From Candidatus Saccharicenans sp. (GTDB taxonomy: Bacteria; Acidobacteriota; Aminicenantia; Aminicenantales; Saccharicenantaceae), in assembly GCA_024653215.1 (NCBI GenBank), contig JANLFU010000011.1, forward strand, positions 1 to 64,000: a stretch of DNA of 64,000 nt, written 5' to 3'. Positions within the stretch are counted from its first letter, which is position 1; the number at the start of each line of letters is the position of its first letter. The position numbers were made by a program, and so were the translations under genes. Shown piece after piece: positions 1-64,000 of this stretch. The notes under the pieces were generated by a model. It had not been told where the DNA came from and made no database searches. It saw only the letters and a list, made by a program, of their open reading frames with translations.

Positions 1-1103
<1,103 letters not shown>

Positions 1104-1137
1104 GAATGCCGGCAAATATCTAACCGTGAACCGAAAT

Positions 1138-1743
1138 TTAGCCTTTCAGTTCAGTCCGGCCTTCCAGAGCTTTTTTAATGGTCAGCTGGTCGGCAAAGTC
1201 CAGATCGGCTCCGACCGGCAGGCCCATGGCCAGCCTGGTAATCTTGACCGGCATTTCTCTCAGGACCTGACAGATGAGCGAAGCGGTGGCCTCCCCTTCC
1301 ACGGTCGGGTTGGTGGCAATGATTACTTCCCTGTACTTGCCGCTCCGCAGGCGGGAGACCAGCTTTTCCAGCCTGAGTTCATCCGGCCCGATGCCTTTGA
1401 TCGGTGACAGAGAGCCGAGTAGAACATGATAGCGTCCGCTGAATATCCCGGTTTTTTCGATCGAAGCCACGTTGAAAGGTTCTTCCACCACGCACAGCTG
1501 TTCATCGCTCCGCCGGGGGTCGGTGCAGAGCAGGCAGGGGTCGACGTCGGTGATGTTGTTGCAGACCGAACAGTAAAAGATCTTGTTCTTGACCTCGACT
1601 ATGGCCCTGACCAGCTCGGCCGCCTCTTCGGACGGAAGTCCCAGCAAATAGAAGGCCATGCGCTGGGCCGACTTCAGCCCCACCCCTGGAAACTTTCGCA
1701 ACTGTTCGATCAGGTCATGCAGCGGCCTGGCATATTCAAACAT
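1138..1743 (-). CDS. recR: Recombination mediator protein RecR
   Basis: RecR works with RecO/RecF in the cytoplasm to load RecA onto gapped DNA. The 201-residue length is typical. The N-terminal helix-hairpin-helix region (FPGVGLKSAQRMAF, residues 18-32) is followed by a four-cysteine zinc finger (C58, C61, C70, C73) and a Toprim domain containing the VVEEP segment and the GxxHVLxGxxSP loop near residue 110. It is the last gene of dnaX-ybaB-recR, starting 10 bases after the ybaB stop, with GAGGGG as ribosome binding site. This operon order is one of the most conserved in bacteria and supports the assignment. Confidence 0.97.
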   Translation of the reverse strand: MFEYARPLHDLIEQLRKFPGVGLKSAQRMAFYLLGLPSEEAAELVRAIVEVKNKIFYCSVCNNITDVDPCLLCTDPRRSDEQLCVVEEPFNVASIEKTGIFSGRYHVLLGSLSPIKGIGPDELRLEKLVSRLRSGKYREVIIATNPTVEGEATASLICQVLREMPVKITRLAMGLPVGADLDFADQLTIKKALEGRTELKG

Positions 1744-1753
1744 CTAAAGCCCC

Positions 1754-2065
1754 TCAGAATAACCCAGGAATCTTCAGGCCGCCGGCCAGTCCGGACATCT
1801 TGGCCTGGACTTCCGAATCTACCCTGGCCACGGCTTCCCGGAAAGCTGAAACGATGAGGTCCTGGAGCATTTCCACATCGTCCCGGTTAACCACTTCCGG
1901 GTCGAGCCTTACTTCCAGACAATTCTTCTGGCCGTCCAGGACCACGGTCACCATGCCGCCGCCGCTTGATCCTTCGATTCTCATCTCGGACAGCTCTTTC
2001 TGCAGTCTTTCCTGCATTTCCTGGGCTGCCTTCATCATTTTTTGCAGGTCGGCTAAATTTTTCAT
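1754..2065 (-). CDS. YbaB/EbfC family nucleoid-associated protein
   Basis: Small (103 residues) DNA-binding protein of the YbaB/EbfC family, which binds DNA as a dimer and is linked to nucleoid structure or recombination. The charged N-terminal helix (LQKMMKAAQEMQERLQKEL) and the segment GGGMVTVVLDGQKNCLEVRLDPEVV are the family signature; the Gly-rich C-terminus (MSGLAGGLKIPGLF) is also typical. It lies between dnaX and recR in the same transcription unit, with GAGGAAATGAG as ribosome binding site. The specific cellular role of this copy is inferred only from family and context. Confidence 0.95.
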   Translation of the reverse strand: MKNLADLQKMMKAAQEMQERLQKELSEMRIEGSSGGGMVTVVLDGQKNCLEVRLDPEVVNRDDVEMLQDLIVSAFREAVARVDSEVQAKMSGLAGGLKIPGLF

Positions 2066-2093
2066 CTCATTTCCTCTGCCTGGATTGGGCCGG

Positions 2094-3836
2094 TTACGTC
2101 TTATCAGGACCCGTTTTTCTCCTCACCGCCACCACCTGTCCTTTGAGGGTGCTCAGCAGGGCCCGGGCCTTGGGGTCGTCCAGCAGGGCCCGGCTGTCAT
2201 CAGCGGTGGCATTTTTATGAGTCGGCTCTGACTTTTCTTTGACTGCAGACTGTGGACGGCTGGAAACGGCCGGTCTGGCTGAAGCGCCTGTCTCCTCTAG
2301 TCTCAATTCCAGGTCCTGACCGCCAAGTTCGGTCCAGACCCGGTTAAGGTAGGCCAGGTTTTGCTCTATCAGGTCGGCAAAATGTTTTCGGTCGCGGGGG
2401 TAAATCAAACTCAACTTACCTTCAACGACTTCTAACCGGCCGGCCATTTTCATGATGGGAGCCAGGGCCGGTTTTTCCCGCACCACCCGGAAATAGAGTG
2501 CATCGGCTTTTTCCTGGTTGAAAACGGACGGGCCGTTCTTTACGGCCTGGTTCAGACTGTTCTTGGTCCGGCTGGGAGTGGAGGCCCGGACTGAGTTACC
2601 GCTTCCGGCCTGGCCACTGGCTGTGGACGGCGAATACCCCGGATCTCCCGACTTGCGCTCCGGCGGCCGGTCTTTATGAGCAGACAATTCTTCCAGGGCC
2701 TGCTCCAGGGGTTTAAGGTTCCTGAGGTAACAGAGCTTGATCAACCAGGCTTCCAGAAATAGCCGTGGCTGCGAGGAATAGCGCAGGCCTGACTCGCCCT
2801 CCTGCAATATCAGTATGTACCGTAACAGTTCCTCCGGCTGGAAGTCCCTGGCCAGTTCCTGCAGTTCTCTGATTTCATCCTCAGACAGAAGCAGCAGCTC
2901 CCGGGGCCTGGCAGAAATACCGGCCACCAGTAGGTTGCGAAAATATTCAATCAGGCCGCTGTAAAAATGCCTGAGGTCGATTCCGGAGGCAACCAGGGAC
3001 TCAACCAGCGGGAATATTTCCTGCCCCTGCCCGGTCAGGATGGCCCGGGCCAGGTTTTCGAAAAGGCGTCGGTCGATAACCCCCAGGACTTCTTCAGTAT
3101 CTCTGTCCTGGACCTGAGGCCCGCTGAAAGAAACCACCATGTCCAGAAGAGTCTCAGCATCCCTCAGGCTGCCGTCGGCGGCCCCGGCAATCAGCTTGAG
3201 ACTGTAAGGGCTGATGGCAATGTTTTCCTGCCCGGCAATATATTGCAGGTGGTCAATTATCTGCTGGGCTGACAGTCTCTTGAAAACAAAATGTTGGCAG
3301 CGAGAAGCGATGGTCCGGGGGACCTTGTGAAACTCGGTGGTGGCAAAAATGAAGACGGTTCTGCTGGGAGGCTCTTCCAGAGTTTTCAGCAGAGCGTTAA
3401 AAGCATCCCGGCTGAGCTGGTGGACTTCGTCTATGATGATCACCCGGTAGCGGCTGTGCATGGGTTCATACTGAATACTGTCCCTCAGGGCCTTGACATC
3501 TTCTATTCCCCGGTTGGAAGCCCCGTCGATCTCTATGAAATCAAGCAGCGATTCTTCGTTGATAGCCCGGCAGATCGAGCATTGGTTGCAGGGTTCCGGG
3601 GTTGGTCCCTGTTCACAGTTGAGAGCCTTGGCCAGAATCCTGGCCACGGTAGTCTTACCCACTCCCCGCATTCCGGAAAACAGGTAAGCATGACCGAGGC
3701 GATTTTCCTTTATGGCGTTCTGGATGGTTCTGACCACGGCCTCCTGGCCAACCACCTCGGAAAACTGACGCGGTCGGTATTTCCTGGCCAGAACCAGATA
3801 GCCGGACTTGGTAGTTTCTTCAGGTCTGGAAGTCAT
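2094..3836 (-). CDS. dnaX: DNA polymerase III subunits gamma and tau
   Basis: Clamp-loader ATPase of the replicative polymerase. The AAA+ core begins LARKYRPRQFSEVVGQE; the Walker A loop GMRGVGKT is at residues 55-62, a zinc-binding set of four cysteines at C74, C83, C86 and C89, and Walker B DEVHQLS near residue 137. Domain III follows to about residue 375, then a low-complexity linker rich in Ser, Pro and Lys (about 385-440) and a tau-like C-terminal domain. At 580 residues this fits a tau-length product; I saw no obvious slippery A-run for a gamma frameshift in the linker. It heads the operon with ybaB and recR. The start codon has only a weak GGA-type ribosome site. Confidence 0.96.
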   Translation of the reverse strand: MTSRPEETTKSGYLVLARKYRPRQFSEVVGQEAVVRTIQNAIKENRLGHAYLFSGMRGVGKTTVARILAKALNCEQGPTPEPCNQCSICRAINEESLLDFIEIDGASNRGIEDVKALRDSIQYEPMHSRYRVIIIDEVHQLSRDAFNALLKTLEEPPSRTVFIFATTEFHKVPRTIASRCQHFVFKRLSAQQIIDHLQYIAGQENIAISPYSLKLIAGAADGSLRDAETLLDMVVSFSGPQVQDRDTEEVLGVIDRRLFENLARAILTGQGQEIFPLVESLVASGIDLRHFYSGLIEYFRNLLVAGISARPRELLLLSEDEIRELQELARDFQPEELLRYILILQEGESGLRYSSQPRLFLEAWLIKLCYLRNLKPLEQALEELSAHKDRPPERKSGDPGYSPSTASGQAGSGNSVRASTPSRTKNSLNQAVKNGPSVFNQEKADALYFRVVREKPALAPIMKMAGRLEVVEGKLSLIYPRDRKHFADLIEQNLAYLNRVWTELGGQDLELRLEETGASARPAVSSRPQSAVKEKSEPTHKNATADDSRALLDDPKARALLSTLKGQVVAVRRKTGPDKT

Positions 3837-3866
3837 TTTTTTCCGAATTAAACGAGATCAGGGCTT

Positions 3867-3894
3867 ATCTTACCACAACCTTTTCAAATTTCAA
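3867..3894 (-). promoter_or_regulatory. Promoter of the dnaX-ybaB-recR operon
   Basis: Reading the minus strand, TTGAAA (3889-3894) and TAAGAT (3867-3872) are separated by 16 bases, with TG one base upstream of the -10 box. Predicted leader is about 23 bases. A second -10-like hexamer TTTAAT (3847-3852) lies only 10 bases from the ATG, with a poor -35, and could give a leaderless transcript. Confidence 0.55.
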
Positions 3895-3920
3895 ACCGGA
3901 CCGGCCAGCGGCTGAAACCT

Positions 3921-3950
3921 CTGGCAATTTTTTCTTGGCTGGCGTATAAG
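3921..3950 (+). promoter_or_regulatory. Promoter of the EamA transporter gene
   Basis: CTGGCA (3921-3926), 18 bases, TATAAG (3945-3950). The -10 box ends 8 bases before a TTG codon at 3959 and 14 before ATG 3965. There is no Shine-Dalgarno sequence, so the mRNA would be leaderless or nearly so. Confidence 0.45.
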
Positions 3951-3958
3951 ATGTCTGA

Positions 3959-4834
3959 TTGAATATGAGACCGAGGACTCAAGGTTTACTGCTGGTCAAC
4001 CTGGCCGTTCTTTTTTTTGGCTTTCCCGGAGTCATCGGCAAGGTCTTGCCCCTAAGTCCGGTGCAACTTACCTGGCTGCGTGTTTTCCTGGCCAGCCTGG
4101 CTCTGCTGGTAATACTCCTTCTCCAGAAAGTTAAACTGATTATTTCCGGCGCTAAACCGAGGCTCTTGCTTCTGGCCGCTGGCTTTCTGCTGGCCTTTCA
4201 CTGGACCGCCTTTTTCCGCTCGGTTCAGGTGTCCACCGTGGCCGTGGGCTTGTTGTCCTATTCCACCTTCCCGGTTTTTACCGTCTTCCTGGAACCATGG
4301 TTATTAAGAACAAAATTCAGGGGGTCATACCTGTATTTCGCAGTAATTTGTTTCCTGGGAGTGGGGCTGATGGTCCCGGAATTCAGCCTGAGCAACAGAA
4401 TTTTCCAGGGAGTGGCCTGGGGAATTCTATCGGGCCTGTCTTTTGCCCTGCTGGCCATAATCAACCGGATGCTATCGCCCGGTCACTCCAGCCTGGTGCT
4501 GGCTTTTTACCAGGACAGCCTGGCCATGATATTCCTGTTGCCCCTGTTCCTGGGCCAGCCCGGACCGCTGCCTCTTGGAACCGTAAATGCTGGACTGATT
4601 CTTTTTCTTGGCCTGGTCTGCACGGCTGGAGCCCACACCATTTTTATCAGGGGTTTGCGCTTTATAGAGGCCAGACTGTCCAGCCTGATCAGCTCCCTGG
4701 AACCGGTTTACGGAATTATTTTTGGCTATCTGTTCTTGGGTGAGCTGCCCGGGCTCAGGACCGTGGCCGGGGGCCTGTTGATTCTGGCCTCGGTTGCCAT
4801 AATCTCCTGGAAAAGCCCCGGCTGGGCTACCTGA
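3959..4834 (+). CDS. EamA/DMT family inner-membrane transporter
   Basis: Ten-helix drug/metabolite transporter of the EamA (RhaT-like) type. The two repeated halves are visible: an N-terminal half with AVLFFGFPGVIGK and WLRVFLASLALLVILLL, and a second half from about residue 150 beginning GVAWGILSGLSFALLAIINRML, ending with ISSLEPVYGIIFGYLFLGELP, the usual EamA C-terminal signature. Family members export amino acids or other small metabolites; the substrate cannot be told from sequence. Length (291) is normal. The gene stands alone, divergent from dnaX and convergent with the next gene. The start is uncertain: TTG at 3959 sits 8 bases after a -10 box, and ATG at 3965 is two codons on; neither has a ribosome binding site. 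Confidence 0.85.
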   Translation: MNMRPRTQGLLLVNLAVLFFGFPGVIGKVLPLSPVQLTWLRVFLASLALLVILLLQKVKLIISGAKPRLLLLAAGFLLAFHWTAFFRSVQVSTVAVGLLSYSTFPVFTVFLEPWLLRTKFRGSYLYFAVICFLGVGLMVPEFSLSNRIFQGVAWGILSGLSFALLAIINRMLSPGHSSLVLAFYQDSLAMIFLLPLFLGQPGPLPLGTVNAGLILFLGLVCTAGAHTIFIRGLRFIEARLSSLISSLEPVYGIIFGYLFLGELPGLRTVAGGLLILASVAIISWKSPGWAT

Positions 4835-4845
4835 TCTCAGGTTGC

Positions 4846-5997
4846 TCAGCGCTTCTCTTCATCCGTCTTGCGCTTCAGGTCTTCTTTGCGGATGACTCTT
4901 TTCTCTTCGGCCTGCCTTTTCTGCATTTCCTGCTTTTCCTGCTCGTGTTTTTTCTTGAGTTCTTCCAGCCTGGACTGAACTTCAATTAGCTTTTTCTGTC
5001 TCTCCTGGGGTGGAGCGTTCCTGGCTTCTTCTTCCGCCTGTCGCTTCAGGCGTTCCAGCTCGAGTCTCTGGGTCCTCTCCAGCAAACTGCTTTCCTGGCG
5101 GTGAATAATCTCAACCTCTTCCGGCCGGTCTTCGCGGACCGGGCCGATTTTCTGTTCGGCCTCTTCTCTTTTCAGGACTGTTTTGGGGGCGGTCTGCTCC
5201 TGCTTTATCTGCGGCCGGTAAATTCTGACTTCGTCAATTCCGCCACCGGCCTCCTCGGGCTTTTTGACCTCCCGCACGCTGACCTTGGTCACGGGTCTTC
5301 GGGTCAGCCTTTCAATTTCCTGGGGAGAAAGGGCATCGTTTATGACCATATCTCGTCCCCTGACCGTATATCTATCCCTTACCACCGTATAGTTGATAAT
5401 GGTGATGTTCCTCTCAGGTGGCAGAATCCAGGGCTGAAGCTGGTTGGCGTAGAAACGACGCCCCTCGATAAATATCCAGTAATAATTGGGCAGGTCGCGT
5501 CTTCCCCACCTCAGGCCGAAGCCCGGGACAAAGTCCACGCCAGGAGGCAGAGGTGCCCAGCCTATATAGAGGTCGCCGAATCTCCAGATTACCCAGGCTG
5601 GAGCCCAGACCACGTCTGGCACCCAGAACCAGCCCAGCCGGTTATCCCAGCCCCAGCGTCCATAATGGAATGGAATCCAGCCCCAGGGATGATGGGAAAC
5701 CCAGGTCCAGCCGTACTCGGTCCAGACCCAGCGCCCGTGGGTATAGGGTCTCCAGTGACGGCCCACTCCCCTTGGAATCCAGACATAACCGTAGGGATTA
5801 TAATAAATCCAGTAGCCATAGTTACCGAGATAGTCGTAGATGAAGGAGATGGAAATTTCCCCGTAGACTGGAGCAGCGGGAGTGGGTGGCGGTTCGTAGC
5901 TACTGACACTTCGGTTTCGTGACTCATCATAGGGAACGTACATGATGCAGCTCGAAGCCAGGAGAATTAAAGAAAGGATGAGGCTAAGCTTTTTCAT
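4846..5997 (-). CDS. DUF6600-like Trp/Tyr-rich lipoprotein with charged C-terminal coiled coil
   Basis: Secreted lipoprotein of unknown function. The signal peptide ends in a lipobox (LLASSC, Cys17). Residues about 45-175 form the DUF6600-type region: repeated motifs such as GYVWIP, GRWVWTEYGWTW and GRWGWDNRLGWFWVP, with about 19 tryptophans in some 130 residues. A short linker contains INYTVVRDRYTVRGRDMV. From about residue 275 to the end the protein is Glu/Lys/Arg/Gln-rich and predicted to be a long coiled coil (RQAEEEARN, KKKHEQEKQEMQKRQ). Family members are often next to FecR or sigma-factor genes, but none is visible here. Ribosome site AGGAGG is well placed. Envelope attachment is a firm inference; any specific role is unknown. 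Confidence 0.75.
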   Translation of the reverse strand: MKKLSLILSLILLASSCIMYVPYDESRNRSVSSYEPPPTPAAPVYGEISISFIYDYLGNYGYWIYYNPYGYVWIPRGVGRHWRPYTHGRWVWTEYGWTWVSHHPWGWIPFHYGRWGWDNRLGWFWVPDVVWAPAWVIWRFGDLYIGWAPLPPGVDFVPGFGLRWGRRDLPNYYWIFIEGRRFYANQLQPWILPPERNITIINYTVVRDRYTVRGRDMVINDALSPQEIERLTRRPVTKVSVREVKKPEEAGGGIDEVRIYRPQIKQEQTAPKTVLKREEAEQKIGPVREDRPEEVEIIHRQESSLLERTQRLELERLKRQAEEEARNAPPQERQKKLIEVQSRLEELKKKHEQEKQEMQKRQAEEKRVIRKEDLKRKTDEEKR

Positions 5998-6115
5998 CGC
6001 GTCCTCCTGCTAATAATTTAGCAAGAAACATGCCGATTATTCTGCCCTGACCGGAGATTTAGGTCCGGCCGGACTCAGTTACAGAGCGTCCTCTATCGCG
6101 GACACCTTCCTGAAA

Positions 6116-7327
6116 TCAGGCTTTTTCCAGTCTCTTGAATACTCTTTTAATCCTCTTAAAGGCCCAGTCCAGTTCCTTCTTACTGATGATAAGAGGAGGG
6201 GCAAACCTGATGACATGCTCATGAGTTTCCTTGCAGAGAAGGCCTTCCTTCATTAATTCTTCGCAGTAACGGCGGGCTCCACCCGCTTCTGGCTTTAGCT
6301 CTATACCGATCAGCAATCCCCGGCCCCGCACTTCCTTAATTTTCCGGCTCCTTAAGGTTTTCAATTTTTCCAGGAAATACGCGCCCTTTTCTTCGGCATT
6401 TTGAACCAGTTTCTCTTCCTGGATTACCCTGAGGGCTTCTCTGGCCACGGCACAGGCCAGCGGGTTGCCGCCAAAAGTTGAACCGTGCTGACCTGGCTTG
6501 ATGACTTCCATGACCTCGTTAGTGGAAAGGACGGCAGAGATGGCATAGCAGCCCCCACCCAGGGACTTGCCTATGACCAGCAGGTCGGGTTTTACGCCCT
6601 CGTATTCACAGGCGAACATCCGGCCCACCCGGCCCAATCCAGTCTGGATCTCATCAGCGATAAACAGCACATTGTTTTTCTGGCAGATTTCCCGGGCTTT
6701 TCTCAAGAAGCCATCGGGTGGTATCAGGATGCCGGCCTCGGCCTGAATCGGTTCGACCAGAAAGGCCGCGGTGTTGGGGGTGATGGCCGACTCCAGGGCC
6801 GCCACGTCGCCAAACGGTATTATCTTAAAACCCGGGGTAAACGGTCCAAAATCCTGGCGGTAGAGCGGTTCGGTGGAAAAGCTGATAACGGTAACGGTTC
6901 TCCCGTGGAAATTATTGGCGCAGGCAATAATCTCGGCCTGGTCCTGGGGCACTCCTTTTTTCAGGTAAGCCCATTTGCGGGCGATCTTGATGGCTGTTTC
7001 CACCGCCTCGGCTCCGGAGTTCATCGGCAGAACCTTGTTGAAACCCGTCAGGTCGCAGAGCTCCTTGGCCAGCAGCGGCCACTGGTCATTCCTGAAAGCC
7101 CTGGAAGTCAGGGTCAACCTCTTGGCCTGTTTCTGGAGAGTCTTCACGATACGGGGATGGCAGTGTCCCTGGTTAACTGCCGAGTAAGCGCTCAGGAAGT
7201 CCAGATACTTTTTCCCCTCGACATCCCACATCCAGATCCCCTTGGCCTTGGTAATGACCACATCCAGGGGATGGTAATTGTGGGCCCCATACATGTCTTC
7301 CAGAACGATATAATCCCGATTTTCCAT
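6116..7327 (-). CDS. rocD: Ornithine--oxo-acid aminotransferase
   Basis: Class III PLP aminotransferase of 403 residues that transfers the delta-amino group of ornithine to 2-oxoglutarate, giving glutamate semialdehyde. The N-terminus ([18 protein letters not shown]) and [16 protein letters not shown] are characteristic of ornithine aminotransferases rather than acetylornithine enzymes. Other marks are [30 protein letters not shown] with the PLP-ring aspartate, and [11 protein letters not shown] with the Schiff-base lysine. It suits an amino-acid-fermenting organism. Ribosome site GGGAG precedes the ATG. It is a single gene, 110 bases from the lipoprotein gene, and follows the tRNA-Ser gene on the same strand. 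Confidence 0.93.
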
Positions 7328-7350
7328 ATTATTACTCCCTTAAAGATTTA

Positions 7351-7443
<93 letters not shown>

Positions 7444-7515
7444 GCTGGTCAAAATTCTTCCTTAGATTATCAGAATAAGGTTCTTAAATCAATTGCGACC
7501 GGACTGGTCCCGGAG

Positions 7516-8547
7516 CTAAAAATCACGCCAGTAGATGGAAATGATATCCTTGATCAGGGCCGCGGCCGCTCCCCTTGGATCAGACTTTCCCCCGGTCACC
7601 ACAATATAGCCCATGCAGTCAGTGTAGAAAATTATTCCCTTGTTGCTGCCATCAACCATGGCCAGGGGATGGTCGGGATTGAGAAGGGCCAGACCAACTT
7701 CGACCTTCCAGGGGGCCTCAGGTGATTCCCGGCTGCAGCGGCCAATAAGTTTGATGGTCTTGCCTATCCGGGCTGCTCTGGCCATTATTTCTTCGGTCAG
7801 CCCGTTAATCCCGTGAACCCTCGTTTCGGATAGCTTTATATCAGTTCCCAGAACCCTGTTGGCAATTATTATCATCTTGGCCGCGGTATCCCAGCCTTCT
7901 ATGTCCTGAATCGGGTTGGGTTCGGCGATTCCCTTTTCGCTGGCCTCCATCAGGGCCCGGGAGAAGCTCAGTCCATCAGCCATCCTGGTCAGAATGTAAT
8001 TGGTTGTTCCATTAAGTATTCCCTCTATGGCCAGGATTTCCGCTCCGGCCAGAGAGTGCAGGCCCACGTCCAGAGTCGGCAGGGCGGCAGCCGTGGCCCC
8101 GCTGGCTTTCAGGGCCACCTGGTTCTTTCGGGCCTCAGCGGCCAGTTCAGAAGGATGGACCACCAGGGCTCCCTTGCTGGCCGTTACCACATGCCAGCCG
8201 CGGGACAGGGCCAGCTTGGTCAGGCCGTAACTCGGCTCTCCGGTTTTCAGGTCGGAAGGGGTGCAGTCGACCAGAACCCCGGACTTGAATTCTTCAAGAA
8301 GGTCGGCCAGGCTGAAGGTCTGAATCCAGCCGGAAAGTTCGGACTTTTCCCCGCTGCCCGATTCTGCCTCTGACACCATTTTTCTGGTACCTGAAAGCAG
8401 CACCGTCCCTGATTTCCTGACAATAGCTCTTAATTCCAGGAACAGGCCGTATCGTTCCCGGCAGTGATCATATTTTTCTTTTAGTAGCTCATAGAAGGCC
8501 CGACCTACCCGGCCGAACCCTACCAGAATGATATTTACTTTTTGCAT
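7516..8547 (-). CDS. hom: Homoserine dehydrogenase (short form without ACT domain)
   Basis: Reduces aspartate semialdehyde to homoserine with NAD(P)H in threonine/methionine synthesis. The Rossmann start VNIILVGFGRVGRAFYELL, the ASKGALVVHP loop, the catalytic-domain signature EGILNGTTNYILTRM and the segment PNPIQDIEGWDTAAKMIIIANRV are all family marks. At 343 residues it lacks the C-terminal ACT regulatory domain of longer forms, so it is probably not feedback-regulated by threonine through that domain. It lies between two serine tRNA genes on the same strand, and threonine synthase is encoded 0.8 kb away on the opposite strand. Start ATG at 8547 has GGTGG upstream. Confidence 0.93.
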   Translation of the reverse strand: MQKVNIILVGFGRVGRAFYELLKEKYDHCRERYGLFLELRAIVRKSGTVLLSGTRKMVSEAESGSGEKSELSGWIQTFSLADLLEEFKSGVLVDCTPSDLKTGEPSYGLTKLALSRGWHVVTASKGALVVHPSELAAEARKNQVALKASGATAAALPTLDVGLHSLAGAEILAIEGILNGTTNYILTRMADGLSFSRALMEASEKGIAEPNPIQDIEGWDTAAKMIIIANRVLGTDIKLSETRVHGINGLTEEIMARAARIGKTIKLIGRCSRESPEAPWKVEVGLALLNPDHPLAMVDGSNKGIIFYTDCMGYIVVTGGKSDPRGAAAALIKDIISIYWRDF

Positions 8548-8581
8548 CCTGCCACCCGCCCAAATTTACTCATTCAAATGA

Positions 8582-8676
8582 TGGCGGAGAGGGCGGGATT
8601 CGAACCCGCGATTCCGGTTATTACCCGGAATAACGGTTTTCGAGACCGTCGCCTTCAACCACTCGGCCACCTCTCC
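8582..8676 (-). tRNA. tRNA-Ser (anticodon CGA)
   Basis: Class II tRNA on the minus strand: acceptor GGAGAGG/CCTCTCC, discriminator G and encoded CCA. The anticodon stem ACGGT/ACCGT encloses CTCGAAA, giving anticodon CGA (reads UCG). The long variable arm ATTCCGG-GTAATAA-CCGGAAT and the T-arm GGTTCGAATCC are clear. Same strand and same outer arms as the GGA serine tRNA across hom, pointing to duplication from a common ancestor gene. Confidence 0.97.
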
Positions 8677-8689
8677 ACTTCTCTGTAAT

Positions 8690-9199
8690 TTACTTGAAGG
8701 TTGCCCGGTTTTCAACCATCCGGCATTTTTTTTGGCCCTGCCTTTTCTGACGAAAAAAATCTTTCAACAACTGCCCGCATTCATCGCGGCCCAACCCGCC
8801 ACTGATTTCAGGACGGTGATTGGCCTGGTCCAGGCTGAATCTGAGCCGGGAAACAACTGCCCCGGCCTTGGGGTCCTCAGCCCCATAAACCAGCCGCCGG
8901 ATGCGGGCCTGAATTATGGCCCCCAGGCACATGGGGCAGGGCTCAACGGTTACATAAAGGGTAGAGCCGGTCAGCCGGTAATTACCGAGTTTCCTGGCCG
9001 CTTTCCTGATGGCCACTATTTCGGCATGGGCCGTCGGGTCGGAGCCGGAAACAGGTCTGTTGTGCCCACGGGCCAGCACCCGCCCTTCCTGAACCAGCAC
9101 CGCCCCTACCGGCACCTCTCCCCTGGCCGCAGCCTTTCTGGCTTCGGCCAGAGCCAGTTGCATATAATAAATATCCAGAGACTCAGGTTTCTTTTTCAC
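8690..9199 (-). CDS. tadA: tRNA(Arg) A34 adenosine deaminase TadA
   Basis: Zinc deaminase that converts A34 to inosine in tRNA-Arg(ACG). The catalytic signature HAEIVAI (zinc His and proton-shuttle Glu) and PCPMCLGAII (two zinc cysteines) are intact, and the family segment GEVPVGAVLVQEG precedes them. Length is 169 residues, with a short basic C-terminal tail. The only usable start is GTG at 9199, with no ribosome binding site. A good promoter (TTGCCT-17-TAAAAT) ends just 9 bases upstream, so the mRNA is probably leaderless. It ends 13 bases before the serine tRNA gene. Confidence 0.93.
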   Translation of the reverse strand: MKKKPESLDIYYMQLALAEARKAAARGEVPVGAVLVQEGRVLARGHNRPVSGSDPTAHAEIVAIRKAARKLGNYRLTGSTLYVTVEPCPMCLGAIIQARIRRLVYGAEDPKAGAVVSRLRFSLDQANHRPEISGGLGRDECGQLLKDFFRQKRQGQKKCRMVENRATFK

Positions 9200-9208
9200 C
9201 GCATGATA

Positions 9209-9237
9209 ATTTTAGAACTATCCCATCTTCGAGGCAA
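9209..9237 (-). promoter_or_regulatory. Promoter of tadA, leaderless type
   Basis: Minus strand: TTGCCT (9232-9237), 17-base spacer, TAAAAT (9209-9214), then 9 bases to the GTG start of tadA. No Shine-Dalgarno sequence fits between. Confidence 0.6.
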
Positions 9238-9358
9238 ATCACTTCTCAAACCTGACCCGGACTGTCTGGAATTTTATTTCGAGTTATAACCCGGCAGTTA
9301 AGGCCGGCTTTACTTGGCCATAACCTTCAGGTAGACTAACCACAAAGGAAACTTCTGG

Positions 9359-10549
9359 ATGGATGACCGCCTGAAATGCCTGGTCTGCGGACTGGAATTT
9401 AGCTTTGTTCCCAACCAGATTTTTTGCCACGGCTGTGGCCAGCCCGGGCTTTTCCAAAGTTCAGTTGTTAACAATGCCGGCATCAAGTCAACGGGCACCA
9501 CGGCCCTGGAAAGATTTGCTTCCTTTCTGCCTCTTGGGCAGGTCCGGCCAGAACTGAGCCTGGGGGAAGGACAGACTCCCCTGCTGGCCTTAAATAAACT
9601 GGACAGCAGCGGCTGCCTTCTGGCCAAGCTGGAATCGTCCAATCCCACCCTGAGTTTCAAGGATCGCGGGTCAGCCCTGGTGGTACAAAAAGCCCTGGAA
9701 CTGGGCTGGTCGGCGGTGGGGACAGTTTCAACCGGAAACATGGCTTCCTCCACGGCTGCTTACGCTGCCCGGGCTGGACTTAAATGCATCTTGCTGGTAA
9801 AAAAGGGCACCTCGGCCGCGGCCCTGTTGTCCTCGGCCATATTTCACCCCCTGATTTTAGAAGTCGGTGGTGATTACGGACAACTTTTTAGAGAAAGTTA
9901 CGGACTGGGCCAAGAGTTCGGTATCTATTTTGCCAATTCCGTTGACCCGGTGCGGCTGGAGGGTTATAAGCTCACGGCCTTCGAACTCTGCCTGCAATTG
10001 GGCCGGGCTCCGGATTACGTTTATGTGCCGGTCAGCTCGGGGGGCCATTTTGTTGGCCTGTACAAAGGATTCATAGAGCTGGGCCAGGCCGGATACATCG
10101 AGAAGGTCCCGGTCATGGTAGGAGTACAGGCTGCCGGTTGTGCCCCGATAGCAAGCGCTTTTGAAGCAGGGCAAAACTCGGTCAGCCAGATCCAGCCATC
10201 TGAAACAATTGCTCATTCCATTGCCAACCCCGATCCTCCAGCCGGAAATCTGGTTCTCAAGATGGTGAATGATTATGATGGCTTTTTGACTTCTGTAACG
10301 GATGAAGATATGCTCCTGGCCCAGAAGCAGCTGGCCAGGGATGAAGGGCTGTTTGTCCAGCCAGAATCGGCCTCCGCCCTGGCCGCCTATTTCAAGCTGC
10401 GTCACCGCTTCGTTGGAACATCAGTCCTGGTTCTGACCGGGCAGGGCCTGAAGGCCAGTCATCAACCAGGAATTGATAACTTGACTTATCAGGTCTCGGG
10501 GGTCGGGGAATTGAAAGAATTTTTCCGCTCTGTTTATTCCCAGAAATAA
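9359..10549 (+). CDS. thrC: Threonine synthase
   Basis: PLP enzyme that makes threonine from O-phosphohomoserine in the cytoplasm. The N-terminus carries a small cysteine pair module (CLVCGLEF...CHGCGQPG, residues 6-27), as in many bacterial and archaeal threonine synthases. The key segments are LSLGEGQTPLLAL, LSFKDRGSA with the PLP lysine, TVSTGNMASSTAAYAAR, and a C-terminal VLVLTGQGLKA. Length (396) is typical. Start ATG at 9359 follows AAAGGA at a suitable distance. With hom nearby it completes the last steps of threonine synthesis except homoserine kinase, which is not in this window. Cysteate synthase and related folds are less likely given the N-terminal module. Confidence 0.9.
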   Translation: MDDRLKCLVCGLEFSFVPNQIFCHGCGQPGLFQSSVVNNAGIKSTGTTALERFASFLPLGQVRPELSLGEGQTPLLALNKLDSSGCLLAKLESSNPTLSFKDRGSALVVQKALELGWSAVGTVSTGNMASSTAAYAARAGLKCILLVKKGTSAAALLSSAIFHPLILEVGGDYGQLFRESYGLGQEFGIYFANSVDPVRLEGYKLTAFELCLQLGRAPDYVYVPVSSGGHFVGLYKGFIELGQAGYIEKVPVMVGVQAAGCAPIASAFEAGQNSVSQIQPSETIAHSIANPDPPAGNLVLKMVNDYDGFLTSVTDEDMLLAQKQLARDEGLFVQPESASALAAYFKLRHRFVGTSVLVLTGQGLKASHQPGIDNLTYQVSGVGELKEFFRSVYSQK

Positions 10550-10580
10550 GATATCAAGTATCTAACTTAAAGGAGGGACT

Positions 10581-11564
10581 ATGCCCGGAGAATTTAAGAC
10601 CGGCTGGACCGGCTATGATCTTCCCAGGATTCCGGGTGGCTGGCTGAAATATGCCGCCGCCGCCATCCTGGTAATCATCCTGCTGGCCACCTCAATCTAT
10701 CAAATCAAGCCGGAGGAAATCGGGGTCATACTGCGCTTCGGACGGTTTGTCCGGACGACCGAACCCGGCCTTCATTTCCGGCTGCCGCTGGGGATTGAAA
10801 GACTGACCAGGGTGCCCGTGCAGCGTCAGCTCAAGCTGGAATTTGGCTATCGCACGGCCAGGCCAGGGGTAAAATCAGAATATTACGTGACCGAAGAAAC
10901 CAAGAAAGAATCGATGATGCTAACCGGCGACCTGAACGTGGTGGTGGCCGAGTGGATTGTGCAGTACAAGATTAAGGACCCCTATAAATTCCTGTTCAAG
11001 GTGCGCGACCCGGTGCAGACCTTCCGGGCCATGACCGAAGCCGTGGTCAGGCAGGTGGTGGGAGACGCCTCGGTGGATGAGGTCATCACCTTCGGCCGGG
11101 CGAACCTGGCGGCCGAGGCCATGACTGCCCTGCAGAAGCTGGTCGATACCTATGAACTCGGGCTGGAAATTAACCAGCTCATTTTCCAGGACGTCAACCC
11201 GCCCGACCCGGTTAAGCCCTCTTTCAACGAGGTCAACCAGGCCCTCCAGGAAAAGGAACGGAAGATCAACGAGGCCTGGGCCGAATATAACCAGGAAATA
11301 CCCAAAGCTCAGGGAGAAGCCGAGCAAATGATCCGGGGAGCCGAAGGCTACGCCGCCGAACGTGTCAACAATGCCCGTGGGGATGCCGCCAGATTTATTT
11401 CCATATATCGGGAATACTCCAAGGCCCCGGTGGTCACCAGGAAACGACTCTACCTGGAGACGCTTAATGAGGTGCTGGCCGGAATAGACCGAAAGATAAT
11501 AGTTGACGAGGCCCAGAAAAACCTGGTTCCCCTGCTGAACCTGGGAGAGGATGTGAAAAAATGA
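10581..11564 (+). CDS. hflK: HflK, SPFH/band-7 regulator of FtsH protease
   Basis: Membrane-anchored SPFH protein; with HflC it forms a large cage around FtsH and modulates membrane protein degradation. A short N-terminal segment with conserved GYDLPRIPGGWLKYAAAA leads into one transmembrane helix (about residues 22-42). The SPFH domain starts YQIKPEEIGVILRFGRFVRTTEPGLHFRLP, followed by a helical coiled-coil arm rich in Ala, Glu and Arg (about 210-300). Length is 327. The gene starts 31 bases after thrC with AAAGGAGGGACT as ribosome site, and its stop overlaps the hflC start by four bases (ATGA), so the two are translationally coupled. Confidence 0.93.
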   Translation: MPGEFKTGWTGYDLPRIPGGWLKYAAAAILVIILLATSIYQIKPEEIGVILRFGRFVRTTEPGLHFRLPLGIERLTRVPVQRQLKLEFGYRTARPGVKSEYYVTEETKKESMMLTGDLNVVVAEWIVQYKIKDPYKFLFKVRDPVQTFRAMTEAVVRQVVGDASVDEVITFGRANLAAEAMTALQKLVDTYELGLEINQLIFQDVNPPDPVKPSFNEVNQALQEKERKINEAWAEYNQEIPKAQGEAEQMIRGAEGYAAERVNNARGDAARFISIYREYSKAPVVTRKRLYLETLNEVLAGIDRKIIVDEAQKNLVPLLNLGEDVKK

Positions 11565-12505
11565 AGACTTCCACCCTGAAGATTCTTATAACAATAATAA
11601 TAGTCGTGGTGCTTTTGGCCCTGATTGATGGGGTCTACATAGTTTCCGAGACCAACCAGGTAATCATCACCCAGTTCGGAGAGCCCATTGGTGCGGCCAT
11701 AACTTCTCCGGGAATGCACTTCAAGGTTCCCTTTATCCAGAAAGCCAATTACTTCGAAAAAAGATGGCTGGAGTGGGACGGGGACGCCAACCAGATTCCG
11801 ACCAGGGACAAAAAGTACATCTGGGTTGATACTTACTGCCGCTGGCGCATCAGCGACCCGCTGGTATTTTACCAGAGAGTCAAGGATGAACGGGGGGCTC
11901 ACTCCCGGCTGGATGACGTGGTTGATGGCGAAACCAGGAATGTCATTGCCAGTTACGACCTGATAGAAATTGTCCGCTCCACCAACCGAGAATTCAACCT
12001 GAGCGAAGAATCTGCCCTGCTCGATTACTCGGAAGTTATCGGCAAGATCCAGGTGGGCCGGGGTCGGATTGCCGAGATGATCCTGGAAAAAGCCTCGAAG
12101 ATAACGCCCGAGTTCGGGGTCGAATTGAAGGATGTCAGGATAAAAAGGGTGAACTACGTGGATGAGGTTCAGAAGAAGGTCTTCGACCGGATGATAGCCG
12201 AAAGAAAGCGAATCGCCTCCAGGTACCGCTCGGAAGGAGACGGCCGCAGCGCCGAAATCAGGGGCCAGAAAGAGCGCGAGCTGAAGATCATAACTTCGGA
12301 AGCCTACCGCAAGGCCCAGGAAATAAGGGGGCAGGCTGAAGCCGAGGCCACCAAAATCTATGCCCAGGCCTATAACCTCGACCCGGAATTCTATCAGTTC
12401 CTGAAGACCCTGGAAACCTACCGGGCCACCCTGGCCAAAAATACCTGGTTGATCCTGACCACCAATTCTGAGTTCCTCAGATACCTGAAGTCAACCACGC
12501 GTTAA
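11561..12505 (+). CDS. hflC: HflC, SPFH/band-7 regulator of FtsH protease
   Basis: Partner of HflK in the FtsH-regulating membrane complex. One N-terminal transmembrane helix (residues about 7-27, ILITIIIVVVLLALIDGVYIV) precedes the SPFH domain, SETNQVIITQFGEPIGAAITSPGMHFKVPFI, with the HflC-type segment WLEWDGDANQIPTRDKKYIWVDTYCRWRI. The C-terminal part contains the conserved ERKRIASRYRSEGDGRSAEIRG and a helical tail. At 314 residues it is normal. Four-base overlap with hflK. The 35 bases to the convergent next gene contain no clear terminator. Confidence 0.94.
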   Translation: MKTSTLKILITIIIVVVLLALIDGVYIVSETNQVIITQFGEPIGAAITSPGMHFKVPFIQKANYFEKRWLEWDGDANQIPTRDKKYIWVDTYCRWRISDPLVFYQRVKDERGAHSRLDDVVDGETRNVIASYDLIEIVRSTNREFNLSEESALLDYSEVIGKIQVGRGRIAEMILEKASKITPEFGVELKDVRIKRVNYVDEVQKKVFDRMIAERKRIASRYRSEGDGRSAEIRGQKERELKIITSEAYRKAQEIRGQAEAEATKIYAQAYNLDPEFYQFLKTLETYRATLAKNTWLILTTNSEFLRYLKSTTR

Positions 12506-12540
12506 GCCAGCTCGGTCTGGAGTTCGAGGCCGAAAGCCAG

Positions 12541-13602
12541 CTAAGATAGCAACCGATCGGAGAAGGCAAAAAGGGCCGGGGTTCCACCGGTATGGATGAA
12601 GACTATCCTGTCTGAAGCCTTCAGGTATCCTTTCCGGGTGAGATCTACCAGGCCGATCATGGCCTTGCTGGTATAAACCGGGTCCAGGGCCAATCCCTCT
12701 TTTTGCAAAATTGTTCTTATGACTGCAGAGATTTCAGGACTAACCCGCCCGTACCCCTGGCCCAGGTAATCGTCAAACAGGATTACGTCCCGGTCATCGA
12801 GGTTTATCTTTAAGCCGAGGGTTTCCACCAGTTCCAGAGCGATTTTTCTGACCTGGGGCAGGAAATCTTCTTTCAGGTCCGAAACGCAGATGCCGATAAT
12901 CCTGGTCCTTAGTCCCAGGGCCCTGGCCCCGACCAGCAGCCCGGCCTGGGTGGCCCCGGAACCGGTGGCCACCACCACATAATCCGGTTCACCCGAATCG
13001 GCAGTTTGCCTGGCAATTTCTATCATATCCAGCAGATAGGCCAGGGCGCCCAGTGGCCTGGTCATGTTTCCTCCGGTCATCGAACCACCAACAGAAACCA
13101 GGTAGGGGTTATGACCACTTCGCCTTTCATCTCTGGCCACTTCATCCAGGATTCGGAAAGCCTGTTCCTGGTCGGGAGATTTGCCCCTGGCCCCGGTCTC
13201 GGTAATCCTGATTTCAGCACCAAGCAGTTTTTCTATAAGGATGTTGCCCTGGTCCAGAGACGATAATTCATAAGTTTTGAAGAGGACCAGGACGGGTCTC
13301 AGCCCGCACTTCCGGGCGGCGGCAGCCGTCTGCAGGCACCAGTTTGATTGCAGGCTGCCCCAGGTGATAATGGTGTCGGCTTCCTGGCGCAGGGCATCGG
13401 CCAGGATGAACTCCAGCTTGCGGGACTTGTTGCCGCCGAAGGCCAGTCCGGTCAGGTCGTCCCGCTTGACCATTACTTCCCGCAAACCGAGTTCCCCGGA
13501 CAGGTTTTCCAGCCGGTAAAGCGGTGTGGGCAGGCAGGTCAGCCTGACCCGGGGCCATTTATGAATCAATCTTTCCAGTTGATCCGGGCTGTAAGTGCTC
13601 AT
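12541..13602 (-). CDS. D-cysteine desulfhydrase / ACC deaminase-family PLP enzyme
   Basis: Fold type II PLP enzyme of 353 residues. The family signature KRDDLTGLAFGGNKSRKLEFIL contains the PLP lysine, and the phosphate-binding segment VVATGSGATQAGLLVGARALG and C-terminal IVFIHTGGTPALFAF are characteristic of the D-cysteine desulfhydrase / 1-aminocyclopropane-1-carboxylate deaminase group. The usual reaction is release of H2S, ammonia and pyruvate from D-cysteine; ACC deamination or L-cysteate desulfation are alternatives I cannot exclude by eye. Ribosome site AGGAGACTTAC is well placed before the ATG. Monocistronic, minus strand, cytoplasmic. Confidence 0.85.
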   Translation of the reverse strand: MSTYSPDQLERLIHKWPRVRLTCLPTPLYRLENLSGELGLREVMVKRDDLTGLAFGGNKSRKLEFILADALRQEADTIITWGSLQSNWCLQTAAAARKCGLRPVLVLFKTYELSSLDQGNILIEKLLGAEIRITETGARGKSPDQEQAFRILDEVARDERRSGHNPYLVSVGGSMTGGNMTRPLGALAYLLDMIEIARQTADSGEPDYVVVATGSGATQAGLLVGARALGLRTRIIGICVSDLKEDFLPQVRKIALELVETLGLKINLDDRDVILFDDYLGQGYGRVSPEISAVIRTILQKEGLALDPVYTSKAMIGLVDLTRKGYLKASDRIVFIHTGGTPALFAFSDRLLS

Positions 13603-13696
13603 GTAAGTCTCCTGTAAATAAACTCAACCCCTAAGACGCGGCCAGAGCCGAGCCCATCTGTCATCAGCCAGGTCACTTAGCCTTTCAGGTTTCCGG

Positions 13697-16429
<2,733 letters not shown>

Positions 16430-16500
16430 CCGTTGCCTCCTTCCCAAGAAATTTAAAAAACATAAATCATGAACATGCATTATGCAGACCCGGACCAGGT

Positions 16501-18111
16501 TCAGGCTTCTTCCGTTACAGAATAGCCCAGGACCGAGGCCAGCTCATAGGCCGCCTTCTTCAGGTCACCATAAAAAGTTACCCGGTGCCAGCCCCACTCG
16601 TCCCACCTGGTAAAAAGCTTTTCAAAATCACCCAGTGGCTCAGCCACCAGCTTGGTCCGGCAGGCCCGGTCATCAAAGGAATTGCCGACGGCCTTAGCCT
16701 GATGAAGCAGAATGGCTTTCTTGTTCTGGTCAATCTCCAGGCTGGTGGTCAGGTAGCCGGCCGGCATGATGGACCTCACCGAGGCCCCCTGCCGGTCCTC
16801 GGAATGAGTTAGAATCTCAAAGGGATTGGCCGGGCCATGCGGTCCGAACACCCGGCTGGAAGCCACGCAGTGAGCATAGATGATATGGCGGCCGGACATG
16901 TCCATGACCGGGTCTGAGATGTACCCCGGACGGCCGCCGGTCATCAGTCCGAAAGCCACCATGGTTGCGGTCGACCTCAGGTCGGCCTCGCAGGCTCCCA
17001 CCAGCCCCTGGTTGTTGAGCTCGTAAAAACCCAGGCAGGGATAGGCGTGAATATGGCCGCCATAAAAGCCTCCCAGGCAATTTATGGTGATGGCCCTGGC
17101 CTGGTATCGTTGCAGCAGCTGTTTCATTCCAAGATACATGGCTGCCGAGTTTACCAGCTCTCGAAACTTGACATTCTGAACCAGGGCCGCCCGTTTCCAC
17201 CAGTCACGGGCTACTGCTTCGGCCTCATCCCGGTCCGCTTTTTCCCAGGCCGAGTTCAATTCTGAAAACGGAAGATTCATGACGGGAATGCCGGCTATCT
17301 CCAGATCTTCTCCGCCATTCCGGTCCCGGAAGAGAAGAATTGGCGAATACTTCATCCGGTAGGCTGTTTCATCTGGAGGAAGAAGCCTAAGGGGATCGGG
17401 GTAACAATTTAAATAGCCGGTAGGTGGAGTCAGCTTCTTCCTTATATCTTCAATCAGCCCGGAAAAAGTGCTTCCTTCCGTGGCCGCCCTGACCGACTTG
17501 AAGGCTCTGGCTGCGGCCACCAGGTGCTGCGGGTTTGAAGAACATATGAACCCAAAATTCTTTCTCCCCTGGCGGAGCAGTCCAGCGGTATAAACCATGA
17601 AACCACCACTGCCCCCGTATTGAAAGTCCACATAGAGCACGGGCTTTCCCGTTTCGACGGCGGGCTGTACCACCCGGTTCCAGCAGTTAAGTTGAAATAC
17701 CACATAGCCGTCAACCTGCTGTCCGCGGTCCTCTTCCAAAATTGCGGCTGTTTCTTCCGGGCTGCTGGCGGTGGAGACCAGGAAGGAGAATTCAGGCAGG
17801 CCCTTTTCCAGGATAGACAGGTATTTTTCCATGACCGGCCTGAAGTCAAAACCAAGGTTTGGCCAGTCCGGGCGGTCCTGGACCGGACGGTGCAGGGCAA
17901 AGAGCAGTCTGAGCCTGACTTCTTTTTTGACCGGCAGAGACGACAGGTCGAGAAGAGCCACGTTCTGCGCAGCGCCTGTTTTCCTGCCAGAATAAAGACA
18001 TCCGGTGGCCAGCAGGGCGCAGCGGCCGCAATGCTGGAAAAATTCCCGTCTTCTCATGGAAAGGAGATTATTGGCCGAATTATTGCTTTTTTTTGATCCC
18101 CGATCACTCAT
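16501..18111 (-). CDS. Tat-exported L-fucose/L-arabinose isomerase-like protein
   Basis: A 536-residue protein with a twin-arginine signal (MRRREFF, residues 19-25, then a hydrophobic stretch CALLATGCLYSG). The mature part resembles the L-fucose/L-arabinose isomerase fold: an N-terminal region with EETAAILEEDRGQQVDGYVVFQ (compare the FucI/AraA substrate-domain pattern) and a C-terminal catalytic-like region with ITINCLGGFYGG, GLVGACEADLRSTATM and FGPHGPANPFEILTHSEDRQG. Glu and Asp of CEAD and His of GPHG would be metal-ligand candidates. These isomerases are normally cytoplasmic, so Tat export is unusual and the substrate is unknown. Start ATG 18111 follows AAGGGA; the gene has its own promoter and is divergent from the barrel gene. 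Confidence 0.65.
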   Translation of the reverse strand: MSDRGSKKSNNSANNLLSMRRREFFQHCGRCALLATGCLYSGRKTGAAQNVALLDLSSLPVKKEVRLRLLFALHRPVQDRPDWPNLGFDFRPVMEKYLSILEKGLPEFSFLVSTASSPEETAAILEEDRGQQVDGYVVFQLNCWNRVVQPAVETGKPVLYVDFQYGGSGGFMVYTAGLLRQGRKNFGFICSSNPQHLVAAARAFKSVRAATEGSTFSGLIEDIRKKLTPPTGYLNCYPDPLRLLPPDETAYRMKYSPILLFRDRNGGEDLEIAGIPVMNLPFSELNSAWEKADRDEAEAVARDWWKRAALVQNVKFRELVNSAAMYLGMKQLLQRYQARAITINCLGGFYGGHIHAYPCLGFYELNNQGLVGACEADLRSTATMVAFGLMTGGRPGYISDPVMDMSGRHIIYAHCVASSRVFGPHGPANPFEILTHSEDRQGASVRSIMPAGYLTTSLEIDQNKKAILLHQAKAVGNSFDDRACRTKLVAEPLGDFEKLFTRWDEWGWHRVTFYGDLKKAAYELASVLGYSVTEEA

Positions 18112-18181
18112 AACTTAATCCCTTCCGGTCATCTTTTTTCAAAAAAATATCTGTTAAAATCGGTAATACCCATAATAGATG

Positions 18182-18211
18182 ACAATACTTTCAGTCCAGA
18201 GTTTATGTCAA
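18182..18211 (-). promoter_or_regulatory. Promoter of the isomerase-like gene
   Basis: Minus strand: TTGACA (18206-18211), 18 bases, TATTGT (18182-18187). Predicted leader about 65 bases. It is back to back with the barrel-gene promoter, separated by an A/T-rich stretch. Confidence 0.5.
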
Positions 18212-18273
18212 GCCCAAATTATGCCTGAAATGACATTTTTTGAAAAAAAATAGATCCAGATCGACTAAAAATA

Positions 18274-18302
18274 TTGACAGCTCAATAATTTAGGCCTAAT
18301 AT
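18274..18302 (+). promoter_or_regulatory. Consensus-like promoter of the outer-membrane barrel gene
   Basis: TTGACA (18274-18279), 17 bases, TAATAT (18297-18302). Ten bases separate the -10 box from the ATG at 18313, so the transcript should start only a few bases before the start codon. No ribosome binding site is present. Confidence 0.7.
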
Positions 18303-18312
18303 CTTATGAAAA

Positions 18313-19482
18313 ATGTTGTTTTCAACTGAAAACAAAAGAATTAAGAAGACCGTCAGGGCCGGTACGGTCTTCCTCTGCCTTTTCCTGATGGTTCTGACTT
18401 CAAGCCTTTTCTCCCAGCAGACGGTCGTCAAAAAAGACGGCCAGCAGATTGTGATAAGTGAAGAGTCAGAGCCCGACCGTATGGGTCTTACACTCCTGCC
18501 CATCATTTATTACACTCCCGAAACCAGGCTGGCCTTCGGACTGGGCAGTCTCATTACCTACCGTTTCGGCCTGGTCTTCAAAAAGGCCCGTCCCAGCACC
18601 ATGTTCCTGGGCGCCATCTATACCCAGCTGAAACAATTTACGCTTCAGATTAAGCCCGAAATATATCTAAATGATAATTCGCTCTTCCTGGCTGGAAACT
18701 TTATGGCTGAACGGTTTCCAACCAAGCTCTGGGGAATCGGTCCTAACACCGCTGATGAAATGGAAGAAGTTTACACTCCGCAGAGGTTTCTGATGGAAGT
18801 CGGGCTGCAGCAGAGGCTGGGCCGGGACCTTCCCCTCTACCTCGGTTTGAAGTATCGCCTGGAAAGCACCAAGATAGTCGAGACTGAACCGGGGAAACTT
18901 CTCGACCAGGATCTGGTCCTTGGCAGCCGTGGTGGGCTACTGTCCGGACCGGGCCTGGCTGCCAGCTACGATAACCGCGATAACATTTTTTATCCAAATA
19001 GCGGGCTTTACCTCCAGGCCAATCTTAACTGGAACGACCATTTCTTCGGGAGCGATTATGATTTTTTAAGCTTCCAGTTTGACCTGCGCAATTACCACCT
19101 GGTTGGCGAAGACCAGGTCCTGGCTGTTCAGGCTCTGGCCGAAACCAACACCGGTGATGTCCCCTTCTACCGGCTGGCGCGCCTCGGAGGGGATTCCCTG
19201 CTACGCGGTTTTTATAATGGCCGTTTCCGGGACATGAATCTGGTCGCCTTTCAGGCCGAGTATCGGTTCCCCGTTTGGAAGAGACTGGGAGCGGTGGTGT
19301 TTGGAGCCATGGGCAGCCTGGCCAATCGTTTCCGGGACATTTCTTTCGATAACCTAAAGTACGCGGCCGGCTTCGGCCTGAGATTTAAGATTATTCCCAA
19401 AGAAAATGCCAACCTGCGGGTGGACCTGGCCTTTGGACCGGGAACCTACGGGATTTATTTTAAGGCCGGGGAATCTTTCTGA
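18313..19482 (+). CDS. BamA/TamA-type outer-membrane beta-barrel protein (surface antigen family)
   Basis: Exported 389-residue protein. A signal peptide (hydrophobic TVFLCLFLMVLTSSLFSQ, about residues 19-36) is followed by alternating strands typical of a 16-strand Omp85-like barrel without POTRA domains. Recognisable are PIIYYTPETRLAFGLGSLITYRF, GPGLAASYDNRDNIFYPNSGLYLQ and the C-terminal GGDSLLRGFYNGRFRD (the loop-6 RGF motif of Omp85 proteins). The chain ends in Phe, the usual C-terminal signal for outer-membrane assembly. Role could be as a secretion or lipid-handling pore, or the barrel half of a secreted lipase family; unproven. It is probably translated from a leaderless transcript. 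Confidence 0.8.
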   Translation: MLFSTENKRIKKTVRAGTVFLCLFLMVLTSSLFSQQTVVKKDGQQIVISEESEPDRMGLTLLPIIYYTPETRLAFGLGSLITYRFGLVFKKARPSTMFLGAIYTQLKQFTLQIKPEIYLNDNSLFLAGNFMAERFPTKLWGIGPNTADEMEEVYTPQRFLMEVGLQQRLGRDLPLYLGLKYRLESTKIVETEPGKLLDQDLVLGSRGGLLSGPGLAASYDNRDNIFYPNSGLYLQANLNWNDHFFGSDYDFLSFQFDLRNYHLVGEDQVLAVQALAETNTGDVPFYRLARLGGDSLLRGFYNGRFRDMNLVAFQAEYRFPVWKRLGAVVFGAMGSLANRFRDISFDNLKYAAGFGLRFKIIPKENANLRVDLAFGPGTYGIYFKAGESF

Positions 19483-19565
19483 AATCGGCTTCTTTCTCAT
19501 TCAATAAGTTAACGCCTGCAACAGTTTTTTAGTTTCCGTTTCGCTCGCCTTTTCAGGGTTAATTT

Positions 19566-20468
19566 TCAAGGCTGAATTTTTACCGGCTCGTCCTCTTTTT
19601 TCTCCGTTAACGAGAATCCATGAGAAATGCAGGAGGTGGGACAGACCGGTTCACATTTCAGGCACCTGATGCACTGCGAGCTGTCGGGGTCTTCATAAAT
19701 CCTGATATTTACAGGACAGACCTTCTGGCAGGCGTTGCAGACTATGCATCTATCCAGGTCAACATTCATCCTGAAGGCGCTGACCCGGTTGAAAAAGCCA
19801 AGTATGGTTCCCAGCGGGCAGACCGTCCGGCAAAACGGCCTCATGGAAACGGCCATCCAGACCAGGAAAAGAATGAGCAGAGATAACTTCCAGGCGAAAA
19901 GAAAACCAAGCTGGGCCCTGATAGCTGGATTAAGGATGGACAGAACTATGCCGGCTTCCAGGGTGCCAGCCGGACAGACCCACTTGCAGAACCAGGGTAA
20001 ACCCAGCCCGGAGGTGTCCACCACCAGGAGGGGCAACAGTAACACCATAACCGCCAGGACAAGGTACCGAAGATTTGTTAAAAAAGCCGGAAGTTTTACC
20101 TTCGGCACCGGGACCTTATAGACCAGCTCCTGCAACAAACCAAAAGGACAGAGCCAGCCACATGGTAGCCGCCCGCCAATAATTCCCATCAGACCAAGGC
20201 TGCCGATAACATACAGGCCTAATTTCTTCTGGCCGGCACCCAGGTTATACCTGAGGGTATTCAGGGAGTTTTGAAGGGCCCCCACCGGGCAGGCCCCCAC
20301 CGCTGCCGGACAGGAATAGCAATTAAGGGCAGGCACACAAAGCCCTTTGGTTTTAACCTGGCTAATATTTCCTTTCAGCAGCGATAGAAAATCCAGGTTG
20401 AAACCCAAAGCGGCTATTATTTGAAATATCCTTCTCCTGGCTTCGGTTTTTAATGTTCCCGTTTTCAT
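19566..20468 (-). CDS. NapH/YccM-like membrane polyferredoxin with two [4Fe-4S] clusters
   Basis: Integral membrane electron carrier of 300 residues. The N-terminal part has CVPALNCYSCPAAVGACPVGALQ, then several hydrophobic segments interleaved with the NapH-type cytoplasmic motifs CGWLCPFG, CKWVCPAG and CRTVCPLG, and ends in two classical ferredoxin motifs, CIVCNACQKVCP and CIRCLKCEPVCP. Members pass electrons between the quinone pool or cytoplasmic ferredoxin and periplasmic redox proteins. I took ATG 20468, eleven bases after the stop of the 46-residue CXXC gene, since an upstream ATG (20498) lies within that gene. It is third in the operon rhodanese / CXXC peptide / polyferredoxin, which suggests a role in moving electrons for a sulfur or thiol reaction outside the membrane. 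Confidence 0.85.
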   Translation of the reverse strand: MKTGTLKTEARRRIFQIIAALGFNLDFLSLLKGNISQVKTKGLCVPALNCYSCPAAVGACPVGALQNSLNTLRYNLGAGQKKLGLYVIGSLGLMGIIGGRLPCGWLCPFGLLQELVYKVPVPKVKLPAFLTNLRYLVLAVMVLLLPLLVVDTSGLGLPWFCKWVCPAGTLEAGIVLSILNPAIRAQLGFLFAWKLSLLILFLVWMAVSMRPFCRTVCPLGTILGFFNRVSAFRMNVDLDRCIVCNACQKVCPVNIRIYEDPDSSQCIRCLKCEPVCPTSCISHGFSLTEKKEDEPVKIQP

Positions 20469-20479
20469 GGTCCGGATTC

Positions 20480-20620
20480 CTACCCTATGCCGATGCATTC
20501 CAGGCAGACGGTAACTGCTTTCTGCCAGACGACCCGGAACTCTCCGCTCAGTAATCCCAGAACTATGAAAGCAACCGATATAAACAGGAACGTAAAAAAC
20601 AGATACTTTCTTTTTTTCAT
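20480..20620 (-). CDS. Small CXXC membrane protein, CD1871A family-like (46 aa)
   Basis: A 46-residue gene between the rhodanese and polyferredoxin genes, with AGAGG eight bases before its ATG and stop TAG eleven bases before the next ATG. The product has one hydrophobic helix (YLFFTFLFISVAFIVLGLL) and then GEFRVVWQKAVTVCLECIGIG. The ending CLECIGIG after a KA segment matches the small CD1871A family CXXC motif-containing proteins as I recall them, which are often next to 4Fe-4S membrane proteins. Start six bases after the rhodanese stop indicates tight coupling. The CXXC would lie just outside the membrane; function is unknown, with thiol exchange or metal/cluster binding both possible. Confidence 0.8.
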   Translation of the reverse strand: MKKRKYLFFTFLFISVAFIVLGLLSGEFRVVWQKAVTVCLECIGIG

Positions 20621-20625
20621 GAGGC

Positions 20626-21531
20626 TTACCTCTGGCCGGTTTCTATCGGGAGGTCATCCCGGTTACTCCATTCGTTGAAGCTTCCGTCGTACAGCCGGAC
20701 CTTCGGGTAATTCAACAGATACTTGAGGGTCAGATAGGTGTGGGAAGCCATCAATCCCTGCCCGCAGGAAACAATTATGGTCTTGTCGGGCGTTATGCCC
20801 AGGTCCCGCAGGTTCCCGGAGATCACCTTAAGATCTTTCCAGCTTCCATCCTCCTTCAGAAAAGAGGCCCAGAAGATGTTGATCGCTCCCGGGATATGTC
20901 CGTTTCTCTTCCAGTTGCCACGTTCGCCAGAGTAAAGCTCGGCCGACCTGACATCAAGCAGCACGGTAGTCCTGGTGTCGCGGCTCTTTACCTGGTCAAG
21001 AAGTGCCCTGACTGATTCGTCGGGGTTTATTTTCGAGCCGTAGTTGGTGCGGGCCAGCTGGGGATAATCGCGCGATACCGGTCTATTCTCGTTCTTCCAG
21101 CGGTTAAAACCGCCGTCAAGAATGGCCCAGTCCTGGTGCCTGATGTAATCAAGGGCCCAGGCCAGGTAGGTAGCCCGGTAATTGTTAATTTCAGTATAAA
21201 TGACGACGGTCGTCTTGTGGTTTATTCCCATCTCCTCCAGCAACCTGGTCAGAACTTCAACCGGGAGGAGACGCCCGGGAACCCCGTTCTGAGGCCAGCG
21301 CAGGGCAGTTTCGTCCAGGTAAACGGCTCCGGGTATATGTCCGGCCCAGTAATCCCTGATATCGGCTCGCATGTCGATAATCCTGAGACCGGGCTGATTG
21401 AGGTTGGCCTGGAGCCACTCTCCGGATACCAGGCGACGCTCGGGGGTCTGAGCCTGGAGCCCAGATAATAATATCAGGCCCAGGGCTAAAAGGATGGTGG
21501 TGCGAAATAAGTTTTCAACCTGTCTTTTCAT
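20626..21531 (-). CDS. Exported tandem rhodanese-domain sulfurtransferase
   Basis: A 301-residue protein with an N-terminal signal peptide (LFRTTILLALGLILLSGLQAQ) and two rhodanese domains. The first (about residues 33-150) has lost its catalytic Cys: the loop reads VVIYTEINNYRAT. The second (about 180-300) keeps the active-site Cys256 in VSCGQGLMASH and the C-terminal GSFNEWSNRDDLPIETG typical of thiosulfate/3-mercaptopyruvate sulfurtransferases. It would carry a persulfide in the periplasm. It is first in an operon with the CXXC small protein and the polyferredoxin. Specific sulfur donor and acceptor cannot be read from the sequence. Confidence 0.88.
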   Translation of the reverse strand: MKRQVENLFRTTILLALGLILLSGLQAQTPERRLVSGEWLQANLNQPGLRIIDMRADIRDYWAGHIPGAVYLDETALRWPQNGVPGRLLPVEVLTRLLEEMGINHKTTVVIYTEINNYRATYLAWALDYIRHQDWAILDGGFNRWKNENRPVSRDYPQLARTNYGSKINPDESVRALLDQVKSRDTRTTVLLDVRSAELYSGERGNWKRNGHIPGAINIFWASFLKEDGSWKDLKVISGNLRDLGITPDKTIIVSCGQGLMASHTYLTLKYLLNYPKVRLYDGSFNEWSNRDDLPIETGQR

Positions 21532-21584
21532 TTTTGACCTTTCCTGTTTTTATATGACCTTTATCCAGCTGATAAATTTTCCGC

Positions 21585-23609
21585 TCAGTTTGCTTTTATC
21601 CAGGGGAAGCAGGTTATCCTCAGCCTGGCGCAACCCATGGGCACCAGCCTTATCCTGGTGTCGGGTTGCCTGGAACTGACCGGACTGGCCGGAACCTTTC
21701 CCACCATCCGGCCTTCTTCCTTCCATTCCGGGAGCCTCCGGGCCTGGGCCTCCAGAACCAGCGGGGCTGAGCCCAGTGAAAAAGGTTGGTAATCAAGAGG
21801 CCTTTCCTCGATGAGCTTAATGTCCTTAGCCGGGGCCTTTGGGTCCAGAAGCAGGGCGAAATTCCAGGGCGAGGCTGGCAGCACTTCCCAGGCCGGCCAG
21901 TCGTCGCTGCCCCCGGCCCGCTTCCATTCTTCCTTGATTTCCAGTGAGTACCAGAGCGGTCCCCGCCTGATGGAGGCAGCCTGGCCCAGGCCCGGCCAGA
22001 AATGAACCTTTATTGATTGTTCCAGGTCGAGGGTTATCCTGTCTCCATATTTCCAGGTTTGTTCCACGACCGCAAATTCTCCGGCTGCCTTTATCTCCCG
22101 CGGCTTTCCCCCGTTAATCGAAATAGAGGCTTTTTCTGCCCAGCCTGGCATTCTTAAATACAGAGGAAAAGCAACCGGCTCATCGGCGTAGACAGTCAGC
22201 TCAATCCTGCCGGAAAAAGGATAATTCGTATCCTGGACAATCCTGACCGCCTTCCCCAAATTCCCGGCCTTGAAATTAACCATTGAAGGTCCATAAAAAA
22301 TGGTCGCCAGGCCATTATCGGACGTGGCCAGATAGAGGTGCTCAATATAATAGGGCCAGCCAAAAGCCACGTTGTGCTGGCAGCAACGATACTTCCAGGG
22401 GTCAAAAGACAGCAGCGTGCCGGAATTCTGGAAATCGTGGTCTCCGGAACTGTCGCAGGAAATAAGGTTGGCCGCTGTCAGGTAATGCAGGGCTTTTAAG
22501 TCAGGAGTCAGGGCGGCTGGCAGTGAATTAACAGCAATCTCCTCAGCCCGGTCGGCATAAATCACCTGCCCTGTTATCTTAAGCAGGGACTCAAAACTGT
22601 TCATGAATTCAACCATGGTGCAGGTTTCTGCCCCCTGTCTCGGGTCGCCGTATCCGGGCCTTATATTTTCGTCGGCCGCAAACATACCTCCAGGTTGCTG
22701 TCCGTAGGCTTCCATCACCTGGCGGTAGTTTCTTTCTAACGCTGCCAGCAATCCCGGCTCTCCTGCCTGTTGATAATAAACCCCGGGATATCTGAAGCCC
22801 ATGGCAATATTTACCCCGTGGTAGAACGAACTTTCTTCCCAGTGCCGGTCGCGTTCGGCGGTGAGTATCGGAGAGGCCCAGTCGGCCGTGCGCCGGTAAA
22901 TCCTTTTAGCCAGTTCCAGGAGCCAGCCCTGTCCGGTTCGGTTATAAAGCCAGTAAACGCTTTCCAGGTTTTCGCCTCCCCGTAGTTTCTGCCAGCTTCC
23001 GGGTAACAGTTTTTCTTCGGACAGGCCGAACTGATAGCGAAAATAGGCAGACATGAAATCGAGGACTCTCCTGTCTCCGCTGAATTCGTAATAGCTCTGC
23101 AGGCAGGCCAGGGCCACCATGTTGGGCCAGAGGTCATTGTTGTCTCTGTTTTCGACCGGGCCGAAGTAACCGTCGGGCTGCTGGCTCTTCAGTATGGCTT
23201 CGATCCATTTCCTGGCGGTGGCTATTAATTCCGGGTCTTTGAGCAGGTAGGCCAGGTCCCCGAAGCCCTTCAGCCAGTACGGCATCTCTTCCCAGCCGCG
23301 GCCTTTCAGGGTCAGCCAGCCCGAATCGGCCTGCAAGAACCTGGATATTTCTGGCAGGCGTCCCGTCAATCCCGAGGCCATCAGCCGGAGCTGGCTTAAC
23401 AACCAGCCACGGGCTTCGACCTGCCCCGGGGGAAGCTTGAGCAGAGGATTGCTCCGAAGAGGCGGCCGGTTTCCCTGGTAGTGAGAGTTTATCCTATCGA
23501 CCGGTGGCGTCCTGACAATCCTGATCTCTTTCACCGTCTCTCCTCCGAAAATATTGGCTGTCGACAATGAAACCAGAATCAAGAGACATATCACCCAGGC
23601 CCGTTTCAT
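21585..23609 (-). CDS. Secreted GH127-family glycoside hydrolase (beta-L-arabinofuranosidase-like)
   Basis: A 674-residue exported enzyme of the DUF1680/GH127 family. Signal peptide MKRAWVICLLILVSLSTANIF. The catalytic (alpha/alpha)6 barrel spans about residues 60-430, followed by beta-sandwich domains. The zinc/cysteine site characterised in the Bifidobacterium enzyme HypBA1 is present: Glu328 and Cys330 in AETCTMVEFM, and Cys409-Cys410 in YRCCQHN, where the first cysteine of the pair would be the nucleophile. The family mainly removes beta-L-arabinofuranose, but relatives act on other sugars, so the exact substrate is open. Ribosome site AGGAGCC precedes the ATG. Same strand as the rhodanese operon, 53 bases upstream of it. 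Confidence 0.88.
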   Translation of the reverse strand: MKRAWVICLLILVSLSTANIFGGETVKEIRIVRTPPVDRINSHYQGNRPPLRSNPLLKLPPGQVEARGWLLSQLRLMASGLTGRLPEISRFLQADSGWLTLKGRGWEEMPYWLKGFGDLAYLLKDPELIATARKWIEAILKSQQPDGYFGPVENRDNNDLWPNMVALACLQSYYEFSGDRRVLDFMSAYFRYQFGLSEEKLLPGSWQKLRGGENLESVYWLYNRTGQGWLLELAKRIYRRTADWASPILTAERDRHWEESSFYHGVNIAMGFRYPGVYYQQAGEPGLLAALERNYRQVMEAYGQQPGGMFAADENIRPGYGDPRQGAETCTMVEFMNSFESLLKITGQVIYADRAEEIAVNSLPAALTPDLKALHYLTAANLISCDSSGDHDFQNSGTLLSFDPWKYRCCQHNVAFGWPYYIEHLYLATSDNGLATIFYGPSMVNFKAGNLGKAVRIVQDTNYPFSGRIELTVYADEPVAFPLYLRMPGWAEKASISINGGKPREIKAAGEFAVVEQTWKYGDRITLDLEQSIKVHFWPGLGQAASIRRGPLWYSLEIKEEWKRAGGSDDWPAWEVLPASPWNFALLLDPKAPAKDIKLIEERPLDYQPFSLGSAPLVLEAQARRLPEWKEEGRMVGKVPASPVSSRQPDTRIRLVPMGCARLRITCFPWIKAN

Positions 23610-23708
23610 CTTTGGCTCCTGTCATTTACATTTAAGCATAAACCGTATCACTTTCCTAATACCGTCAGAAAAAATTGCTCGTCCCGGCCAGCCTGAAAGC
23701 CTGGGGAT

Positions 23709-24794
23709 TTAAATCTGGACTTCATATATCTTCTTCATTTTCTTAAGTTGCAGGTTGGAATTGAAAATCCAGGCATAGAGATTGACGCTCCGCAAATAGG
23801 GAAAAAATCGACTCCGGTAGAGAAAACCCTGGGAATAATAACCCTTGTTCCATTCAATAACCCCGATTGTGCCCCGGGCAGCCAGGTAGCGGAGGAAGTA
23901 ATTTATTACCTGTCTTTTTTCCTCCGGATCCAGCAGGTCCAGGTGCAGGTGGTTCAACCAGGCCCAGCGTTCCACACTCTTTCCCAGGTGTTCATGTTCA
24001 AGATAGTTTATCAATCCGACCAGCCGGGCTTCCCTTTTTATGGCCAGGCTGATGGACACGCCAGGATAGATAATCTCTTTTCTTAATTCTTCCGGACCGG
24101 TCCAGATCCTGGCCAGGTCCGCTTTCCCGTTATAGGAATTGAGCAGGCTCAGTACCTCCGGCAGGTCGGTTGTTCCCAGCTCTTCAAAATTCAAGCCCTC
24201 GGGCTTAGGGTCTTCAGGCAAGCGGTGGGCACCCCAGATCTTGATGGCCAGCTTTTCCCAGCTTTTCAGGCCCTCTGAGTAGGCCACCCTTTCCAGGTCC
24301 AGCACTCGTCCCAGGACATACATTTTTTTCAAGAACAGGAGGGGCTGCCCTTCTCTCTTAAACTTTTCTATTAGCAGTGAAGAACGGTGTCCGGATTCCA
24401 GATAGAGCAGGGCCAGATCGTAACGGGTGATTTCCTGGTTAATTCTAACAGCCTCTCTGATTATGGCCTGGGCCAGCCCCTTGCGGGCGTATTCCCTGCG
24501 GCTGACCAGCAGGCAGCTGAGGATGGCCCGGACATTCTGCCCGCCGATGGCAAAGGTCCGGGGAATGTTGGCCAGGAAAGCCAGGATTTCTTGGCCCTTG
24601 TAAGCGGCGATAAAATGCCTGGGGTCGGGGGCCAGTCCCATCAGGTATCGGACAAACTCAGGCCGATAAAGATTGGGAAAAGAAGCAATCCCGTATTCAT
24701 CGCGCCAGGAATGATGGGCCATCTTTTCCAGGGCTTCCAGGTCACCGCGAAAAGGCTCGATGCTGATCCCATTTAAATCCATCAGCTCCGGCAT
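23709..24794 (-). CDS. GNAT family N-acetyltransferase
   Basis: A 361-residue protein with a GNAT domain in the N-terminal half. The acetyl-CoA binding motif is VRAILSCLLVSRREYARKGLAQAIIREAV (residues about 89-117; the RKGLAQA loop is motif A), followed by YLESGHRSSLLIEKFKREG (motif B). The C-terminal half (about 190-340) looks like a second, degenerate GNAT-like or sterol-carrier-like region, with SISLAIKREARLVGLINYLEHEHLG. Substrate is unknown. Ribosome site GAGGAG is seven bases before the ATG. Monocistronic; a TATAAT box (24896-24901, minus strand) with a poor -35 may be its promoter. Confidence 0.8.
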   Translation of the reverse strand: MPELMDLNGISIEPFRGDLEALEKMAHHSWRDEYGIASFPNLYRPEFVRYLMGLAPDPRHFIAAYKGQEILAFLANIPRTFAIGGQNVRAILSCLLVSRREYARKGLAQAIIREAVRINQEITRYDLALLYLESGHRSSLLIEKFKREGQPLLFLKKMYVLGRVLDLERVAYSEGLKSWEKLAIKIWGAHRLPEDPKPEGLNFEELGTTDLPEVLSLLNSYNGKADLARIWTGPEELRKEIIYPGVSISLAIKREARLVGLINYLEHEHLGKSVERWAWLNHLHLDLLDPEEKRQVINYFLRYLAARGTIGVIEWNKGYYSQGFLYRSRFFPYLRSVNLYAWIFNSNLQLKKMKKIYEVQI

Positions 24795-24895
24795 CTGACA
24801 CTCCTCAAGTCATTCAAGTAAGTTATAGAACTAAGGGCCCTGGCAATGCAGGTCAATGGCCACCGCCGGGTCTTTTAACTTCACAAACCGGCTCA

Positions 24896-24901
24896 ATTAT
24901 A
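24896..24901 (-). promoter_or_regulatory. Possible -10 box for the GNAT gene
   Basis: A perfect TATAAT on the minus strand, about 100 bases before the GNAT start. The -35 at 17 bases (TTCAGG) is weak. It lies within the window's largest gap, 24795-25087, which otherwise holds only the promoter of the next gene. Confidence 0.35.
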
Positions 24902-25013
24902 ATAAATTTTCCGGCCGGCCTGAACCTGTAATTTTTGCTTAAGACTGACTCTCCCCTCCTCAGGTTCCGCCTCAAAATTTTCCCGGACTGCATTTTTTTC
25001 TTAAAATCGGTTG

Positions 25014-25022
25014 TGCTATAAT
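25014..25022 (+). promoter_or_regulatory. Extended -10 promoter of the dehydrogenase operon
   Basis: TGCTATAAT: TATAAT at 25017-25022 preceded by TG with one base between, a perfect extended -10. The upstream -35 region is a run of T. Predicted leader is about 58 bases and ends with AAAGGAG before the TTG start. Confidence 0.6.
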
Positions 25023-25087
25023 GCCTGTCTTAAATTTCGGTGACCTGGAATATTTAATCTGGTCATTCTTGATTAAAGGAGTCTCCT

Positions 25088-27190
25088 TTGATCGATAACC
25101 GTCTTTATAAACATCCCATTCTGCCGGTCGAGGACAAACCTCTATTCACTTTTTACTTTAAGGATAGGGAGCTAAAAGCCAGGGAGGGCGAAACCATAGC
25201 TTCCGCCCTCTTTGCCAACGGCATCAGGATTTTTAGCTACCATCACAAGGATGGGGCTCCTCAGGGAATTTTCTGTGCTAACGGCCAGTGTGCTCAGTGT
25301 CTGGTGCTGGCCGATGGCTTTCCGGTGAAATCCTGCATGGAATTGATAAAGCCCGGAATGAAGATCGAGCCGGTGGTGGGCCTGCCCGAGCTTCCCCGGG
25401 TTGACCCGAGCACGCCGCTTGACTTCAAGCCGGTGGAAGAGATTGAAGTGTCGGTATTGATCATCGGCGGTGGCCCGGCCGGACTGTCGGCAGCCATAGA
25501 ACTCGGCCAGCGCGGGGTGGACTGCCTGCTGGTGGATGATAAACACCGCCTGGGCGGCAAGCTGGTTCTACAGACCCACCGCTTTTTTGGCTCGGTGGAG
25601 GCGGTCTATGCCGGGACCAGGGGTATTGACATCGCTACCAGGCTGGAAAATGAATTGCGTCAATACCCGCGGGTCACCATCTGGTTGCAGAGCACGGCCC
25701 TGGCCGTTTTCAGTGATAAGAAAGTTGGCATACTGAAGGAAAATAAACAGTACGCCCTGGTCAAACCAAAAATCCTGCTGGTGGCGGCCGGAGCCAGGGA
25801 AAAATCTCTGGCTTTCCCGGGCAACGACCTGCCGGGGGTATACGGGGCCGGGGCCTTCCAGACCCTGGTCAACCGCGACCTGGTCAAGCCCACCGAGAAG
25901 CTGTTTATTGTCGGGGGTGGCAATGTAGGTTTGATCGCCGGCTACCATGCCCTGCAGGCCGGCATAAAGGTGGTTGCCCTGGTGGAAGTGATGCCCGAGG
26001 TTGGTGGTTATAAGGTTCATAAAGACAAGCTGGCCAGGCTGGGGGTACCCATTCTCACCTCCCACACCATTCTCAGTGCCAACGGAAAAGATTGCGTCGA
26101 ATCGGTGACCATAGCCAGGGTGGACGAAAAATTCCGGCCTGTTCCCGGGACCGAGAGAACGCTCAAATGCGATACCGTCTTGATCGCCGTCGGGCTCGAC
26201 CCGGTTAATGAGTTTTACTTAAAGGCCCGGGAATTTGACCTTCCGGTCTATGCCGCCGGCGATGCCGAGGAGATTGCCGAAGCCTCTGCCGCCATTTTTT
26301 CCGGCAAGATCCGGGGGCTGGAAATTGCCAGAGAGCTTGGTGTGTACGGTGATGAGGTTCCCGCCGACTGGTACCGGACCGCCGACATCTTAAAATCCAG
26401 GCCGGGCCAGACCTACCCCGAGTATTTTCTGGAGAAAGAAGAAGGGGTATTCCCGGTAATCCACTGCCTTCAGGAAATACCCTGCGATCCCTGTTCGGCC
26501 GTGTGCCCGAGAAAGCTCATTGAAGTGGACCGAAGTGATGTCCGCAAGTTGCCCGTCTATTACGAGGAAAAAGACGGTAAAGGGTGCAGCGGCTGCGAAA
26601 GGTGCGTGGTATTCTGTCCGGGGCTGGCCATCACCCTGGTTGATTACCGCCGGAATCCAGAATTCCCCGAGGTGACCATTCCCTTTGAATTCCTGAAAGA
26701 AATCATCAACCCGGGAGATGAAGTCTCACTGGTGGATGTCTCCGGTCAGGAACTGGCCAGGAGCCGGGTGACCTCGGTTAAATCCATCAAGGGCAACGAC
26801 CGCACCATCCTGGTCAAAGTCCAGGTACCAAAAGCAGTCGCCAAGAAGGTCAGCGGGATTAAATTGCAGCCTGAAATTACCGAAGTCGAGGAAAAATACC
26901 TGGGCAGGATTCCGGATGAAGCCATCATCTGCCGTTGCGAGAGAGTCACGGCTGGCGAAATCAGGAAGCTGATCCGGGAAGGTATCAGGGACATTAGCGA
27001 GATCAAGACCATTACCAGGGCTGGTATGGGGCCCTGCGGGGCCAAGACCTGTACCCCGCTGGTGCATCGCCTGTTCCGGGAGGAAGGGGTGCCTGAAAGC
27101 GAAATCGTGGATCAGCCCAAGCGGCCTCTGTTCATAGAAGTGCCGCTGGGATTGTTTGCCGGTCTGGAAAGGAAAGGAGTCCGCGAATGA
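25088..27190 (+). CDS. Multicluster FAD/NAD oxidoreductase: fused alpha-type subunit of an amine/amino-acid dehydrogenase
   Basis: A 700-residue flavoprotein carrying most of the redox modules of the sarcosine oxidase / HcnAB / dye-linked proline dehydrogenase group. In order: an N-terminal [2Fe-2S] ferredoxin-like domain (C63, C68, C71, C83); an FAD/NAD disulfide-reductase fold (GGGPAG at 127-132, GGGNVG at 276-281); two [4Fe-4S] sites (C460, C466, C469, C473 and C500, C503, C506, C510); a [2Fe-2S] BFD domain (C615, C617, C650, C655). It would take electrons from the partner DAO subunit and pass them to ferredoxin or NAD. Start is TTG, supported by AAAGGAG six bases upstream and no other start nearby. 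It overlaps the partner gene by four bases. Confidence 0.87.
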   Translation: MIDNRLYKHPILPVEDKPLFTFYFKDRELKAREGETIASALFANGIRIFSYHHKDGAPQGIFCANGQCAQCLVLADGFPVKSCMELIKPGMKIEPVVGLPELPRVDPSTPLDFKPVEEIEVSVLIIGGGPAGLSAAIELGQRGVDCLLVDDKHRLGGKLVLQTHRFFGSVEAVYAGTRGIDIATRLENELRQYPRVTIWLQSTALAVFSDKKVGILKENKQYALVKPKILLVAAGAREKSLAFPGNDLPGVYGAGAFQTLVNRDLVKPTEKLFIVGGGNVGLIAGYHALQAGIKVVALVEVMPEVGGYKVHKDKLARLGVPILTSHTILSANGKDCVESVTIARVDEKFRPVPGTERTLKCDTVLIAVGLDPVNEFYLKAREFDLPVYAAGDAEEIAEASAAIFSGKIRGLEIARELGVYGDEVPADWYRTADILKSRPGQTYPEYFLEKEEGVFPVIHCLQEIPCDPCSAVCPRKLIEVDRSDVRKLPVYYEEKDGKGCSGCERCVVFCPGLAITLVDYRRNPEFPEVTIPFEFLKEIINPGDEVSLVDVSGQELARSRVTSVKSIKGNDRTILVKVQVPKAVAKKVSGIKLQPEITEVEEKYLGRIPDEAIICRCERVTAGEIRKLIREGIRDISEIKTITRAGMGPCGAKTCTPLVHRLFREEGVPESEIVDQPKRPLFIEVPLGLFAGLERKGVRE

Positions 27191-28344
27191 GCCGCGCTGA
27201 ATACGAGGTTATCATCATCGGAGCTGGCAGTGTCGGCACTCCCACCGCCCTGTTCCTGGCCCAGAAGGGTTTCAGGGTGCTGGTGCTGGACCGCAACCCC
27301 AGCCCCGGTCAGAGTTCCAATAAGAGGGCTATCGGAGGGTTACGGGCCACCCACTCCGACCCGGCCAAGATCCGGCTTGGACTGCGCAGCCTTAAGATTT
27401 TTTCCACCTGGAAAGAAACATACGGCGACGACATTGAATGGCATCAGGGTGGTTATTGTTTCGTGGCCTACCGGGCAGAAGAAGAAAGGACCCTGAAAGA
27501 AGTCCTGCCGCTTCAAAAGAGACACGGCCTGAAGATAGACTGGCTGGAAGCGGAGGAACTCAGGAAGTTGCTGCCCGACCTTAACCCCCGTGGCCTCAGG
27601 GGTGGAACATTTTCTCCGGAAGATGGCCACGCCTCTCCCCTGCTGGCGGTTGAGGCCTTTTATCGCCAGGCCAGGAAGGCCGGAGCCGACTTCAGGTTCA
27701 GAGAAAATGTCAGGAACCTGGTGATTGAAAACGGTCGGGTCAGGGGTGTGGTGACCGGGTCCGGAAGATATGAAGCAGGCGTCGTCATCAACGCCGCCGG
27801 GGCCTGGGCGGCCGAGGTGGCCAGGCTGGCCGGGATGGAAGTGCCGGTTAAACCCGATTCCCACGAGGCGGCGGTCACCGAACCGGTTCAGAGATTTTTT
27901 GAGCCCATGGTGGTCGACATCCGGCCGGTCAAAGGTTCGGCCAACTATTATTTCTACCAGCATGCCACCGGACAGATAATCTTCTGCATTACACCCAGCC
28001 CGAGTATATGGGGCTTTGATGAGCGGGAAACCAGCGAATTCCTGCCGATGGTTTCCCGGAGAATGATTGACCTTATGCCCAGGCTTCAGAATATTCGGGT
28101 CAGGCGCACCTGGCGTGGACTTTACCCGATGACCCCCGACGGTTTTCCCATCGTTGGCTGGTCGAGGGAGGTGTCCGGCTTTCTTCTGGCCGTGGGCATG
28201 TGCGGGCAGGGCTTTATGCTCGGTCCGGGTGTAGCTGAATTGCTGACCAGGCTGGTTGCCGGCGAGCCCGGGCCCGACGATGAAGAAATCTTATCCTATC
28301 TCTCTCCCTACCGGAGTTTTGTCAGCGAAGAAAAGCTGAAGTAG
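27187..28344 (+). CDS. FAD-dependent DAO-family oxidoreductase, beta-type subunit
   Basis: A 385-residue D-amino-acid-oxidase-fold flavoprotein, like the beta subunit of sarcosine oxidase, HcnC and the catalytic subunit of dye-linked L-proline dehydrogenase. The FAD-binding start YEVIIIGAGSVGTPTALFLAQKG and SNKRAIGGLRATHSDP are clear, as are the C-terminal RTWRGLYPMTPDGFPIVG and VGMCGQGFMLGPGVAELL. It oxidises an amine or amino acid at the flavin; the likely substrates are proline, sarcosine, glycine derivatives or opines, not distinguishable here. ATG overlaps the stop of the upstream electron-transfer subunit (ATGA), so the two form one complex. Confidence 0.88.
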   Translation: MSRAEYEVIIIGAGSVGTPTALFLAQKGFRVLVLDRNPSPGQSSNKRAIGGLRATHSDPAKIRLGLRSLKIFSTWKETYGDDIEWHQGGYCFVAYRAEEERTLKEVLPLQKRHGLKIDWLEAEELRKLLPDLNPRGLRGGTFSPEDGHASPLLAVEAFYRQARKAGADFRFRENVRNLVIENGRVRGVVTGSGRYEAGVVINAAGAWAAEVARLAGMEVPVKPDSHEAAVTEPVQRFFEPMVVDIRPVKGSANYYFYQHATGQIIFCITPSPSIWGFDERETSEFLPMVSRRMIDLMPRLQNIRVRRTWRGLYPMTPDGFPIVGWSREVSGFLLAVGMCGQGFMLGPGVAELLTRLVAGEPGPDDEEILSYLSPYRSFVSEEKLK

Positions 28345-28368
28345 AAAGGAAGCACACCGGGGCAAATC

Positions 28369-29127
28369 TCATCTCAGAATCAACTGCCGACCCCCGGCCT
28401 CCACCACCCGGAGTGGATAGTCAAACAGAGTCCCCAGGAGTTCGGCCTGGAAGATTTCGATGGTCGGTCCGGCGGCCAGGATTCGTCCGTTTTTTATCAT
28501 GAACAGGAAATCGGCCAGCCGCGGTATCAGGTCGATGCTGTGAACTGAAGTTATTATGGTCTTACCCCGGTCTTCAGCCAGCTTTCTCAGCAGATTGATT
28601 ATTTCCATCTCGTGTTTAAGGTCGAGAAAAGTTGTCGGCTCATCCAGGAGAATAATTTTTGAATCCTGGGCCAGGGCCCTGGCGATGAGCACTATTCTTC
28701 TCTCGCCGCTGCTCAGCTCCTGGCACCTCCTTCCGGCCAGGGCTTCCAGCCCCAGGTAAGAAACCACCTCTTCGGCCTTCTGGTAATCAGCCCTGGTCGG
28801 TGAGGAAAAAATATCCAGATATCCGCTGCGACCCATCAGGATGAAATCAAAAACCCTGAAATTCAGGGCGGCACTGTGTTCCTGGGGAACGTAGCTGACC
28901 AGACGAGCCCTGTCCGAACCCCGGAGCCGGGCCAGTTCCTGACCATCAACAAAGATGGAACCGGCAACCGGTTTAATTACCCCGGACAGAGCCTTGAGCA
29001 GGGTTGACTTGCCCGCACCATTGGGACCAACCAGGGCCGAAACCCGGTTGGCAGGAAAATCCAGGCTATCAACACCGAGTTCAAAATTCTCATACCTGAC
29101 CCGCAGTCGTTCTACTCTGATCTGCAT
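28369..29127 (-). CDS. ABC transporter ATP-binding protein, FecE/BtuD type
   Basis: A 252-residue ATPase. Walker A GPNGAGKST (about residue 34), Q-loop YVPQEHSAALNF, ABC signature LSSGERRIVL and Walker B IILLDEPTTFLDL are intact, with the switch His in SVHSIDLI. It is the energy subunit for the following permease and binding-protein genes (upstream on this strand). The order binding protein, permease, ATPase is the normal one for siderophore, heme or cobalamin importers. Start ATG 29127 with GGAGCTAAGT; two bases after the permease stop. Confidence 0.93.
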   Translation of the reverse strand: MQIRVERLRVRYENFELGVDSLDFPANRVSALVGPNGAGKSTLLKALSGVIKPVAGSIFVDGQELARLRGSDRARLVSYVPQEHSAALNFRVFDFILMGRSGYLDIFSSPTRADYQKAEEVVSYLGLEALAGRRCQELSSGERRIVLIARALAQDSKIILLDEPTTFLDLKHEMEIINLLRKLAEDRGKTIITSVHSIDLIPRLADFLFMIKNGRILAAGPTIEIFQAELLGTLFDYPLRVVEAGGRQLILR

Positions 29128-29129
29128 AC

Positions 29130-30152
29130 TTAGCTCCAGCTGGTCCTGGCCCTTCTGATCAAATAAAGGAAAAAGGGAATCCCCACCAGACTGGTCAGAA
29201 TTCCGACCGGAAATTCATAAGGAAAAAGAGTTCTGATCAGGTCATCGGCCAGGAGCATAAGGCTGGCTCCCAGTCCGGCCGAGACCGGAAGAACCAGCCG
29301 GTTGTCAGAGCCAACCAGGCCCCTGACCGCATGGGGCACGATGAGTCCAACCCAGCCAATTATTCCGGCAATGGCCACCACGGCCGAAGTGATTAGCGTG
29401 GCCAGGCAGATGACCAGAATCCTTTCTCTCTTGACGGCCAGGCCAAGGGACCTGGCTTCATCGTCGCTCAGGCTCAGGACATTTATCCGCCAGCCCAGTT
29501 TCAGCAGGAAGACCAGGCCAGCCAGAATTAACGGTGCCGACCAGGCCAGGTCGGGCCAGGTGGCCTGGGAAAAGCTTCCGAGGAGCCAGAAAAAGAGGGC
29601 CTGGAGGGCATAGGGACTGGCTATAAATTCCAAGGTTGACAGCAGTGCCTGGAAAAGGGCCGAAACAATTATTCCTGTCAGCAGAACCGCCACCAGGGTG
29701 TTCCTGGCCCCCTCGGAGATGGCCAGGACCAGAACCACGGCCAGCAGCCCGCAGGCAAAGGCCAGTATCTGGGGCGGGAAATTGCGGCTGAACAGAACCA
29801 TGGAAGCGGCTGCCCCAAAACCGGCCCCGAAAGACACGCCCAGTATGTATTCATTAACCAGGGGATTTCGGAAAATAGACTGCAGAGAAGCCCCGGAAAC
29901 AGAAAAGGCAGCCCCGGCCAGCAGGGCCAGCAGCACCCGGGGCAGCCTGATGTTAAAAATTATATTGGCCGCCGGGCTGGTCAACAGGTCGGCTGGACCT
30001 CCCGAAATCCTGGCCAGCAGAATTTCCAGCACTTCTCTCAGGGAAACCCGGAGAGTCCCAAGACATAAAGAAACAAACAGCAACAACAGTGGAAACAAAA
30101 TGGCTATATAAAGAATGGCCCTGTTTTTATTCTTGCTTTTTGAACCAGTCAT
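29130..30152 (-). CDS. FecCD-family ABC transporter permease (siderophore/heme/cobalamin type)
   Basis: Inner-membrane permease of 340 residues with about ten hydrophobic segments. Family marks are IFNIRLPRVLLALLAGAAFSVSGASLQSIFRNPLVNEYILG near residue 65, DDEARSLGLAV and GIIGWVGLIVPHAVRGLVGSDNR. It pairs with the adjacent ATPase and periplasmic binding protein. Its start overlaps the end of the binding-protein gene by 26 bases, which points to translational coupling. Substrate is not determined; no iron-box or cobalamin riboswitch was seen upstream. Confidence 0.92.
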   Translation of the reverse strand: MTGSKSKNKNRAILYIAILFPLLLLFVSLCLGTLRVSLREVLEILLARISGGPADLLTSPAANIIFNIRLPRVLLALLAGAAFSVSGASLQSIFRNPLVNEYILGVSFGAGFGAAASMVLFSRNFPPQILAFACGLLAVVLVLAISEGARNTLVAVLLTGIIVSALFQALLSTLEFIASPYALQALFFWLLGSFSQATWPDLAWSAPLILAGLVFLLKLGWRINVLSLSDDEARSLGLAVKRERILVICLATLITSAVVAIAGIIGWVGLIVPHAVRGLVGSDNRLVLPVSAGLGASLMLLADDLIRTLFPYEFPVGILTSLVGIPFFLYLIRRARTSWS

Positions 30153-31194
30153 GAGCTCTTATTTTAGCACACAGCTCCTGGAATAGCCCCGGTCGACCGT
30201 AAAAATGGGCGAAGATTTCATCCCCTGTTGCCATCATGGCCTGGCTGTCCGGTGGTCCGGAGTGAAGCAACTCGGACAGGTAAAGGCATTCTACCACCAC
30301 CAGGGCCGGGTCCCACCAGTACCAGAAGCCGAAGGTATAATAAACCTTTCTTTCCCGCACGGCCCGTATGCTCTGGAGCCGGGGGTCTTTTAGCACCGTA
30401 TCCACGGTTACCGTTCTTTCTTCGGGAAGATAGTTGCCATGAACCAGAATTATTTCAGGGTCCAGGGATAGCAATGTTTCCAGGTTGAGCACCGTTGTAT
30501 CCGAACCCTGATAAACACCCCGGAAACGGCTGGCCAGGTTGCGCCCGCCAGCCAGGTCAACCGGCTCATAATTGACAGGAGAGCGCAAAAGAGAGCCCCA
30601 GAAACTGAGATAGACCAGCGGCCGTTCAGCCAGCGGTATTTTTTGGGACCGGTCCTTTATGTCCGCCAGCCGGGAACGCATATAATCGGTCAGGTCGCGG
30701 CCGCGTTTCTCGCTTCCGGTAATCCTGGCCAGGATCTCAATTTCGGCCAGGAGGTCATCTATCCTGCCGGCCGCGCTCAGACTGACCACCGGGCAGTTCA
30801 ATTTCCGGCTGAGGTTCCTGGATAGAGAAAATTCTGAAGGAGAAACCAGGACCAGGTCCGGTTCCAGTTGCAGTATGGCTTCCACCCTGGCGTCTTCACC
30901 CGTAACCGAAACCACCGGCAACCCGGATACACCGGGAAAAATTATGGGCATGAGGTGGTCGTAGCGCGCTGGAAAGCGGTCAACTGCCACCACCTTGTCC
31001 TGCTGATTTAGAGCCACCAGGATTCTGAGCAGCTCGGGCTGAAGGCAGACTATTCTCTCCACCCTGGCCGGTATCCGGACCTGGCGCCCGAGACTGTCTT
31101 TAACGGTAATCTGCGGCACACCCGGGCTCGAAGTTCCAGATATTACTAAGACGATAATTAGCAGTGATAAAAGAATCCGCCTTGAAACTACCAC
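30127..31194 (-). CDS. Periplasmic substrate-binding protein of the BtuF/FecB type
   Basis: A 355-residue class III periplasmic binding protein. A signal peptide (ILLSLLIIVLVISGTSSPG) is followed by ITVKDSLGRQVRIPARVERIVCLQPELLRILVAL, the standard opening of the family, and by LEPDLVLVSP and KKVYYTFGFWYWWDP-like segments in the ligand cleft (VRERKVYYTFGFWYWW). It lacks a lipobox cysteine. It delivers the ligand (an iron complex, heme or corrinoid) to the downstream FecCD permease. Start is GTG at 31194, with GAGGGGAG well placed. Confidence 0.9.
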   Translation of the reverse strand: MVVSRRILLSLLIIVLVISGTSSPGVPQITVKDSLGRQVRIPARVERIVCLQPELLRILVALNQQDKVVAVDRFPARYDHLMPIIFPGVSGLPVVSVTGEDARVEAILQLEPDLVLVSPSEFSLSRNLSRKLNCPVVSLSAAGRIDDLLAEIEILARITGSEKRGRDLTDYMRSRLADIKDRSQKIPLAERPLVYLSFWGSLLRSPVNYEPVDLAGGRNLASRFRGVYQGSDTTVLNLETLLSLDPEIILVHGNYLPEERTVTVDTVLKDPRLQSIRAVRERKVYYTFGFWYWWDPALVVVECLYLSELLHSGPPDSQAMMATGDEIFAHFYGRPGLFQELCAKIRAHDWFKKQE

Positions 31195-31248
31195 AGCACT
31201 CCCCTCTTATTTTATCGCCCGGTTAATGATTTGCCGGCTACCTTATTC

Positions 31249-33366
31249 TTATTTTTTCCCCTCCTCCAGGGCGGTCAGCAATTTTTCGACTGCCGGAATT
31301 ATGGCCAGCTGGCACTCGGCCTGAGGCTTTTTCAGCTCTTCCAGCAACTTCTTCTGTTTTTCCAGCCACTGGGCTCCCGGATTTTTCCTGGACTTTAAAT
31401 AAGACAGGGCTTCTGTCCCCATGGAAACCAGCCTGCTGAGGTTGTCGGCCAGGGGTTTGATTTCTTTCAGGACAGGAACTTCTTCGGCCAGCTCAGATAC
31501 CGGCGCGACCAGGCGGCCGAGTGGCAAGAAATAGTTATTTTTCAGAACCTCGGCTTTTTCCGGCTGCCGGGAGGACAGGTATTCTTCTACTCTCTTTCTA
31601 AAGTCTCGGGCCTCCAGCGATTCGGGAAAACAGCTATCCACGAACCTGGTCAGCGGGGCCAGTGAAGTGTATTTTCTACCCTGGCTGTGCCTGGCATATC
31701 CCTTGACCGGCTCTGATATTCTGGCCAAAGCCCGGAGAGCCGCCATTTCCTCAGTGCTGGCAGGAAACGAACCAACCAGCCGTCTTAACATCATGTCCTG
31801 GTTTCTGAGGTGCTGAACTCCGTGCTCTTCAAGTTGAACACTTATGACTCGAAGCCTTCGGTACATGTCCTCCACGTCCCTGATTTCCTGTGGCGACCAG
31901 AGCCTTTCGGCGATGGCCGCGGTGCGTGGCCAGATCCTGGAATCTACCGTTTCCGGCGAAACCAGCTCGGCCCACATCGTGGCCTCTCCACCCAGGATCA
32001 GTTTCTTTTCCTCCTCGGTCAGGGGCGAATCAGGCGGTATCGGGTCGTTGAGGTAATGGCGCTCGGCCGGTTCGCACAGGTCGATGTAATAGCCGTTGGA
32101 TAAAATTCCCTGGTAGCCCTTCCTGGCTCCGTCGACCAGGGCCTGGGTTCCTCGCCAGGACTGAATGACAATATCTTTCGGCAATCCTGGCTGATAAATC
32201 TCGTCCCAGCCGACCATCTTCTTGTTGTATTTGGTCAGAATCTTCAGGATTTGCAGGTTGAAATAGGCCTGGAGAGCATGATTATCGGCCAGGTTATGTT
32301 TCTTCATAAAGGCCTGGATTTGCGGATTTTCCTTCCAGTGGACGGCCTCCACCTCGTCTCCGCCAATGTGCAGGTAAGGATCGGGAAAAAGAGAAGCCAT
32401 TTCCTTGAAGAACTTGTCGAAAAATTTATAGGTGGCCGGATTGGCCGGGTTGAATACCGGGTGAAAAACTCCAAAACCCCGTTCTATGCGATAAGGTCCT
32501 GGGGCACTGGCATATTCCGGGTAGCCCACAAACCAGCTGGTGGAATGACCGGGGATGTCAAATTCAGGCATGACTCTTATTCCCAGGTCAGAAGCAAAGT
32601 TTATGATTTCCCTGACCTGTTCCTGGGTATAGTACAGGCCATCTGAACCCAGTTGATGAAGCCTGGGAAAAGTCCGGCTCTCGACCCGAAAACCCTGGTC
32701 TTCGCTCAGATGCCAGTGCAGAACATTGAGCTTGACCGCGGCCATGGCCAGCAGATTTCTTTTGATCACCTCCAGGGGCATAAAATGGCGGCAGGAATCT
32801 ATCAGGAGGCCTCTCCAGGTAAACCGGGGCCGGTCCTCTACCCGCCCGCAGGGAAAGTAATATCCCTGGTCATCGTAAGAAAGAAGTTGCAGCAGGGTTT
32901 CCAGGCCACGGAGGATGCCCAGGTCGGTCGGGGCTCGAAGGTCTATGCGCTCGGTTCCGATTTCAAGAAGGTAAGATTCGTCTTCATTGGGTACAAGCCG
33001 CCCGGCTCTTTCGTATTTATATAACAACCGCGCTTTAGGTCCGGGAGTCTGGTCAGCCAGAAAATCCTGCTCCAGAAACAAGCCAGTCCGGCCAGCCAGT
33101 CTGGACATGAACCTGGCTATCGCCTTGAACCCGCGACTTCCGGGTTGGTCCTGCCCGGCGGCATAGAATTTTTCATCGAGCCTGAACTTGCCCTGGGAGA
33201 GCTGGATCCTGGCCGGTACGGGCATCAGGGCCGGTCCCTGGTCGTCTTTTCCGGCAGGCCCCCTGCCCCCGGCTTCAGTGCTAAGTGGGAAAAAAATAAG
33301 CATGCCCAGAGCTACCGTTAATAAACTTACTGCCCTGATTACTTCTTTTCTAAAAAAGCCAGACAT
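31249..33366 (-). CDS. Secreted beta-N-acetylhexosaminidase, GH20
   Basis: A 705-residue exported enzyme that removes terminal GlcNAc or GalNAc. After a signal peptide (VIRAVSLLTVALGMLIFFPLSTEAGG) comes a GH20b-type N-terminal domain (about 50-170), then the TIM barrel starting FTWRGLLIDSCRHFMPLEVIKRNLLAMAAVKLNVLHWHLSEDQGFRVE. The catalytic Asp-Glu pair is in LHIGGDEVEAVHWK near residue 345. A C-terminal helical region of some 200 residues follows the barrel. I chose ATG 33366 because AGAGGAG lies just upstream; a start at 33399 would add 11 residues before the signal peptide. Natural targets would be chitin-derived or host/peptidoglycan-type glycans. Confidence 0.92.
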   Translation of the reverse strand: MSGFFRKEVIRAVSLLTVALGMLIFFPLSTEAGGRGPAGKDDQGPALMPVPARIQLSQGKFRLDEKFYAAGQDQPGSRGFKAIARFMSRLAGRTGLFLEQDFLADQTPGPKARLLYKYERAGRLVPNEDESYLLEIGTERIDLRAPTDLGILRGLETLLQLLSYDDQGYYFPCGRVEDRPRFTWRGLLIDSCRHFMPLEVIKRNLLAMAAVKLNVLHWHLSEDQGFRVESRTFPRLHQLGSDGLYYTQEQVREIINFASDLGIRVMPEFDIPGHSTSWFVGYPEYASAPGPYRIERGFGVFHPVFNPANPATYKFFDKFFKEMASLFPDPYLHIGGDEVEAVHWKENPQIQAFMKKHNLADNHALQAYFNLQILKILTKYNKKMVGWDEIYQPGLPKDIVIQSWRGTQALVDGARKGYQGILSNGYYIDLCEPAERHYLNDPIPPDSPLTEEEKKLILGGEATMWAELVSPETVDSRIWPRTAAIAERLWSPQEIRDVEDMYRRLRVISVQLEEHGVQHLRNQDMMLRRLVGSFPASTEEMAALRALARISEPVKGYARHSQGRKYTSLAPLTRFVDSCFPESLEARDFRKRVEEYLSSRQPEKAEVLKNNYFLPLGRLVAPVSELAEEVPVLKEIKPLADNLSRLVSMGTEALSYLKSRKNPGAQWLEKQKKLLEELKKPQAECQLAIIPAVEKLLTALEEGKK

Positions 33367-33405
33367 TTTTTTCTCCTCTGCTTTTGATATGACAGTCAAT
33401 TCAAA

Positions 33406-33440
33406 CCGCCGGCCAGAACCCGTCTGGCTCCGGCCGGCGG
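33406..33440 (-). terminator. Strong hairpin after Asp-box protein 2
   Basis: A 9-bp perfect GC stem (33406-33414 with 33432-33440, CCGCCGGCC/GGCCGGCGG), with a further small inner stem CCAGA/TCTGG, sits between the end of Asp-box gene 2 (stop at 33466) and the GH20 start. On the minus strand it is followed only by TTTGAATT, so it may be an inefficient terminator or an attenuator. Confidence 0.5.
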
Positions 33441-33465
33441 ACTGATACTTTTTTTCAAAGACCGG

Positions 33466-36400
33466 CTATTTATAAAGCGGGTCGGGATTGACCCTGATGG
33501 TCCGGCTCATAACCTCTCGACCGTCCACCATCAGGCTCACCCTGTAAAGACCGGGTTCAACCAGCCGGGCCCCCATGCGTCCAAAACCGAACTGGCCCGG
33601 GGCCTGGGTGCTCCTGCGGTTCAGTCCCCAGAATGCTTTCTGCAGGCCCGGAGAAACCGAGCCGTTAATTTCCTGGACCACTTCCCCCGCAACATCCTTT
33701 ATGACCAGCGTCAGCTTGGAAGCTTTGTTCTTGAGGTAATAATAAATATTAACTCCCACCGGGGGGTTGGGCGCGCTGGCGAATTCACCGTAGGACTGGC
33801 CGCGGCGGTCGAGCATCTGCCACAGGATGCCTTCCTGGACATCAAAAAGGTAAGCCTCCTTCTTTAGGTTCTCCTCTGTGAATTCCTTGAAGGGATAAAT
33901 ATCGGTCACATAGATTCCGCGGCCGTAGGTGGCGATCACCATCTCCCTGTCTCTTTTCTGGATGGCCAGGTCGTTGATGACCACATCCGGAACCTGCGGG
34001 CCGGTCCATCTCATCCAGTTCTTACCACGGTCGAAGGTAACATACAGGCCATAGTCGGTGGCCAGGTACAAGATATCAGGATTCTGCGGGTCCTCTTCAA
34101 TATCGTTGGCCGGGCTGTTCATTCCACCGGAGATGTCTTCCCAGGTCTTACCCAGGTCTCTGGTTACAAAAACGTAAGTTTTGTCTTCGTTGTGGGTGCG
34201 ATAACCGGAATAGATCACATAGCAGGTGTTGGTCTCGTGCTGGCTGGGCAGGACTCTCATCACCCAGCGGTCGTAGGGAATCAGGGCTCCCTTCACACCC
34301 GGCCTGGGCTTGCCCTTGGCGTCATAAAAATTGGCGGTCAGGTTGGTCCAGGTCTGGCCAAAATTGGTGCTGAGCTGCAGGTTGCCGTCGTCGGTTCCCG
34401 CCCAGTAGATTCCGGGCTTCTTCGGCGATTCGGCAAAGGTGTAAATCGTGGCATACTGCAGGTTGGTCTTCTTGGAAAGGTCAATTCTGGCCTTGTCCTG
34501 CTTGCTCAGGTCCGGGGAGATGGTCTCCCAGGTGTCCGGGTCACCGTGGCTCAGGGAACGGTGGACGAACTGCGAGCAGACAAAGACAATTCCCGGGTTG
34601 TGGGGTGAAAGGTAAATCGGGGCATCCCACTGGTACCTCTGGGCCGGGGCCCCGGCGGCTTCTTCTTCGGGGGTGTTGCGCCGGGCCAGGGAAATACTCT
34701 CTCCCGTTTTGAAATTCATTCTTCGAGAGGCGCCGAACTGACTCTCCCAGTAAATAAATTCCGGGTTCCACCAGTCGCGGACGACATAGAAACCATCGCC
34801 CGAGGGCAGGTATAACCAGTCGGCCGGATAAACACCGTTGGGATTGCGGTTACGGGACGGCCCGAACCAGCAGCCGTTGTCCTGGGTCCCGCCCATGACG
34901 TTGTAAGGAAGTTCATTGTCAACAGAAACATCATAGAACTGCTGGGCCGGGATGGTTTCTTTTTGCGACCAGTGCAGGCCGCCGTCCCAGGTCTCGCTGA
35001 CACCGCCATCGTTGGCGTTAAGGATGTGCTTGGAATTGAGGGGGTCGATCCAGACCGCCCTGGAATCAACGTGGCATTTCTTGTTGGCTTCCCAGTTGGC
35101 AAACTGGAAAGTCTTGCCGGCATCGCGGGAAATAACCGTCCGGGTTTCCGGGGCGATCAGGACCCTGTCGTCGTTAGGGTCAATCGTCAGGCGCCCGTAA
35201 TAGCCGGCTTCCACCTGGTTGACGATTTCGCTACCACCGCTCATCTTGTATTCGGTCATCCGCTGCCAGGTTTCTCCCTGGTCGTCGGAGCGATAGATTA
35301 CCCCGGCTTTCTTGACCGGTTCCAGGGGCTGAAGTGCTTCGGCATAGATCAGGTCCAGCAGGCAGCGGTTAAGGGTCTGATAGCGTCCCCGGGCCTGGTC
35401 ATAATCTCTGGCCAGAGCTTCCCCATCCTTCAGCAGGTCGAGGATATCTTTCCTGTCTTTGTAGACCGTCTTGGCTTTGCTCAGGACACCGGAAGGGTTA
35501 ATCTTGAGCTTGACCAGCAGGTTCGGGTCGCTGGACAGGATGGCCAGGTTATCCAGCAGGTAAGCTTCATCCTTGATGTATTTTTCATCATAGGTCAGGC
35601 TATCTTTGAAATCCTGTTTTACGGCCAACTGCTTTCGGTCCCTGACAGAAAAAGAGGCCGCATCAAAGCCGGGAGAATCAGCCAGCAGGGCGGTCAGAAC
35701 CAGTCGGTTCAGCCGGATAAGATCTTTTTCTCCTTCTTCAGCTTTCTTTAAGATTTTTTCTGTTTCTTCAACTGCCGGAAGGGCCACCTCATCTCTGGCA
35801 TAGGCTTTCCTGGCCGCAGCCAACAGGCCCTTCCAGTTAACCGCGGTTTTTTTCTGGAAATCGGGATCCCGGACCAGTTCGTTGAGCTTATTGACCAGGT
35901 CTTCAACCTTGTCGGCCTTGACATGTTCGAATTTTACAAACTTCAGGAACTCGGGCTTTATCTTGTAGTCCTTGAATTTATTTAAGTAATAACCATCGCG
36001 GAAAAGCGCCCTCTGGTTATAGACAGCCGCCCCTTCCCTTTCACTCAGGCCAAGGTTGACTTCTTCATCCAAGCGCAGGTAGACAATTTTGGGATTCTTT
36101 GGATAGATGGCCAGACCGTTGCGCCCGGTCTTCATCTGGCCGAGGTCCGGCAGGCCCGCGGTCAGCTTTTTCCAGGTCTGACCGCCATCGGTTGTCTTCC
36201 ACAGATGGTTGCCGGCCTGCCTGTCCAGGAAGGTCCAGGTACGCCGGTAAATCTTATAGGCCGCGGCAATGATGACGTCCGAGTTCCCGGGGTCCATGAC
36301 AAAGTCGCCAACCACCCGGTCTTTCAGGTCCAGGACCCTCTTCCAGGTCCGGCCCCCGTCGGTCGATTTATAAAGCCCGCGCTCACAATCCTGGTCGGTA

Positions 36401-36975
36401 TCGTCGTAGAGCTTGCCCTCGGCCGCCACGTAAACGATGTCCGGGTTCTTGGCATCCACCTCGATCTTGTTTATGAAAAAACTCTTCTCCAGCCCGACCT
36501 GGGTCCAGGTCTTTCCGGCATCGGTCGACTTCCAGACCCCGTTGCCGTGATAGGCTGCCCGGCTGTGGATCGGCTCCCCCGTTCCCAGGTAGAGAATATT
36601 GGGGTTGGAAGGGGCAATGGCCAGGTAGCCCATGCTCTGGTTCCCGTATTTTTCAAAAATGGGTTCAAAATGTATGCCACCGTCCACCGTTTTCCAGACT
36701 CCGCCCGAAGCAGTCAGCACGTAATAGGTCTGGCTCTGGCCCGGCGGAACGGCAAAGTTGGTGATGCGTCCCGAAAAGGGCCAGGGGCCGATATGTCTCC
36801 AGGTGAACAGTTCCAGGTCCTTGGCCGTAAGTGGAATTTTGTCCGAAAAGGCGGCTGGCTTTTGAGCCTCTTCCTTTTGAGGTGCTCCGCTCCCAATCAG
36901 TGGAAAAAGGAAAAGAAGCAGGAGCAATACCGAAAGAGTAACCTTTTTCCTCGTGGACTTTAACCTGGTTATCAT
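33466..36975 (-). CDS. Secreted Asp-box (sortilin/VPS10-like) protein, copy 2, with a large helical insertion
   Basis: At 1,169 residues this is the largest Asp-box protein here. Signal peptide KVTLSVLLLLLFLFPLIGSG. Propeller strands with Asp boxes run through most of the chain (STDAGKTW, STDGGRTW, TTDGGQTW, SDDQGETW, SRDAGKTF, TRDLGKTW, TFDRGKNW). Unlike copies 1 and 3 it carries about 230 mostly helical, Lys/Glu/Leu-rich residues (about 322-553) between the strand ending KIVYLRLDEEV and the Asp box SDDQGETW. A C-terminal beta-sandwich begins near residue 1040. AAGGAGGTCTT precedes ATG 36975. The gene follows the AlkD-like gene by 17 bases and is probably cotranscribed with it. Binding function only is inferred; no active-site residue is recognised. 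Confidence 0.85.
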   Translation of the reverse strand: MITRLKSTRKKVTLSVLLLLLFLFPLIGSGAPQKEEAQKPAAFSDKIPLTAKDLELFTWRHIGPWPFSGRITNFAVPPGQSQTYYVLTASGGVWKTVDGGIHFEPIFEKYGNQSMGYLAIAPSNPNILYLGTGEPIHSRAAYHGNGVWKSTDAGKTWTQVGLEKSFFINKIEVDAKNPDIVYVAAEGKLYDDTDQDCERGLYKSTDGGRTWKRVLDLKDRVVGDFVMDPGNSDVIIAAAYKIYRRTWTFLDRQAGNHLWKTTDGGQTWKKLTAGLPDLGQMKTGRNGLAIYPKNPKIVYLRLDEEVNLGLSEREGAAVYNQRALFRDGYYLNKFKDYKIKPEFLKFVKFEHVKADKVEDLVNKLNELVRDPDFQKKTAVNWKGLLAAARKAYARDEVALPAVEETEKILKKAEEGEKDLIRLNRLVLTALLADSPGFDAASFSVRDRKQLAVKQDFKDSLTYDEKYIKDEAYLLDNLAILSSDPNLLVKLKINPSGVLSKAKTVYKDRKDILDLLKDGEALARDYDQARGRYQTLNRCLLDLIYAEALQPLEPVKKAGVIYRSDDQGETWQRMTEYKMSGGSEIVNQVEAGYYGRLTIDPNDDRVLIAPETRTVISRDAGKTFQFANWEANKKCHVDSRAVWIDPLNSKHILNANDGGVSETWDGGLHWSQKETIPAQQFYDVSVDNELPYNVMGGTQDNGCWFGPSRNRNPNGVYPADWLYLPSGDGFYVVRDWWNPEFIYWESQFGASRRMNFKTGESISLARRNTPEEEAAGAPAQRYQWDAPIYLSPHNPGIVFVCSQFVHRSLSHGDPDTWETISPDLSKQDKARIDLSKKTNLQYATIYTFAESPKKPGIYWAGTDDGNLQLSTNFGQTWTNLTANFYDAKGKPRPGVKGALIPYDRWVMRVLPSQHETNTCYVIYSGYRTHNEDKTYVFVTRDLGKTWEDISGGMNSPANDIEEDPQNPDILYLATDYGLYVTFDRGKNWMRWTGPQVPDVVINDLAIQKRDREMVIATYGRGIYVTDIYPFKEFTEENLKKEAYLFDVQEGILWQMLDRRGQSYGEFASAPNPPVGVNIYYYLKNKASKLTLVIKDVAGEVVQEINGSVSPGLQKAFWGLNRRSTQAPGQFGFGRMGARLVEPGLYRVSLMVDGREVMSRTIRVNPDPLYK

Positions 36976-36992
36976 AAGACCTCCTTGAAATG

Positions 36993-37760
36993 TTATGCTT
37001 TTGTTATTTTCATAAAATAAGCCTTCCGTCCTGGCCTAAACTTTTCCAGGGCATACCTGACGGTTATCCTCGGGAGTTGCTTCCCGTATTTCAAAAGAAA
37101 TTTTTCCAGCAAATGGCCATCGGTTTTACCCGCTTCACGTAACAGCCAGCCGGCAGCCTTGGCCACCAGGTCGTCAGCTTTTTCAGCCGGGACCGCGGTG
37201 CGGACCATTTTGAAGACCAATCCAAGGTTTTTCCGTTCTCTGGGCAGCTTGACCAGCGTGACCAGAGCTGCCCGCCTGACGTAAACGCTCCTGTCACCGG
37301 CCCATTTTTCCAGAATTTTCAGTTGTCCCGGGTTTTTCCGGAACAATGGGCCGAGCACCTCCAGGGACAGGGTATCGATCAGGGCCCAGTTATCAAGGTA
37401 ACCTTTTTTCAGCCATGACCTGATCCTGCCCAGGCGGGCCCGGTTCAGTTCAGAACGGAAACGGCTCAGGAGAAGAAGTCCGCAGGACCGCGCTTCAAGT
37501 TCCGGCGCGGTCAACAGGCCCTCGGCCAGGTCCAGGGCCTGATCGATTGACCAGAATGGTTTGACCCGGTCGTGAATTTCTCGACTGAAGGCCCGAAGGT
37601 CAGCCGCTCGAATCCCAAAACATACAATTTTTTCCGGGAAAAATTTCTGGGTTGTCCGGGCCACTTCCGGGTCGGCCAGCTCCCGCAGTCGACTGACTAT
37701 CGCCTGCTGGATGGCCGGGACACTGGTCGGGTTGCTCTCAACAACAAACATCAGAATCAA
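36993..37760 (-). CDS. AlkD-like DNA alkylation repair protein (HEAT-like repeats)
   Basis: DNA glycosylase of the AlkD family, made of HEAT-like helical repeats, which removes N3- and N7-alkylated purines without base flipping. The 255-residue chain contains ADPEVARTTQKFFP, FGIRAADLRAFSREI, YLDNWALIDTLSLEVLGPLF and VYVRRAALVTLVKLPRER, all characteristic. The start is uncertain: TTG 37760 lies nine bases after a good -10 box, and ATG 37751 three codons later; neither has a Shine-Dalgarno sequence. It is first in a likely operon with the large Asp-box gene, an odd pairing. Confidence 0.85.
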   Translation of the reverse strand: MILMFVVESNPTSVPAIQQAIVSRLRELADPEVARTTQKFFPEKIVCFGIRAADLRAFSREIHDRVKPFWSIDQALDLAEGLLTAPELEARSCGLLLLSRFRSELNRARLGRIRSWLKKGYLDNWALIDTLSLEVLGPLFRKNPGQLKILEKWAGDRSVYVRRAALVTLVKLPRERKNLGLVFKMVRTAVPAEKADDLVAKAAGWLLREAGKTDGHLLEKFLLKYGKQLPRITVRYALEKFRPGRKAYFMKITKA

Positions 37761-37769
37761 ATCTGTTCC

Positions 37770-37798
37770 ATTTTATCCATTTGCCCCGGCCCTGGCAA
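37770..37798 (-). promoter_or_regulatory. Promoter of the AlkD-like gene, leaderless type
   Basis: Minus strand: TTGCCA (37793-37798), 17 bases, TAAAAT (37770-37775), then 9 bases to TTG 37760 or 18 bases to ATG 37751. No ribosome binding site. Confidence 0.65.
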
Positions 37799-37861
37799 TA
37801 AATAATTTAGTTTCCCGGCGAGGAAAAAAATAGAATTAATTTTCCAGAAAACAGCTCTTTT

Positions 37862-38077
37862 TTACTGTTCGGATTTCTTCCGGCCCAGGGTGGTGATTCC
37901 CAGAGGGACATAGAGCGGACAGAAACCAAACAGGCTGGTGGCCAGGAAAACTATGGCCACCACAACCAGAATATAGGCCAGCGTTCCTTTAACCACCCCG
38001 GCCAGAACCAGTATGGCCAGGATAACCGCCAGCAAGGTCCTGAGGGTGCGGTCCACAGCTCCCATGTTCTTTTTCAT
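37862..38077 (-). CDS. DUF2892-family small membrane protein (71 aa)
   Basis: A 71-residue inner-membrane protein of the DUF2892 (YgaP transmembrane-like) family. It opens MKKNMGAVDRTLRTLLAVILAILVLAG, has two hydrophobic helices, and shows the family ending FLATSLFGFCPLYVPLGI. The Cys in FGFCPLY is conserved in the family; in YgaP a similar module is fused to a rhodanese domain. Ribosome site AAGGAGG is well placed. It is divergent from the ArsC-like gene. Function unknown. Confidence 0.85.
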   Translation of the reverse strand: MKKNMGAVDRTLRTLLAVILAILVLAGVVKGTLAYILVVVAIVFLATSLFGFCPLYVPLGITTLGRKKSEQ

Positions 38078-38187
38078 TCTGCCCTCCTTGTTTTAATTAA
38101 TCTTAACCTTATGATAATAAAAAATTAATCTTATTGCCATATAAATAAAAAGGTGCGAAAATTGTCCGATAATATTCGAGCGAGTAA

Positions 38188-38637
38188 GTGAGAATGGAAA
38201 AAATTAAAGTCCTTTTTGTCTGCGATGACAACAGCCTGAGGAGCCCGATGGCTGAGGCCTGGCTCAACCACCTGGGTCAGGGAGATTTTCTGGCCAGGAG
38301 CGCCGGCTTCGAGCCGGGCAGCCTGAATCCTCTGGCAGTAGAGGTGATGCGGGAAGTTGGTTTGGACATTTCCGGACACCGGACCAGGAGCGTCTTCGAG
38401 TTATACACCGCCGGTGAACTTTTTGCCTACGTGATTACCCTCTGCGACCCGGCTGCGGCCGAGCGTTGCCCGATTTTCCCTGGGGTGACCAGGGTGGCCA
38501 ACTGGCCGATGGCTGACCCGACCCGGGAAGACATTCCAGAATCGGAAAAAAGGCAGAAGCTGAGAGAGTTGCGCGACCTGATCCGGGAACGGGTTGAAAA
38601 ATTCATCCAGATGACCAGACCCGAATCCCAGGGCTGA
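38188..38637 (+). CDS. ArsC-like low-molecular-weight protein tyrosine phosphatase / arsenate reductase
   Basis: A 149-residue cytoplasmic protein of the LMW phosphatase/arsenate reductase fold. The P-loop is VCDDNSLRSPMAEAW, a CX5R motif with Cys13 and Arg19 in this numbering, and the Asp of MADPTREDIP is the general acid. Thioredoxin-coupled ArsC proteins have CTHNSARSQMAE and extra cysteines near residues 80-90; here C in ITLCDPAAAERCP supplies two, so arsenate reduction is plausible. The general MTTP would be RSPMAE as here. The start is GTG 38188 or ATG 38194; no ribosome binding site, and TAATAT (38170-38175) lies close upstream. No ars regulator or exporter is nearby. Confidence 0.8.
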   Translation: MRMEKIKVLFVCDDNSLRSPMAEAWLNHLGQGDFLARSAGFEPGSLNPLAVEVMREVGLDISGHRTRSVFELYTAGELFAYVITLCDPAAAERCPIFPGVTRVANWPMADPTREDIPESEKRQKLRELRDLIRERVEKFIQMTRPESQG

Positions 38638-38645
38638 GTTCCTTC

Positions 38646-39710
38646 TTAAGACAGCAGGTCCCGCCTGGCTGCCTCCATCAGAAGGAAGAAAGCCTGGCCC
38701 TCGGTGGCCACCCCGGCCGACTGGAAGAGCGGCGAGCCGCAGACGTCGTTAACGTAGCCGAAAGAATCCACCTTGGTAAGAACAGCCCGGCGCATGGCTT
38801 CGGCGGCTTTCAGGTATTTTCGGTCCAGCCAGCCCATCTGGATATTGCGATATATTGAATAGGCCAGCATCTGGGCCAGGTTGGTTTCCACAAAGGTCTC
38901 TGGCCTGTCCAGGACGTCGTGAAACAGTCCGTCCGGTCTCTGGTGTTTCAGGCACCCGTCCAGGAGCTCCTTTATGTAGCCCTTTAATTTATTTCTTTCA
39001 GCCTTCAGGTTTTCGGGCAGTGCCCTCAGCACCCTGGTCATCCCGGCCGCGGCCCAGCCATTGCCCACTCCCCAGAAATCCTGCCTTTCGAACTTTTTAA
39101 GTCCATAGTCGTAGATATGAGAAAACAACTTCCGGTCTCGATTCCACAGGTATTTTCTCAATCCTTCAACCTGAAAGATGGCCTCCCGGAAATAGCCCAT
39201 AACGGCCAGAAATGGCGGGCACATGTACATGGAATCAATCCAGAGCTGTGGTTTGTGGTCGATATGAAAAATCACTCCGTCTGAAGTGCGCGGCGCCGTT
39301 TTCAGGAAGTATTCAGCCTGTTTCTCTGCGGCCCGGAGCAGCCGCTGGTCAGAGAGTTTCCGGGCAGCAAACAACACGGCCTCGCCGTTGGCCCCGGGAT
39401 CGGTCACCCCGTGATTGTCACAGACCTGGCCCAGCCGGCCGTCATCCCACTGGCGCAGCACTGCTTCCCTGGCCATCATTATCACCAGTCGTTCATCCCC
39501 CAATTCTAACAGGGCCTGAGCGGCCACTCCCTGCTCCCAGGCCTGGCGCTGCATGGTCAGCATGGCCGTCTTTACCCTGTCCAGGAGCTCGATTCCTTCA
39601 AGACTTTCGGGTTGATTTTCCAATTTAATACTCCGGCCTGACCTGGCCACCAGTGTGCCTGGCAAAAGACCGGTGCCTATCACCGCTCCCAGGAACTTCC
39701 TTCGGTTCAT
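38646..39710 (-). CDS. Tat-exported GH88/GH105-family hydrolase
   Basis: A 354-residue enzyme of the (alpha/alpha)6 family that includes unsaturated rhamnogalacturonyl hydrolase YteR. A twin-arginine signal (MNRRKFLGAVIGTGLLPGTLVARS) is followed by the catalytic barrel, with IDSMYMCPPFLAVMG, FWGVGNGWAAAGMTRVL, HQRPDGLFHDVLD and ETNLAQMLAYSIY, all characteristic. Family members remove the terminal unsaturated uronic acid left by polysaccharide lyases. No lyase is in this window, so the polymer is not identified. ATG 39710 follows AAGGAGGTGAGACCA; an upstream GTG (39719) would overlap this site. Confidence 0.83.
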   Translation of the reverse strand: MNRRKFLGAVIGTGLLPGTLVARSGRSIKLENQPESLEGIELLDRVKTAMLTMQRQAWEQGVAAQALLELGDERLVIMMAREAVLRQWDDGRLGQVCDNHGVTDPGANGEAVLFAARKLSDQRLLRAAEKQAEYFLKTAPRTSDGVIFHIDHKPQLWIDSMYMCPPFLAVMGYFREAIFQVEGLRKYLWNRDRKLFSHIYDYGLKKFERQDFWGVGNGWAAAGMTRVLRALPENLKAERNKLKGYIKELLDGCLKHQRPDGLFHDVLDRPETFVETNLAQMLAYSIYRNIQMGWLDRKYLKAAEAMRRAVLTKVDSFGYVNDVCGSPLFQSAGVATEGQAFFLLMEAARRDLLS

Positions 39711-39879
39711 TGGTCTCACCTCCTTGATTTGATGATTCCGATGGTCTGGCCATGTTTCAAAAATGGCCCTGGCCTATTTCTCCCTGAAAATCTTTTTTAT
39801 CAATATCATGTTTACCATAATCCCAATCGAACCAAGCCCGAGCCGGCCAACTGATTCTCCATCCGAGGCCGCCGGACAG

Positions 39880-40341
39880 TTACCTGGACTCCCCGAAATA
39901 TTCTTTATAAACTTTTTGGATCTGTTCCTGGACCAGCTTTTCCAGCCGTCTCTTCTGGTCGGTGGTCAGGTTGCGCCGGTAGCGGTCATAATCGGTAAAG
40001 GTAATCCCGTATTTTTGATAGACCAGGTCCATCTGACGGTGAGCTTCGTCCAGGTCTTCTTTATACTTATCGAAGATGAGGGCAGCCCTGGCCGTAATGT
40101 CGACATAGATGTCCTCGGTAATCTTGGGCGGAGGCGGCGGGGCCGGTTTAGTCTCTTCCTGGGTTTCTTCCTCCGGCCAGACCGGCACTTGTTCCTGTCC
40201 CCCCTCCCGGCCGCAGGCAACCAGGAAAAGAACAAATAATAAGGCAAGTAACAGGAGGCCTGGCTTGGAGGGCAGGCCGGCCGCCATTTTCTGAAGGGTC
40301 GAAGCTGCCTTCATTCCTTTCCTGCCACCTGTTATTTTCAT
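39880..40341 (-). CDS. Small lipoprotein with Pro/Glu-rich linker and helical C-terminus, unknown function
   Basis: A 153-residue protein I do not recognise. A hydrophobic segment (PGLLLLALLFVLFLVAC) ends in a lipobox with Cys43. A Glu/Pro-rich linker (PEEETQEETKPAPPPPPK) leads to a helical domain (YVDITARAALIFDKYKEDLDEAHRQMDLVYQKYGI...YDRYRRNLTTDQKRRLEKLVQEQIQKVYKEYF). The long N-terminal region before the hydrophobic core would be unusual for a lipoprotein signal; ATG 40314 (MKAAST) is an alternative start preceded by AAGGA, though close. ATG 40341 lies nine bases after a TAATAT box and has no ribosome site. It follows Asp-box gene 3 (upstream, same strand). Confidence 0.65.
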   Translation of the reverse strand: MKITGGRKGMKAASTLQKMAAGLPSKPGLLLLALLFVLFLVACGREGGQEQVPVWPEEETQEETKPAPPPPPKITEDIYVDITARAALIFDKYKEDLDEAHRQMDLVYQKYGITFTDYDRYRRNLTTDQKRRLEKLVQEQIQKVYKEYFGESR

Positions 40342-40350
40342 CCAGGCGAT

Positions 40351-40356
40351 ATATTA
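40351..40356 (-). promoter_or_regulatory. Possible -10 box for the small lipoprotein gene
   Basis: TAATAT on the minus strand, with nine bases before ATG 40341. No good -35 was found, so the evidence is weak taken alone; it fits the spacing seen at several other genes in this window. Confidence 0.3.
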
Positions 40357-40370
40357 AATTTATTTCCGGT

Positions 40371-42761
40371 TTAATCTTCGTAATAGCGCCGTCTCATCTT
40401 CCTGGGCTTGTCATTAACCGCGTCAGCATCCAGCAGCCACATTCCGCGGCCATGGGTGGCAATTACCAGGACATTATCTCTGGGGTGAATGATGAGGTCA
40501 TGCACATAAACCGAGGGCAGGTTGCCGCCCAGTACCTGCCAGCTCTGGCCGCGGTCCCTGGAAACATAAACACCAAGGTCGGTTCCGACGTAAAGGATGT
40601 TGCGGTCGACCGGGTCTTCCCTTATAACGTTAACCGGCCCCAGCGGCAGCCCCCTGGAAATATCTATCCAGGTCCGGCCAAAATCTTTTGACATCCAGAC
40701 ATAAGGAGCAAAGTCGTCGTCAAAACGGCCGTGCTGGGTCAGGTAGACCGTTCCCATCTCGTACTGGCTGGCCACTATCCTGGAAACCCATTTCTGGTAG
40801 GGCAAGCCGGCCGTGATTTCCTGCCAGTTCTTGCCCCCGTCCCTGGTCATTGAAACCCGGCCACAATCGGTGCCAACGTAAAGCAGACCGTATTTCAGGG
40901 GGGACTCGGCGATGGCGGTAATTGTGTGGTAAGGGATGTCTCCGGCTTCGGCCGGGGTAAAATAGGTCAGGTCCGGGCTGATTCTTTCCCAGGTATCTCC
41001 ACGGTCAAGTGACCTGAACAGGTACTGCATTCCGTGGTAAATGATATTAGGGTTATGCGGGGAAAGGATAAAATGGGCCAGCCACTGGCCGCGCAGCCTG
41101 GGTTCATCCGGGAAAACTCTTGGTACTATCAACTTGGTCCTATCGGGGCCACTCCGGCTCAGGTCAGTCCTGGTCAGGTTCCCATAAAATCCGCAGGAAT
41201 AAACCAGGTTGGGGTTGGTGGGGTCGATGGCATGATGCGAGCCTTCCCCGCCGGGAGCGCGTTCAAAGGCTACCGGCCTAACGGCATTTCTTCCACGACT
41301 CAGGTCAACCGTGGCCCGGTAGCTGCCGTGGTCTTGCATTGAACCATAGACATGAAATGGGGTGTCCAGATCGTAATTTATGTTAAAGAATTGACAGACC
41401 GGAAGGGTCAGGCTGCTATTCTTCCAGTTCTTCCCGCCGTCGTAGGAAATTTCCAGGCCGCCATCATTGACATTGACCAGGTAATTGGAATTCTCCGGGT
41501 CTATCCACAGGCCGTGGTGGTCGACATGGTACAGGTTCTGAACCTCGGTAAAGGTGCGGCCACCATCACGGGAAACGCTCATGGGAACTCCCATGATGTA
41601 GACCGTATCAGGTTGGTTGGGGTCAACCCTGATCTGACCGAAGACCCAGCCATAGGTGCCGGAGTGGTTTTCCAGGTATTTTTTCATCTCTTCCGAGGTG
41701 GGAGCCGTGAGCCTCCAGTTTTCCCCGCCATCGTCAGACCGGTAAACCGTGGCCCCTTTAATTAGCCCGGTGCTGGGCAGGCCGTAGGCATCGCTTCTTT
41801 CTTCTTCGCTCGGTTCCCGCGAAATTTCATAGTTGTCAACCAGGGCGTAAAGGACTTCGGGATTTTTTAGACAGATATCGATTCCAATCCGTCCCCTGAA
41901 CCTGGCTTCAGGCAGGCCGCGGTTAATCTGCTTCCAGGTCTTCCCGCCGTCAGTGGACTTCCAGATTCCGCTGCCGGAATAATGCGGTTCATTGCGGGGG
42001 TCATTCCATTTTTTTCTTATTCTCTGCCAGGTAACGGCAAAGAGCGTTTCGGGGTCGTTGGGGTCCATGGCCAGGTCGATGGCCCCGGTCTGCTCGTTGA
42101 CAAAAAGGACCCTTGTCCAGGTCTGGCCGCCGTCTGTCGTTTTGTAGACTCCCCTGTCCTGGTTGAAGGTCCATTCATGCCCGGACGTGGCCACGTAAAC
42201 CACCTCCGGGTTCTTGGGGTGAATGACTATTCTGGCAATGGTATTGGTATCGGTGAGACCCATATGTTTCCAGGTCCGGCCACCATCAATTGACTTGTAA
42301 ACGCCACAGCCCGGATGGGAGCTGCGGAAGATGTTGGCCTCGCCGGTTCCGACCCAGATAATCCTGTGGTCAGAAGGAGCCAGGGCGATGTCGCCGATTG
42401 AGCTGGAAAGTTCCCGCTCAAAGACCGGTTCCCAGGTGGTGCCCTCGTTTTCAGTCTTCCAGACGCCGCCGGAGGCAGTGCCCACGTAAATGGTATAGTT
42501 CTTGCCCTTGGGCGTGACCACGGCCACATCGGTGCAACGTCCGCTGACGTTGACCGGACCCAGGAACTGCCATTTCAATCCGGCCAGAGGAGAGCCGGCC
42601 AGCAGCTGACGATGCTGCTCAAAGCCTTTCAGCCTCACTTCCGGCGGGGTGTTCTGAATTCTGGTTACTTTCTTCTGGGTCTGAGATAGACCGTAAAAGG
42701 ATAAGAGGCCGAGGGTTAGAATCAGGAAACAGGAAAAGATGGACCGAGTTTTGTTTCTCAT
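40371..42761 (-). CDS. Secreted Asp-box (sortilin/VPS10-like) protein, copy 3
   Basis: A 796-residue exported propeller protein closely like copy 1. Signal peptide RNKTRSIFSCFLILTLGLLSFYGLSQ. About eleven Asp boxes are visible (SIDGGRTW, TTDGGQTW, STDGGKTW, SDDGGENW, SRDGGRTF, SYDGGKNW, SLDRGDTW, TRDGGKNW, SKDFGRTW, SRDRGQSW), each with the NPxxVYV-type strand before it. It ends soon after the last blade (HGRGMWLLDADAVND) and lacks the C-terminal beta-sandwich of copies 1 and 2. I chose ATG 42761, with GGAG six bases upstream, over ATG 42773 because the former has a proper ribosome site. No catalytic residues are recognised. Confidence 0.85.
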   Translation of the reverse strand: MRNKTRSIFSCFLILTLGLLSFYGLSQTQKKVTRIQNTPPEVRLKGFEQHRQLLAGSPLAGLKWQFLGPVNVSGRCTDVAVVTPKGKNYTIYVGTASGGVWKTENEGTTWEPVFERELSSSIGDIALAPSDHRIIWVGTGEANIFRSSHPGCGVYKSIDGGRTWKHMGLTDTNTIARIVIHPKNPEVVYVATSGHEWTFNQDRGVYKTTDGGQTWTRVLFVNEQTGAIDLAMDPNDPETLFAVTWQRIRKKWNDPRNEPHYSGSGIWKSTDGGKTWKQINRGLPEARFRGRIGIDICLKNPEVLYALVDNYEISREPSEEERSDAYGLPSTGLIKGATVYRSDDGGENWRLTAPTSEEMKKYLENHSGTYGWVFGQIRVDPNQPDTVYIMGVPMSVSRDGGRTFTEVQNLYHVDHHGLWIDPENSNYLVNVNDGGLEISYDGGKNWKNSSLTLPVCQFFNINYDLDTPFHVYGSMQDHGSYRATVDLSRGRNAVRPVAFERAPGGEGSHHAIDPTNPNLVYSCGFYGNLTRTDLSRSGPDRTKLIVPRVFPDEPRLRGQWLAHFILSPHNPNIIYHGMQYLFRSLDRGDTWERISPDLTYFTPAEAGDIPYHTITAIAESPLKYGLLYVGTDCGRVSMTRDGGKNWQEITAGLPYQKWVSRIVASQYEMGTVYLTQHGRFDDDFAPYVWMSKDFGRTWIDISRGLPLGPVNVIREDPVDRNILYVGTDLGVYVSRDRGQSWQVLGGNLPSVYVHDLIIHPRDNVLVIATHGRGMWLLDADAVNDKPRKMRRRYYED

Positions 42762-42841
42762 ACTGGACTCCATTAGATAAATCGGACAGGTTCTCTTTAC
42801 CAGAATGGACCGGGTTTATCAAGAAAAAAATGCCGGCAATC

Positions 42842-43105
42842 CTACGGCTTATCCCTGGTTTCCTTTTCGACCACAATGGTCAGGTTGGAGGCCAGGGCGG
42901 CTACCGCCCCGATGGCTGCCCAGACCGGGGCAATCAGCGTACCCACAATACCCACGGTCAGCGGAATTTCCATGAAGGTGCGGCCGTCTTCGGTCTTGAA
43001 AATTATCCGGCGGGCATTGCCTTCCCTGATGATTTCCTTTATTTTCTCCAGTATTTCGGACCCGCTGACCCTGAATTCTTCGTACCTGGTTTTTTTCTCA
43101 TCCAT
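42842..43105 (-). CDS. DUF4342 domain-containing protein
   Basis: An 87-residue protein. The segment YEEFRVSGSEILEKIKEIIREGNARRIIFKTEDGRTFMEIPLTVGIVG and the hydrophobic APVWAAIGAVAALASNLTIVVEK match the DUF4342 family, whose members often combine a small UBA-like helical start with a two-strand and hydrophobic tail. The function is unknown. AAAAGGAG precedes the ATG. It is followed on the same strand by Asp-box gene 3 (68-80 bases on) and preceded by the lipoprotein gene at 43130. Confidence 0.82.
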   Translation of the reverse strand: MDEKKTRYEEFRVSGSEILEKIKEIIREGNARRIIFKTEDGRTFMEIPLTVGIVGTLIAPVWAAIGAVAALASNLTIVVEKETRDKP

Positions 43106-43129
43106 CGTTCTCTCCTTTTAAATTATTCG

Positions 43130-43702
43130 CTAAAACTGGTCGGGAAAAATCTTTTTCAGTATCGCCCTCGACCCCGGAAGCAGGGAGTTTGAATCCACCT
43201 CTTTCCAGGCGGCATAAATTATCTGCCATCTTCCGGACCTCTTTTCCAGGCTAAAATTAAACCGGTAATAGACTCCAACCACGCCCACCAGCTTCCTCAG
43301 GGTCTCGAGAGGTCCCGAGGACAGCAGGACGTCGGCCTCGGCCTCAGCCGGGTCCTTATCAATATCTACGTAAATATCCAGCAGGTGGATCGCAATACCC
43401 TGATAATTCTTGAAATAAGTTTCCAGCAGGCTGGCCGTCCGGGCTGAATCGCGCCCTTCGAAATCCCGGTAGTCATCGGCCAGGTATCCCATGATTTTTT
43501 CCAGATTCTTTTTCTCAGCCTGAGCGGCTACAGTCCGCAATAATTCCCTGATTTCTTCAGCCTCGTCTGGCTTCTGGCAGGCCTGAAAACAGGTCAGTAA
43601 ACAGACAAGGGCGGATAACAAAGTCAGCAGAGAGAAAAACCGCCCGGGAATCCGGGGTGAATTTGACTGGTCAGGGTTATTAAGATTCTGTTTAGATCTC
43701 AT
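43130..43702 (-). CDS. Putative lipoprotein with NTF2-like/SnoaL-type domain
   Basis: A 190-residue exported protein. A hydrophobic signal (FSLLTLLSALVCLLTCFQACQKP) ends in a lipobox-like FQAC. The mature part begins with a helical segment (EEIRELLRTVAAQAEKKNLEKIMGYLADDYRDFEGRDSART) and continues with strands (LDIYVDIDKDPAEAEADVLLSS, VGVYYRFNFSLEKRSGRWQIIYAAWKEV), the pattern of nuclear transport factor 2-like domains. No catalytic residues stand out, and specific function is unknown. ATG 43702 follows GGTGGAA. It lies between the DUF2207 and DUF4342 genes on the same strand. Confidence 0.65.
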   Translation of the reverse strand: MRSKQNLNNPDQSNSPRIPGRFFSLLTLLSALVCLLTCFQACQKPDEAEEIRELLRTVAAQAEKKNLEKIMGYLADDYRDFEGRDSARTASLLETYFKNYQGIAIHLLDIYVDIDKDPAEAEADVLLSSGPLETLRKLVGVVGVYYRFNFSLEKRSGRWQIIYAAWKEVDSNSLLPGSRAILKKIFPDQF

Positions 43703-43766
43703 TATTTTCCACCGTTAAATTTGATATTTGCCTGCTTTTTACAGGCCTATCGGGCCCGACCCGGCC

Positions 43767-45611
43767 TCAACCGGCCGAAACGCCACCGCCGCCTCCCCCA
43801 CCGCCGCCCCCGCCGCTGAAACCACCGCCGCTTCCGGACGAGTAATGGGCAGCCTGGGCGCTGGCCTGGCTGATGGCCGTGGCCGCCCTTTCTATGGATG
43901 AAATGGCCGCGGAAATGGTTTCGACCCGGTGGCTGAGCCCGGCTGCCATGTAATTACCGCCCAGCCAGGCCGGAGAAACGGCCTGCTCGCCTTCAAGCAC
44001 CCTGGGTAACATCTTGACCAGCTTCCTGGCATTGCCAAAAAGAATGCCGAAAACCAGGTACTTATCCCAGAGGCGGTAGGCCTCGGCTGGAATTTCCTTG
44101 AATTCTGAGAAATCATCCAGGAAGCGGTCCAGGGCTTTCCACAATTCGTTTTCCCGAGCCCAGTCCCGGCGCCGTCTCTTGAGCTTCGGCCCCAGCACCA
44201 GGGTCATGATGAACATCACGGGTGAGAAAGTCAGGCTGGCCACAATCAGGCTGATTATCATGACGATCTGGCTCAACCGGCGGCTTTCTGGCTCAACAAA
44301 GCCCAGTTTCTGGCCTTCCTGCTGTATTTCCTTCTGCCACCCTCTGAACCAGACCTGGTACTCGACCGGGTGTTTTTTGAAATAACTGACCAGCTCATCC
44401 AGGGAAACCCGGCTTCCGGGCTGGCCCAGTTCACCCGCCCGGTCAAAGACGACATCCAGGACTGACTTTTCCCAGTTTCTCAAACTGCTGTCTTCCCGGT
44501 AATTTTTCTTAAGTTCAAAAATGGTCAGCTCGTTTATTTTGGAACCAAGCAGGGTTTTCTTTTCCACCTTCTGATCTTCTATGGCCAGGTAGCCCCGGGT
44601 GGCCAGGTCAAAAATGGTGGCGGTAAAGGCAACCGGCAGGGGCTTTTCACCTTCCCGGCGCAGGACCTGGACCAGGGCCGGCGGCAGGTTAGACGGCAAT
44701 TCCCTGAAGTATTCAGGAATGTCATCGAAGCGATAGTCGCGCCCGACTCTTTTCCAGAAATGAAAATAAATTACCAACCATAAGATCGGACCAAGGATCT
44801 GCCAGAAAGCCCAGGCCAGTCCCAGTTTTTTCAGTAATTCAATCCGGCGGGCCTCTTTCTCCTGAGCCTGCCTGACCCTGGCTATGGTCTCCTCAACGAA
44901 CCGGGCCTCTTCTTCTTTGATCTTTTCCAGGGTGTAACCGGTGGCAGATACGCCGGCCACCAGGCCGGCCGGCCAGACCACCCTGATTTCCATGAATTGC
45001 CCGGAAGCTATGTTAGAAGCCTCGAAGCGCAGGGTTTGAAGGTCCAGGATCTCTGCCCGCCCGGAAAGCGGCCCGTGCCCGTAAATCAGCAGCTGCTCCC
45101 GGCTGGCCACCGGCTCCGGCAAGTGCACGGTAACCACGGCTCTGGCCGTTGGTCGGTCAACCTCGGAACCTATGATCTGCCAGTAAAGTTCGCTGATTTC
45201 AGGGTAGTTTAATATGCCGTTAATTACCCTGTAATGGATATTGAAGGTGCGCCTCTCATTCCTGGCGGAAAAACTCCACCTGGCCTGAAACCTCCCTCCC
45301 CCGACAGAGGTTTCCAGCGGCAGGTCCTGACCCTGCTCATCCCGGACCCGGAAATCTTGAATCACCACCTCCAGGCTTGAATTCTGCCTGGCCCGCAGCG
45401 GAATCCAGAGGGAAGCCCAGGAAAATTGTCCCTGGAATTCAAAAGTCAGGAACTCATCGACGATAAACGACCCGTCTTTCTGAACGTAGAGGTCAGCCCT
45501 GAGTTCTGGAAAGTAATAGTTCTTGTTCTGGGCTTCAAGGCCGGCCCAGGGCCAGCCCAGGAAAAAGAATAAAAAAAGGAGGCAAAGGCAACGGCGACCA
45601 ACTCTGTTCAT
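43767..45611 (-). CDS. DUF2207 membrane protein with Gly-rich C-terminus
   Basis: A 614-residue membrane protein. A signal peptide (CLCLLFLFFFLGWPWAGLEAQ) precedes the extracytoplasmic DUF2207 beta domain (ADLYVQKDGSFIVDEFLTFEFQGQFSWASLWIPLRA to about residue 220). Then come a basic helical linker, a transmembrane helix (FWQILGPILWLVIYFHFW), a cytoplasmic region with ELPSNLPPALVQVLRREG, two further hydrophobic segments near 430-460, and a Gly-run tail (about 12 glycines). This is the common DUF2207/YciQ layout; function is unknown. ATG 45611 has GAGG six bases before it, favouring it over 45623. Confidence 0.85.
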   Translation of the reverse strand: MNRVGRRCLCLLFLFFFLGWPWAGLEAQNKNYYFPELRADLYVQKDGSFIVDEFLTFEFQGQFSWASLWIPLRARQNSSLEVVIQDFRVRDEQGQDLPLETSVGGGRFQARWSFSARNERRTFNIHYRVINGILNYPEISELYWQIIGSEVDRPTARAVVTVHLPEPVASREQLLIYGHGPLSGRAEILDLQTLRFEASNIASGQFMEIRVVWPAGLVAGVSATGYTLEKIKEEEARFVEETIARVRQAQEKEARRIELLKKLGLAWAFWQILGPILWLVIYFHFWKRVGRDYRFDDIPEYFRELPSNLPPALVQVLRREGEKPLPVAFTATIFDLATRGYLAIEDQKVEKKTLLGSKINELTIFELKKNYREDSSLRNWEKSVLDVVFDRAGELGQPGSRVSLDELVSYFKKHPVEYQVWFRGWQKEIQQEGQKLGFVEPESRRLSQIVMIISLIVASLTFSPVMFIMTLVLGPKLKRRRRDWARENELWKALDRFLDDFSEFKEIPAEAYRLWDKYLVFGILFGNARKLVKMLPRVLEGEQAVSPAWLGGNYMAAGLSHRVETISAAISSIERAATAISQASAQAAHYSSGSGGGFSGGGGGGGGGGGVSAG

Positions 45612-45694
45612 CTTGAACCTCATCCCGATAACGAAATGACCTCAGAGAATTCCCGGGAAAGAAACAGAGAATTCCGCTTGCCGCCAGATAATCC

Positions 45695-46045
45695 TCAGCG
45701 CGCCAGAACCTTGCGGTAGACATGTTCCAGCAGGTGAACCCGGCTCTGGGGGTCAAGCTCCACAAATTCCAGGCCCATTTCAAAAACATCGTCATCGAAC
45801 AGACTCTTGACCCAGCGAACCTCGGCCACACCGGTGATGAGCTTCTGGGACTCGGCCAGGGCAATTTCCAGCCGGACCCTGGTCTTGACCGGCAGCGGGG
45901 AATCGGTCATCAGGCGCAACCCGCCCACGGAAATATCTCTTGAAAACGAATAAAACGATTCCTCTTCCTGCTGCTCGTTTTCGGGCAGCACATGGATGAC
46001 AACCTTGTTCTCTTCGTCCAGTCTTTTTTCCCTTCTTTTTTCCAT
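45695..46045 (-). CDS. PilZ domain protein, probable c-di-GMP receptor
   Basis: A 116-residue single-domain PilZ protein. Both nucleotide-binding motifs are present: RREKR (residues 4-8, RxxxR type) and DISVGG (37-42, the D/NxSxxG motif). The rest is a small beta-barrel (VRLEIALAESQKLITGVAEVRWVKSLFDDDVFEMGLEFVELDPQ). It is predicted to bind cyclic di-GMP and act on an unknown partner, for example in motility, secretion or polysaccharide export. The ATG has no close ribosome site; GGAGG lies about 16 bases upstream. Divergent from the MFS gene, with its own promoter. Confidence 0.88.
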   Translation of the reverse strand: MEKRREKRLDEENKVVIHVLPENEQQEEESFYSFSRDISVGGLRLMTDSPLPVKTRVRLEIALAESQKLITGVAEVRWVKSLFDDDVFEMGLEFVELDPQSRVHLLEHVYRKVLAR

Positions 46046-46086
46046 TGCTGTTGGAATGGCCTTCCTCCTTTGCCTTTTTTTCTTCT

Positions 46087-46116
46087 ATTATCACAGGCCG
46101 GCAAAAATATCAACAA
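46087..46116 (-). promoter_or_regulatory. Promoter of the PilZ gene
   Basis: Minus strand: TTGTTG (46111-46116), 18 bases, GATAAT (46087-46092) with an extended TG one base upstream. Leader about 35-40 bases. Confidence 0.45.
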
Positions 46117-46155
46117 AAATTTTTGAAGGCCCTGCTTTTTGCCGGGTAAATAAAT

Positions 46156-46184
46156 TTGACAAAAAATATGGAAAAAAATATCCT
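46156..46184 (+). promoter_or_regulatory. Promoter of the MFS symporter operon
   Basis: TTGACA (46156-46161), 17 bases, TATCCT (46179-46184). A leader of about 37 bases carries AAAGGAG before ATG 46228. It is the likely start of the transporter / dehydrogenase / isomerase-fusion operon. Confidence 0.6.
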
Positions 46185-46227
46185 TCATCTGAAACCAATT
46201 CAGATATCTAAAGAAAGGAGTGAGCTG

Positions 46228-47460
46228 ATGAGCGTTAAGTTCCGATTGAGCGTCATGATGTTTCTCCAGTATGCCATCTGGGGTTCCTGGGCCCCGGTGC
46301 TTTCCGCTTACCTTCAGAATAACCTGGGCTTCACCGGCGGCCAGCTGGGCCTCATCTTCAGCCTGCTGCCGCTGGCCACCATCATCTCCCCTTTCCTGGG
46401 AGGCCAACTGGCTGACCGCTACTTTGCCAGCGAGAAAGTGATCGCCATTCTCCAGCTGGCCGGCGGCGGTCTGCTCGTCCTGATAGCCAGCATCACTGAC
46501 TTTCAGCCCATGATGTGGTTGATGCTGCTCTACTGCCTGGTCTACGCTCCCACCCTGGCCCTGACCAACTCCATCGCCTTTGTTAACCTGAAGAGCTCGG
46601 AAAAGGAATTCGGCGCCATCAGGGTCTGGGGAACCATCGGCTGGATCGCGGCCGGCTGGGCCCTGGCCGGCTGGCGCTGGCTGGTCAAATCCCCGGAAGG
46701 AATAGCCATGAAGGGTGATACCCTGATCCTGGCCGGAATCTTCTCAATTATTATGGGCTTATATTCATTCAGCCTGCCCCATACTCCCCCGCAGAAAGAG
46801 TCGGCCAAGCCCTGGGCCTTTCTGGAAGCTCTGAAAATGCTGAAAGATAAGAATTTTCTGATTTTCGCCATCATTTCATTCGTGGTGGCCACCGAGCTTC
46901 AATTCTATTACGTTTTGACCTCGCCCTTTCTGACCCAGAAAGTGGGCGTCAATCAGCAGTCGGTTTCGTTTGTCATGACCATAGCCCAGGTGGCCGAGAT
47001 CTTCGTCATGGCCTTCATGCTGAGCTGGGCCCTGAAGAAGTTCGGCATGCGGATGACCCTGACCCTGGGCATCCTGGCCTGGCCGATCCGCTATATTATC
47101 TTTGTCATCGGGCAGCCTTCCTGGCTGGTGATCGCCTCCCTGGCCCTTCACGGCTTCTGTTATGTCTTCTTTTTCACCGCGGCCTACATCTATGTGGATA
47201 ATATTGCTCCCAAGGACATCCGGCATTCGGCCCAGAGCCTGATTGCCGTCATCATCCTGGGCTTCGGCAATTTCGTCGGCAGCCTGTTCTGTGGCTGGAT
47301 ACAGGACCTTTTCACCAAGGACGGGGTGGTCAACTGGCGCGGCACTTTCCTGGTGCCGACCGTCCTGACCCTGCTCTGTCTGGTGATCTTCCTGGCTTTC
47401 TTCCGGGAATGTCGCAACCGGTCTCTGGAAACGGAAGCCCCCGGAATTAGCCAGGCTTGA
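46228..47460 (+). CDS. MFS nucleoside/sugar:H+ symporter family transporter
   Basis: A 410-residue, 12-helix permease of the NupG/XapB-like (Nuc_H_symport) branch of the major facilitator superfamily. It opens MSVKFRLSVMMFLQYAIWGSWAPVLSAYLQNNLGFTGGQLGLIFSL, with GGQLADRYFASEKVIA as the loop 2-3 motif and AIRVWGTIGWIAAGWALAG in the middle. Related transporters in sugar loci move oligosaccharides or modified sugars, so with the next two genes a sugar derivative is the likely cargo. I chose ATG 46228, which follows AAAGGAGTGAGCTG; a TTG further upstream (46156) coincides with the promoter. Confidence 0.87.
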   Translation: MSVKFRLSVMMFLQYAIWGSWAPVLSAYLQNNLGFTGGQLGLIFSLLPLATIISPFLGGQLADRYFASEKVIAILQLAGGGLLVLIASITDFQPMMWLMLLYCLVYAPTLALTNSIAFVNLKSSEKEFGAIRVWGTIGWIAAGWALAGWRWLVKSPEGIAMKGDTLILAGIFSIIMGLYSFSLPHTPPQKESAKPWAFLEALKMLKDKNFLIFAIISFVVATELQFYYVLTSPFLTQKVGVNQQSVSFVMTIAQVAEIFVMAFMLSWALKKFGMRMTLTLGILAWPIRYIIFVIGQPSWLVIASLALHGFCYVFFFTAAYIYVDNIAPKDIRHSAQSLIAVIILGFGNFVGSLFCGWIQDLFTKDGVVNWRGTFLVPTVLTLLCLVIFLAFFRECRNRSLETEAPGISQA

Positions 47461-47477
47461 AACCAACACGGTTGGTT
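47461..47477 (+). other. Short hairpin after the MFS gene
   Basis: A 7-bp stem (AACCAAC/GTTGGTT) with a 3-base loop lies immediately after the MFS stop codon. There is no T-run after it, so it may protect the mRNA end or be chance rather than act as a terminator. Confidence 0.3.
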
Positions 47478-47549
47478 CAGGGGGAGGAAGTGGCCAAAGG
47501 ATCTTAGACTATTACATTTAATCTTGTAAAGAGGGAAAGGAGATAAGAT

Positions 47550-48809
47550 ATGAAGACCAAAAAGAAAAACCTGGGAATTGGCTTTATCGGTGGCGGATTC
47601 ATCACCAGGTTCCACATTCGTTCCTGGGTGGGGGTCCGCAACGCTGACGTCCTGGGCATCTATGACCCCGACCAGAAAAGAGCGGGAGAAGCAGCTGCCC
47701 TGGCCCGTCAGCTCAAGGTGGGCGAAGCCAGGACATATAAAACGATTACCGAAATGGTGGCCGACCCGGCCATTGATGCCATCTGGATCTGTTCACCCAA
47801 TTACACCCGCATAGCCGTTATGGAAGAAATTGCCGAGGCGGTTATAAAAGGAAAGGGCGAGTTAATCGGGGTGACCTGCGAAAAGCCCCTGGGTCGCAAC
47901 GTGAAGGAAGCCCGGCGGATGCTGCAGCTGGTGCAAAAAGCCGGCCTGCTCGACGGCTACCTGGAAAATCAGGTTTTTGCCCCGGCCGTGGTCCGCGGCA
48001 AAGAGATCATCTGGGCCCGTGGAGCCAAGCTCTGCGGACGCCCTTACCTGGCCCGGGCGGCCGAAGAGCACAGCGGGCCCCACATGCCCTGGTTCTGGGA
48101 AGGAGAGCTGCAGGGCGGCGGAGTCCTCAACGACATGATGTGCCACTCGGTGGAAGAAGCCCGGTTCATGCTGACCCCGCCCGGAGCCAGCCGGGAGGAA
48201 TTAACGCCGATCAAGGTTACCGCCTATGCACATTGCCTCAAGTGGCAGCTGCCCGAATACGTTGACCACTTGAAACGGATCAGTGGCGGCAAGCTGGATT
48301 ACGCCAACCGGCCGGCCGAAGACTTCGCCCGGTCGGTAGTCGAATATAAGGACAGGCAGGGCCACATCCTGGTGGTTGAGACCACCACCTCCTGGTGCTA
48401 TGTCGGTGCCGGATTGCGACTGACTATGGAACTCCTGGGACCGGAATACTCCATGCAGGTTAACACCCTGGATTCCGGCCTTAAAGTCTTCTTCAGCCGA
48501 CAGGTGAAGGGGAAGGCAGGAGAAGACCTGGTGGAAAAACAGAATGCCGAGGTTGGCCTGATGCCGGTGGTCTCCAGTGAAGAACACGAGTATGGCTACA
48601 CGGCCGAAAATCGCCACATGGTCGAATCCTTTTTGGAGGGCAGAAGACCCATGGAGAATTTCAGCGACGGGGTCAACGTGACCGAGCTGTTGATGACCGC
48701 TTACATGAGCATAGAAAAAGATAAGACCCTCCCCTTTCCGCCACCCGGACTGGAAAGTTTCATCCCGGCCGTGGCCAGGGGCCAGTGGAACCCCAGGAAG
48801 AAAAAATAA
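47550..48809 (+). CDS. Gfo/Idh/MocA-family oxidoreductase
   Basis: A 419-residue NAD(P)-dependent dehydrogenase. The Rossmann motif IGFIGGGFITRFH is at residues 9-21, followed by AIWICSPNYTRIAVMEE and the family catalytic lysine region TCEKPLGRNVKEARRML. The C-terminal GFO/IDH domain includes HMPWFWEGELQGGGVLNDMMCHSVEEARFML. There is no signal peptide, so it acts in the cytoplasm. Such enzymes oxidise or reduce sugars at a carbon hydroxyl; in 3-keto-glycoside pathways they make the 3-keto form. The gene follows the MFS symporter by 89 bases and precedes the isomerase-DUF1080 fusion. AAAGGAGATAAG is a good ribosome site. Confidence 0.9.
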   Translation: MKTKKKNLGIGFIGGGFITRFHIRSWVGVRNADVLGIYDPDQKRAGEAAALARQLKVGEARTYKTITEMVADPAIDAIWICSPNYTRIAVMEEIAEAVIKGKGELIGVTCEKPLGRNVKEARRMLQLVQKAGLLDGYLENQVFAPAVVRGKEIIWARGAKLCGRPYLARAAEEHSGPHMPWFWEGELQGGGVLNDMMCHSVEEARFMLTPPGASREELTPIKVTAYAHCLKWQLPEYVDHLKRISGGKLDYANRPAEDFARSVVEYKDRQGHILVVETTTSWCYVGAGLRLTMELLGPEYSMQVNTLDSGLKVFFSRQVKGKAGEDLVEKQNAEVGLMPVVSSEEHEYGYTAENRHMVESFLEGRRPMENFSDGVNVTELLMTAYMSIEKDKTLPFPPPGLESFIPAVARGQWNPRKKK

Positions 48810-48813
48810 TCGT

Positions 48814-48832
48814 TTAACCGTTTCGCGGTTAA
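48814..48832 (+). other. Intercistronic hairpin between dehydrogenase and isomerase-fusion genes
   Basis: TTAACCG (48814-48820) pairs with CGGTTAA (48826-48832) around a 5-base loop, followed by an A/T-rich stretch. It is 28 bases before the next start. It may be a processing site or mild attenuator; it lacks a run of T for a strong terminator. Confidence 0.35.
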
Positions 48833-48860
48833 TAATAAATTTATGCCCGGAGGGGTGAAA

Positions 48861-50354
48861 ATGAAGCAGAAAAGAAATATCTTTGTGTTTGGTCTCGCCA
48901 TTTTTTGCCTGCTGGTCTTGAGCCAGGTTTTCTCGCTGGCCAGCCCCAGCGGTCAGGAAAAGGTGATACCGGAAGAGATAAAGCAGCAGGTCAGGCAGAC
49001 CGATTATCAGGCCGTCCGGATAAAAAAATTTCCGGTGGCCATGCAGTGCTGGACCTACCGCGGGTATACATTTTTTGAAGCTCTGGAGAAAACCCGGGCC
49101 CTGGGTATAGATTACGTCCAGGCCTTCCCCGGCCAGCGGCTGTCCCGGGACCTGCCCGCCAGCGTCATATTTGATCACAAGATGGCCGAGGAAAACCTGC
49201 AACTGGTCCGGGAAAAATTGAATGCCCTGAAGATGGGTGTGGTCGCCTACGGGGTGGTCGATAGCGGCCGGACGGAAGAGGAAATGCGCCGGGTCTTTGA
49301 TTTTGCCCGGAAACTGGGAATAAGGATAATCGTCACCGAGCCGAAAGATGAAGATTATCCGATACTCGATAAGCTGGTCAAAGAATACAATGTCCGTATT
49401 GCAGTTCATAACCATCCCGAACCCAGCAAGTATGCCCACCCGGCCGTGGCCCTCAAATACCTTCAGGGGCTGGACGAGAGAATCGGAGTCTGTGCCGACA
49501 CCGGGCACTGGATGAGGGGTAACCTCAAGCCGGTGGAATGCCTGAGATTGCTCCAGGGCCGGATTATAGACGTCCACCTTAAAGACCGCAGCGACTTCGG
49601 AACCAAGAAGGCTGAAGATGTGGCCTTCGGCAGCGGCAAGGCCGACATCAAGTCTATTCTGGCCGAGCTGACCCTTCAGGACTACCCTGGCTACCTGACC
49701 ATTGAATATGAAAACGAAAAGGAAGTGATGACGCCAGAACCGGCCATCCAGAAAGGATTGGCCTATATCAGAAAAATAACCTATTACGAAGGCTTCGACC
49801 AGCTCCTGGGCCGGTACAACGGTTTTTATGAAAAGCACGGCTGGAACCATTATGGACCGGGATATTTTGAGCTGGATCCTAAAACCGGCGTGCTGAAATC
49901 TCAGGGCGGCATGGGTTTGCTCTGGTACAGCCGCAAAAAATTTAAGGATTTTATCCTGGACCTGGAATTCAAGTGCTCACAGAAAAACACCAACTCGGGC
50001 ATTTTTCTTCGTGTCCCCGAGGTTCCAACCAGCGACGATTACATCTACCATTCCTTCGAAATCCAGATCTACGATGCCGGGGAAGGTATTCACAAAACAG
50101 GGGCGGTCTATGATGCCCAGGCTCCGTCGCGCGACGCCTTCAAGCCCACCGGAGAGTGGAACCATTTGCGGATCACCTTTATCGGTGACCGTATAACGGT
50201 TGAATTAAACGGACAGAAGGTCATCGACTGGAAGGCCGAGCCCAGGGGAAAAGTCAGGGACTTCGCCCCCGAGGGTTATATCGGGCTCCAGAACCACGAC
50301 AGCCTGTCGCCCGTCTATTTCAGAAACATCTACGTTAAAGAAATCAGCAACTGA
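48861..50354 (+). CDS. Secreted fusion: TIM-barrel sugar isomerase/epimerase (AP_endonuc_2) plus DUF1080 domain
   Basis: A 497-residue exported two-domain protein. A signal peptide (IFVFGLAIFCLLVLSQVFSLASP) precedes a TIM barrel (about 50-290) with the metal-ligand residues of the xylose-isomerase-like family: Glu in IIVTEPKD, His in IAVHNHPE, Asp and His in CADTGHWM, His in IDVHLKDRS and Glu in LTIEYENE. From about residue 305 a DUF1080 (3-keto-disaccharide hydrolase, lectin-like jelly roll) domain follows: FILDLEFKCSQKNTNSGIFLRV, FEIQIYDAG, GEWNHLRITFIGDRITVELNGQKVIDW and YIGLQNHDSLSPVYFRNIYVKEI. ATG 48861 follows GGAGGGG. It probably cleaves or isomerises an oxidised glycoside outside the cytoplasm; the role is inferred. 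Confidence 0.85.
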   Translation: MKQKRNIFVFGLAIFCLLVLSQVFSLASPSGQEKVIPEEIKQQVRQTDYQAVRIKKFPVAMQCWTYRGYTFFEALEKTRALGIDYVQAFPGQRLSRDLPASVIFDHKMAEENLQLVREKLNALKMGVVAYGVVDSGRTEEEMRRVFDFARKLGIRIIVTEPKDEDYPILDKLVKEYNVRIAVHNHPEPSKYAHPAVALKYLQGLDERIGVCADTGHWMRGNLKPVECLRLLQGRIIDVHLKDRSDFGTKKAEDVAFGSGKADIKSILAELTLQDYPGYLTIEYENEKEVMTPEPAIQKGLAYIRKITYYEGFDQLLGRYNGFYEKHGWNHYGPGYFELDPKTGVLKSQGGMGLLWYSRKKFKDFILDLEFKCSQKNTNSGIFLRVPEVPTSDDYIYHSFEIQIYDAGEGIHKTGAVYDAQAPSRDAFKPTGEWNHLRITFIGDRITVELNGQKVIDWKAEPRGKVRDFAPEGYIGLQNHDSLSPVYFRNIYVKEISN

Positions 50355-50356
50355 CC

Positions 50357-53300
50357 TCAGAAGCCCGGGGTAATCGTAAACTGCCAGTGCCAGCCCTTGA
50401 TGGGTCGGTCGAAGGGATAGACGTAATCGAAGCCCAGGACCAGCACTCCGAACAGGTTGGTTCTCAGGCCAACACCGGCACTGGAAACCGGCTTCTTTGT
50501 CCCGCCAAACCAGGTCGGCTTTTCGTCTGAGTACCAGGCCGTCCCGATATCGTAAAAGGCCAGGAACTCCAGTGGCCAGACTCCGTAATAACCTTTGCCG
50601 ATACCCAGTACCCGGAACACGGGAAATCTCAATTCCACGTTGGCCACCAGCATCCTCGTTCCAAGGAGGCGATTGAAATCGAACACGTTGGGGTTCTGGT
50701 CGTCGAATTCACTGTACAGAAAGCTGTTGTAATCGTAGCCCCGGACCAGGGTCTCGTACCCCAGGAACAGGGGCCAGAGCCTCGGGTCTTCTGAACCATT
50801 GCCATAACGCCCGTAATGCAGCAGCCGGAAGGCCAAGGTAAAAGGTCGCTTCGGAATGAAGTAGCGACGGTAATCGGCCATGACGCTGATGAAATTCAGG
50901 TCGCCAAAATTGGGCTGGACTTCGAGCAGGTAAGCCTGCCCCAGGATGGGGCTGCAGGCACCAAAGAGAGAGCTGTCATAGACCAGAGCTGCCGAGGCAT
51001 AGCCATACTTCAGTGACTTTGGAGCTGGCAGGTCAAGCTGGTAATAGTCAAGGAGCTGGAAATAAACCGCGTCGTAGATATAGCGGTACATCTTGCTATT
51101 GAAATCTATCAGGTTGAAGCCGGCAGAAAACTCAATCCTTCTGAAGGTATTCAGGGGATAATAGGCGAAGCCGCCCAGCTGGTAAGCAATCTGGCGGTTG
51201 AGATATTCTTCCTGGACATAAACCGGTATTCCTCCATACTCATCAAAATAGGCATTATACGAGCCATAGATATATGGAACCCGCTGCAGGACAGCTCCCC
51301 AGTTAATCCGGTTCCTGGAATTCATGTAGCCGACCAGGGCATAGCTGTCGATTAGTTCATAATTGGTCTGGGCCATGGTCACCACCGTATGATAGCCCAG
51401 CATGTCGCTCCAGAAAGCGGCGATGCCTCCGCCGGCGTAAGTTCCATACCTGTCCACTCCAACCGCCACCGTCGGCCTGCTCACAAAATCCAGGGACAGT
51501 TTTGGCCGGTAGCTGGTGATGGGAAAATCTGTTTCCTTGGGTAGCCCATAAAGGGGGTTCCTCAGCAGTCCCAGCAGGGCCCCTTCGGGCTGGGTTCTGG
51601 GAGGCAGAAGGTCCAGCGGTCTTTCTCCCAGTTGAGCTATGGTGGCCTGGCCCTGCAGCCTGTCCGAGGAATCTACCAGATAAACCGAATAATACCCATT
51701 TTCATAGACGGACATGGCCAGTTTCTGGCCGGCGTGAGAATAGGAAATGGCCGGGCTGAGCTGGGTAATCCCGCCGATTCCGGTAAAGAGGTTGGTAATC
51801 TGGTAGATCTTGCCGTCGCTCAGGTCCAGCCGGTAAAGGTCGGTCTTCCCGGTATAATCAGACAGGAAGAAAAGGTTCCGTCCGTCTCCGGACCATTGCG
51901 GGTTGACATTTTTGCCGGTCGGAAAGCCCAGAACTCGGCTGACTTCCCCGCTGGCCACGTCTAAAAGGGCCAGCTCGTAATTGCCGGTATCCAGCCATTG
52001 CAGGTTGGCGCTGAACCTTTCGGTAACGAAAGCCAGCTTGCTTCCGTCGGGCGACCAGACCGGGTGCAGGTCACCAAAGCTGTCCCTGGTCATTTGCTTC
52101 AGGGTATTGTCTTCGAGGTTATAGATGAAAATGTCTGTTACTCCCCCGACCAGGGCGGCAAAGGCAATTTCTTTCCCGTCGGGTGACCAGGCTGGATTCA
52201 GGATCTCGCCCAGCTCGGGGAAAGGTATTTCCTTTTCTATCCGTCCACTCAGGGCATTCATGATGGTCAGCTGGGGACGGCCCTTGCTGACTGTTCCCAG
52301 TACTATCCGTTCGCTGTCAGGAGCCCAGGCCCCGGCCGACCTGATGAACTGAATACTCTCAAAGTGGGGGTCGATGGCCGTGGAGGTTAACTTCCGCTTA
52401 ACCTTGCCGGTGATAGGATCAGCCAAATAAAGGTCTATTGAGAACAGGTCGCGGGAGGAGAAGAAGATCATGTTCCGGCCGTCAGGGCTCAGCACCGGGG
52501 AAACGTTGTAGGGATTGTTTTCAACTCCTTTGAGGAGCAGGTGTCCATACTTATCCGGAGTCTCGGTCAAGGGGACCAGGGGCTTGTAAGCCTCTTCCAT
52601 GGACTTGTGCCAGTCTTCGGACAGCTTTTTCAGGGGAACCCCGAGTACCCCCTGTAGAACAGATTCGTAATCCCCGCTTCTGGCCAGCATCCTGAAGATC
52701 TTGCCAATCATCTCGTCGCCCCAGCGACCGCCGATGTAAGCCCAGACGGCATGGCCATAACGGTAGGGAAAATACTTGTAATAATTTTCCAGCTTCTTAA
52801 TCTGGGGCAGGTCCTTGCGTTTCCAGGTATCACGCATCCACATGGAGGTTTCGGTGTCAACCGGCCCGATTGACAGGTACTCGGCCAATCCTTCTATCAG
52901 GAAAAGCGGGACCCGGAGCTCGGCCCCCGTATACCGGGCCTGGTCGGAATGCCCCTGGCCGGCGATATCGTACTGGAAGGCATGCACCAGCTCGTGGCCG
53001 ATGACGTGGTCGGTTTCAGCCATTGAGACCCCGTAGGGCAGGACTATCCGTCTCTTGAAAGACTCGGTTACGCCGCCGGTCCCCTCACCCATGGTCTCGG
53101 GAATGACTGTGGTCTGCTGGAACTCAGGACTGCTGGAATAGATGATCAGGGGCTGGCGACCTTTAAGCTCGTGGTTGAAAATCCGGCTCAGCCGGGCATA
53201 CCAGCGTTCGGCCATCATGGCGGCCTGCCTGACCACCTCTTCATCCTGCTGGTAGTAATAGACATCAAAGTGCTTGGTCTTCATTATCTTGAAGTCAAAT

Positions 53301-53422
53301 CTCTTGTACTGAACTTTGTTTCGACCGAAATACTGGGCTTCAAGCGGCAGCACCGAAGTTATGAGAAAAAGGCCAAGCAGGACAGGGATAATCAGAGCCA
53401 GTTTATGCTTAAAAGGGCGCAT
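50357..53422 (-). CDS. Zinc metallopeptidase / TolB-like propeller / outer-membrane barrel fusion
   Basis: A 1,021-residue exported protein with three parts. After a signal peptide (LALIIPVLLGLFLITSVLPLEAQ) comes a gluzincin peptidase-MA-like domain with HELVH at 143-147 and a third ligand in IEGLAEYLS (Glu177 or Glu181). Next are about six PD40/TolB-type propeller repeats (about 290-600; NVSPVLSPDG, LNPAWSPDGKEIAF, LHPVWSPDGSKLAF, VNPQWSGDG). From about residue 660 an Omp85-like beta-barrel runs to the C-terminus, including ETLVRGYDYNSF, and ends FTITPGF. It would place a peptidase in the periplasm attached to the outer membrane, or on the surface. GGAGGAG precedes the ATG. It is only two bases from the convergent fusion gene. 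Confidence 0.85.
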   Translation of the reverse strand: MRPFKHKLALIIPVLLGLFLITSVLPLEAQYFGRNKVQYKRFDFKIMKTKHFDVYYYQQDEEVVRQAAMMAERWYARLSRIFNHELKGRQPLIIYSSSPEFQQTTVIPETMGEGTGGVTESFKRRIVLPYGVSMAETDHVIGHELVHAFQYDIAGQGHSDQARYTGAELRVPLFLIEGLAEYLSIGPVDTETSMWMRDTWKRKDLPQIKKLENYYKYFPYRYGHAVWAYIGGRWGDEMIGKIFRMLARSGDYESVLQGVLGVPLKKLSEDWHKSMEEAYKPLVPLTETPDKYGHLLLKGVENNPYNVSPVLSPDGRNMIFFSSRDLFSIDLYLADPITGKVKRKLTSTAIDPHFESIQFIRSAGAWAPDSERIVLGTVSKGRPQLTIMNALSGRIEKEIPFPELGEILNPAWSPDGKEIAFAALVGGVTDIFIYNLEDNTLKQMTRDSFGDLHPVWSPDGSKLAFVTERFSANLQWLDTGNYELALLDVASGEVSRVLGFPTGKNVNPQWSGDGRNLFFLSDYTGKTDLYRLDLSDGKIYQITNLFTGIGGITQLSPAISYSHAGQKLAMSVYENGYYSVYLVDSSDRLQGQATIAQLGERPLDLLPPRTQPEGALLGLLRNPLYGLPKETDFPITSYRPKLSLDFVSRPTVAVGVDRYGTYAGGGIAAFWSDMLGYHTVVTMAQTNYELIDSYALVGYMNSRNRINWGAVLQRVPYIYGSYNAYFDEYGGIPVYVQEEYLNRQIAYQLGGFAYYPLNTFRRIEFSAGFNLIDFNSKMYRYIYDAVYFQLLDYYQLDLPAPKSLKYGYASAALVYDSSLFGACSPILGQAYLLEVQPNFGDLNFISVMADYRRYFIPKRPFTLAFRLLHYGRYGNGSEDPRLWPLFLGYETLVRGYDYNSFLYSEFDDQNPNVFDFNRLLGTRMLVANVELRFPVFRVLGIGKGYYGVWPLEFLAFYDIGTAWYSDEKPTWFGGTKKPVSSAGVGLRTNLFGVLVLGFDYVYPFDRPIKGWHWQFTITPGF

Positions 53423-53460
53423 AATCTCCTCCTTCTGTCTTTATCGAGTTTCTCACATAC

Positions 53461-53466
53461 ATTATA
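53461..53466 (-). promoter_or_regulatory. -10 box of the peptidase-barrel fusion gene
   Basis: TATAAT on the minus strand; the -35 region is A/T-rich and poor. Leader about 32 bases and contains AAGGAGGAG. Confidence 0.4.
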
Positions 53467-53535
53467 ACCCAATTTTCGAAAAAAATGATTCATTAAATAC
53501 GGACAGAATAGACCGGGCTGTCCTTGGACCGGGGA

Positions 53536-54309
53536 ATGTGCTATCAAATATACGTGGCCAAGATTTCCGAGGTCAGGGCTCAAAGCATTCTTAACAGATC
53601 CAAAATTTTCGATTATTGCCTGAATCCTTATACCGGTTGTACGCATGGTTGCCGCTACTGTTATGCCGGACTCTTCATGAGGAGGTATTCAGGTCATGCC
53701 GAGCCCTGGGGCCAGTTTGTGGACATCAAGATTAATGCCCCCGAGTTGCTGCGAAGGCAGCTTCCCCGGGCCAGGCGGGGTACGGTCTGGATAGCTTCGG
53801 TTTGCGACCCCTACCAGCCGGTAGAATCCAGGTATCAGCTCACCAGAAAATGCCTGGCCGAGCTCAGCCGCTATGATTTTCCGGTTTTCATCCAGACCAA
53901 GTCTGACCTGGTGGTCCGGGACCTTGACCTCCTGAAGGACCTGCCGCAACTGGAAGTGGGTTTTTCCCTGGCCACCGATGATGACCGGGTGGCTGCCCTG
54001 TTTGAACCGGGAGCCCCGTCCATAACCAGGAGGCTTAAAGCTCTGGAAAAAATTAAGAGCCTCAACCTGAAGACTTTTGCCTTCGTGGGCCCCATACTCC
54101 CCCTGAACCCCGGGCGACTGGTCCGGCAGCTCAGGGGGCTGGTTGACAGGGTGTTTATCGACCGACTCAATTATGTCAGCCAGTTTATTGATTTTTATCA
54201 TCGGCACAACCTTTTAAACTATACGGGCGACGACTTCTTTGAGCGGATGAAGAAGATTCTGGTGGCCGAACTGGAAAAGGCCAAACTGCCCTACGAACTT
54301 ATATTCTGA
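53536..54309 (+). CDS. Radical SAM protein, SPL family-like
   Basis: A radical SAM protein of about 257 residues. The [4Fe-4S] motif CTHGCRYCYA is preceded by YCLNPYTGC, and followed by WGQFVDIKINAPELLRRQL and VWIASVCDPYQPVESRYQLTRKCL, the pattern of the spore photoproduct lyase-like family often annotated SPL radical SAM. Real targets in non-sporeformers are unknown. Starts are uncertain: TTG 53524, ATG 53536 and GTG 53554 are in frame; GTG 53554 gives MAKISEVRAQSILNRSKI, closest to the family start. No convincing ribosome site was found. Confidence 0.82.
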   Translation: MCYQIYVAKISEVRAQSILNRSKIFDYCLNPYTGCTHGCRYCYAGLFMRRYSGHAEPWGQFVDIKINAPELLRRQLPRARRGTVWIASVCDPYQPVESRYQLTRKCLAELSRYDFPVFIQTKSDLVVRDLDLLKDLPQLEVGFSLATDDDRVAALFEPGAPSITRRLKALEKIKSLNLKTFAFVGPILPLNPGRLVRQLRGLVDRVFIDRLNYVSQFIDFYHRHNLLNYTGDDFFERMKKILVAELEKAKLPYELIF

Positions 54310-54320
54310 CCAAAAAGAGT

Positions 54321-54349
54321 TTGCTTTATCTTTCTGGCTTGAGTAAGAT
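54321..54349 (+). promoter_or_regulatory. Promoter of the permease operon, leaderless type
   Basis: TTGCTT (54321-54326), 17 bases, TAAGAT (54344-54349), then 8 bases to ATG 54358. No Shine-Dalgarno sequence. Confidence 0.5.
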
Positions 54350-54357
54350 TTTTAATC

Positions 54358-55662
54358 ATGCTTATTCAGACCCTGGTTGTAACCGCCATAATCATCACCG
54401 CCTATGCCCTGGCCAAATGGCGACAACTGTCCGTGGAACTAAGTCTGTTGATAGCCACGGTGGCCGGTGCACTGGGAGGATCCATTTTCCGGACACCTGA
54501 AATCAGAGAAATTCCCAGGCATCTGGTCGAGGGCTCCTTCACCTACCTGGATGTTATCCTGGTTTTTTTCACGGCCACCCTGTTCATCACCATAGTCCAG
54601 GAATCGGGGGGCGTTAACTTTGCCGTCCGGCAGGCCGTGGTGCGCTTTTCTAAAATCAGGTTTCTGGCTCTATTCATGCTGATGATCATACTTCTGATCC
54701 CGGGAGCCCTGACCGGAGCCGGCAGCGTCTCCCTGCTGGTGGTCGGAGCCCCGGTTGCCCTGGCCATGAAAGGCCTGGGTGTTTCGGAAAAGAATATTCC
54801 GGCCATACTTTTTATCGTGGCCGGACTGGCTGCGGCCGCCCCGCCCGTAAATATCTGGGCCATGGTCCTCTGTGCCGGCACCGCCATCCCCTACATCGGT
54901 TTTGAACTACCTCTGGGATTGCCGGTCCTGGTCCTGGGCACCCTGACCATCATCATCCTGGGAGGAAAGCGGGCTCAGGCCGGCAGCCTGGAAACCTTCC
55001 TGGAAAAAACGCAATATCATCCGGCTATGAACTGGTTGCGCCTGCTGACCCCTTTTGTGGTCTTCTTTGCTCTGGTTGTTGCCTACCGTCTCTGGCCGTT
55101 TTCTTTTCCCATCCTGGGGTTACCCCTGGAATTTCTCCTGGCCTCCCTGGTGGCCCTGGCCCTGAGCCCGGTCCGGCTGAATCTGGTCAAAGTGGCTTCA
55201 GCCACAGTGAGTAAGCTTCTTCCATTACTAGCCATAATGGTCATCGTGGGTATGCTGCAGCAGGTGCTGGCGGTTAGCGGCGTGAAGGGTCTGATTTCCT
55301 ACTCGGTGCTCATCATACCGCTGGGCTTACTGTTCTGCCTTCTACCCCTGATCATTCCGGCTTCAGAAGGTGTTCTGACCTACGGCGGGGCAGCCATCAT
55401 CGGCATTCCCCTGGTCTGGTACCTTAATTCGCTCGGCTACCATGCCACCCTGGTCATCGCCGGGCTGAGCCTGCTCTGGCCACTGGGGGACGGGCTGCCG
55501 CCAACTGCCCTCATCGGGCGGTTGAGCCTGATGGTCTCCGGACAGGAAGGAAAATACTGGGATTTCCTTAAACAGACCTGGATACCCTGGTTGATTATCA
55601 CGGCCACCGGAATGCTGATGATCATTTTCAGCGGTCGTCTCCGTTTCCTGGTGATCGGGTGA
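54358..55662 (+). CDS. TRAP/DctM-like or ion-transporter-superfamily large permease
   Basis: A 434-residue membrane protein with about twelve hydrophobic segments. Features such as GALTGAGSVSLLVVGAPVALAMKGLG, IVAGLAAAAPPVNIWAMVLCAG and GLSLLWPLGDGLPPTALIGR resemble the DctM / gluconate-citrate permease group, which takes up carboxylates. No DctQ or DctP partner is present, so a stand-alone ion-coupled permease is equally possible. It opens the putative peptide/acyl-amino-acid locus that continues with the small membrane protein, the deacylase and the C69 dipeptidases. It has no ribosome site and a -10 box 8 bases before its ATG. Confidence 0.7.
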   Translation: MLIQTLVVTAIIITAYALAKWRQLSVELSLLIATVAGALGGSIFRTPEIREIPRHLVEGSFTYLDVILVFFTATLFITIVQESGGVNFAVRQAVVRFSKIRFLALFMLMIILLIPGALTGAGSVSLLVVGAPVALAMKGLGVSEKNIPAILFIVAGLAAAAPPVNIWAMVLCAGTAIPYIGFELPLGLPVLVLGTLTIIILGGKRAQAGSLETFLEKTQYHPAMNWLRLLTPFVVFFALVVAYRLWPFSFPILGLPLEFLLASLVALALSPVRLNLVKVASATVSKLLPLLAIMVIVGMLQQVLAVSGVKGLISYSVLIIPLGLLFCLLPLIIPASEGVLTYGGAAIIGIPLVWYLNSLGYHATLVIAGLSLLWPLGDGLPPTALIGRLSLMVSGQEGKYWDFLKQTWIPWLIITATGMLMIIFSGRLRFLVIG

Positions 55663-55690
55663 TGGATTATATTTGAAGGATTGGACGGCC

Positions 55691-55852
55691 ATGATAGCCA
55701 GAATCATCATGATTGCTTATTATCTGATAAGCGTTTTTTTTGTATTGATTACCATTAAGAACCTGCTAAAGGAAAGGGATAGCCGGGACCGGGTTGTCCT
55801 GTACCTGGTGACACTAATTCCATTCATCCTAAGATTGTTAAGAATTAAATGA
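55691..55852 (+). CDS. Small membrane protein (53 aa), unknown
   Basis: A short gene between the permease and deacylase genes, starting 28 bases after the permease stop and ending 10 bases before the deacylase ATG. The product opens with a hydrophobic helix (MIARIIMIAYYLISVFFVLITI), has a charged middle (KNLLKERDSRDR) and a second hydrophobic stretch (VVLYLVTLIPFILRLL), so it is probably a two-helix hairpin in the membrane. The ribosome site GAAGGA is a little distant. Position suggests a partner of the permease, but this is inference only. I do not recognise the family. Confidence 0.6.
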   Translation: MIARIIMIAYYLISVFFVLITIKNLLKERDSRDRVVLYLVTLIPFILRLLRIK

Positions 55853-55862
55853 GGATTTAACC

Positions 55863-57029
55863 ATGAAAACGGCAGGAACTGGATTCAAACTGTCAGTGGC
55901 CGCGGTCTTTATCATTCTGTTGATCACCGGGGGCTGGCCCCTCAGGCAGCACCGGCATTTCCCGGTCGAGATTGTTTGCGGGCCGGGAGTCACCGAAATC
56001 AGGAACCTGAGCGACTATCTGCCTGTCCTTAAAGGAACCGTGGCCGATACGCCGGTTTTCATCCTTTCGGGGAAAGAACCCGGAGGCTCGGTCCTGGTCA
56101 TGGGTAACACTCATGCCAACGAACCCGAAGGCATGCTGACGGTAGCCATCATGGTCGAGAACGCAGTGGTGGAAAAAGGCACAGTTTTCCTCATCCCCTT
56201 TTTTAACCGCAGTGCCAGCCTGAACACCAGGCCGGGAGAGGGGTACCCGCTGTATTTTTCTGTCAAGACCCCCTGGGGCCAGAAGAGGTTCAGGATGGGC
56301 AACCGGGATGCCTCTCCCCTGGACCAGTGGCCAGACCCTGACGTCTATATCCACTATCCTGAAAAGCAGATGCTCTCCTACCTTGACATCCGAAACACCA
56401 ACCGGACCTGGCCCGGCCGGAAGAACGGCCTGCCCATGGAACAGGTAACCTTCGCTGCCATGGAGCTCCTGCGCCGGGAACGGGTGGACCTGGCCATCGA
56501 CCTGCATGGAGCCGAAACCATGTTCCCGGTCACCAACTGCATCGTGGTCCCGGAAAAATCCATGAGAATTGCCACCCTGGCTTCCCTGACTGTTAAATCG
56601 ATGGAGGGTTTCGAGAACCACCTGGAATCATCCCCGGAAAAATTCCGCGGACTTTCCCACCGTGAAATCGGGGATTATTCGGACACCCTGCCCTTCCTTC
56701 TGGAATCCCCCATACCCTTTTTGGACCAGCCGACCGGGGCCAAAACAGAAAAGCTTTTTCTCGATGGTCGGGATGAATTTCTGCTGAGCCTGGCCCGAAA
56801 GAAAAAATTATTTGTTCCCTATGACGAATCAGGCTGGTCTCTGGACCGCAGGGTGGGACAGCATCTTTCTGTCAGCCTGGAAATCATCAGACAGTATTCC
56901 AGAAAAACACCTGACCGGGCCATCATTATCAAAAATGTCCCCAGGTATTCAGACCTGGTGACCAACGGGACGGGGACCTATTTTCACAACCCGGCCCCGG
57001 TTGAAAAAGGAAAGGTGGTAAAAATATAA
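55863..57029 (+). CDS. Exported succinylglutamate desuccinylase/aspartoacylase-type (M14-like) zinc enzyme
   Basis: A 388-residue enzyme of the zinc carboxypeptidase-like deacylase group. An N-terminal hydrophobic signal or anchor (KLSVAAVFIILLITGGWPL) is followed by GNTHANEPEGML (zinc His and Glu) and LAIDLHGAETMFPV (zinc His). The general-base Glu should lie further on (candidate near EIGDYSDTLPFLLESP). It likely removes an acyl or amino-acid group from N-acyl amino acids or short peptides outside the cytoplasm. Start ATG 55863 follows GAGGATTTAACC. It belongs to a run of same-strand genes from 54358 to 61233. Confidence 0.78.
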   Translation: MKTAGTGFKLSVAAVFIILLITGGWPLRQHRHFPVEIVCGPGVTEIRNLSDYLPVLKGTVADTPVFILSGKEPGGSVLVMGNTHANEPEGMLTVAIMVENAVVEKGTVFLIPFFNRSASLNTRPGEGYPLYFSVKTPWGQKRFRMGNRDASPLDQWPDPDVYIHYPEKQMLSYLDIRNTNRTWPGRKNGLPMEQVTFAAMELLRRERVDLAIDLHGAETMFPVTNCIVVPEKSMRIATLASLTVKSMEGFENHLESSPEKFRGLSHREIGDYSDTLPFLLESPIPFLDQPTGAKTEKLFLDGRDEFLLSLARKKKLFVPYDESGWSLDRRVGQHLSVSLEIIRQYSRKTPDRAIIIKNVPRYSDLVTNGTGTYFHNPAPVEKGKVVKI

Positions 57030-57089
57030 ATTTTAGCCCCGGTTCCATCTTACTGAACGCGGGCGAAAATAATTATGGAGCAGTCATAA

Positions 57090-58787
57090 ATGAAAAAAAC
57101 AATAATCTTGAGCCTGGGTCTTGGCCTGATCCTGTTAACTTTCCTGCTCATTTCCGGCCAGCAGTCCGGAGTCCGTCCGGATGAATGTGTCCTGACTGCT
57201 GAAAATTGCACGGTCATCATGGTTGGTAAGAAAGCCTCGGCTGATGGCTCGACCATGACCACCCACACCGCTGACTGTGGAATCTGCGACTGGACCTGGC
57301 GGTACGTTCCGGCCGCCGACCACAAACCGGGTGCCACCCGTAAAATTTACCGCATTTCCCAGATGAGAACCTGGCCGCCAAGCGAGGGCCTGAAGTGGGA
57401 CTTAATTAAGAAGGATTTTACCGGGGTGGAGATACCCGAGGTCCCGCATACCTTCGGGTACATGCACGGGGTTTTTGGCTACATGAACGACCAGCAGCTG
57501 GCCATCGGTGAATCCACCATAGGAAACAGGCCCAAGATGTCCAACCCGACCCAGACCCCGGCCTTCAACATTACCATGCTGACCCTGCTGGCCATGGAAC
57601 GATGCCGGACGGCCAGGGAGGCCATCAGGCTCATGGGTTCACTGGCCGAAAAATATGGCTACGGGGGCGAGGACGGAGGCGAAATGCTGGCCGTGGCTGA
57701 CCCGGAAGAAGTCTGGGTATTTGAAATCATGCCGGTTGGCCCTCTCTGGACCCCAGATAGCGGGAAGCCGGGGGCCGTCTGGTGTGCCCAGAGGGTGCCC
57801 GACGACCAGGTCAGCGTCTGCCCCAACGAGTCCAGAATCGGGGAAATCGACCTCAATAACCAGGACTTTTTCATGGCCTCGCCCAACGTAATTTCTTACG
57901 CGGTCGAAAACGGATACTGGGACCCCAAGAGCGGCCAGCCCTTCAGCTGGAAAAAGGCCTACAGCCCGGCCGAAGGCAACGCCAAGGACCAGCCGCGCCG
58001 GGCCAGGATGTGGCGGTTCTTTGACCTGGTCTCCCCGTCATCCAAGTTTTCTCCCTCCCTGCCCAACATGGATTTCCCTTTTTCAGTAAAACCGGATAGA
58101 CCCCTATCGGTTAAAGACGTGATGGAAATGACCAGGGACAAGGGTTATGGCACCTTTTTCGATCCCACCCGCGGGATCAGGGGTGGTCCTTATAAGAATC
58201 CAAACTATGACAGCACTGCCCGGCTGATCAGCGTTCGCAATGCCGAATACACAACCGTCACCCAGTGCCGCGGCTGGCTGCCGGCGCCTATCGGGGGAAT
58301 TGTCTGGTTATCCTGGGGAGCCCAGGACACCGCCTGCTATATGCCCTTTTATGCCGGGATTAAAGCCCTGCCCCCTTCCTTCAGTATCGGCGACCACTGG
58401 GTCTTTAACCGCCAGTCAGCTCGCTGGGCTTTTGATTATGTGGATTTCCACGTCCAGGTAGCTTACTCGGTAGCTATAGAAGAAATTAAAAAAGCCAGGG
58501 AAAAATGGGAAGACGGAGCTCTCAACCAGATTCCCGATATTGACCGGAAAGCCCTTGAGCTTTACCAGAAGAATCCGGCCAAGGCTTCAGATTTTTTAAC
58601 GGCCTTTTCCGTTAGCAATGCCGAAGCCGTGGTTAAGGCCTGGTGGCAGCTGGGCGATGACCTTCTGGTCAAGTTCAATCACCTGAGCTACTACAACACT
58701 GAACGGCGGACGGTGGACAGAAGGAAAATGGACTTTCCCGAGGCCTGGAAAAAAGCGGTCAGGATAATTGACATCATTTTTGAGTGA
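57090..58787 (+). CDS. Exported C69-family dipeptidase, copy 1
   Basis: A 565-residue N-terminal-nucleophile peptidase of family C69 (PepD-like). A signal segment (IILSLGLGLILLTFLLIS) precedes the catalytic Cys40 in ENCTVIMVGKKASADGSTM; the enzyme should be activated by exposing this cysteine. Conserved blocks are HTADCGICDWTW, QLAIGESTIGN, GEMLAVADPEEVWVFEIMPVGPLW and YMPFYAGI. It hydrolyses dipeptides, here probably in the periplasm. GGAG is twelve bases before the ATG. The next gene is a close paralogue. Confidence 0.92.
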   Translation: MKKTIILSLGLGLILLTFLLISGQQSGVRPDECVLTAENCTVIMVGKKASADGSTMTTHTADCGICDWTWRYVPAADHKPGATRKIYRISQMRTWPPSEGLKWDLIKKDFTGVEIPEVPHTFGYMHGVFGYMNDQQLAIGESTIGNRPKMSNPTQTPAFNITMLTLLAMERCRTAREAIRLMGSLAEKYGYGGEDGGEMLAVADPEEVWVFEIMPVGPLWTPDSGKPGAVWCAQRVPDDQVSVCPNESRIGEIDLNNQDFFMASPNVISYAVENGYWDPKSGQPFSWKKAYSPAEGNAKDQPRRARMWRFFDLVSPSSKFSPSLPNMDFPFSVKPDRPLSVKDVMEMTRDKGYGTFFDPTRGIRGGPYKNPNYDSTARLISVRNAEYTTVTQCRGWLPAPIGGIVWLSWGAQDTACYMPFYAGIKALPPSFSIGDHWVFNRQSARWAFDYVDFHVQVAYSVAIEEIKKAREKWEDGALNQIPDIDRKALELYQKNPAKASDFLTAFSVSNAEAVVKAWWQLGDDLLVKFNHLSYYNTERRTVDRRKMDFPEAWKKAVRIIDIIFE

Positions 58788-58821
58788 TGGAATAAAATCT
58801 TACCAAGTCATGGAGGTTTTG

Positions 58822-60567
58822 ATGTTTAAAAAACTAAAGAAGAACAGATTCGGACGCTGGTCTCTTCCGGCTCTGGCCCTGATGATGGTCGTCCTGGCCG
58901 TATTTTATTTTACCGGCCGGGCCGAAAAGGTCGACCCGGGGCTGGAGGTTTCCAGACCAGCCGATAACTGCACTTCCATACTGGTCGGTCGACTGGCCTC
59001 GGTTGACGGTTCAACCATGACCACCCATACCTGCGACTGCGGTCTTTGCGATTGGACCTGGCGGCACGTTCCGGCCGCCCGTCACAAACCCGGAGAAACC
59101 AGGAAAATCTATCATATCTCCCAGTTCAAGACCTGGCCCCCAACCGAAGGCCTGAAGTGGGACCTGGTCAAGAAGGACTTCACCGGCCTGGAAATCCCAG
59201 AGGTTCCGTATACCTATGCCTACCACCACGGCATGTTCGGCTACATAAATGAAAAGCAGGTGGCCATAGGAGAATCGACCATCGGGAATGTCCGCAAGCT
59301 GGACAACCCCACTCCAACCCCGGCTTTTGACATCACCATGCTGACCATAATCGCCATGGAAAGGGCCAGCACGGCCAGGGAAGCCATAAAAATCATGGGA
59401 GAACTGGCCGAAAAGTACGGATACGGTTTTCATGACAACGGCGAGATGCTGGCTGTGGCCGACCCCAAGGAAGTCTGGATTTTCGAAATAATTCCGGTCG
59501 GTCCGCTGTGGACGCCGCAGAGTGGCAAGCCGGGCGCGGTCTGGTGTGCTCAGCGAGTACCTGATGATCACGTCAGCGTCTGTCCCAATGAATCGAGGAT
59601 TGGCGAAATTGACCTGAATAATCCTGATTACTTCATGGCCTCCCCCAACGTTATTTCCTGCGCGGTGGAAAACGGTCTTTATGACCCGGCCAGCGGGAAA
59701 CCGTTTAACTGGAAGAAAGCCTATTCGCCGCTAAACGAGAGCGCTACCAGTTCCAGCGGTCGTTACCAGAGGCTATGGCGCTTTTTTGACCTGGTCGCCC
59801 CATCCCTGAAGTTATCCCCTTCCACTCCCAACATGGACCTGCCGTTCTCGGTCAAGCCCGACAGGAAAATCTCGGTGGCCGACGTAATCAATATGACCCG
59901 CGACCGCAGCTACGGCACGCCCTTCGACCCGGTCAAGGGTATCCGCGGAGGACCATTCAAGAACCCGAATTACTACCGCCAGACCAGGACCATCTGCGAC
60001 AGCCGGGCCGAATATTCCACGGTTACCCAGTGCCGGGACTGGCTGCCCGACCCCATCGGCGGAATAGTCTGGATTTCTTTCGGCTCACAGGATACTGCCT
60101 GTTACATGCCTTTTTACGCCGGGGTGACAGAACTGCCCCGCTCTTTCTCCATCGGCGACCACTGGGTCTTCAACCGCGATTCGGCCCGCTGGGCCTTCGA
60201 TTATGTTGACTTTCACGTTCAGGTCATCTACTCCGAAGCCATCAAGGACGTGGAACAGGCCATCCTGAAATACGAAAAGCCCCTCATTGACCAGATCCCG
60301 GAGATTGACCGCAGGGCTACGGAACTCTATAAGAAAAACCCAAAAGAGGCGGCCAGGTTCCTGACCGGTTTCTGCCTGAACAACGCTCAGAACGTGGTCA
60401 AGGCCTGGTGGGACCTGGGAGACCAGCTGCTGGTCAAGTACAACCATCTCTACCTGTACAACGCGGAAAAGAGAACCTACCAGCGGCGATTCCCAAATTA
60501 TCCCGACCTCTGGCAAAAGGCGGTCAGGGCCTTTGACGTCCTGTTTGAATCCGAGGAGAAAAGATAA
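58822..60567 (+). CDS. Exported C69-family dipeptidase, copy 2
   Basis: A 581-residue paralogue of the preceding gene. The N-terminal hydrophobic segment (WSLPALALMMVVLAVFYFTG) leads to the catalytic Cys50 in DNCTSILVGRLASVDGSTM, followed by the same blocks (HTCDCGLCDWTWRHVPAA, VAIGESTIGN, GEMLAVADPKEVWIFEIIPVGPLW, CYMPFYAGV). Long stretches are identical to copy 1, pointing to a tandem duplication. I chose ATG 58822 because TGGAGG lies just upstream and the signal then begins properly; a start at 58768 would overlap the end of copy 1. Confidence 0.92.
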   Translation: MFKKLKKNRFGRWSLPALALMMVVLAVFYFTGRAEKVDPGLEVSRPADNCTSILVGRLASVDGSTMTTHTCDCGLCDWTWRHVPAARHKPGETRKIYHISQFKTWPPTEGLKWDLVKKDFTGLEIPEVPYTYAYHHGMFGYINEKQVAIGESTIGNVRKLDNPTPTPAFDITMLTIIAMERASTAREAIKIMGELAEKYGYGFHDNGEMLAVADPKEVWIFEIIPVGPLWTPQSGKPGAVWCAQRVPDDHVSVCPNESRIGEIDLNNPDYFMASPNVISCAVENGLYDPASGKPFNWKKAYSPLNESATSSSGRYQRLWRFFDLVAPSLKLSPSTPNMDLPFSVKPDRKISVADVINMTRDRSYGTPFDPVKGIRGGPFKNPNYYRQTRTICDSRAEYSTVTQCRDWLPDPIGGIVWISFGSQDTACYMPFYAGVTELPRSFSIGDHWVFNRDSARWAFDYVDFHVQVIYSEAIKDVEQAILKYEKPLIDQIPEIDRRATELYKKNPKEAARFLTGFCLNNAQNVVKAWWDLGDQLLVKYNHLYLYNAEKRTYQRRFPNYPDLWQKAVRAFDVLFESEEKR

Positions 60568-60579
60568 AGGGAGGAAACC

Positions 60580-61233
60580 ATGAAAAGAATAAAGTCCGTT
60601 TATATCCTGTTAATCGTGCTGGTTCTGGCTGCAGGTCTCTGGCTTTACGGCCAGACCATTCCCAGGGCCAGCCTGCCGGTACTGACCACCTCGGCCGGGC
60701 AGAGCCCGGACGTGACCACGGTCAACATCATCCTGGAAGAAGCCGGGATTGGTTATGATTACTGCGATGTTCCCACCCCTGAAATTCTGGCCGACGGGGT
60801 GGGACTTGGCGACCGCGAGTCCGAACCCGGCTTTCACGCCGAAGTTCATACCGACCTGAGCAAGTTCAAGAAGGGAACCCCATACAGGACGGTCATCATG
60901 GCCATCGGGGCCAGCCTCAAGGGCATGGGGGCTTCCGGCCTGACGGTGGAAGCCGAGGAGGCCCGCCTGAAAAAGGTCATCGATTACTGCCAGGCCAACA
61001 AGATTTTCATCATTGCCGTCCATATCGGTGGAGAGTCCAAGCGCGGAGCCCCCGGCAGCGACAACGAAAGAATGATTGAGGCGGTGGCTCCCAGGTCGAA
61101 CTTATTGATTGTCACCAGGGACGGCAACAAGGACGGGCGCTTCAGCAAAATTGCCGCCCAGAAGAACATTCCCCTGCTTGAAGTTAATTACGCCCTGGAA
61201 ATCGTTGACCTGCTGAAGAAGGTTTTTGAATAA
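60580..61233 (+). CDS. DUF6305-like exported protein
   Basis: A 217-residue protein. A signal or anchor segment (SVYILLIVLVLAAGLWLYGQ) precedes a domain starting LPVLTTSAGQSPDVTTVNIILEEAGIGYDYCDVPTPEIL, with YRTVIMAIGASLKGMGASGLTVEAEEARL, IIAVHIGGESKRG and LLIVTRDGNKDGRFSKIA. I recall this as the DUF6305 family, often found beside peptidases; function is unknown. The strand-helix alternation and GASLKGMGAS loop suggest a Rossmann-like fold. It starts 12 bases after C69 copy 2, with GGGAGG as ribosome site, so it closes the operon. Confidence 0.78.
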   Translation: MKRIKSVYILLIVLVLAAGLWLYGQTIPRASLPVLTTSAGQSPDVTTVNIILEEAGIGYDYCDVPTPEILADGVGLGDRESEPGFHAEVHTDLSKFKKGTPYRTVIMAIGASLKGMGASGLTVEAEEARLKKVIDYCQANKIFIIAVHIGGESKRGAPGSDNERMIEAVAPRSNLLIVTRDGNKDGRFSKIAAQKNIPLLEVNYALEIVDLLKKVFE

Positions 61234-61280
61234 ATTTCGGGTCTGGCCCGGGAGAGCCCCTGTTTGAGGCAGGTTTGAGA

Positions 61281-61799
61281 TCAGAGGGCTGACTGGAGTT
61301 TTTTCTGGGCCTTCTGCAACAGTTCCTCGCCCTCGCGGATAAGGTCATCGAGGCGAGCGATGGCAATCCGGCACTTGAGGTTTTCCATTTTCCTCTTGCC
61401 CTTGCCCTGGTGCTCGAAATATTTTTTTAAATAAGCCTCCAGCTCTTCTGCTGAAAACAGCCGGGGCAGGCAGGCATCGGACAGGAGCAACTTCTTTATT
61501 TCTTCATAGTCGATTTTATCCCCCAGAGCCAGCTTGATGTCGCGGGCCGTTTCCTCCCGCCACCTGGCATATTCCGGGGTGGAATAAGGCGGCAACGGAC
61601 CCAGCAATTTCCTGGCCTCTTTAAGCACCTCTTCAAAGAATAGCTTGCCTTCTTTGAGCAGGCTCTTGGCCCGGTAGTACTCAGGACCGGAGGCGGCGGT
61701 ATTATCATCCAGGTAGAGCTTGAAAAGGCTAACCGACTGGGCCAGCGCTTCGTAGGCTGATTTAACCTTAACCTCGAAATTAAAATCCATCGGCTTCAT
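61281..61799 (-). CDS. Helical protein of unknown function (172 aa)
   Basis: I do not recognise this 172-residue protein. It has no signal peptide or membrane segment. It is strongly helical and charged: FEVKVKSAYEALAQSVSLFKLYLDD, AKSLLKEGKLFFEEVLKEARKLLG, EIKKLLLSDACLPRLFSAEELEAYLKKYFEHQG and a C-terminal coiled-coil-like IAIARLDDLIREGEELLQKAQKKLQ. The ATG has a well-placed AAGGAGGGC site, which supports a real gene. It is convergent with the DUF6305 gene and 66 bases downstream of the serine hydrolase gene on the same strand. Confidence 0.65.
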   Translation of the reverse strand: MKPMDFNFEVKVKSAYEALAQSVSLFKLYLDDNTAASGPEYYRAKSLLKEGKLFFEEVLKEARKLLGPLPPYSTPEYARWREETARDIKLALGDKIDYEEIKKLLLSDACLPRLFSAEELEAYLKKYFEHQGKGKRKMENLKCRIAIARLDDLIREGEELLQKAQKKLQSAL

Positions 61800-61864
61800 T
61801 TAGCCCTCCTTGCGGCAACCAGGCTGGATAAAGCATAACAATTTTTTTGGGCTTTTTCAAAAAA

Positions 61865-63073
61865 TTATTTTTTTACTATGGAGGCAGCCACCACGTTGGC
61901 GATCTTGCTTCGCATCGAGATAATTTCGCCCTTGTCATCCGGATGAACCCGATTGGTCAGGAAGACCACGCAGCTGGCCGTTTCCGGGTCGATCCAGATG
62001 GAAGTCCCGGTATAGCCAGAATGCCCGTAGGAACGCCAGCCGAACAGGTCTCCCCTGACCGTGGCATAATCGGAATCAAGGTCCCAGCCGAAACCGCGGC
62101 CGGCAAACTTGAGCCGGGGAAAAATTTCTGTCATCCTCTCCACGGCCAGCGGGCCCAAGATTCTCACTCCCCGAAACTCTCCCCCGTTCAGCATCATCTG
62201 GGCAAAGATGGCCAGGTCGTCGGCCGTGGAAAACAGGCCGGCATTGCCCGAAACCCCGCCCTGGAGCCTGGCCAGCGGGTCATGGACCACTCCCCTCAGT
62301 GGTCGGCCATTAATCACCTCGGTCGGAACGCACCTGGCTTTTACTTCCTCGGGGGGATTGAAAAAAGTGGAAGCCATGCCCAGTGGCCTGAAAATATTCT
62401 GCCGGGAAAATTCAGCCAGGTCCTGTCTTGAAACTATTTTAACCACCTGGGCTAAGGTGATGTAATTAAGGCAGCTGTAGACAAATTTCTCCCCGGGACG
62501 GTATTCCTTTCTTATCCCGGCTATGTGCCTGACCAGGACTTCGGTCGGGCAGGGTTCCCCGTATTTGGCTGCAACTTCCTTGGGGTCAGTATATGGAGGC
62601 AGGCCGGAAGTATGGGTCAGAAGATGAAACAGCCTGATTTCTTCACCCGGGAGCCCTTTCTCTTCGATATAAGGAGTAAATTCAGGTATATAATTCGTTA
62701 TCCGGTCCCAGAGTCTAATCCGGCCCTGCTCCACCAGGATCATGATTGAAGTGGCCGTGGCTATGGGCTTGGTCAGAGAAGCCAGGTCGAAAATGAGGTC
62801 GGGTTTCATCGGCGCAGGCTCCGGCACAAGCTGGCTCTGACCGTAGGCCTTGCGCCAGACAATCTTTCCATGCCTGGTTACCAGCAGGACCGCTCCGGGA
62901 AAATCGTGCCTTTCCAGGGCCAGGCCGATGACCTCATCCAGCCGGCTGAGACGCCTGCTGTCCATCCCGACTTCCTCCGGACGGGCCTGGCCCAGCCTGA
63001 TTTCAGCTCCCACCGTCAGGCCATTGACAGTGATGACTAATAACAAAATCGTTAAAAGAGTCCTTCTGTTCAT
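61865..63073 (-). CDS. Exported serine hydrolase, class C beta-lactamase family
   Basis: A 402-residue penicillin-binding-protein-like serine hydrolase (Beta-lactamase, COG1680 type). A signal peptide (RTLLTILLLVITVNGLTVGA) precedes VGMDSRRLSRLDEVIGLALERHDFPGAVLLVTRHGKIVW. The catalytic SxxK is in DLASLTKPIAT, the YxN-type motif in YSCLNY, and the third motif region in SYGHSGYTG. These enzymes are often D-aminopeptidases or esterases rather than antibiotic-degrading enzymes. ATG 63073 is preceded by GGAGGG; a start at 63169 would place over 30 residues before the signal peptide and overlap the upstream gene. Confidence 0.88.
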   Translation of the reverse strand: MNRRTLLTILLLVITVNGLTVGAEIRLGQARPEEVGMDSRRLSRLDEVIGLALERHDFPGAVLLVTRHGKIVWRKAYGQSQLVPEPAPMKPDLIFDLASLTKPIATATSIMILVEQGRIRLWDRITNYIPEFTPYIEEKGLPGEEIRLFHLLTHTSGLPPYTDPKEVAAKYGEPCPTEVLVRHIAGIRKEYRPGEKFVYSCLNYITLAQVVKIVSRQDLAEFSRQNIFRPLGMASTFFNPPEEVKARCVPTEVINGRPLRGVVHDPLARLQGGVSGNAGLFSTADDLAIFAQMMLNGGEFRGVRILGPLAVERMTEIFPRLKFAGRGFGWDLDSDYATVRGDLFGWRSYGHSGYTGTSIWIDPETASCVVFLTNRVHPDDKGEIISMRSKIANVVAASIVKK

Positions 63074-63086
63074 ATCAAACCCTCCC

Positions 63087-64000
63087 TCATTTGGCCGCAG
63101 TTTTCCAGACCAGTCCATCCTGCCTGATGTGCAAGCTCTCGCCGCTTTTATTCTTGTATATGGCCTCAAACAGGCTGCTGGTAACGGTGATCTGCGGTGG
63201 ATAATCCCAGCCCTTTACTTTCATGGATTTTTCACGGCTAAGATTAAGCTGTTCCAGGTTCTGGGCAAAACTACCGTTCCGGGCAAAATAATTCCTCTGC
63301 CGGTAATAGATCTGGCGAAGGGCCCATCTAACCTCGGCTTCCGGGTCCTCCTCGCAGTACTCCCTGGCCTTTCCGGCCTCGGTAGAGGTGAATTGAACGT
63401 AGCCCCACATTTCGGGATAATGAATATTGACCAGGCCCTGCGGAGCCCAGGTCCAGTTATCCTCCGGGAGTTCGCGGCCCGAGGTTTTATCCTTCATCTT
63501 GACATAACTCCCGCCCTCGACCACTGTTCTGTATTCAACCCTGGAAAAGTTTATTCGCCACCGGTCGCCGCTTTCGGGCTTCTTCTTAAAAGGGGCGGCT
63601 TCTTTCAATACCTCCCAGGGAAAGGCTATTTCCACCGTCCAGCCCCGGTCTTTATCAGCCGGGTTGTTGATGGTCCCTTCCACCTGGACGGCCGTCTTCA
63701 AGCCCTGTATGTCCCAGGCATGAATGGCCGGTCCCCCGTCGCGGTAGGGTTTGACCAGAAACAGGTCCCAGACCGTATTCAGGGCGTTGATTTCCAGTTC
63801 ATAGTAATTGTGGGTATCGCCATCGGGGTCGATAAAAACTTCAAAATCATTGTCCTGGTAGATGATGGAGTCTCTCCTGGTGAGAGTGGCCCAGACCTGG
63901 GGTTCCTCCAGCTCGGCTCCAACGTAAAAATATTCGTCGTCCCAGAGCATTTTAACCCTGGTCCTGAACCTGGGTTTGGGTTTGCTCTTCCCCTCTATGT
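63087..64000 (-). CDS. CBM9-like carbohydrate-binding protein, C-terminal part (runs off window)
   Basis: At least 304 codons, open to the right edge. The visible part starts with VKMLWDDEYFYVGAELEEPQVWATLT, characteristic of carbohydrate-binding module family 9-like domains, with DNDFEVFIDPDGDTHNYYELEINALNTVWDLFLVKPYRDGG and WTVEIAFPWEVL. A C-terminal extension of about 90 residues follows the module. It is probably secreted and binds oligosaccharides, but the N-terminus is not visible. It ends 13 bases before the serine hydrolase start, so the two are likely cotranscribed. Confidence 0.85.
   Translation of the reverse strand, partial: IEGKSKPKPRFRTRVKMLWDDEYFYVGAELEEPQVWATLTRRDSIIYQDNDFEVFIDPDGDTHNYYELEINALNTVWDLFLVKPYRDGGPAIHAWDIQGLKTAVQVEGTINNPADKDRGWTVEIAFPWEVLKEAAPFKKKPESGDRWRINFSRVEYRTVVEGGSYVKMKDKTSGRELPEDNWTWAPQGLVNIHYPEMWGYVQFTSTEAGKAREYCEEDPEAEVRWALRQIYYRQRNYFARNGSFAQNLEQLNLSREKSMKVKGWDYPPQITVTSSLFEAIYKNKSGESLHIRQDGLVWKTAAK

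Follow-up and report, generated by a model that had tools for sequence, protein, structure and literature searches.

In the systems already described, TlpA/ResA-like thioredoxins act as reductants. NapH of W. succinogenes has been proposed to oxidise menaquinol, and in its treatment of that protein the same source assigns no function to the CxxxCP motifs, for which a thioredoxin-like disulfide has been considered (PMC5928378). A survey of flavinylated electron-transfer systems takes, in its account of its own approach, gene clusters with FMN-binding or ApbE genes (PMC8238504). Small proteins of NCBIfam NF040920 (CD1871A family CXXC motif-containing protein) are catalogued in a listing that names no function, and a literature search on the CD1871A name found no paper. 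Searches on TlpA, NapH, CcdA and polyferredoxin themes, covering titles and the starts of abstracts, found no description of the module presented here.

The window, a 64,000-nt stretch of Candidatus Saccharicenans sp. (contig JANLFU010000011.1, positions 1 to 64,000), carries three closely spaced genes, all on the minus strand: an exported two-domain rhodanese resembling 3-mercaptopyruvate sulfurtransferase (301 aa, 20626..21531; Pfam, NCBIfam and PDB matches), a CD1871A-family membrane protein (46 aa, 20480..20620; NF040920, hydropathy and a consensus of 150 peptides) and a NapH-like membrane polyferredoxin (300 aa, 19566..20468; three PF12801 stretches plus Fer4, and an AlphaFold2 model). 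The genes are 5 and 11 nt apart, the second distance holding for a polyferredoxin start at ATG 20468; a longer form from the in-frame ATG 20498 would run into the small gene. The open reading frame coordinates bear out the gaps of the original prediction, which had read the genes as an exported two-domain rhodanese with one cysteine, a small membrane protein ending in CLECIGIG and a NapH-like polyferredoxin with two [4Fe-4S] motifs and additional CxxxCP motifs. These readings stand: the rhodanese has a hydrophobic N-terminus, two PF00581 stretches and C256 as its sole cysteine, the frame at 20480-20620 encodes 46 residues with one transmembrane helix, and the polyferredoxin holds two CxxCxxCxxxC and three CxxxCP motifs. 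Upstream of the rhodanese, and in the same orientation, lies a gene for a GH127-type glycosidase that is absent from that prediction (21585..23609, minus strand; PF07944 and neighbourhood table); 53 nt separate the two. On the other flank, an Omp85-superfamily outer-membrane protein gene (18313-19482, plus strand) is convergent with the polyferredoxin gene, a position kept across the genus. Two tRNA-Ser genes (GGA and CGA anticodons; 7351-7443 and 8582-8676, minus strand) were the sole RNA family matches above threshold within the window.

The 46-aa protein scored 60.9 bits against NF040920 (cut-off 32), which makes it a member of that family, and most of the changes between its gene and those of three genus members fall at third codon positions; for these two reasons the gene is not a chance reading frame. 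It is not new as a family, and the idea that it had escaped annotation is not supported. Hydropathy gives one transmembrane helix (residues 7-25) preceded by an N-terminus with a charge of +4, and because of these four positive charges the CxxC-bearing tail CLECIGIG (20483-20506, minus strand; read from the sequence) is predicted to be extracytoplasmic. The consensus of the 150 peptides, which were gathered from loci by a pattern requiring CxxCxG near the end, reads G-[LI]-x-R-G-E-x3-V-[LFW]-x-K-A-x2-[IV]-C-[LM]-E-C-I-G-I-G at the extreme C-terminus; loci collected without this pattern had a like ending, with small variation. One sister genus seemed to have fused forms of this protein, in open frames of 113-259 aa; these were rejected as GC-rich read-through of genes of about 44 aa.

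The small gene lay immediately in front of the polyferredoxin gene in all 81 loci found through the polyferredoxin (80 found by searching genome contigs with an alignment of polyferredoxins, plus the Peptoclostridium locus; nearly all Clostridia, with some Treponema). Starting from the small protein, a polyferredoxin gene adjoined it in 37/37 relatives and in 29 of 30 Bacillota loci, the latter drawn from 30 of the 40 genomes with an NF040920 match. The pairing with NapH-like genes that the original prediction had proposed looking for across genomes is therefore found in all three sets; the co-occurrence elsewhere on which it had staked its three-gene reading is widespread for the small protein and the polyferredoxin, and extends to the rhodanese in one neighbouring genus only. 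The former two form a conserved unit, and the rhodanese stands outside that core. At the exceptional Bacillota locus (L171), the surroundings of the small gene, where a polyferredoxin would be expected, hold what by eye resemble a transposase and a reverse transcriptase of the group II intron type. Matches to NF040920 occurred in 37 of 99 relatives, in 18 of 396 genomes of the window's phylum (all 18 in the window's order) and in 40 of 299 genomes of Bacillota, the phylum of Robinsoniella peoriensis (28 above the cut-off). One R. peoriensis genome carries three copies of the small CxxC family. Restriction of the linkage to Clostridia was ruled out by the matches in the window's relatives. A search of plasmids found the pair in Peptoclostridium acidaminophilum only, and a Parabacteroides plasmid match was rejected as a different 4Fe-4S protein.

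An exported TlpA-like thioredoxin was the commonest neighbour of the pair, present within about 5 kb in 64 of the 81 Clostridia/Treponema loci, the next family reaching 20 loci. Its gene was directly upstream in 46 of 75 orderable loci and directly downstream in 9 of 71, six of the 81 loci having been omitted from these position counts since their greedy gene calls contained no polyferredoxin. In Bacillota, 20 of 30 loci had a TlpA-like match within about 1.5 kb, some of them weak. Four thioredoxins from this slot matched the AhpC-TSA, Redoxin and Thioredoxin families, and for three of them the ResA model was the best, with a score below its cut-off. Among 50 relatives, a TlpA gene was directly upstream in all small-gene genomes outside the two rhodanese-bearing genera (14/14) and in none of the window's genus (0/19), while genomes lacking the small gene gave one weak TlpA match (1/17). 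No TlpA of the slot type was found in the 19 genomes of the window's genus. One other relative (G070) has the pair with no TlpA called directly upstream.

The slot is occupied by the rhodanese in 15 of the 19 genus genomes (one copy split by a contig end) and in G020, of a neighbouring genus, and slot rhodaneses are confined to these two genera. The window's protein belongs to the rhodanese superfamily (PF00581, 114 bits in two stretches, with the catalytic cysteine in the second domain); its best NCBIfam model, the 3-mercaptopyruvate sulfurtransferase PRK11493, scored 144 bits, below the cut-off of 250 for that equivalog, and the PDB entry 1uar_A was matched at 2.5e-49. Its single cysteine, C256 (codon 20764-20766), sits in a CGQGLMAS loop and is kept in 12/12 intact copies aligned. 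Mercaptopyruvate sulfurtransferases take thioredoxin-type dithiols as sulfur acceptors, so the rhodanese would be a chemically sensible replacement for TlpA as a client of the pair, a role that we regard as plausible.

The role may also be nil, because three of the 18 small-protein genomes of the genus (G006, G013 and G018) have a decayed rhodanese gene, and because genomes lacking the pair also show the link between rhodanese and GH127. In the three decayed cases the small gene is intact; the G018 remnant has glycine in place of the catalytic cysteine, and that of G006 is a short, weak match (E 0.15). This decay rules out the rhodanese as a requirement for the pair, and the single conserved three-gene operon originally predicted does not hold. 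The remnants lie at L037:6578-6730, L034:1566-1655 and L016:536-634; GH127 was also not found in the first two of these loci. The alternative that fares best has the rhodanese as a bystander: GH127 and rhodanese genes, themselves a pair, would have landed beside an independent CxxC/polyferredoxin unit with no joint function. We hold this to be a serious possibility, a little short of an even chance. GH127 precedes the rhodanese in 14 of the 15 rhodanese-bearing genus genomes, the fifteenth locus stopping at a contig edge, and it lies directly before rhodanese homologues in two genomes without the small gene (G036 and G050), so that this link is independent of the pair; the loci of this kind are L149:2929-5897 and L148:1641-4612. 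Against the bystander reading stand the gap of only 5 nt between rhodanese and small gene in the window, the gene order kept in 15/15 rhodanese-bearing genus members, the presence of rhodanese and small gene in G020 with no GH127 within the 5 kb read, and the occupation by the rhodanese of the slot from which TlpA is absent.

The polyferredoxin scored 65.3 bits against Fer4_5 (PF12801, cut-off 22), and this match, with its CxxxCP and 2[4Fe-4S] motifs, places it in the NapH-like Fer4_5 superfamily. Scores against TIGR02163 (53.5 bits, cut-off 213.05) and PRK09477 (46 bits, cut-off 234) fall short of the NapH equivalog. Its Pfam matches were to Fer4-type families only; PF02683 was not matched, so it is not a member of the CcdA/DsbD family. 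Hydropathy shows a weaker first helix followed by three clear ones, and assuming a cytoplasmic ferredoxin domain, the C44-C60 loop and C161/C165 would lie outside and C103/C107 and C213/C217 inside. The motifs, all on the minus strand, and their predicted sides are thus a Cx5Cx2Cx6C loop (C44, C50, C53, C60; 20289..20339, extracytoplasmic), a first CxxxCP (C103, C107; 20145..20162, cytoplasmic face), a second, FCKWVCP (C161, C165; 19971..19988, extracytoplasmic), a third (C213, C217; 19815..19832, cytoplasmic face) and the two CxxCxxCxxxC motifs of the 2[4Fe-4S] ferredoxin domain (19641..19748; Pfam, alignment and PDB matches). E. coli NapH, aligned over 199 columns (hhalign, 98.9% probability), shares both inner CxxxCP pairs and neither outer set, having no cysteine at the second CxxxCP, so that the six polyferredoxin cysteines predicted to be extracytoplasmic are absent from it.

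Sixteen cysteines were invariant in all 87 polyferredoxins aligned; C44 was present in 83, the other four having a cysteine 1-2 residues away, and C161 in 85. For this set an 80% identity filter reduced 131 recovered sequences to 86, with nine loci skipped as too short or with no frame found. AlphaFold2 modelled the whole protein with a pLDDT of 91.3 and a pTM of 0.87, and the membrane part alone with a pLDDT of 88.0 (62-row alignment). Searched against the PDB, the whole model matched through its ferredoxin domain alone, as did the sequence (best 60 of 121 matches), and the membrane part alone gave no match to PDB structures with E of at most 0.001 or Z of at least 2, an absence that does not demonstrate a new fold.

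The homology to NapH (the hhalign match above) raises the alternative that the polyferredoxin is a NapH-like quinol dehydrogenase, with the small protein as a structural subunit and the quinone pool feeding a periplasmic oxidoreductase, as the menaquinol oxidation proposed for W. succinogenes NapH in the part of PMC5928378 that concerns it would suggest. We consider this unlikely: inspection by eye of the 30 largest neighbour clusters showed no periplasmic respiratory enzyme, the pair is partnered by a thioredoxin, and the polyferredoxin has six extra outer cysteines.

The window's genome gave no match to the DsbD transmembrane family (PF02683), and genomes with the pair carry this family far less often than those without. 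Among 99 relatives, PF02683 occurred in 10 of the 37 that have the small protein and in 47 of the 62 that do not (Fisher p = 2.6e-6, shared ancestry ignored). Excluding the window's genus, the counts were 9/19 and 47/61 (p 0.02, shared ancestry ignored), and with completeness of at least 90% as a further restriction, 7/14 and 25/27 (p = 0.004, shared ancestry ignored). The 299 Bacillota genomes gave 14/40 with the small protein and 194/259 without (p = 1.3e-6, shared ancestry ignored), and when only small proteins above the cut-off were counted PF02683 was present in 10/28 (p 4e-5, shared ancestry ignored). Twenty pair-carrying Clostridia/Treponema genomes comprised seven with a DsbD/CcdA match and 13 with none. 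Both systems do occur together (10 of 37 relatives and 14 of 40 Bacillota genomes), which counts against reading one as a stand-in for the other.

CxxCxGxG is the zinc repeat of DnaJ. The match of the small protein's tail to this repeat, the presence of CxxCxG near the C-terminus of all 150 peptides (as the collecting pattern required) and the strict pairing with the polyferredoxin could be explained if the tail were not redox-active and instead formed a zinc-knuckle-like or cluster-ligand half site for polyferredoxin assembly. We give this explanation a small share of the probability, as it leaves the thioredoxin partner and the DsbD association unaccounted for and polyferredoxin copies occur without the small protein. 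Reverse flow, in which extracytoplasmic thiols or persulfides are oxidised and electrons pass inward to ferredoxin or quinone, is improbable: sequence cannot tell direction and the rhodanese could present a persulfide, but TlpA/ResA-like partners are reductants in known systems and the pair is negatively associated with the reducing system DsbD/CcdA.

Our preferred reading, to which we assign about an even chance, is that the pair takes the functional place of CcdA/DsbD, using iron-sulfur chemistry to conduct electrons across the membrane and return secreted thiol proteins to their reduced state, with the rhodanese as a possible client in the window's genus. The small protein and the polyferredoxin would form one membrane device, in which a cytoplasmic low-potential donor would feed electrons into the ferredoxin domain at its two [4Fe-4S] clusters, the CxxxCP pairs would carry them across the membrane, and they would leave at the predicted extracytoplasmic cysteine set, composed of the Cx5Cx2Cx6C loop and FCxxxCP. 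The CxxC tail of the 46-aa protein could then pass them on, in the form of a dithiol, to a secreted thiol protein, usually a TlpA/ResA-like thioredoxin. The window's genus has lost the TlpA gene, and its client slot is filled by an exported rhodanese of the mercaptopyruvate-sulfurtransferase type; there the device could re-reduce the persulfide of that enzyme. The outward path to a persulfide carrier first suggested for the locus is reasonable as a path to a thiol or persulfide carrier, because the pair is conserved, the CxxC is predicted to be extracytoplasmic and the slot usually holds an exported thiol protein; the three-gene unit was wrong, and the usual client would be a thioredoxin. Nothing observed at these loci pointed to sulfur or thiosulfate reduction.

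Counting against the conduit is a second polyferredoxin, 54% identical and with all cysteine motifs kept, that the window's genome (L211:4386-5270, on the minus strand of G000:C33) has in common with two close relatives (L212; L213) and that has no small CxxC gene nearby. By eye, its gene is divergent from an M14-peptidase-like gene. A bolder form of the proposal, which we advance tentatively and rate at roughly one chance in three, is that the pair represents a counterpart of DsbD/CcdA built on iron-sulfur chemistry, widespread and so far unrecognised, and analogous to a ferredoxin-thioredoxin reductase set in the membrane. A polyferredoxin bearing an outer cysteine or cluster site would reduce a 46-residue CxxC relay peptide, the relay would reduce secreted thioredoxins, and in the genus the system would have been re-plugged onto a secreted sulfurtransferase to give a periplasmic persulfide reductase.

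The finding that 13 of the 20 pair-carrying genomes had no DsbD/CcdA match, although TlpA-like thioredoxins are the commonest neighbour, raises the question of how these thioredoxins are re-reduced, to which a small protein tied to a polyferredoxin and to thioredoxins offers a testable answer. If this is true, the short list of routes known to export reducing power would gain an iron-sulfur one, and the rhodanese swap suggests that the client is changeable.

Compared with described systems, the small protein passes the NF040920 cut-off, and a named record carries the family beside a '4Fe-4S binding protein'; what is new for the family is the gene linkage, the thioredoxin partner and the DsbD association. 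The window's rhodanese resembles 3-mercaptopyruvate sulfurtransferase/rhodanese (PRK11493, 1uar) in its two rhodanese domains and one catalytic cysteine, and differs in its hydrophobic export-type N-terminus, its sub-cut-off score and its gene neighbours. The NapH-like flavinylated electron-transfer and DsbD/DUF4266 systems, as outlined in PMC8238504, likewise have a PF12801 protein feeding extracytoplasmic redox proteins, whereas by eye no FMN-binding or ApbE genes were among the 30 largest neighbour clusters here. With the NapH/MauN ferredoxin-type proteins (TIGR02163; E. coli NapH) the polyferredoxin shares a Fer4_5 core, two CxxxCP pairs and a C-terminal 2[4Fe-4S] domain, but it scores below the cut-off, has six extra cysteines and is accompanied by a CxxC micropeptide and TlpA in place of NapG/NapA. 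We propose that the pair works like CcdA/DsbD (PF02683), supplying TlpA/ResA-like thioredoxins with reducing power from across the membrane without belonging to that family, by means of an iron-sulfur polyferredoxin and a CxxC micropeptide where CcdA/DsbD has a helix-borne cysteine pair.

Follow-up and report, generated by a model that had tools for sequence, protein, structure and literature searches.

A predicted zinc peptidase joined to a TolB-like propeller and an Omp85 barrel in a single chain of Candidatus Saccharicenans

In 2014, Heinz and Lithgow defined a WD40-Omp85 subfamily, noted its likeness to TolB, and proposed for it a role like that of BamA-BamB; the word 'peptidase' is absent from their text (PMC4104836). 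They also defined a 'Metallo' subfamily by PF00149 (PMC4104836). In PlpD (patatin-Omp85), a hydrolytic enzyme stands N-terminal to an Omp85 barrel, with the enzyme in the periplasm (PMC11116518). In M9 collagenases, the zinc ligands are provided by HExxH and a Glu located 28–30 residues further along, a Gln and a Glu that lie one turn past the first and the second of these, respectively, stabilise the histidines, and a double Gly lies ahead of an edge strand that ends in a calcium-binding Glu (PMC3711286). In the collagenase Ghcol, Tyr564, located 44 residues after the third ligand Glu520, affects catalysis (PMC9304777). Our literature search found no study of a chain with the order peptidase, propeller, barrel.

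The window, a stretch of 64,000 nucleotides from a contig of Candidatus Saccharicenans sp., an uncultured bacterium from sediment, contains a minus-strand open reading frame at positions 50357..53422 that encodes a 1021-aa protein and is present as a single copy in its genome. A first-pass annotation made from the letters alone had read this frame, with exact coordinates, as a three-domain single chain, and Pfam, an AlphaFold2 model, fold searches, and conservation all confirm that reading. The full-chain AlphaFold2 model, computed with 77 relatives, has a pLDDT of 90.2 and a pTM of 0.86; zinc-site geometry and domain packing are judged here from fold matches and residue spacing. From the N-terminus to the C-terminus, the chain comprises a signal peptide, a zinc peptidase domain (residues 30–289), a propeller (residues 290–592), a linker (residues 593–642), and an Omp85 barrel (residues 643–1021), with the following features.

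53428..53433, minus strand: Shine-Dalgarno sequence AGGAGG, 5 nt upstream of the ATG, a strong ribosome-binding site read from the sequence
50357..53422, minus strand: whole gene, 1021 aa, ATG at 53422 and stop codon at 50357-50359
53336..53422, minus strand: signal peptide, residues 1-29, MRPFKHKLALIIPVLLGLFLITSVLPLEA, identified by eye, low pLDDT and disordered in the model
53303..53335, minus strand: conserved mature N-terminus QYFGRNKVQYK, residues 30-40, compared between the full-chain and domain-alone models
52556..53335, minus strand: predicted zinc peptidase domain, residues 30-289, gluzincin fold nearest to M9/M30 peptidases
53063..53083, minus strand: GTGGVTE, residues 114-120, double Gly and edge-strand Glu positioned like the M9 S1' GG motif and calcium Glu
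52982..52996, minus strand: HELVH, residues 143-147, two predicted zinc ligands and catalytic Glu, with Q150 one turn on
52880..52894, minus strand: EGLAE, residues 177-181, predicted third zinc ligand E177, 30 residues past H147, and second-shell E181
52763..52765, minus strand: Y220, 43 residues past E177, invariant, matching the position of Ghcol catalytic Tyr564
51647..52555, minus strand: six-bladed TolB-like propeller, residues 290-592, from Pfam, model, and fold match
51497..51646, minus strand: linker, residues 593-642, one short helix in the model
50360..51496, minus strand: Omp85 barrel, residues 643-1021, 16 strands in the model, C-terminal Phe
50735..50746, minus strand: VRGY, residues 893-896, Omp85 L6 motif in the beta11-beta12 loop

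By-eye reading bears out the signal peptide of the first-pass annotation and finds no lipobox Cys in it. The mature N-terminus that follows is confident in the full-chain model and disordered when the peptidase domain is modelled alone, suggesting that it probably packs against another domain. The stretch Q-Y-F-G-R-N-K-V-Q-Y is among the most conserved of the family, though it lies outside the peptidase core.

The propeller and the barrel are the parts most readily recognised by profile. PD40 is matched in four Pfam stretches (73.6 bits against a cut-off of 20.9), and the modelled strands fall into six blades, in line with the about six repeats counted initially. The top VIA match of the propeller is TolB (Z 26.6, 244 residues aligned, rmsd 2.2), but the TolB equivalog score is not reached (125 bits against a cut-off of 343), and the peptidase occupies the place of the TolB N-terminal domain. 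The C-terminal Omp85 Pfam domain scores 37.6 bits against a cut-off of 24, the barrel ends in Phe as first read, and its VIA matches are BamA and Sam50 (Z about 21–22, about 290–300 residues aligned). The Omp85 L6 motif, (V/I)RG(F/Y) between beta11 (residues 861–873) and beta12 (residues 923–934), is present as VRGY. The protein thus has the barrel and the L6 motif of the Omp85 superfamily, but lacks the at least one POTRA domain that some definitions, not that of Heinz and Lithgow, ask for: Pfam finds no POTRA match in it, and the model shows only the linker at residues 593–642.

This architecture is that of the WD40-Omp85 subfamily, in which a TolB-like propeller likewise stands directly before an Omp85 barrel with no POTRA domain; here, however, a complete zinc peptidase is predicted to precede the propeller, and none is mentioned in PMC4104836. 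The propeller-barrel combination is therefore of a known type, and the zinc enzyme domain looks to have been overlooked. PF00149, by which the 'Metallo' subfamily is defined, is a domain that we take to be the calcineurin-like phosphoesterase, so that subfamily would be a different group from the zinc-peptidase proteins. PlpD differs in having a lipase-type domain and one POTRA domain, whereas the 1021-aa protein lacks POTRA and carries a predicted zinc peptidase followed by a propeller. BamA has multiple POTRA domains and is the main assembly factor, whereas the 1021-aa protein has none and the BamA of its genome is encoded elsewhere. In the pair of BepA (M48) and BamA, a gluzincin peptidase works at an Omp85 barrel in the periplasm, as is predicted here, but the two are separate proteins and BepA carries TPR repeats, for which Pfam finds no match in the 1021-aa protein.

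Proteins with the order peptidase, propeller, barrel form a large family that spans several phyla, and the arrangement is not peculiar to this locus. A whole-protein search found full-length proteins of the same type (type A), with 50–98% identity, in most genomes of the order; the related loci from a collection scan number at least 508. Of these, the 80 best belong, by MAG names as deposited, to Aminicenantes ('Candidatus Saccharicenans' among the nearest), other Acidobacteriota, Gemmatimonadota, KSB1, Zixibacteria, Calditrichota, Ignavibacteria, Fibrobacter, and a Rubricoccaceae; groups with full-length relatives are also given as Fibrobacterota and Rhodothermia. A strong match is present in 22 of 60 genomes sampled across the phylum, mostly of a second type (type B), and in a tree types A and B fall on opposite sides, both with full support. 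A type-B gene was not found in the genome of the 1021-aa protein. Since the same full-length domain order recurs in dozens of independent genomes, chance or an assembly artefact as the origin of the fusion is ruled out. The wide spread of the family and the full conservation of its predicted cutting site mark the protein as genuine and open to experiment, not as an isolated curiosity. A plasmid search found one barrel-less relative, the sole such case, in Salinibacter ruber: a 633-aa protein that shares the N-terminal motif, the active site, and the propeller but has a low-complexity tail where the barrel would be, and that RefSeq names 'basic secretory protein-like protein'. Its N-terminal stretch retains the conserved Q-Y-F-G-R-N-K-V-Q-Y signature. 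The barrel-less relative suggests that the peptidase and the propeller form a separable working core, with the barrel as an anchor.

The N-terminal domain is predicted to be a zinc peptidase by its fold. Modelled alone (pLDDT 86.7), it finds an M9 collagenase as its best VIA match (Z 17.8, 229 of 263 residues aligned, rmsd 3.0), followed by an M30 peptidase and then M1 aminopeptidases. Foldseek alone gives a weaker result (best E 6e-4), a fold search of a viral structure library returns mostly propeller proteins, and the peptidase profile has no match to PDB sequences up to E 1. In Pfam, three zinc-peptidase-like families fall just under their cut-offs with the whole protein. Specifically, Peptidase_MA_2 (PF13485) scores 24.8 bits with the whole protein and 28.4 bits with the domain alone against a cut-off of 32.4, and is matched by 55 of the 76 relatives at E up to 0.1, a limit at which M48 is matched in only 2 of 76 members. 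The BSP family (PF04450) is matched weakly by all 76 peptidase domains (best 1.5e-8), but the 1021-aa protein stays under its cut-off (21.9 against 23.8 bits) and the family definition includes no propeller-barrel. No PF01752 match is listed by Pfam for the 1021-aa protein, and no collagenase activator domain lies ahead of residue 30. The profile search that the first-pass annotation had proposed therefore comes out in two parts, PD40 and Omp85 standing above their cut-offs and peptidase MA falling below. Because its Pfam scores are mostly under cut-off, the peptidase domain has been overlooked in annotation, and such proteins are easily named just a propeller or a hypothetical protein. The peptidase assignment is supported by the fold match and by conservation, not by a Pfam score.

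The predicted active site is complete. HELVH (residues 143–147) and EGLAEY (from E177) stand where the first-pass annotation had placed them, and in the model helix 134–155 holds H143 and H147 while helix 173–185 holds E177, giving the HExxH motif and the Glu ligand on the next helix that characterise gluzincins. Every element of the M9 set (GG motif, HExxH, Glu 28–30 residues later, stabilising Gln and Glu, and Tyr) is present, as judged by spacing and conservation and not by atomic superposition. M9 collagenases (ColG, ColH, Ghcol) and M30 peptidases are the nearest solved folds and share this active-site spacing, including the GG motif, second-shell Gln and Glu, and Tyr; in contrast to the 1021-aa protein, they are secreted, carry activator or collagen-binding modules, and have no barrel or propeller, and the sequence match of the 1021-aa protein is under the family cut-off. 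What appears to be new here is that a domain resembling M9/M30 peptidases, with a complete active site, precedes a propeller and a barrel. Structure prediction gave neither a missing C-terminal barrel nor, by spacing and fold match, a disrupted zinc site, the two outcomes named in advance as telling against the three-domain reading.

Conservation points to the same residues. Among 77 aligned sequences, H143, E144, H147, E177, E181, G117, and Y220 are invariant, and Q150 (74/77), E120 (73/77), and G116 (72/77) nearly so; the collection scan used patterns spanning the active-site motifs, so its 77/77 is partly selected. HExxH and the Glu are also present in 21 type-A and 20 type-B proteins from the whole-protein search, which is free of motif selection. 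The 20 type-B proteins retain the zinc ligands as well as E181, E120, and Y220; at position 116 most have Leu or Met, and position 150 holds Gln or Glu. Among B-like proteins from other classes of Acidobacteriota (a comparison from which loci L167 and L176, mis-picked by the motif filter, were excluded), E181 is sometimes Ser or Asp while E177 is constant, supporting E177 as the third zinc ligand. Furthermore, the peptidase is the best-conserved domain of the chain, with a mean identity to the 1021-aa protein among 76 relatives of 52%; the propeller stands at 46% and the barrel at 43%. The chain is under purifying selection: the median dN/dS among seven near relatives is 0.017 for the peptidase, 0.065 for the propeller, and 0.035 for the barrel, medians that come from 7–8 pairs with dS under 2 and, as dS is about 1.4 and near saturation, are meaningful in rank order only.

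Taken together, the sequence and model data favour an outer-membrane-anchored zinc endopeptidase acting in the periplasm, with a probability of about 0.62. Both ends of a 16-strand barrel lie on the same side of the membrane, and in BamA the loop between strands 11 and 12 is extracellular and folded into the lumen. Because the VRGY loop joins beta11 and beta12, the N-terminal 640 residues would be periplasmic; we infer both this location and catalytic activity from topology and precedent. The Omp85 barrel would insert in the outer membrane with its N- and C-termini in the periplasm and would hold the enzyme at the membrane, in the way that PlpD keeps its lipase in place. The M9-like active site would cut extended or unfolded polypeptide laid along the edge strand, while the adjacent TolB-like propeller would hold or screen the polypeptide chain. 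We guess that, at the inner face of the outer membrane, envelope proteins in an unfolded state or peptides on their way in are the likeliest substrates. The tethering by the barrel proposed in the first-pass annotation finds agreement among the model, the fold search, and conservation, and the barrel-less relative fits an anchor role. That annotation named no face of the membrane, for which barrel topology indicates the periplasm and not the surface, and the peptide-processing machine that it suggested is a putative role. The genome encodes elsewhere a separate BamA (773 aa, with POTRA domains) and four other Omp85 proteins, so the 1021-aa chain would be an extra; this BamA and the barrel-less relative argue that the barrel is chiefly an anchor, not an assembly machine. 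In many phyla of soil and sediment, the outer membrane would thus carry a conserved enzyme family for which we found no tested function in the literature. The propeller subfamily had no function assigned in the 2014 Omp85 census, and the predicted complete zinc active site opens it to direct biochemical study.

Upstream of the gene lies a divergent plus-strand block (53524-60567) that encodes a radical SAM protein, a carrier-like membrane protein without a Pfam match, an AstE/AspA-like hydrolase, and two C69 dipeptidases whose N-termini look like signal segments. Gene order in this block is conserved within the genus, the block itself also in part of the family, and neighbours differ elsewhere. 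No conserved operon partner of type A was found: the neighbours vary from family to family, and none kept beyond the family points to a substrate. At nine Gemmatimonadota loci (L119, L122, L123, L124, L136, L137, L145, L149, L151), an MlaD/MCE-like lipid-transport gene is convergent with type A and 12–125 bp downstream of it; because this adjacency is confined to one clade, it is not taken as a functional link.

If the protein is an anchored endopeptidase of the periplasm, its candidate purposes are the use of nutrients and quality control of the envelope. An enzyme that cuts peptides entering the periplasm and thereby feeds exported dipeptidases and carriers is a possible purpose, though we hold it only tentatively: in the genus the gene adjoins the carrier, the AstE-like hydrolase, and the two C69 dipeptidases with signal-like starts, and the gene directly after the Salinibacter relative reads by eye as a peptidase, a serine carboxypeptidase, yet the divergent block is conserved no further than the genus and a part of its family, and retention of the protein across phyla of varied lifestyle suggests a general envelope role. 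A further step away is a single-chain machine for outer-membrane protein assembly and quality control, in which the lateral gate of the Omp85 barrel would assemble or hold client barrels, the propeller would act as BamB, and the peptidase would destroy stalled clients, the part that BepA has for LptD on BAM. We regard this as rather unlikely, despite a true Omp85 barrel with the L6 motif, an LptD-like protein encoded in the same genome, the likening of propeller-Omp85 proteins to a BamA-BamB fusion by Heinz and Lithgow (PMC4104836), and the finding that a BepA edge strand holds immature LptD on BAM (PMC8423444). The POTRA domain is absent, a separate BamA and four more Omp85 proteins are encoded in the genome, type A has no conserved neighbour among outer-membrane-biogenesis genes, and a barrel-less relative exists. 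In addition, we know of no assembly role for the enzyme-Omp85 fusion PlpD. If this account were true, one chain would unite the roles of the separate BamA, BamB, and BepA across many little-studied diderm phyla.

Two other accounts are much less probable than these. The barrel might pass the peptidase and the propeller outward to digest external protein, a delivery initially proposed for PlpD, as recounted in the 2014 census (PMC4104836), and in keeping with the fold similarity of the enzyme to secreted collagenases; but the PlpD domain turned out to be periplasmic (PMC11116518), and about 560 folded residues would need to cross, making surface display improbable. Characterised Omp85 proteins have their N-terminal domains in the periplasm, which also counts against it. 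Least probable of all is a scaffold that binds polypeptide but has no catalytic activity: fold and family matches by themselves are no proof of catalysis, but across type A every catalytic and second-shell residue is invariant or almost so, and it is the peptidase that is conserved best. An anchored, active endopeptidase on the periplasmic side therefore remains our preferred reading.

In Aminicenantia, type-B genes (L063, L056, L061, L054, and others) are next to dnaA-dnaN and follow two lipoprotein-like genes, the first with TPR and the second encoding roughly 220–260 aa without a Pfam match. Both lipoprotein-like partners recur in other classes, and overlapping or close starts suggest that they form an operon with the type-B gene. 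The window itself encodes, at 18313-19482 on the plus strand, a 389-aa Omp85 barrel protein of the 'noNterm' type, which has a signal peptide but no N-terminal domain that can be recognised. Outside the window, at L189:169-6504 on the plus strand (G000:C35:37168-43500), the same genome encodes a single 2111-aa chain that combines DUF748/TamB with three POTRA domains and an Omp85 barrel. This TamB-TamA fusion could reach from the inner to the outer membrane; it is found at full length in most genomes of the genus, and frames of 2144–2450 aa are present in three other families of the order.
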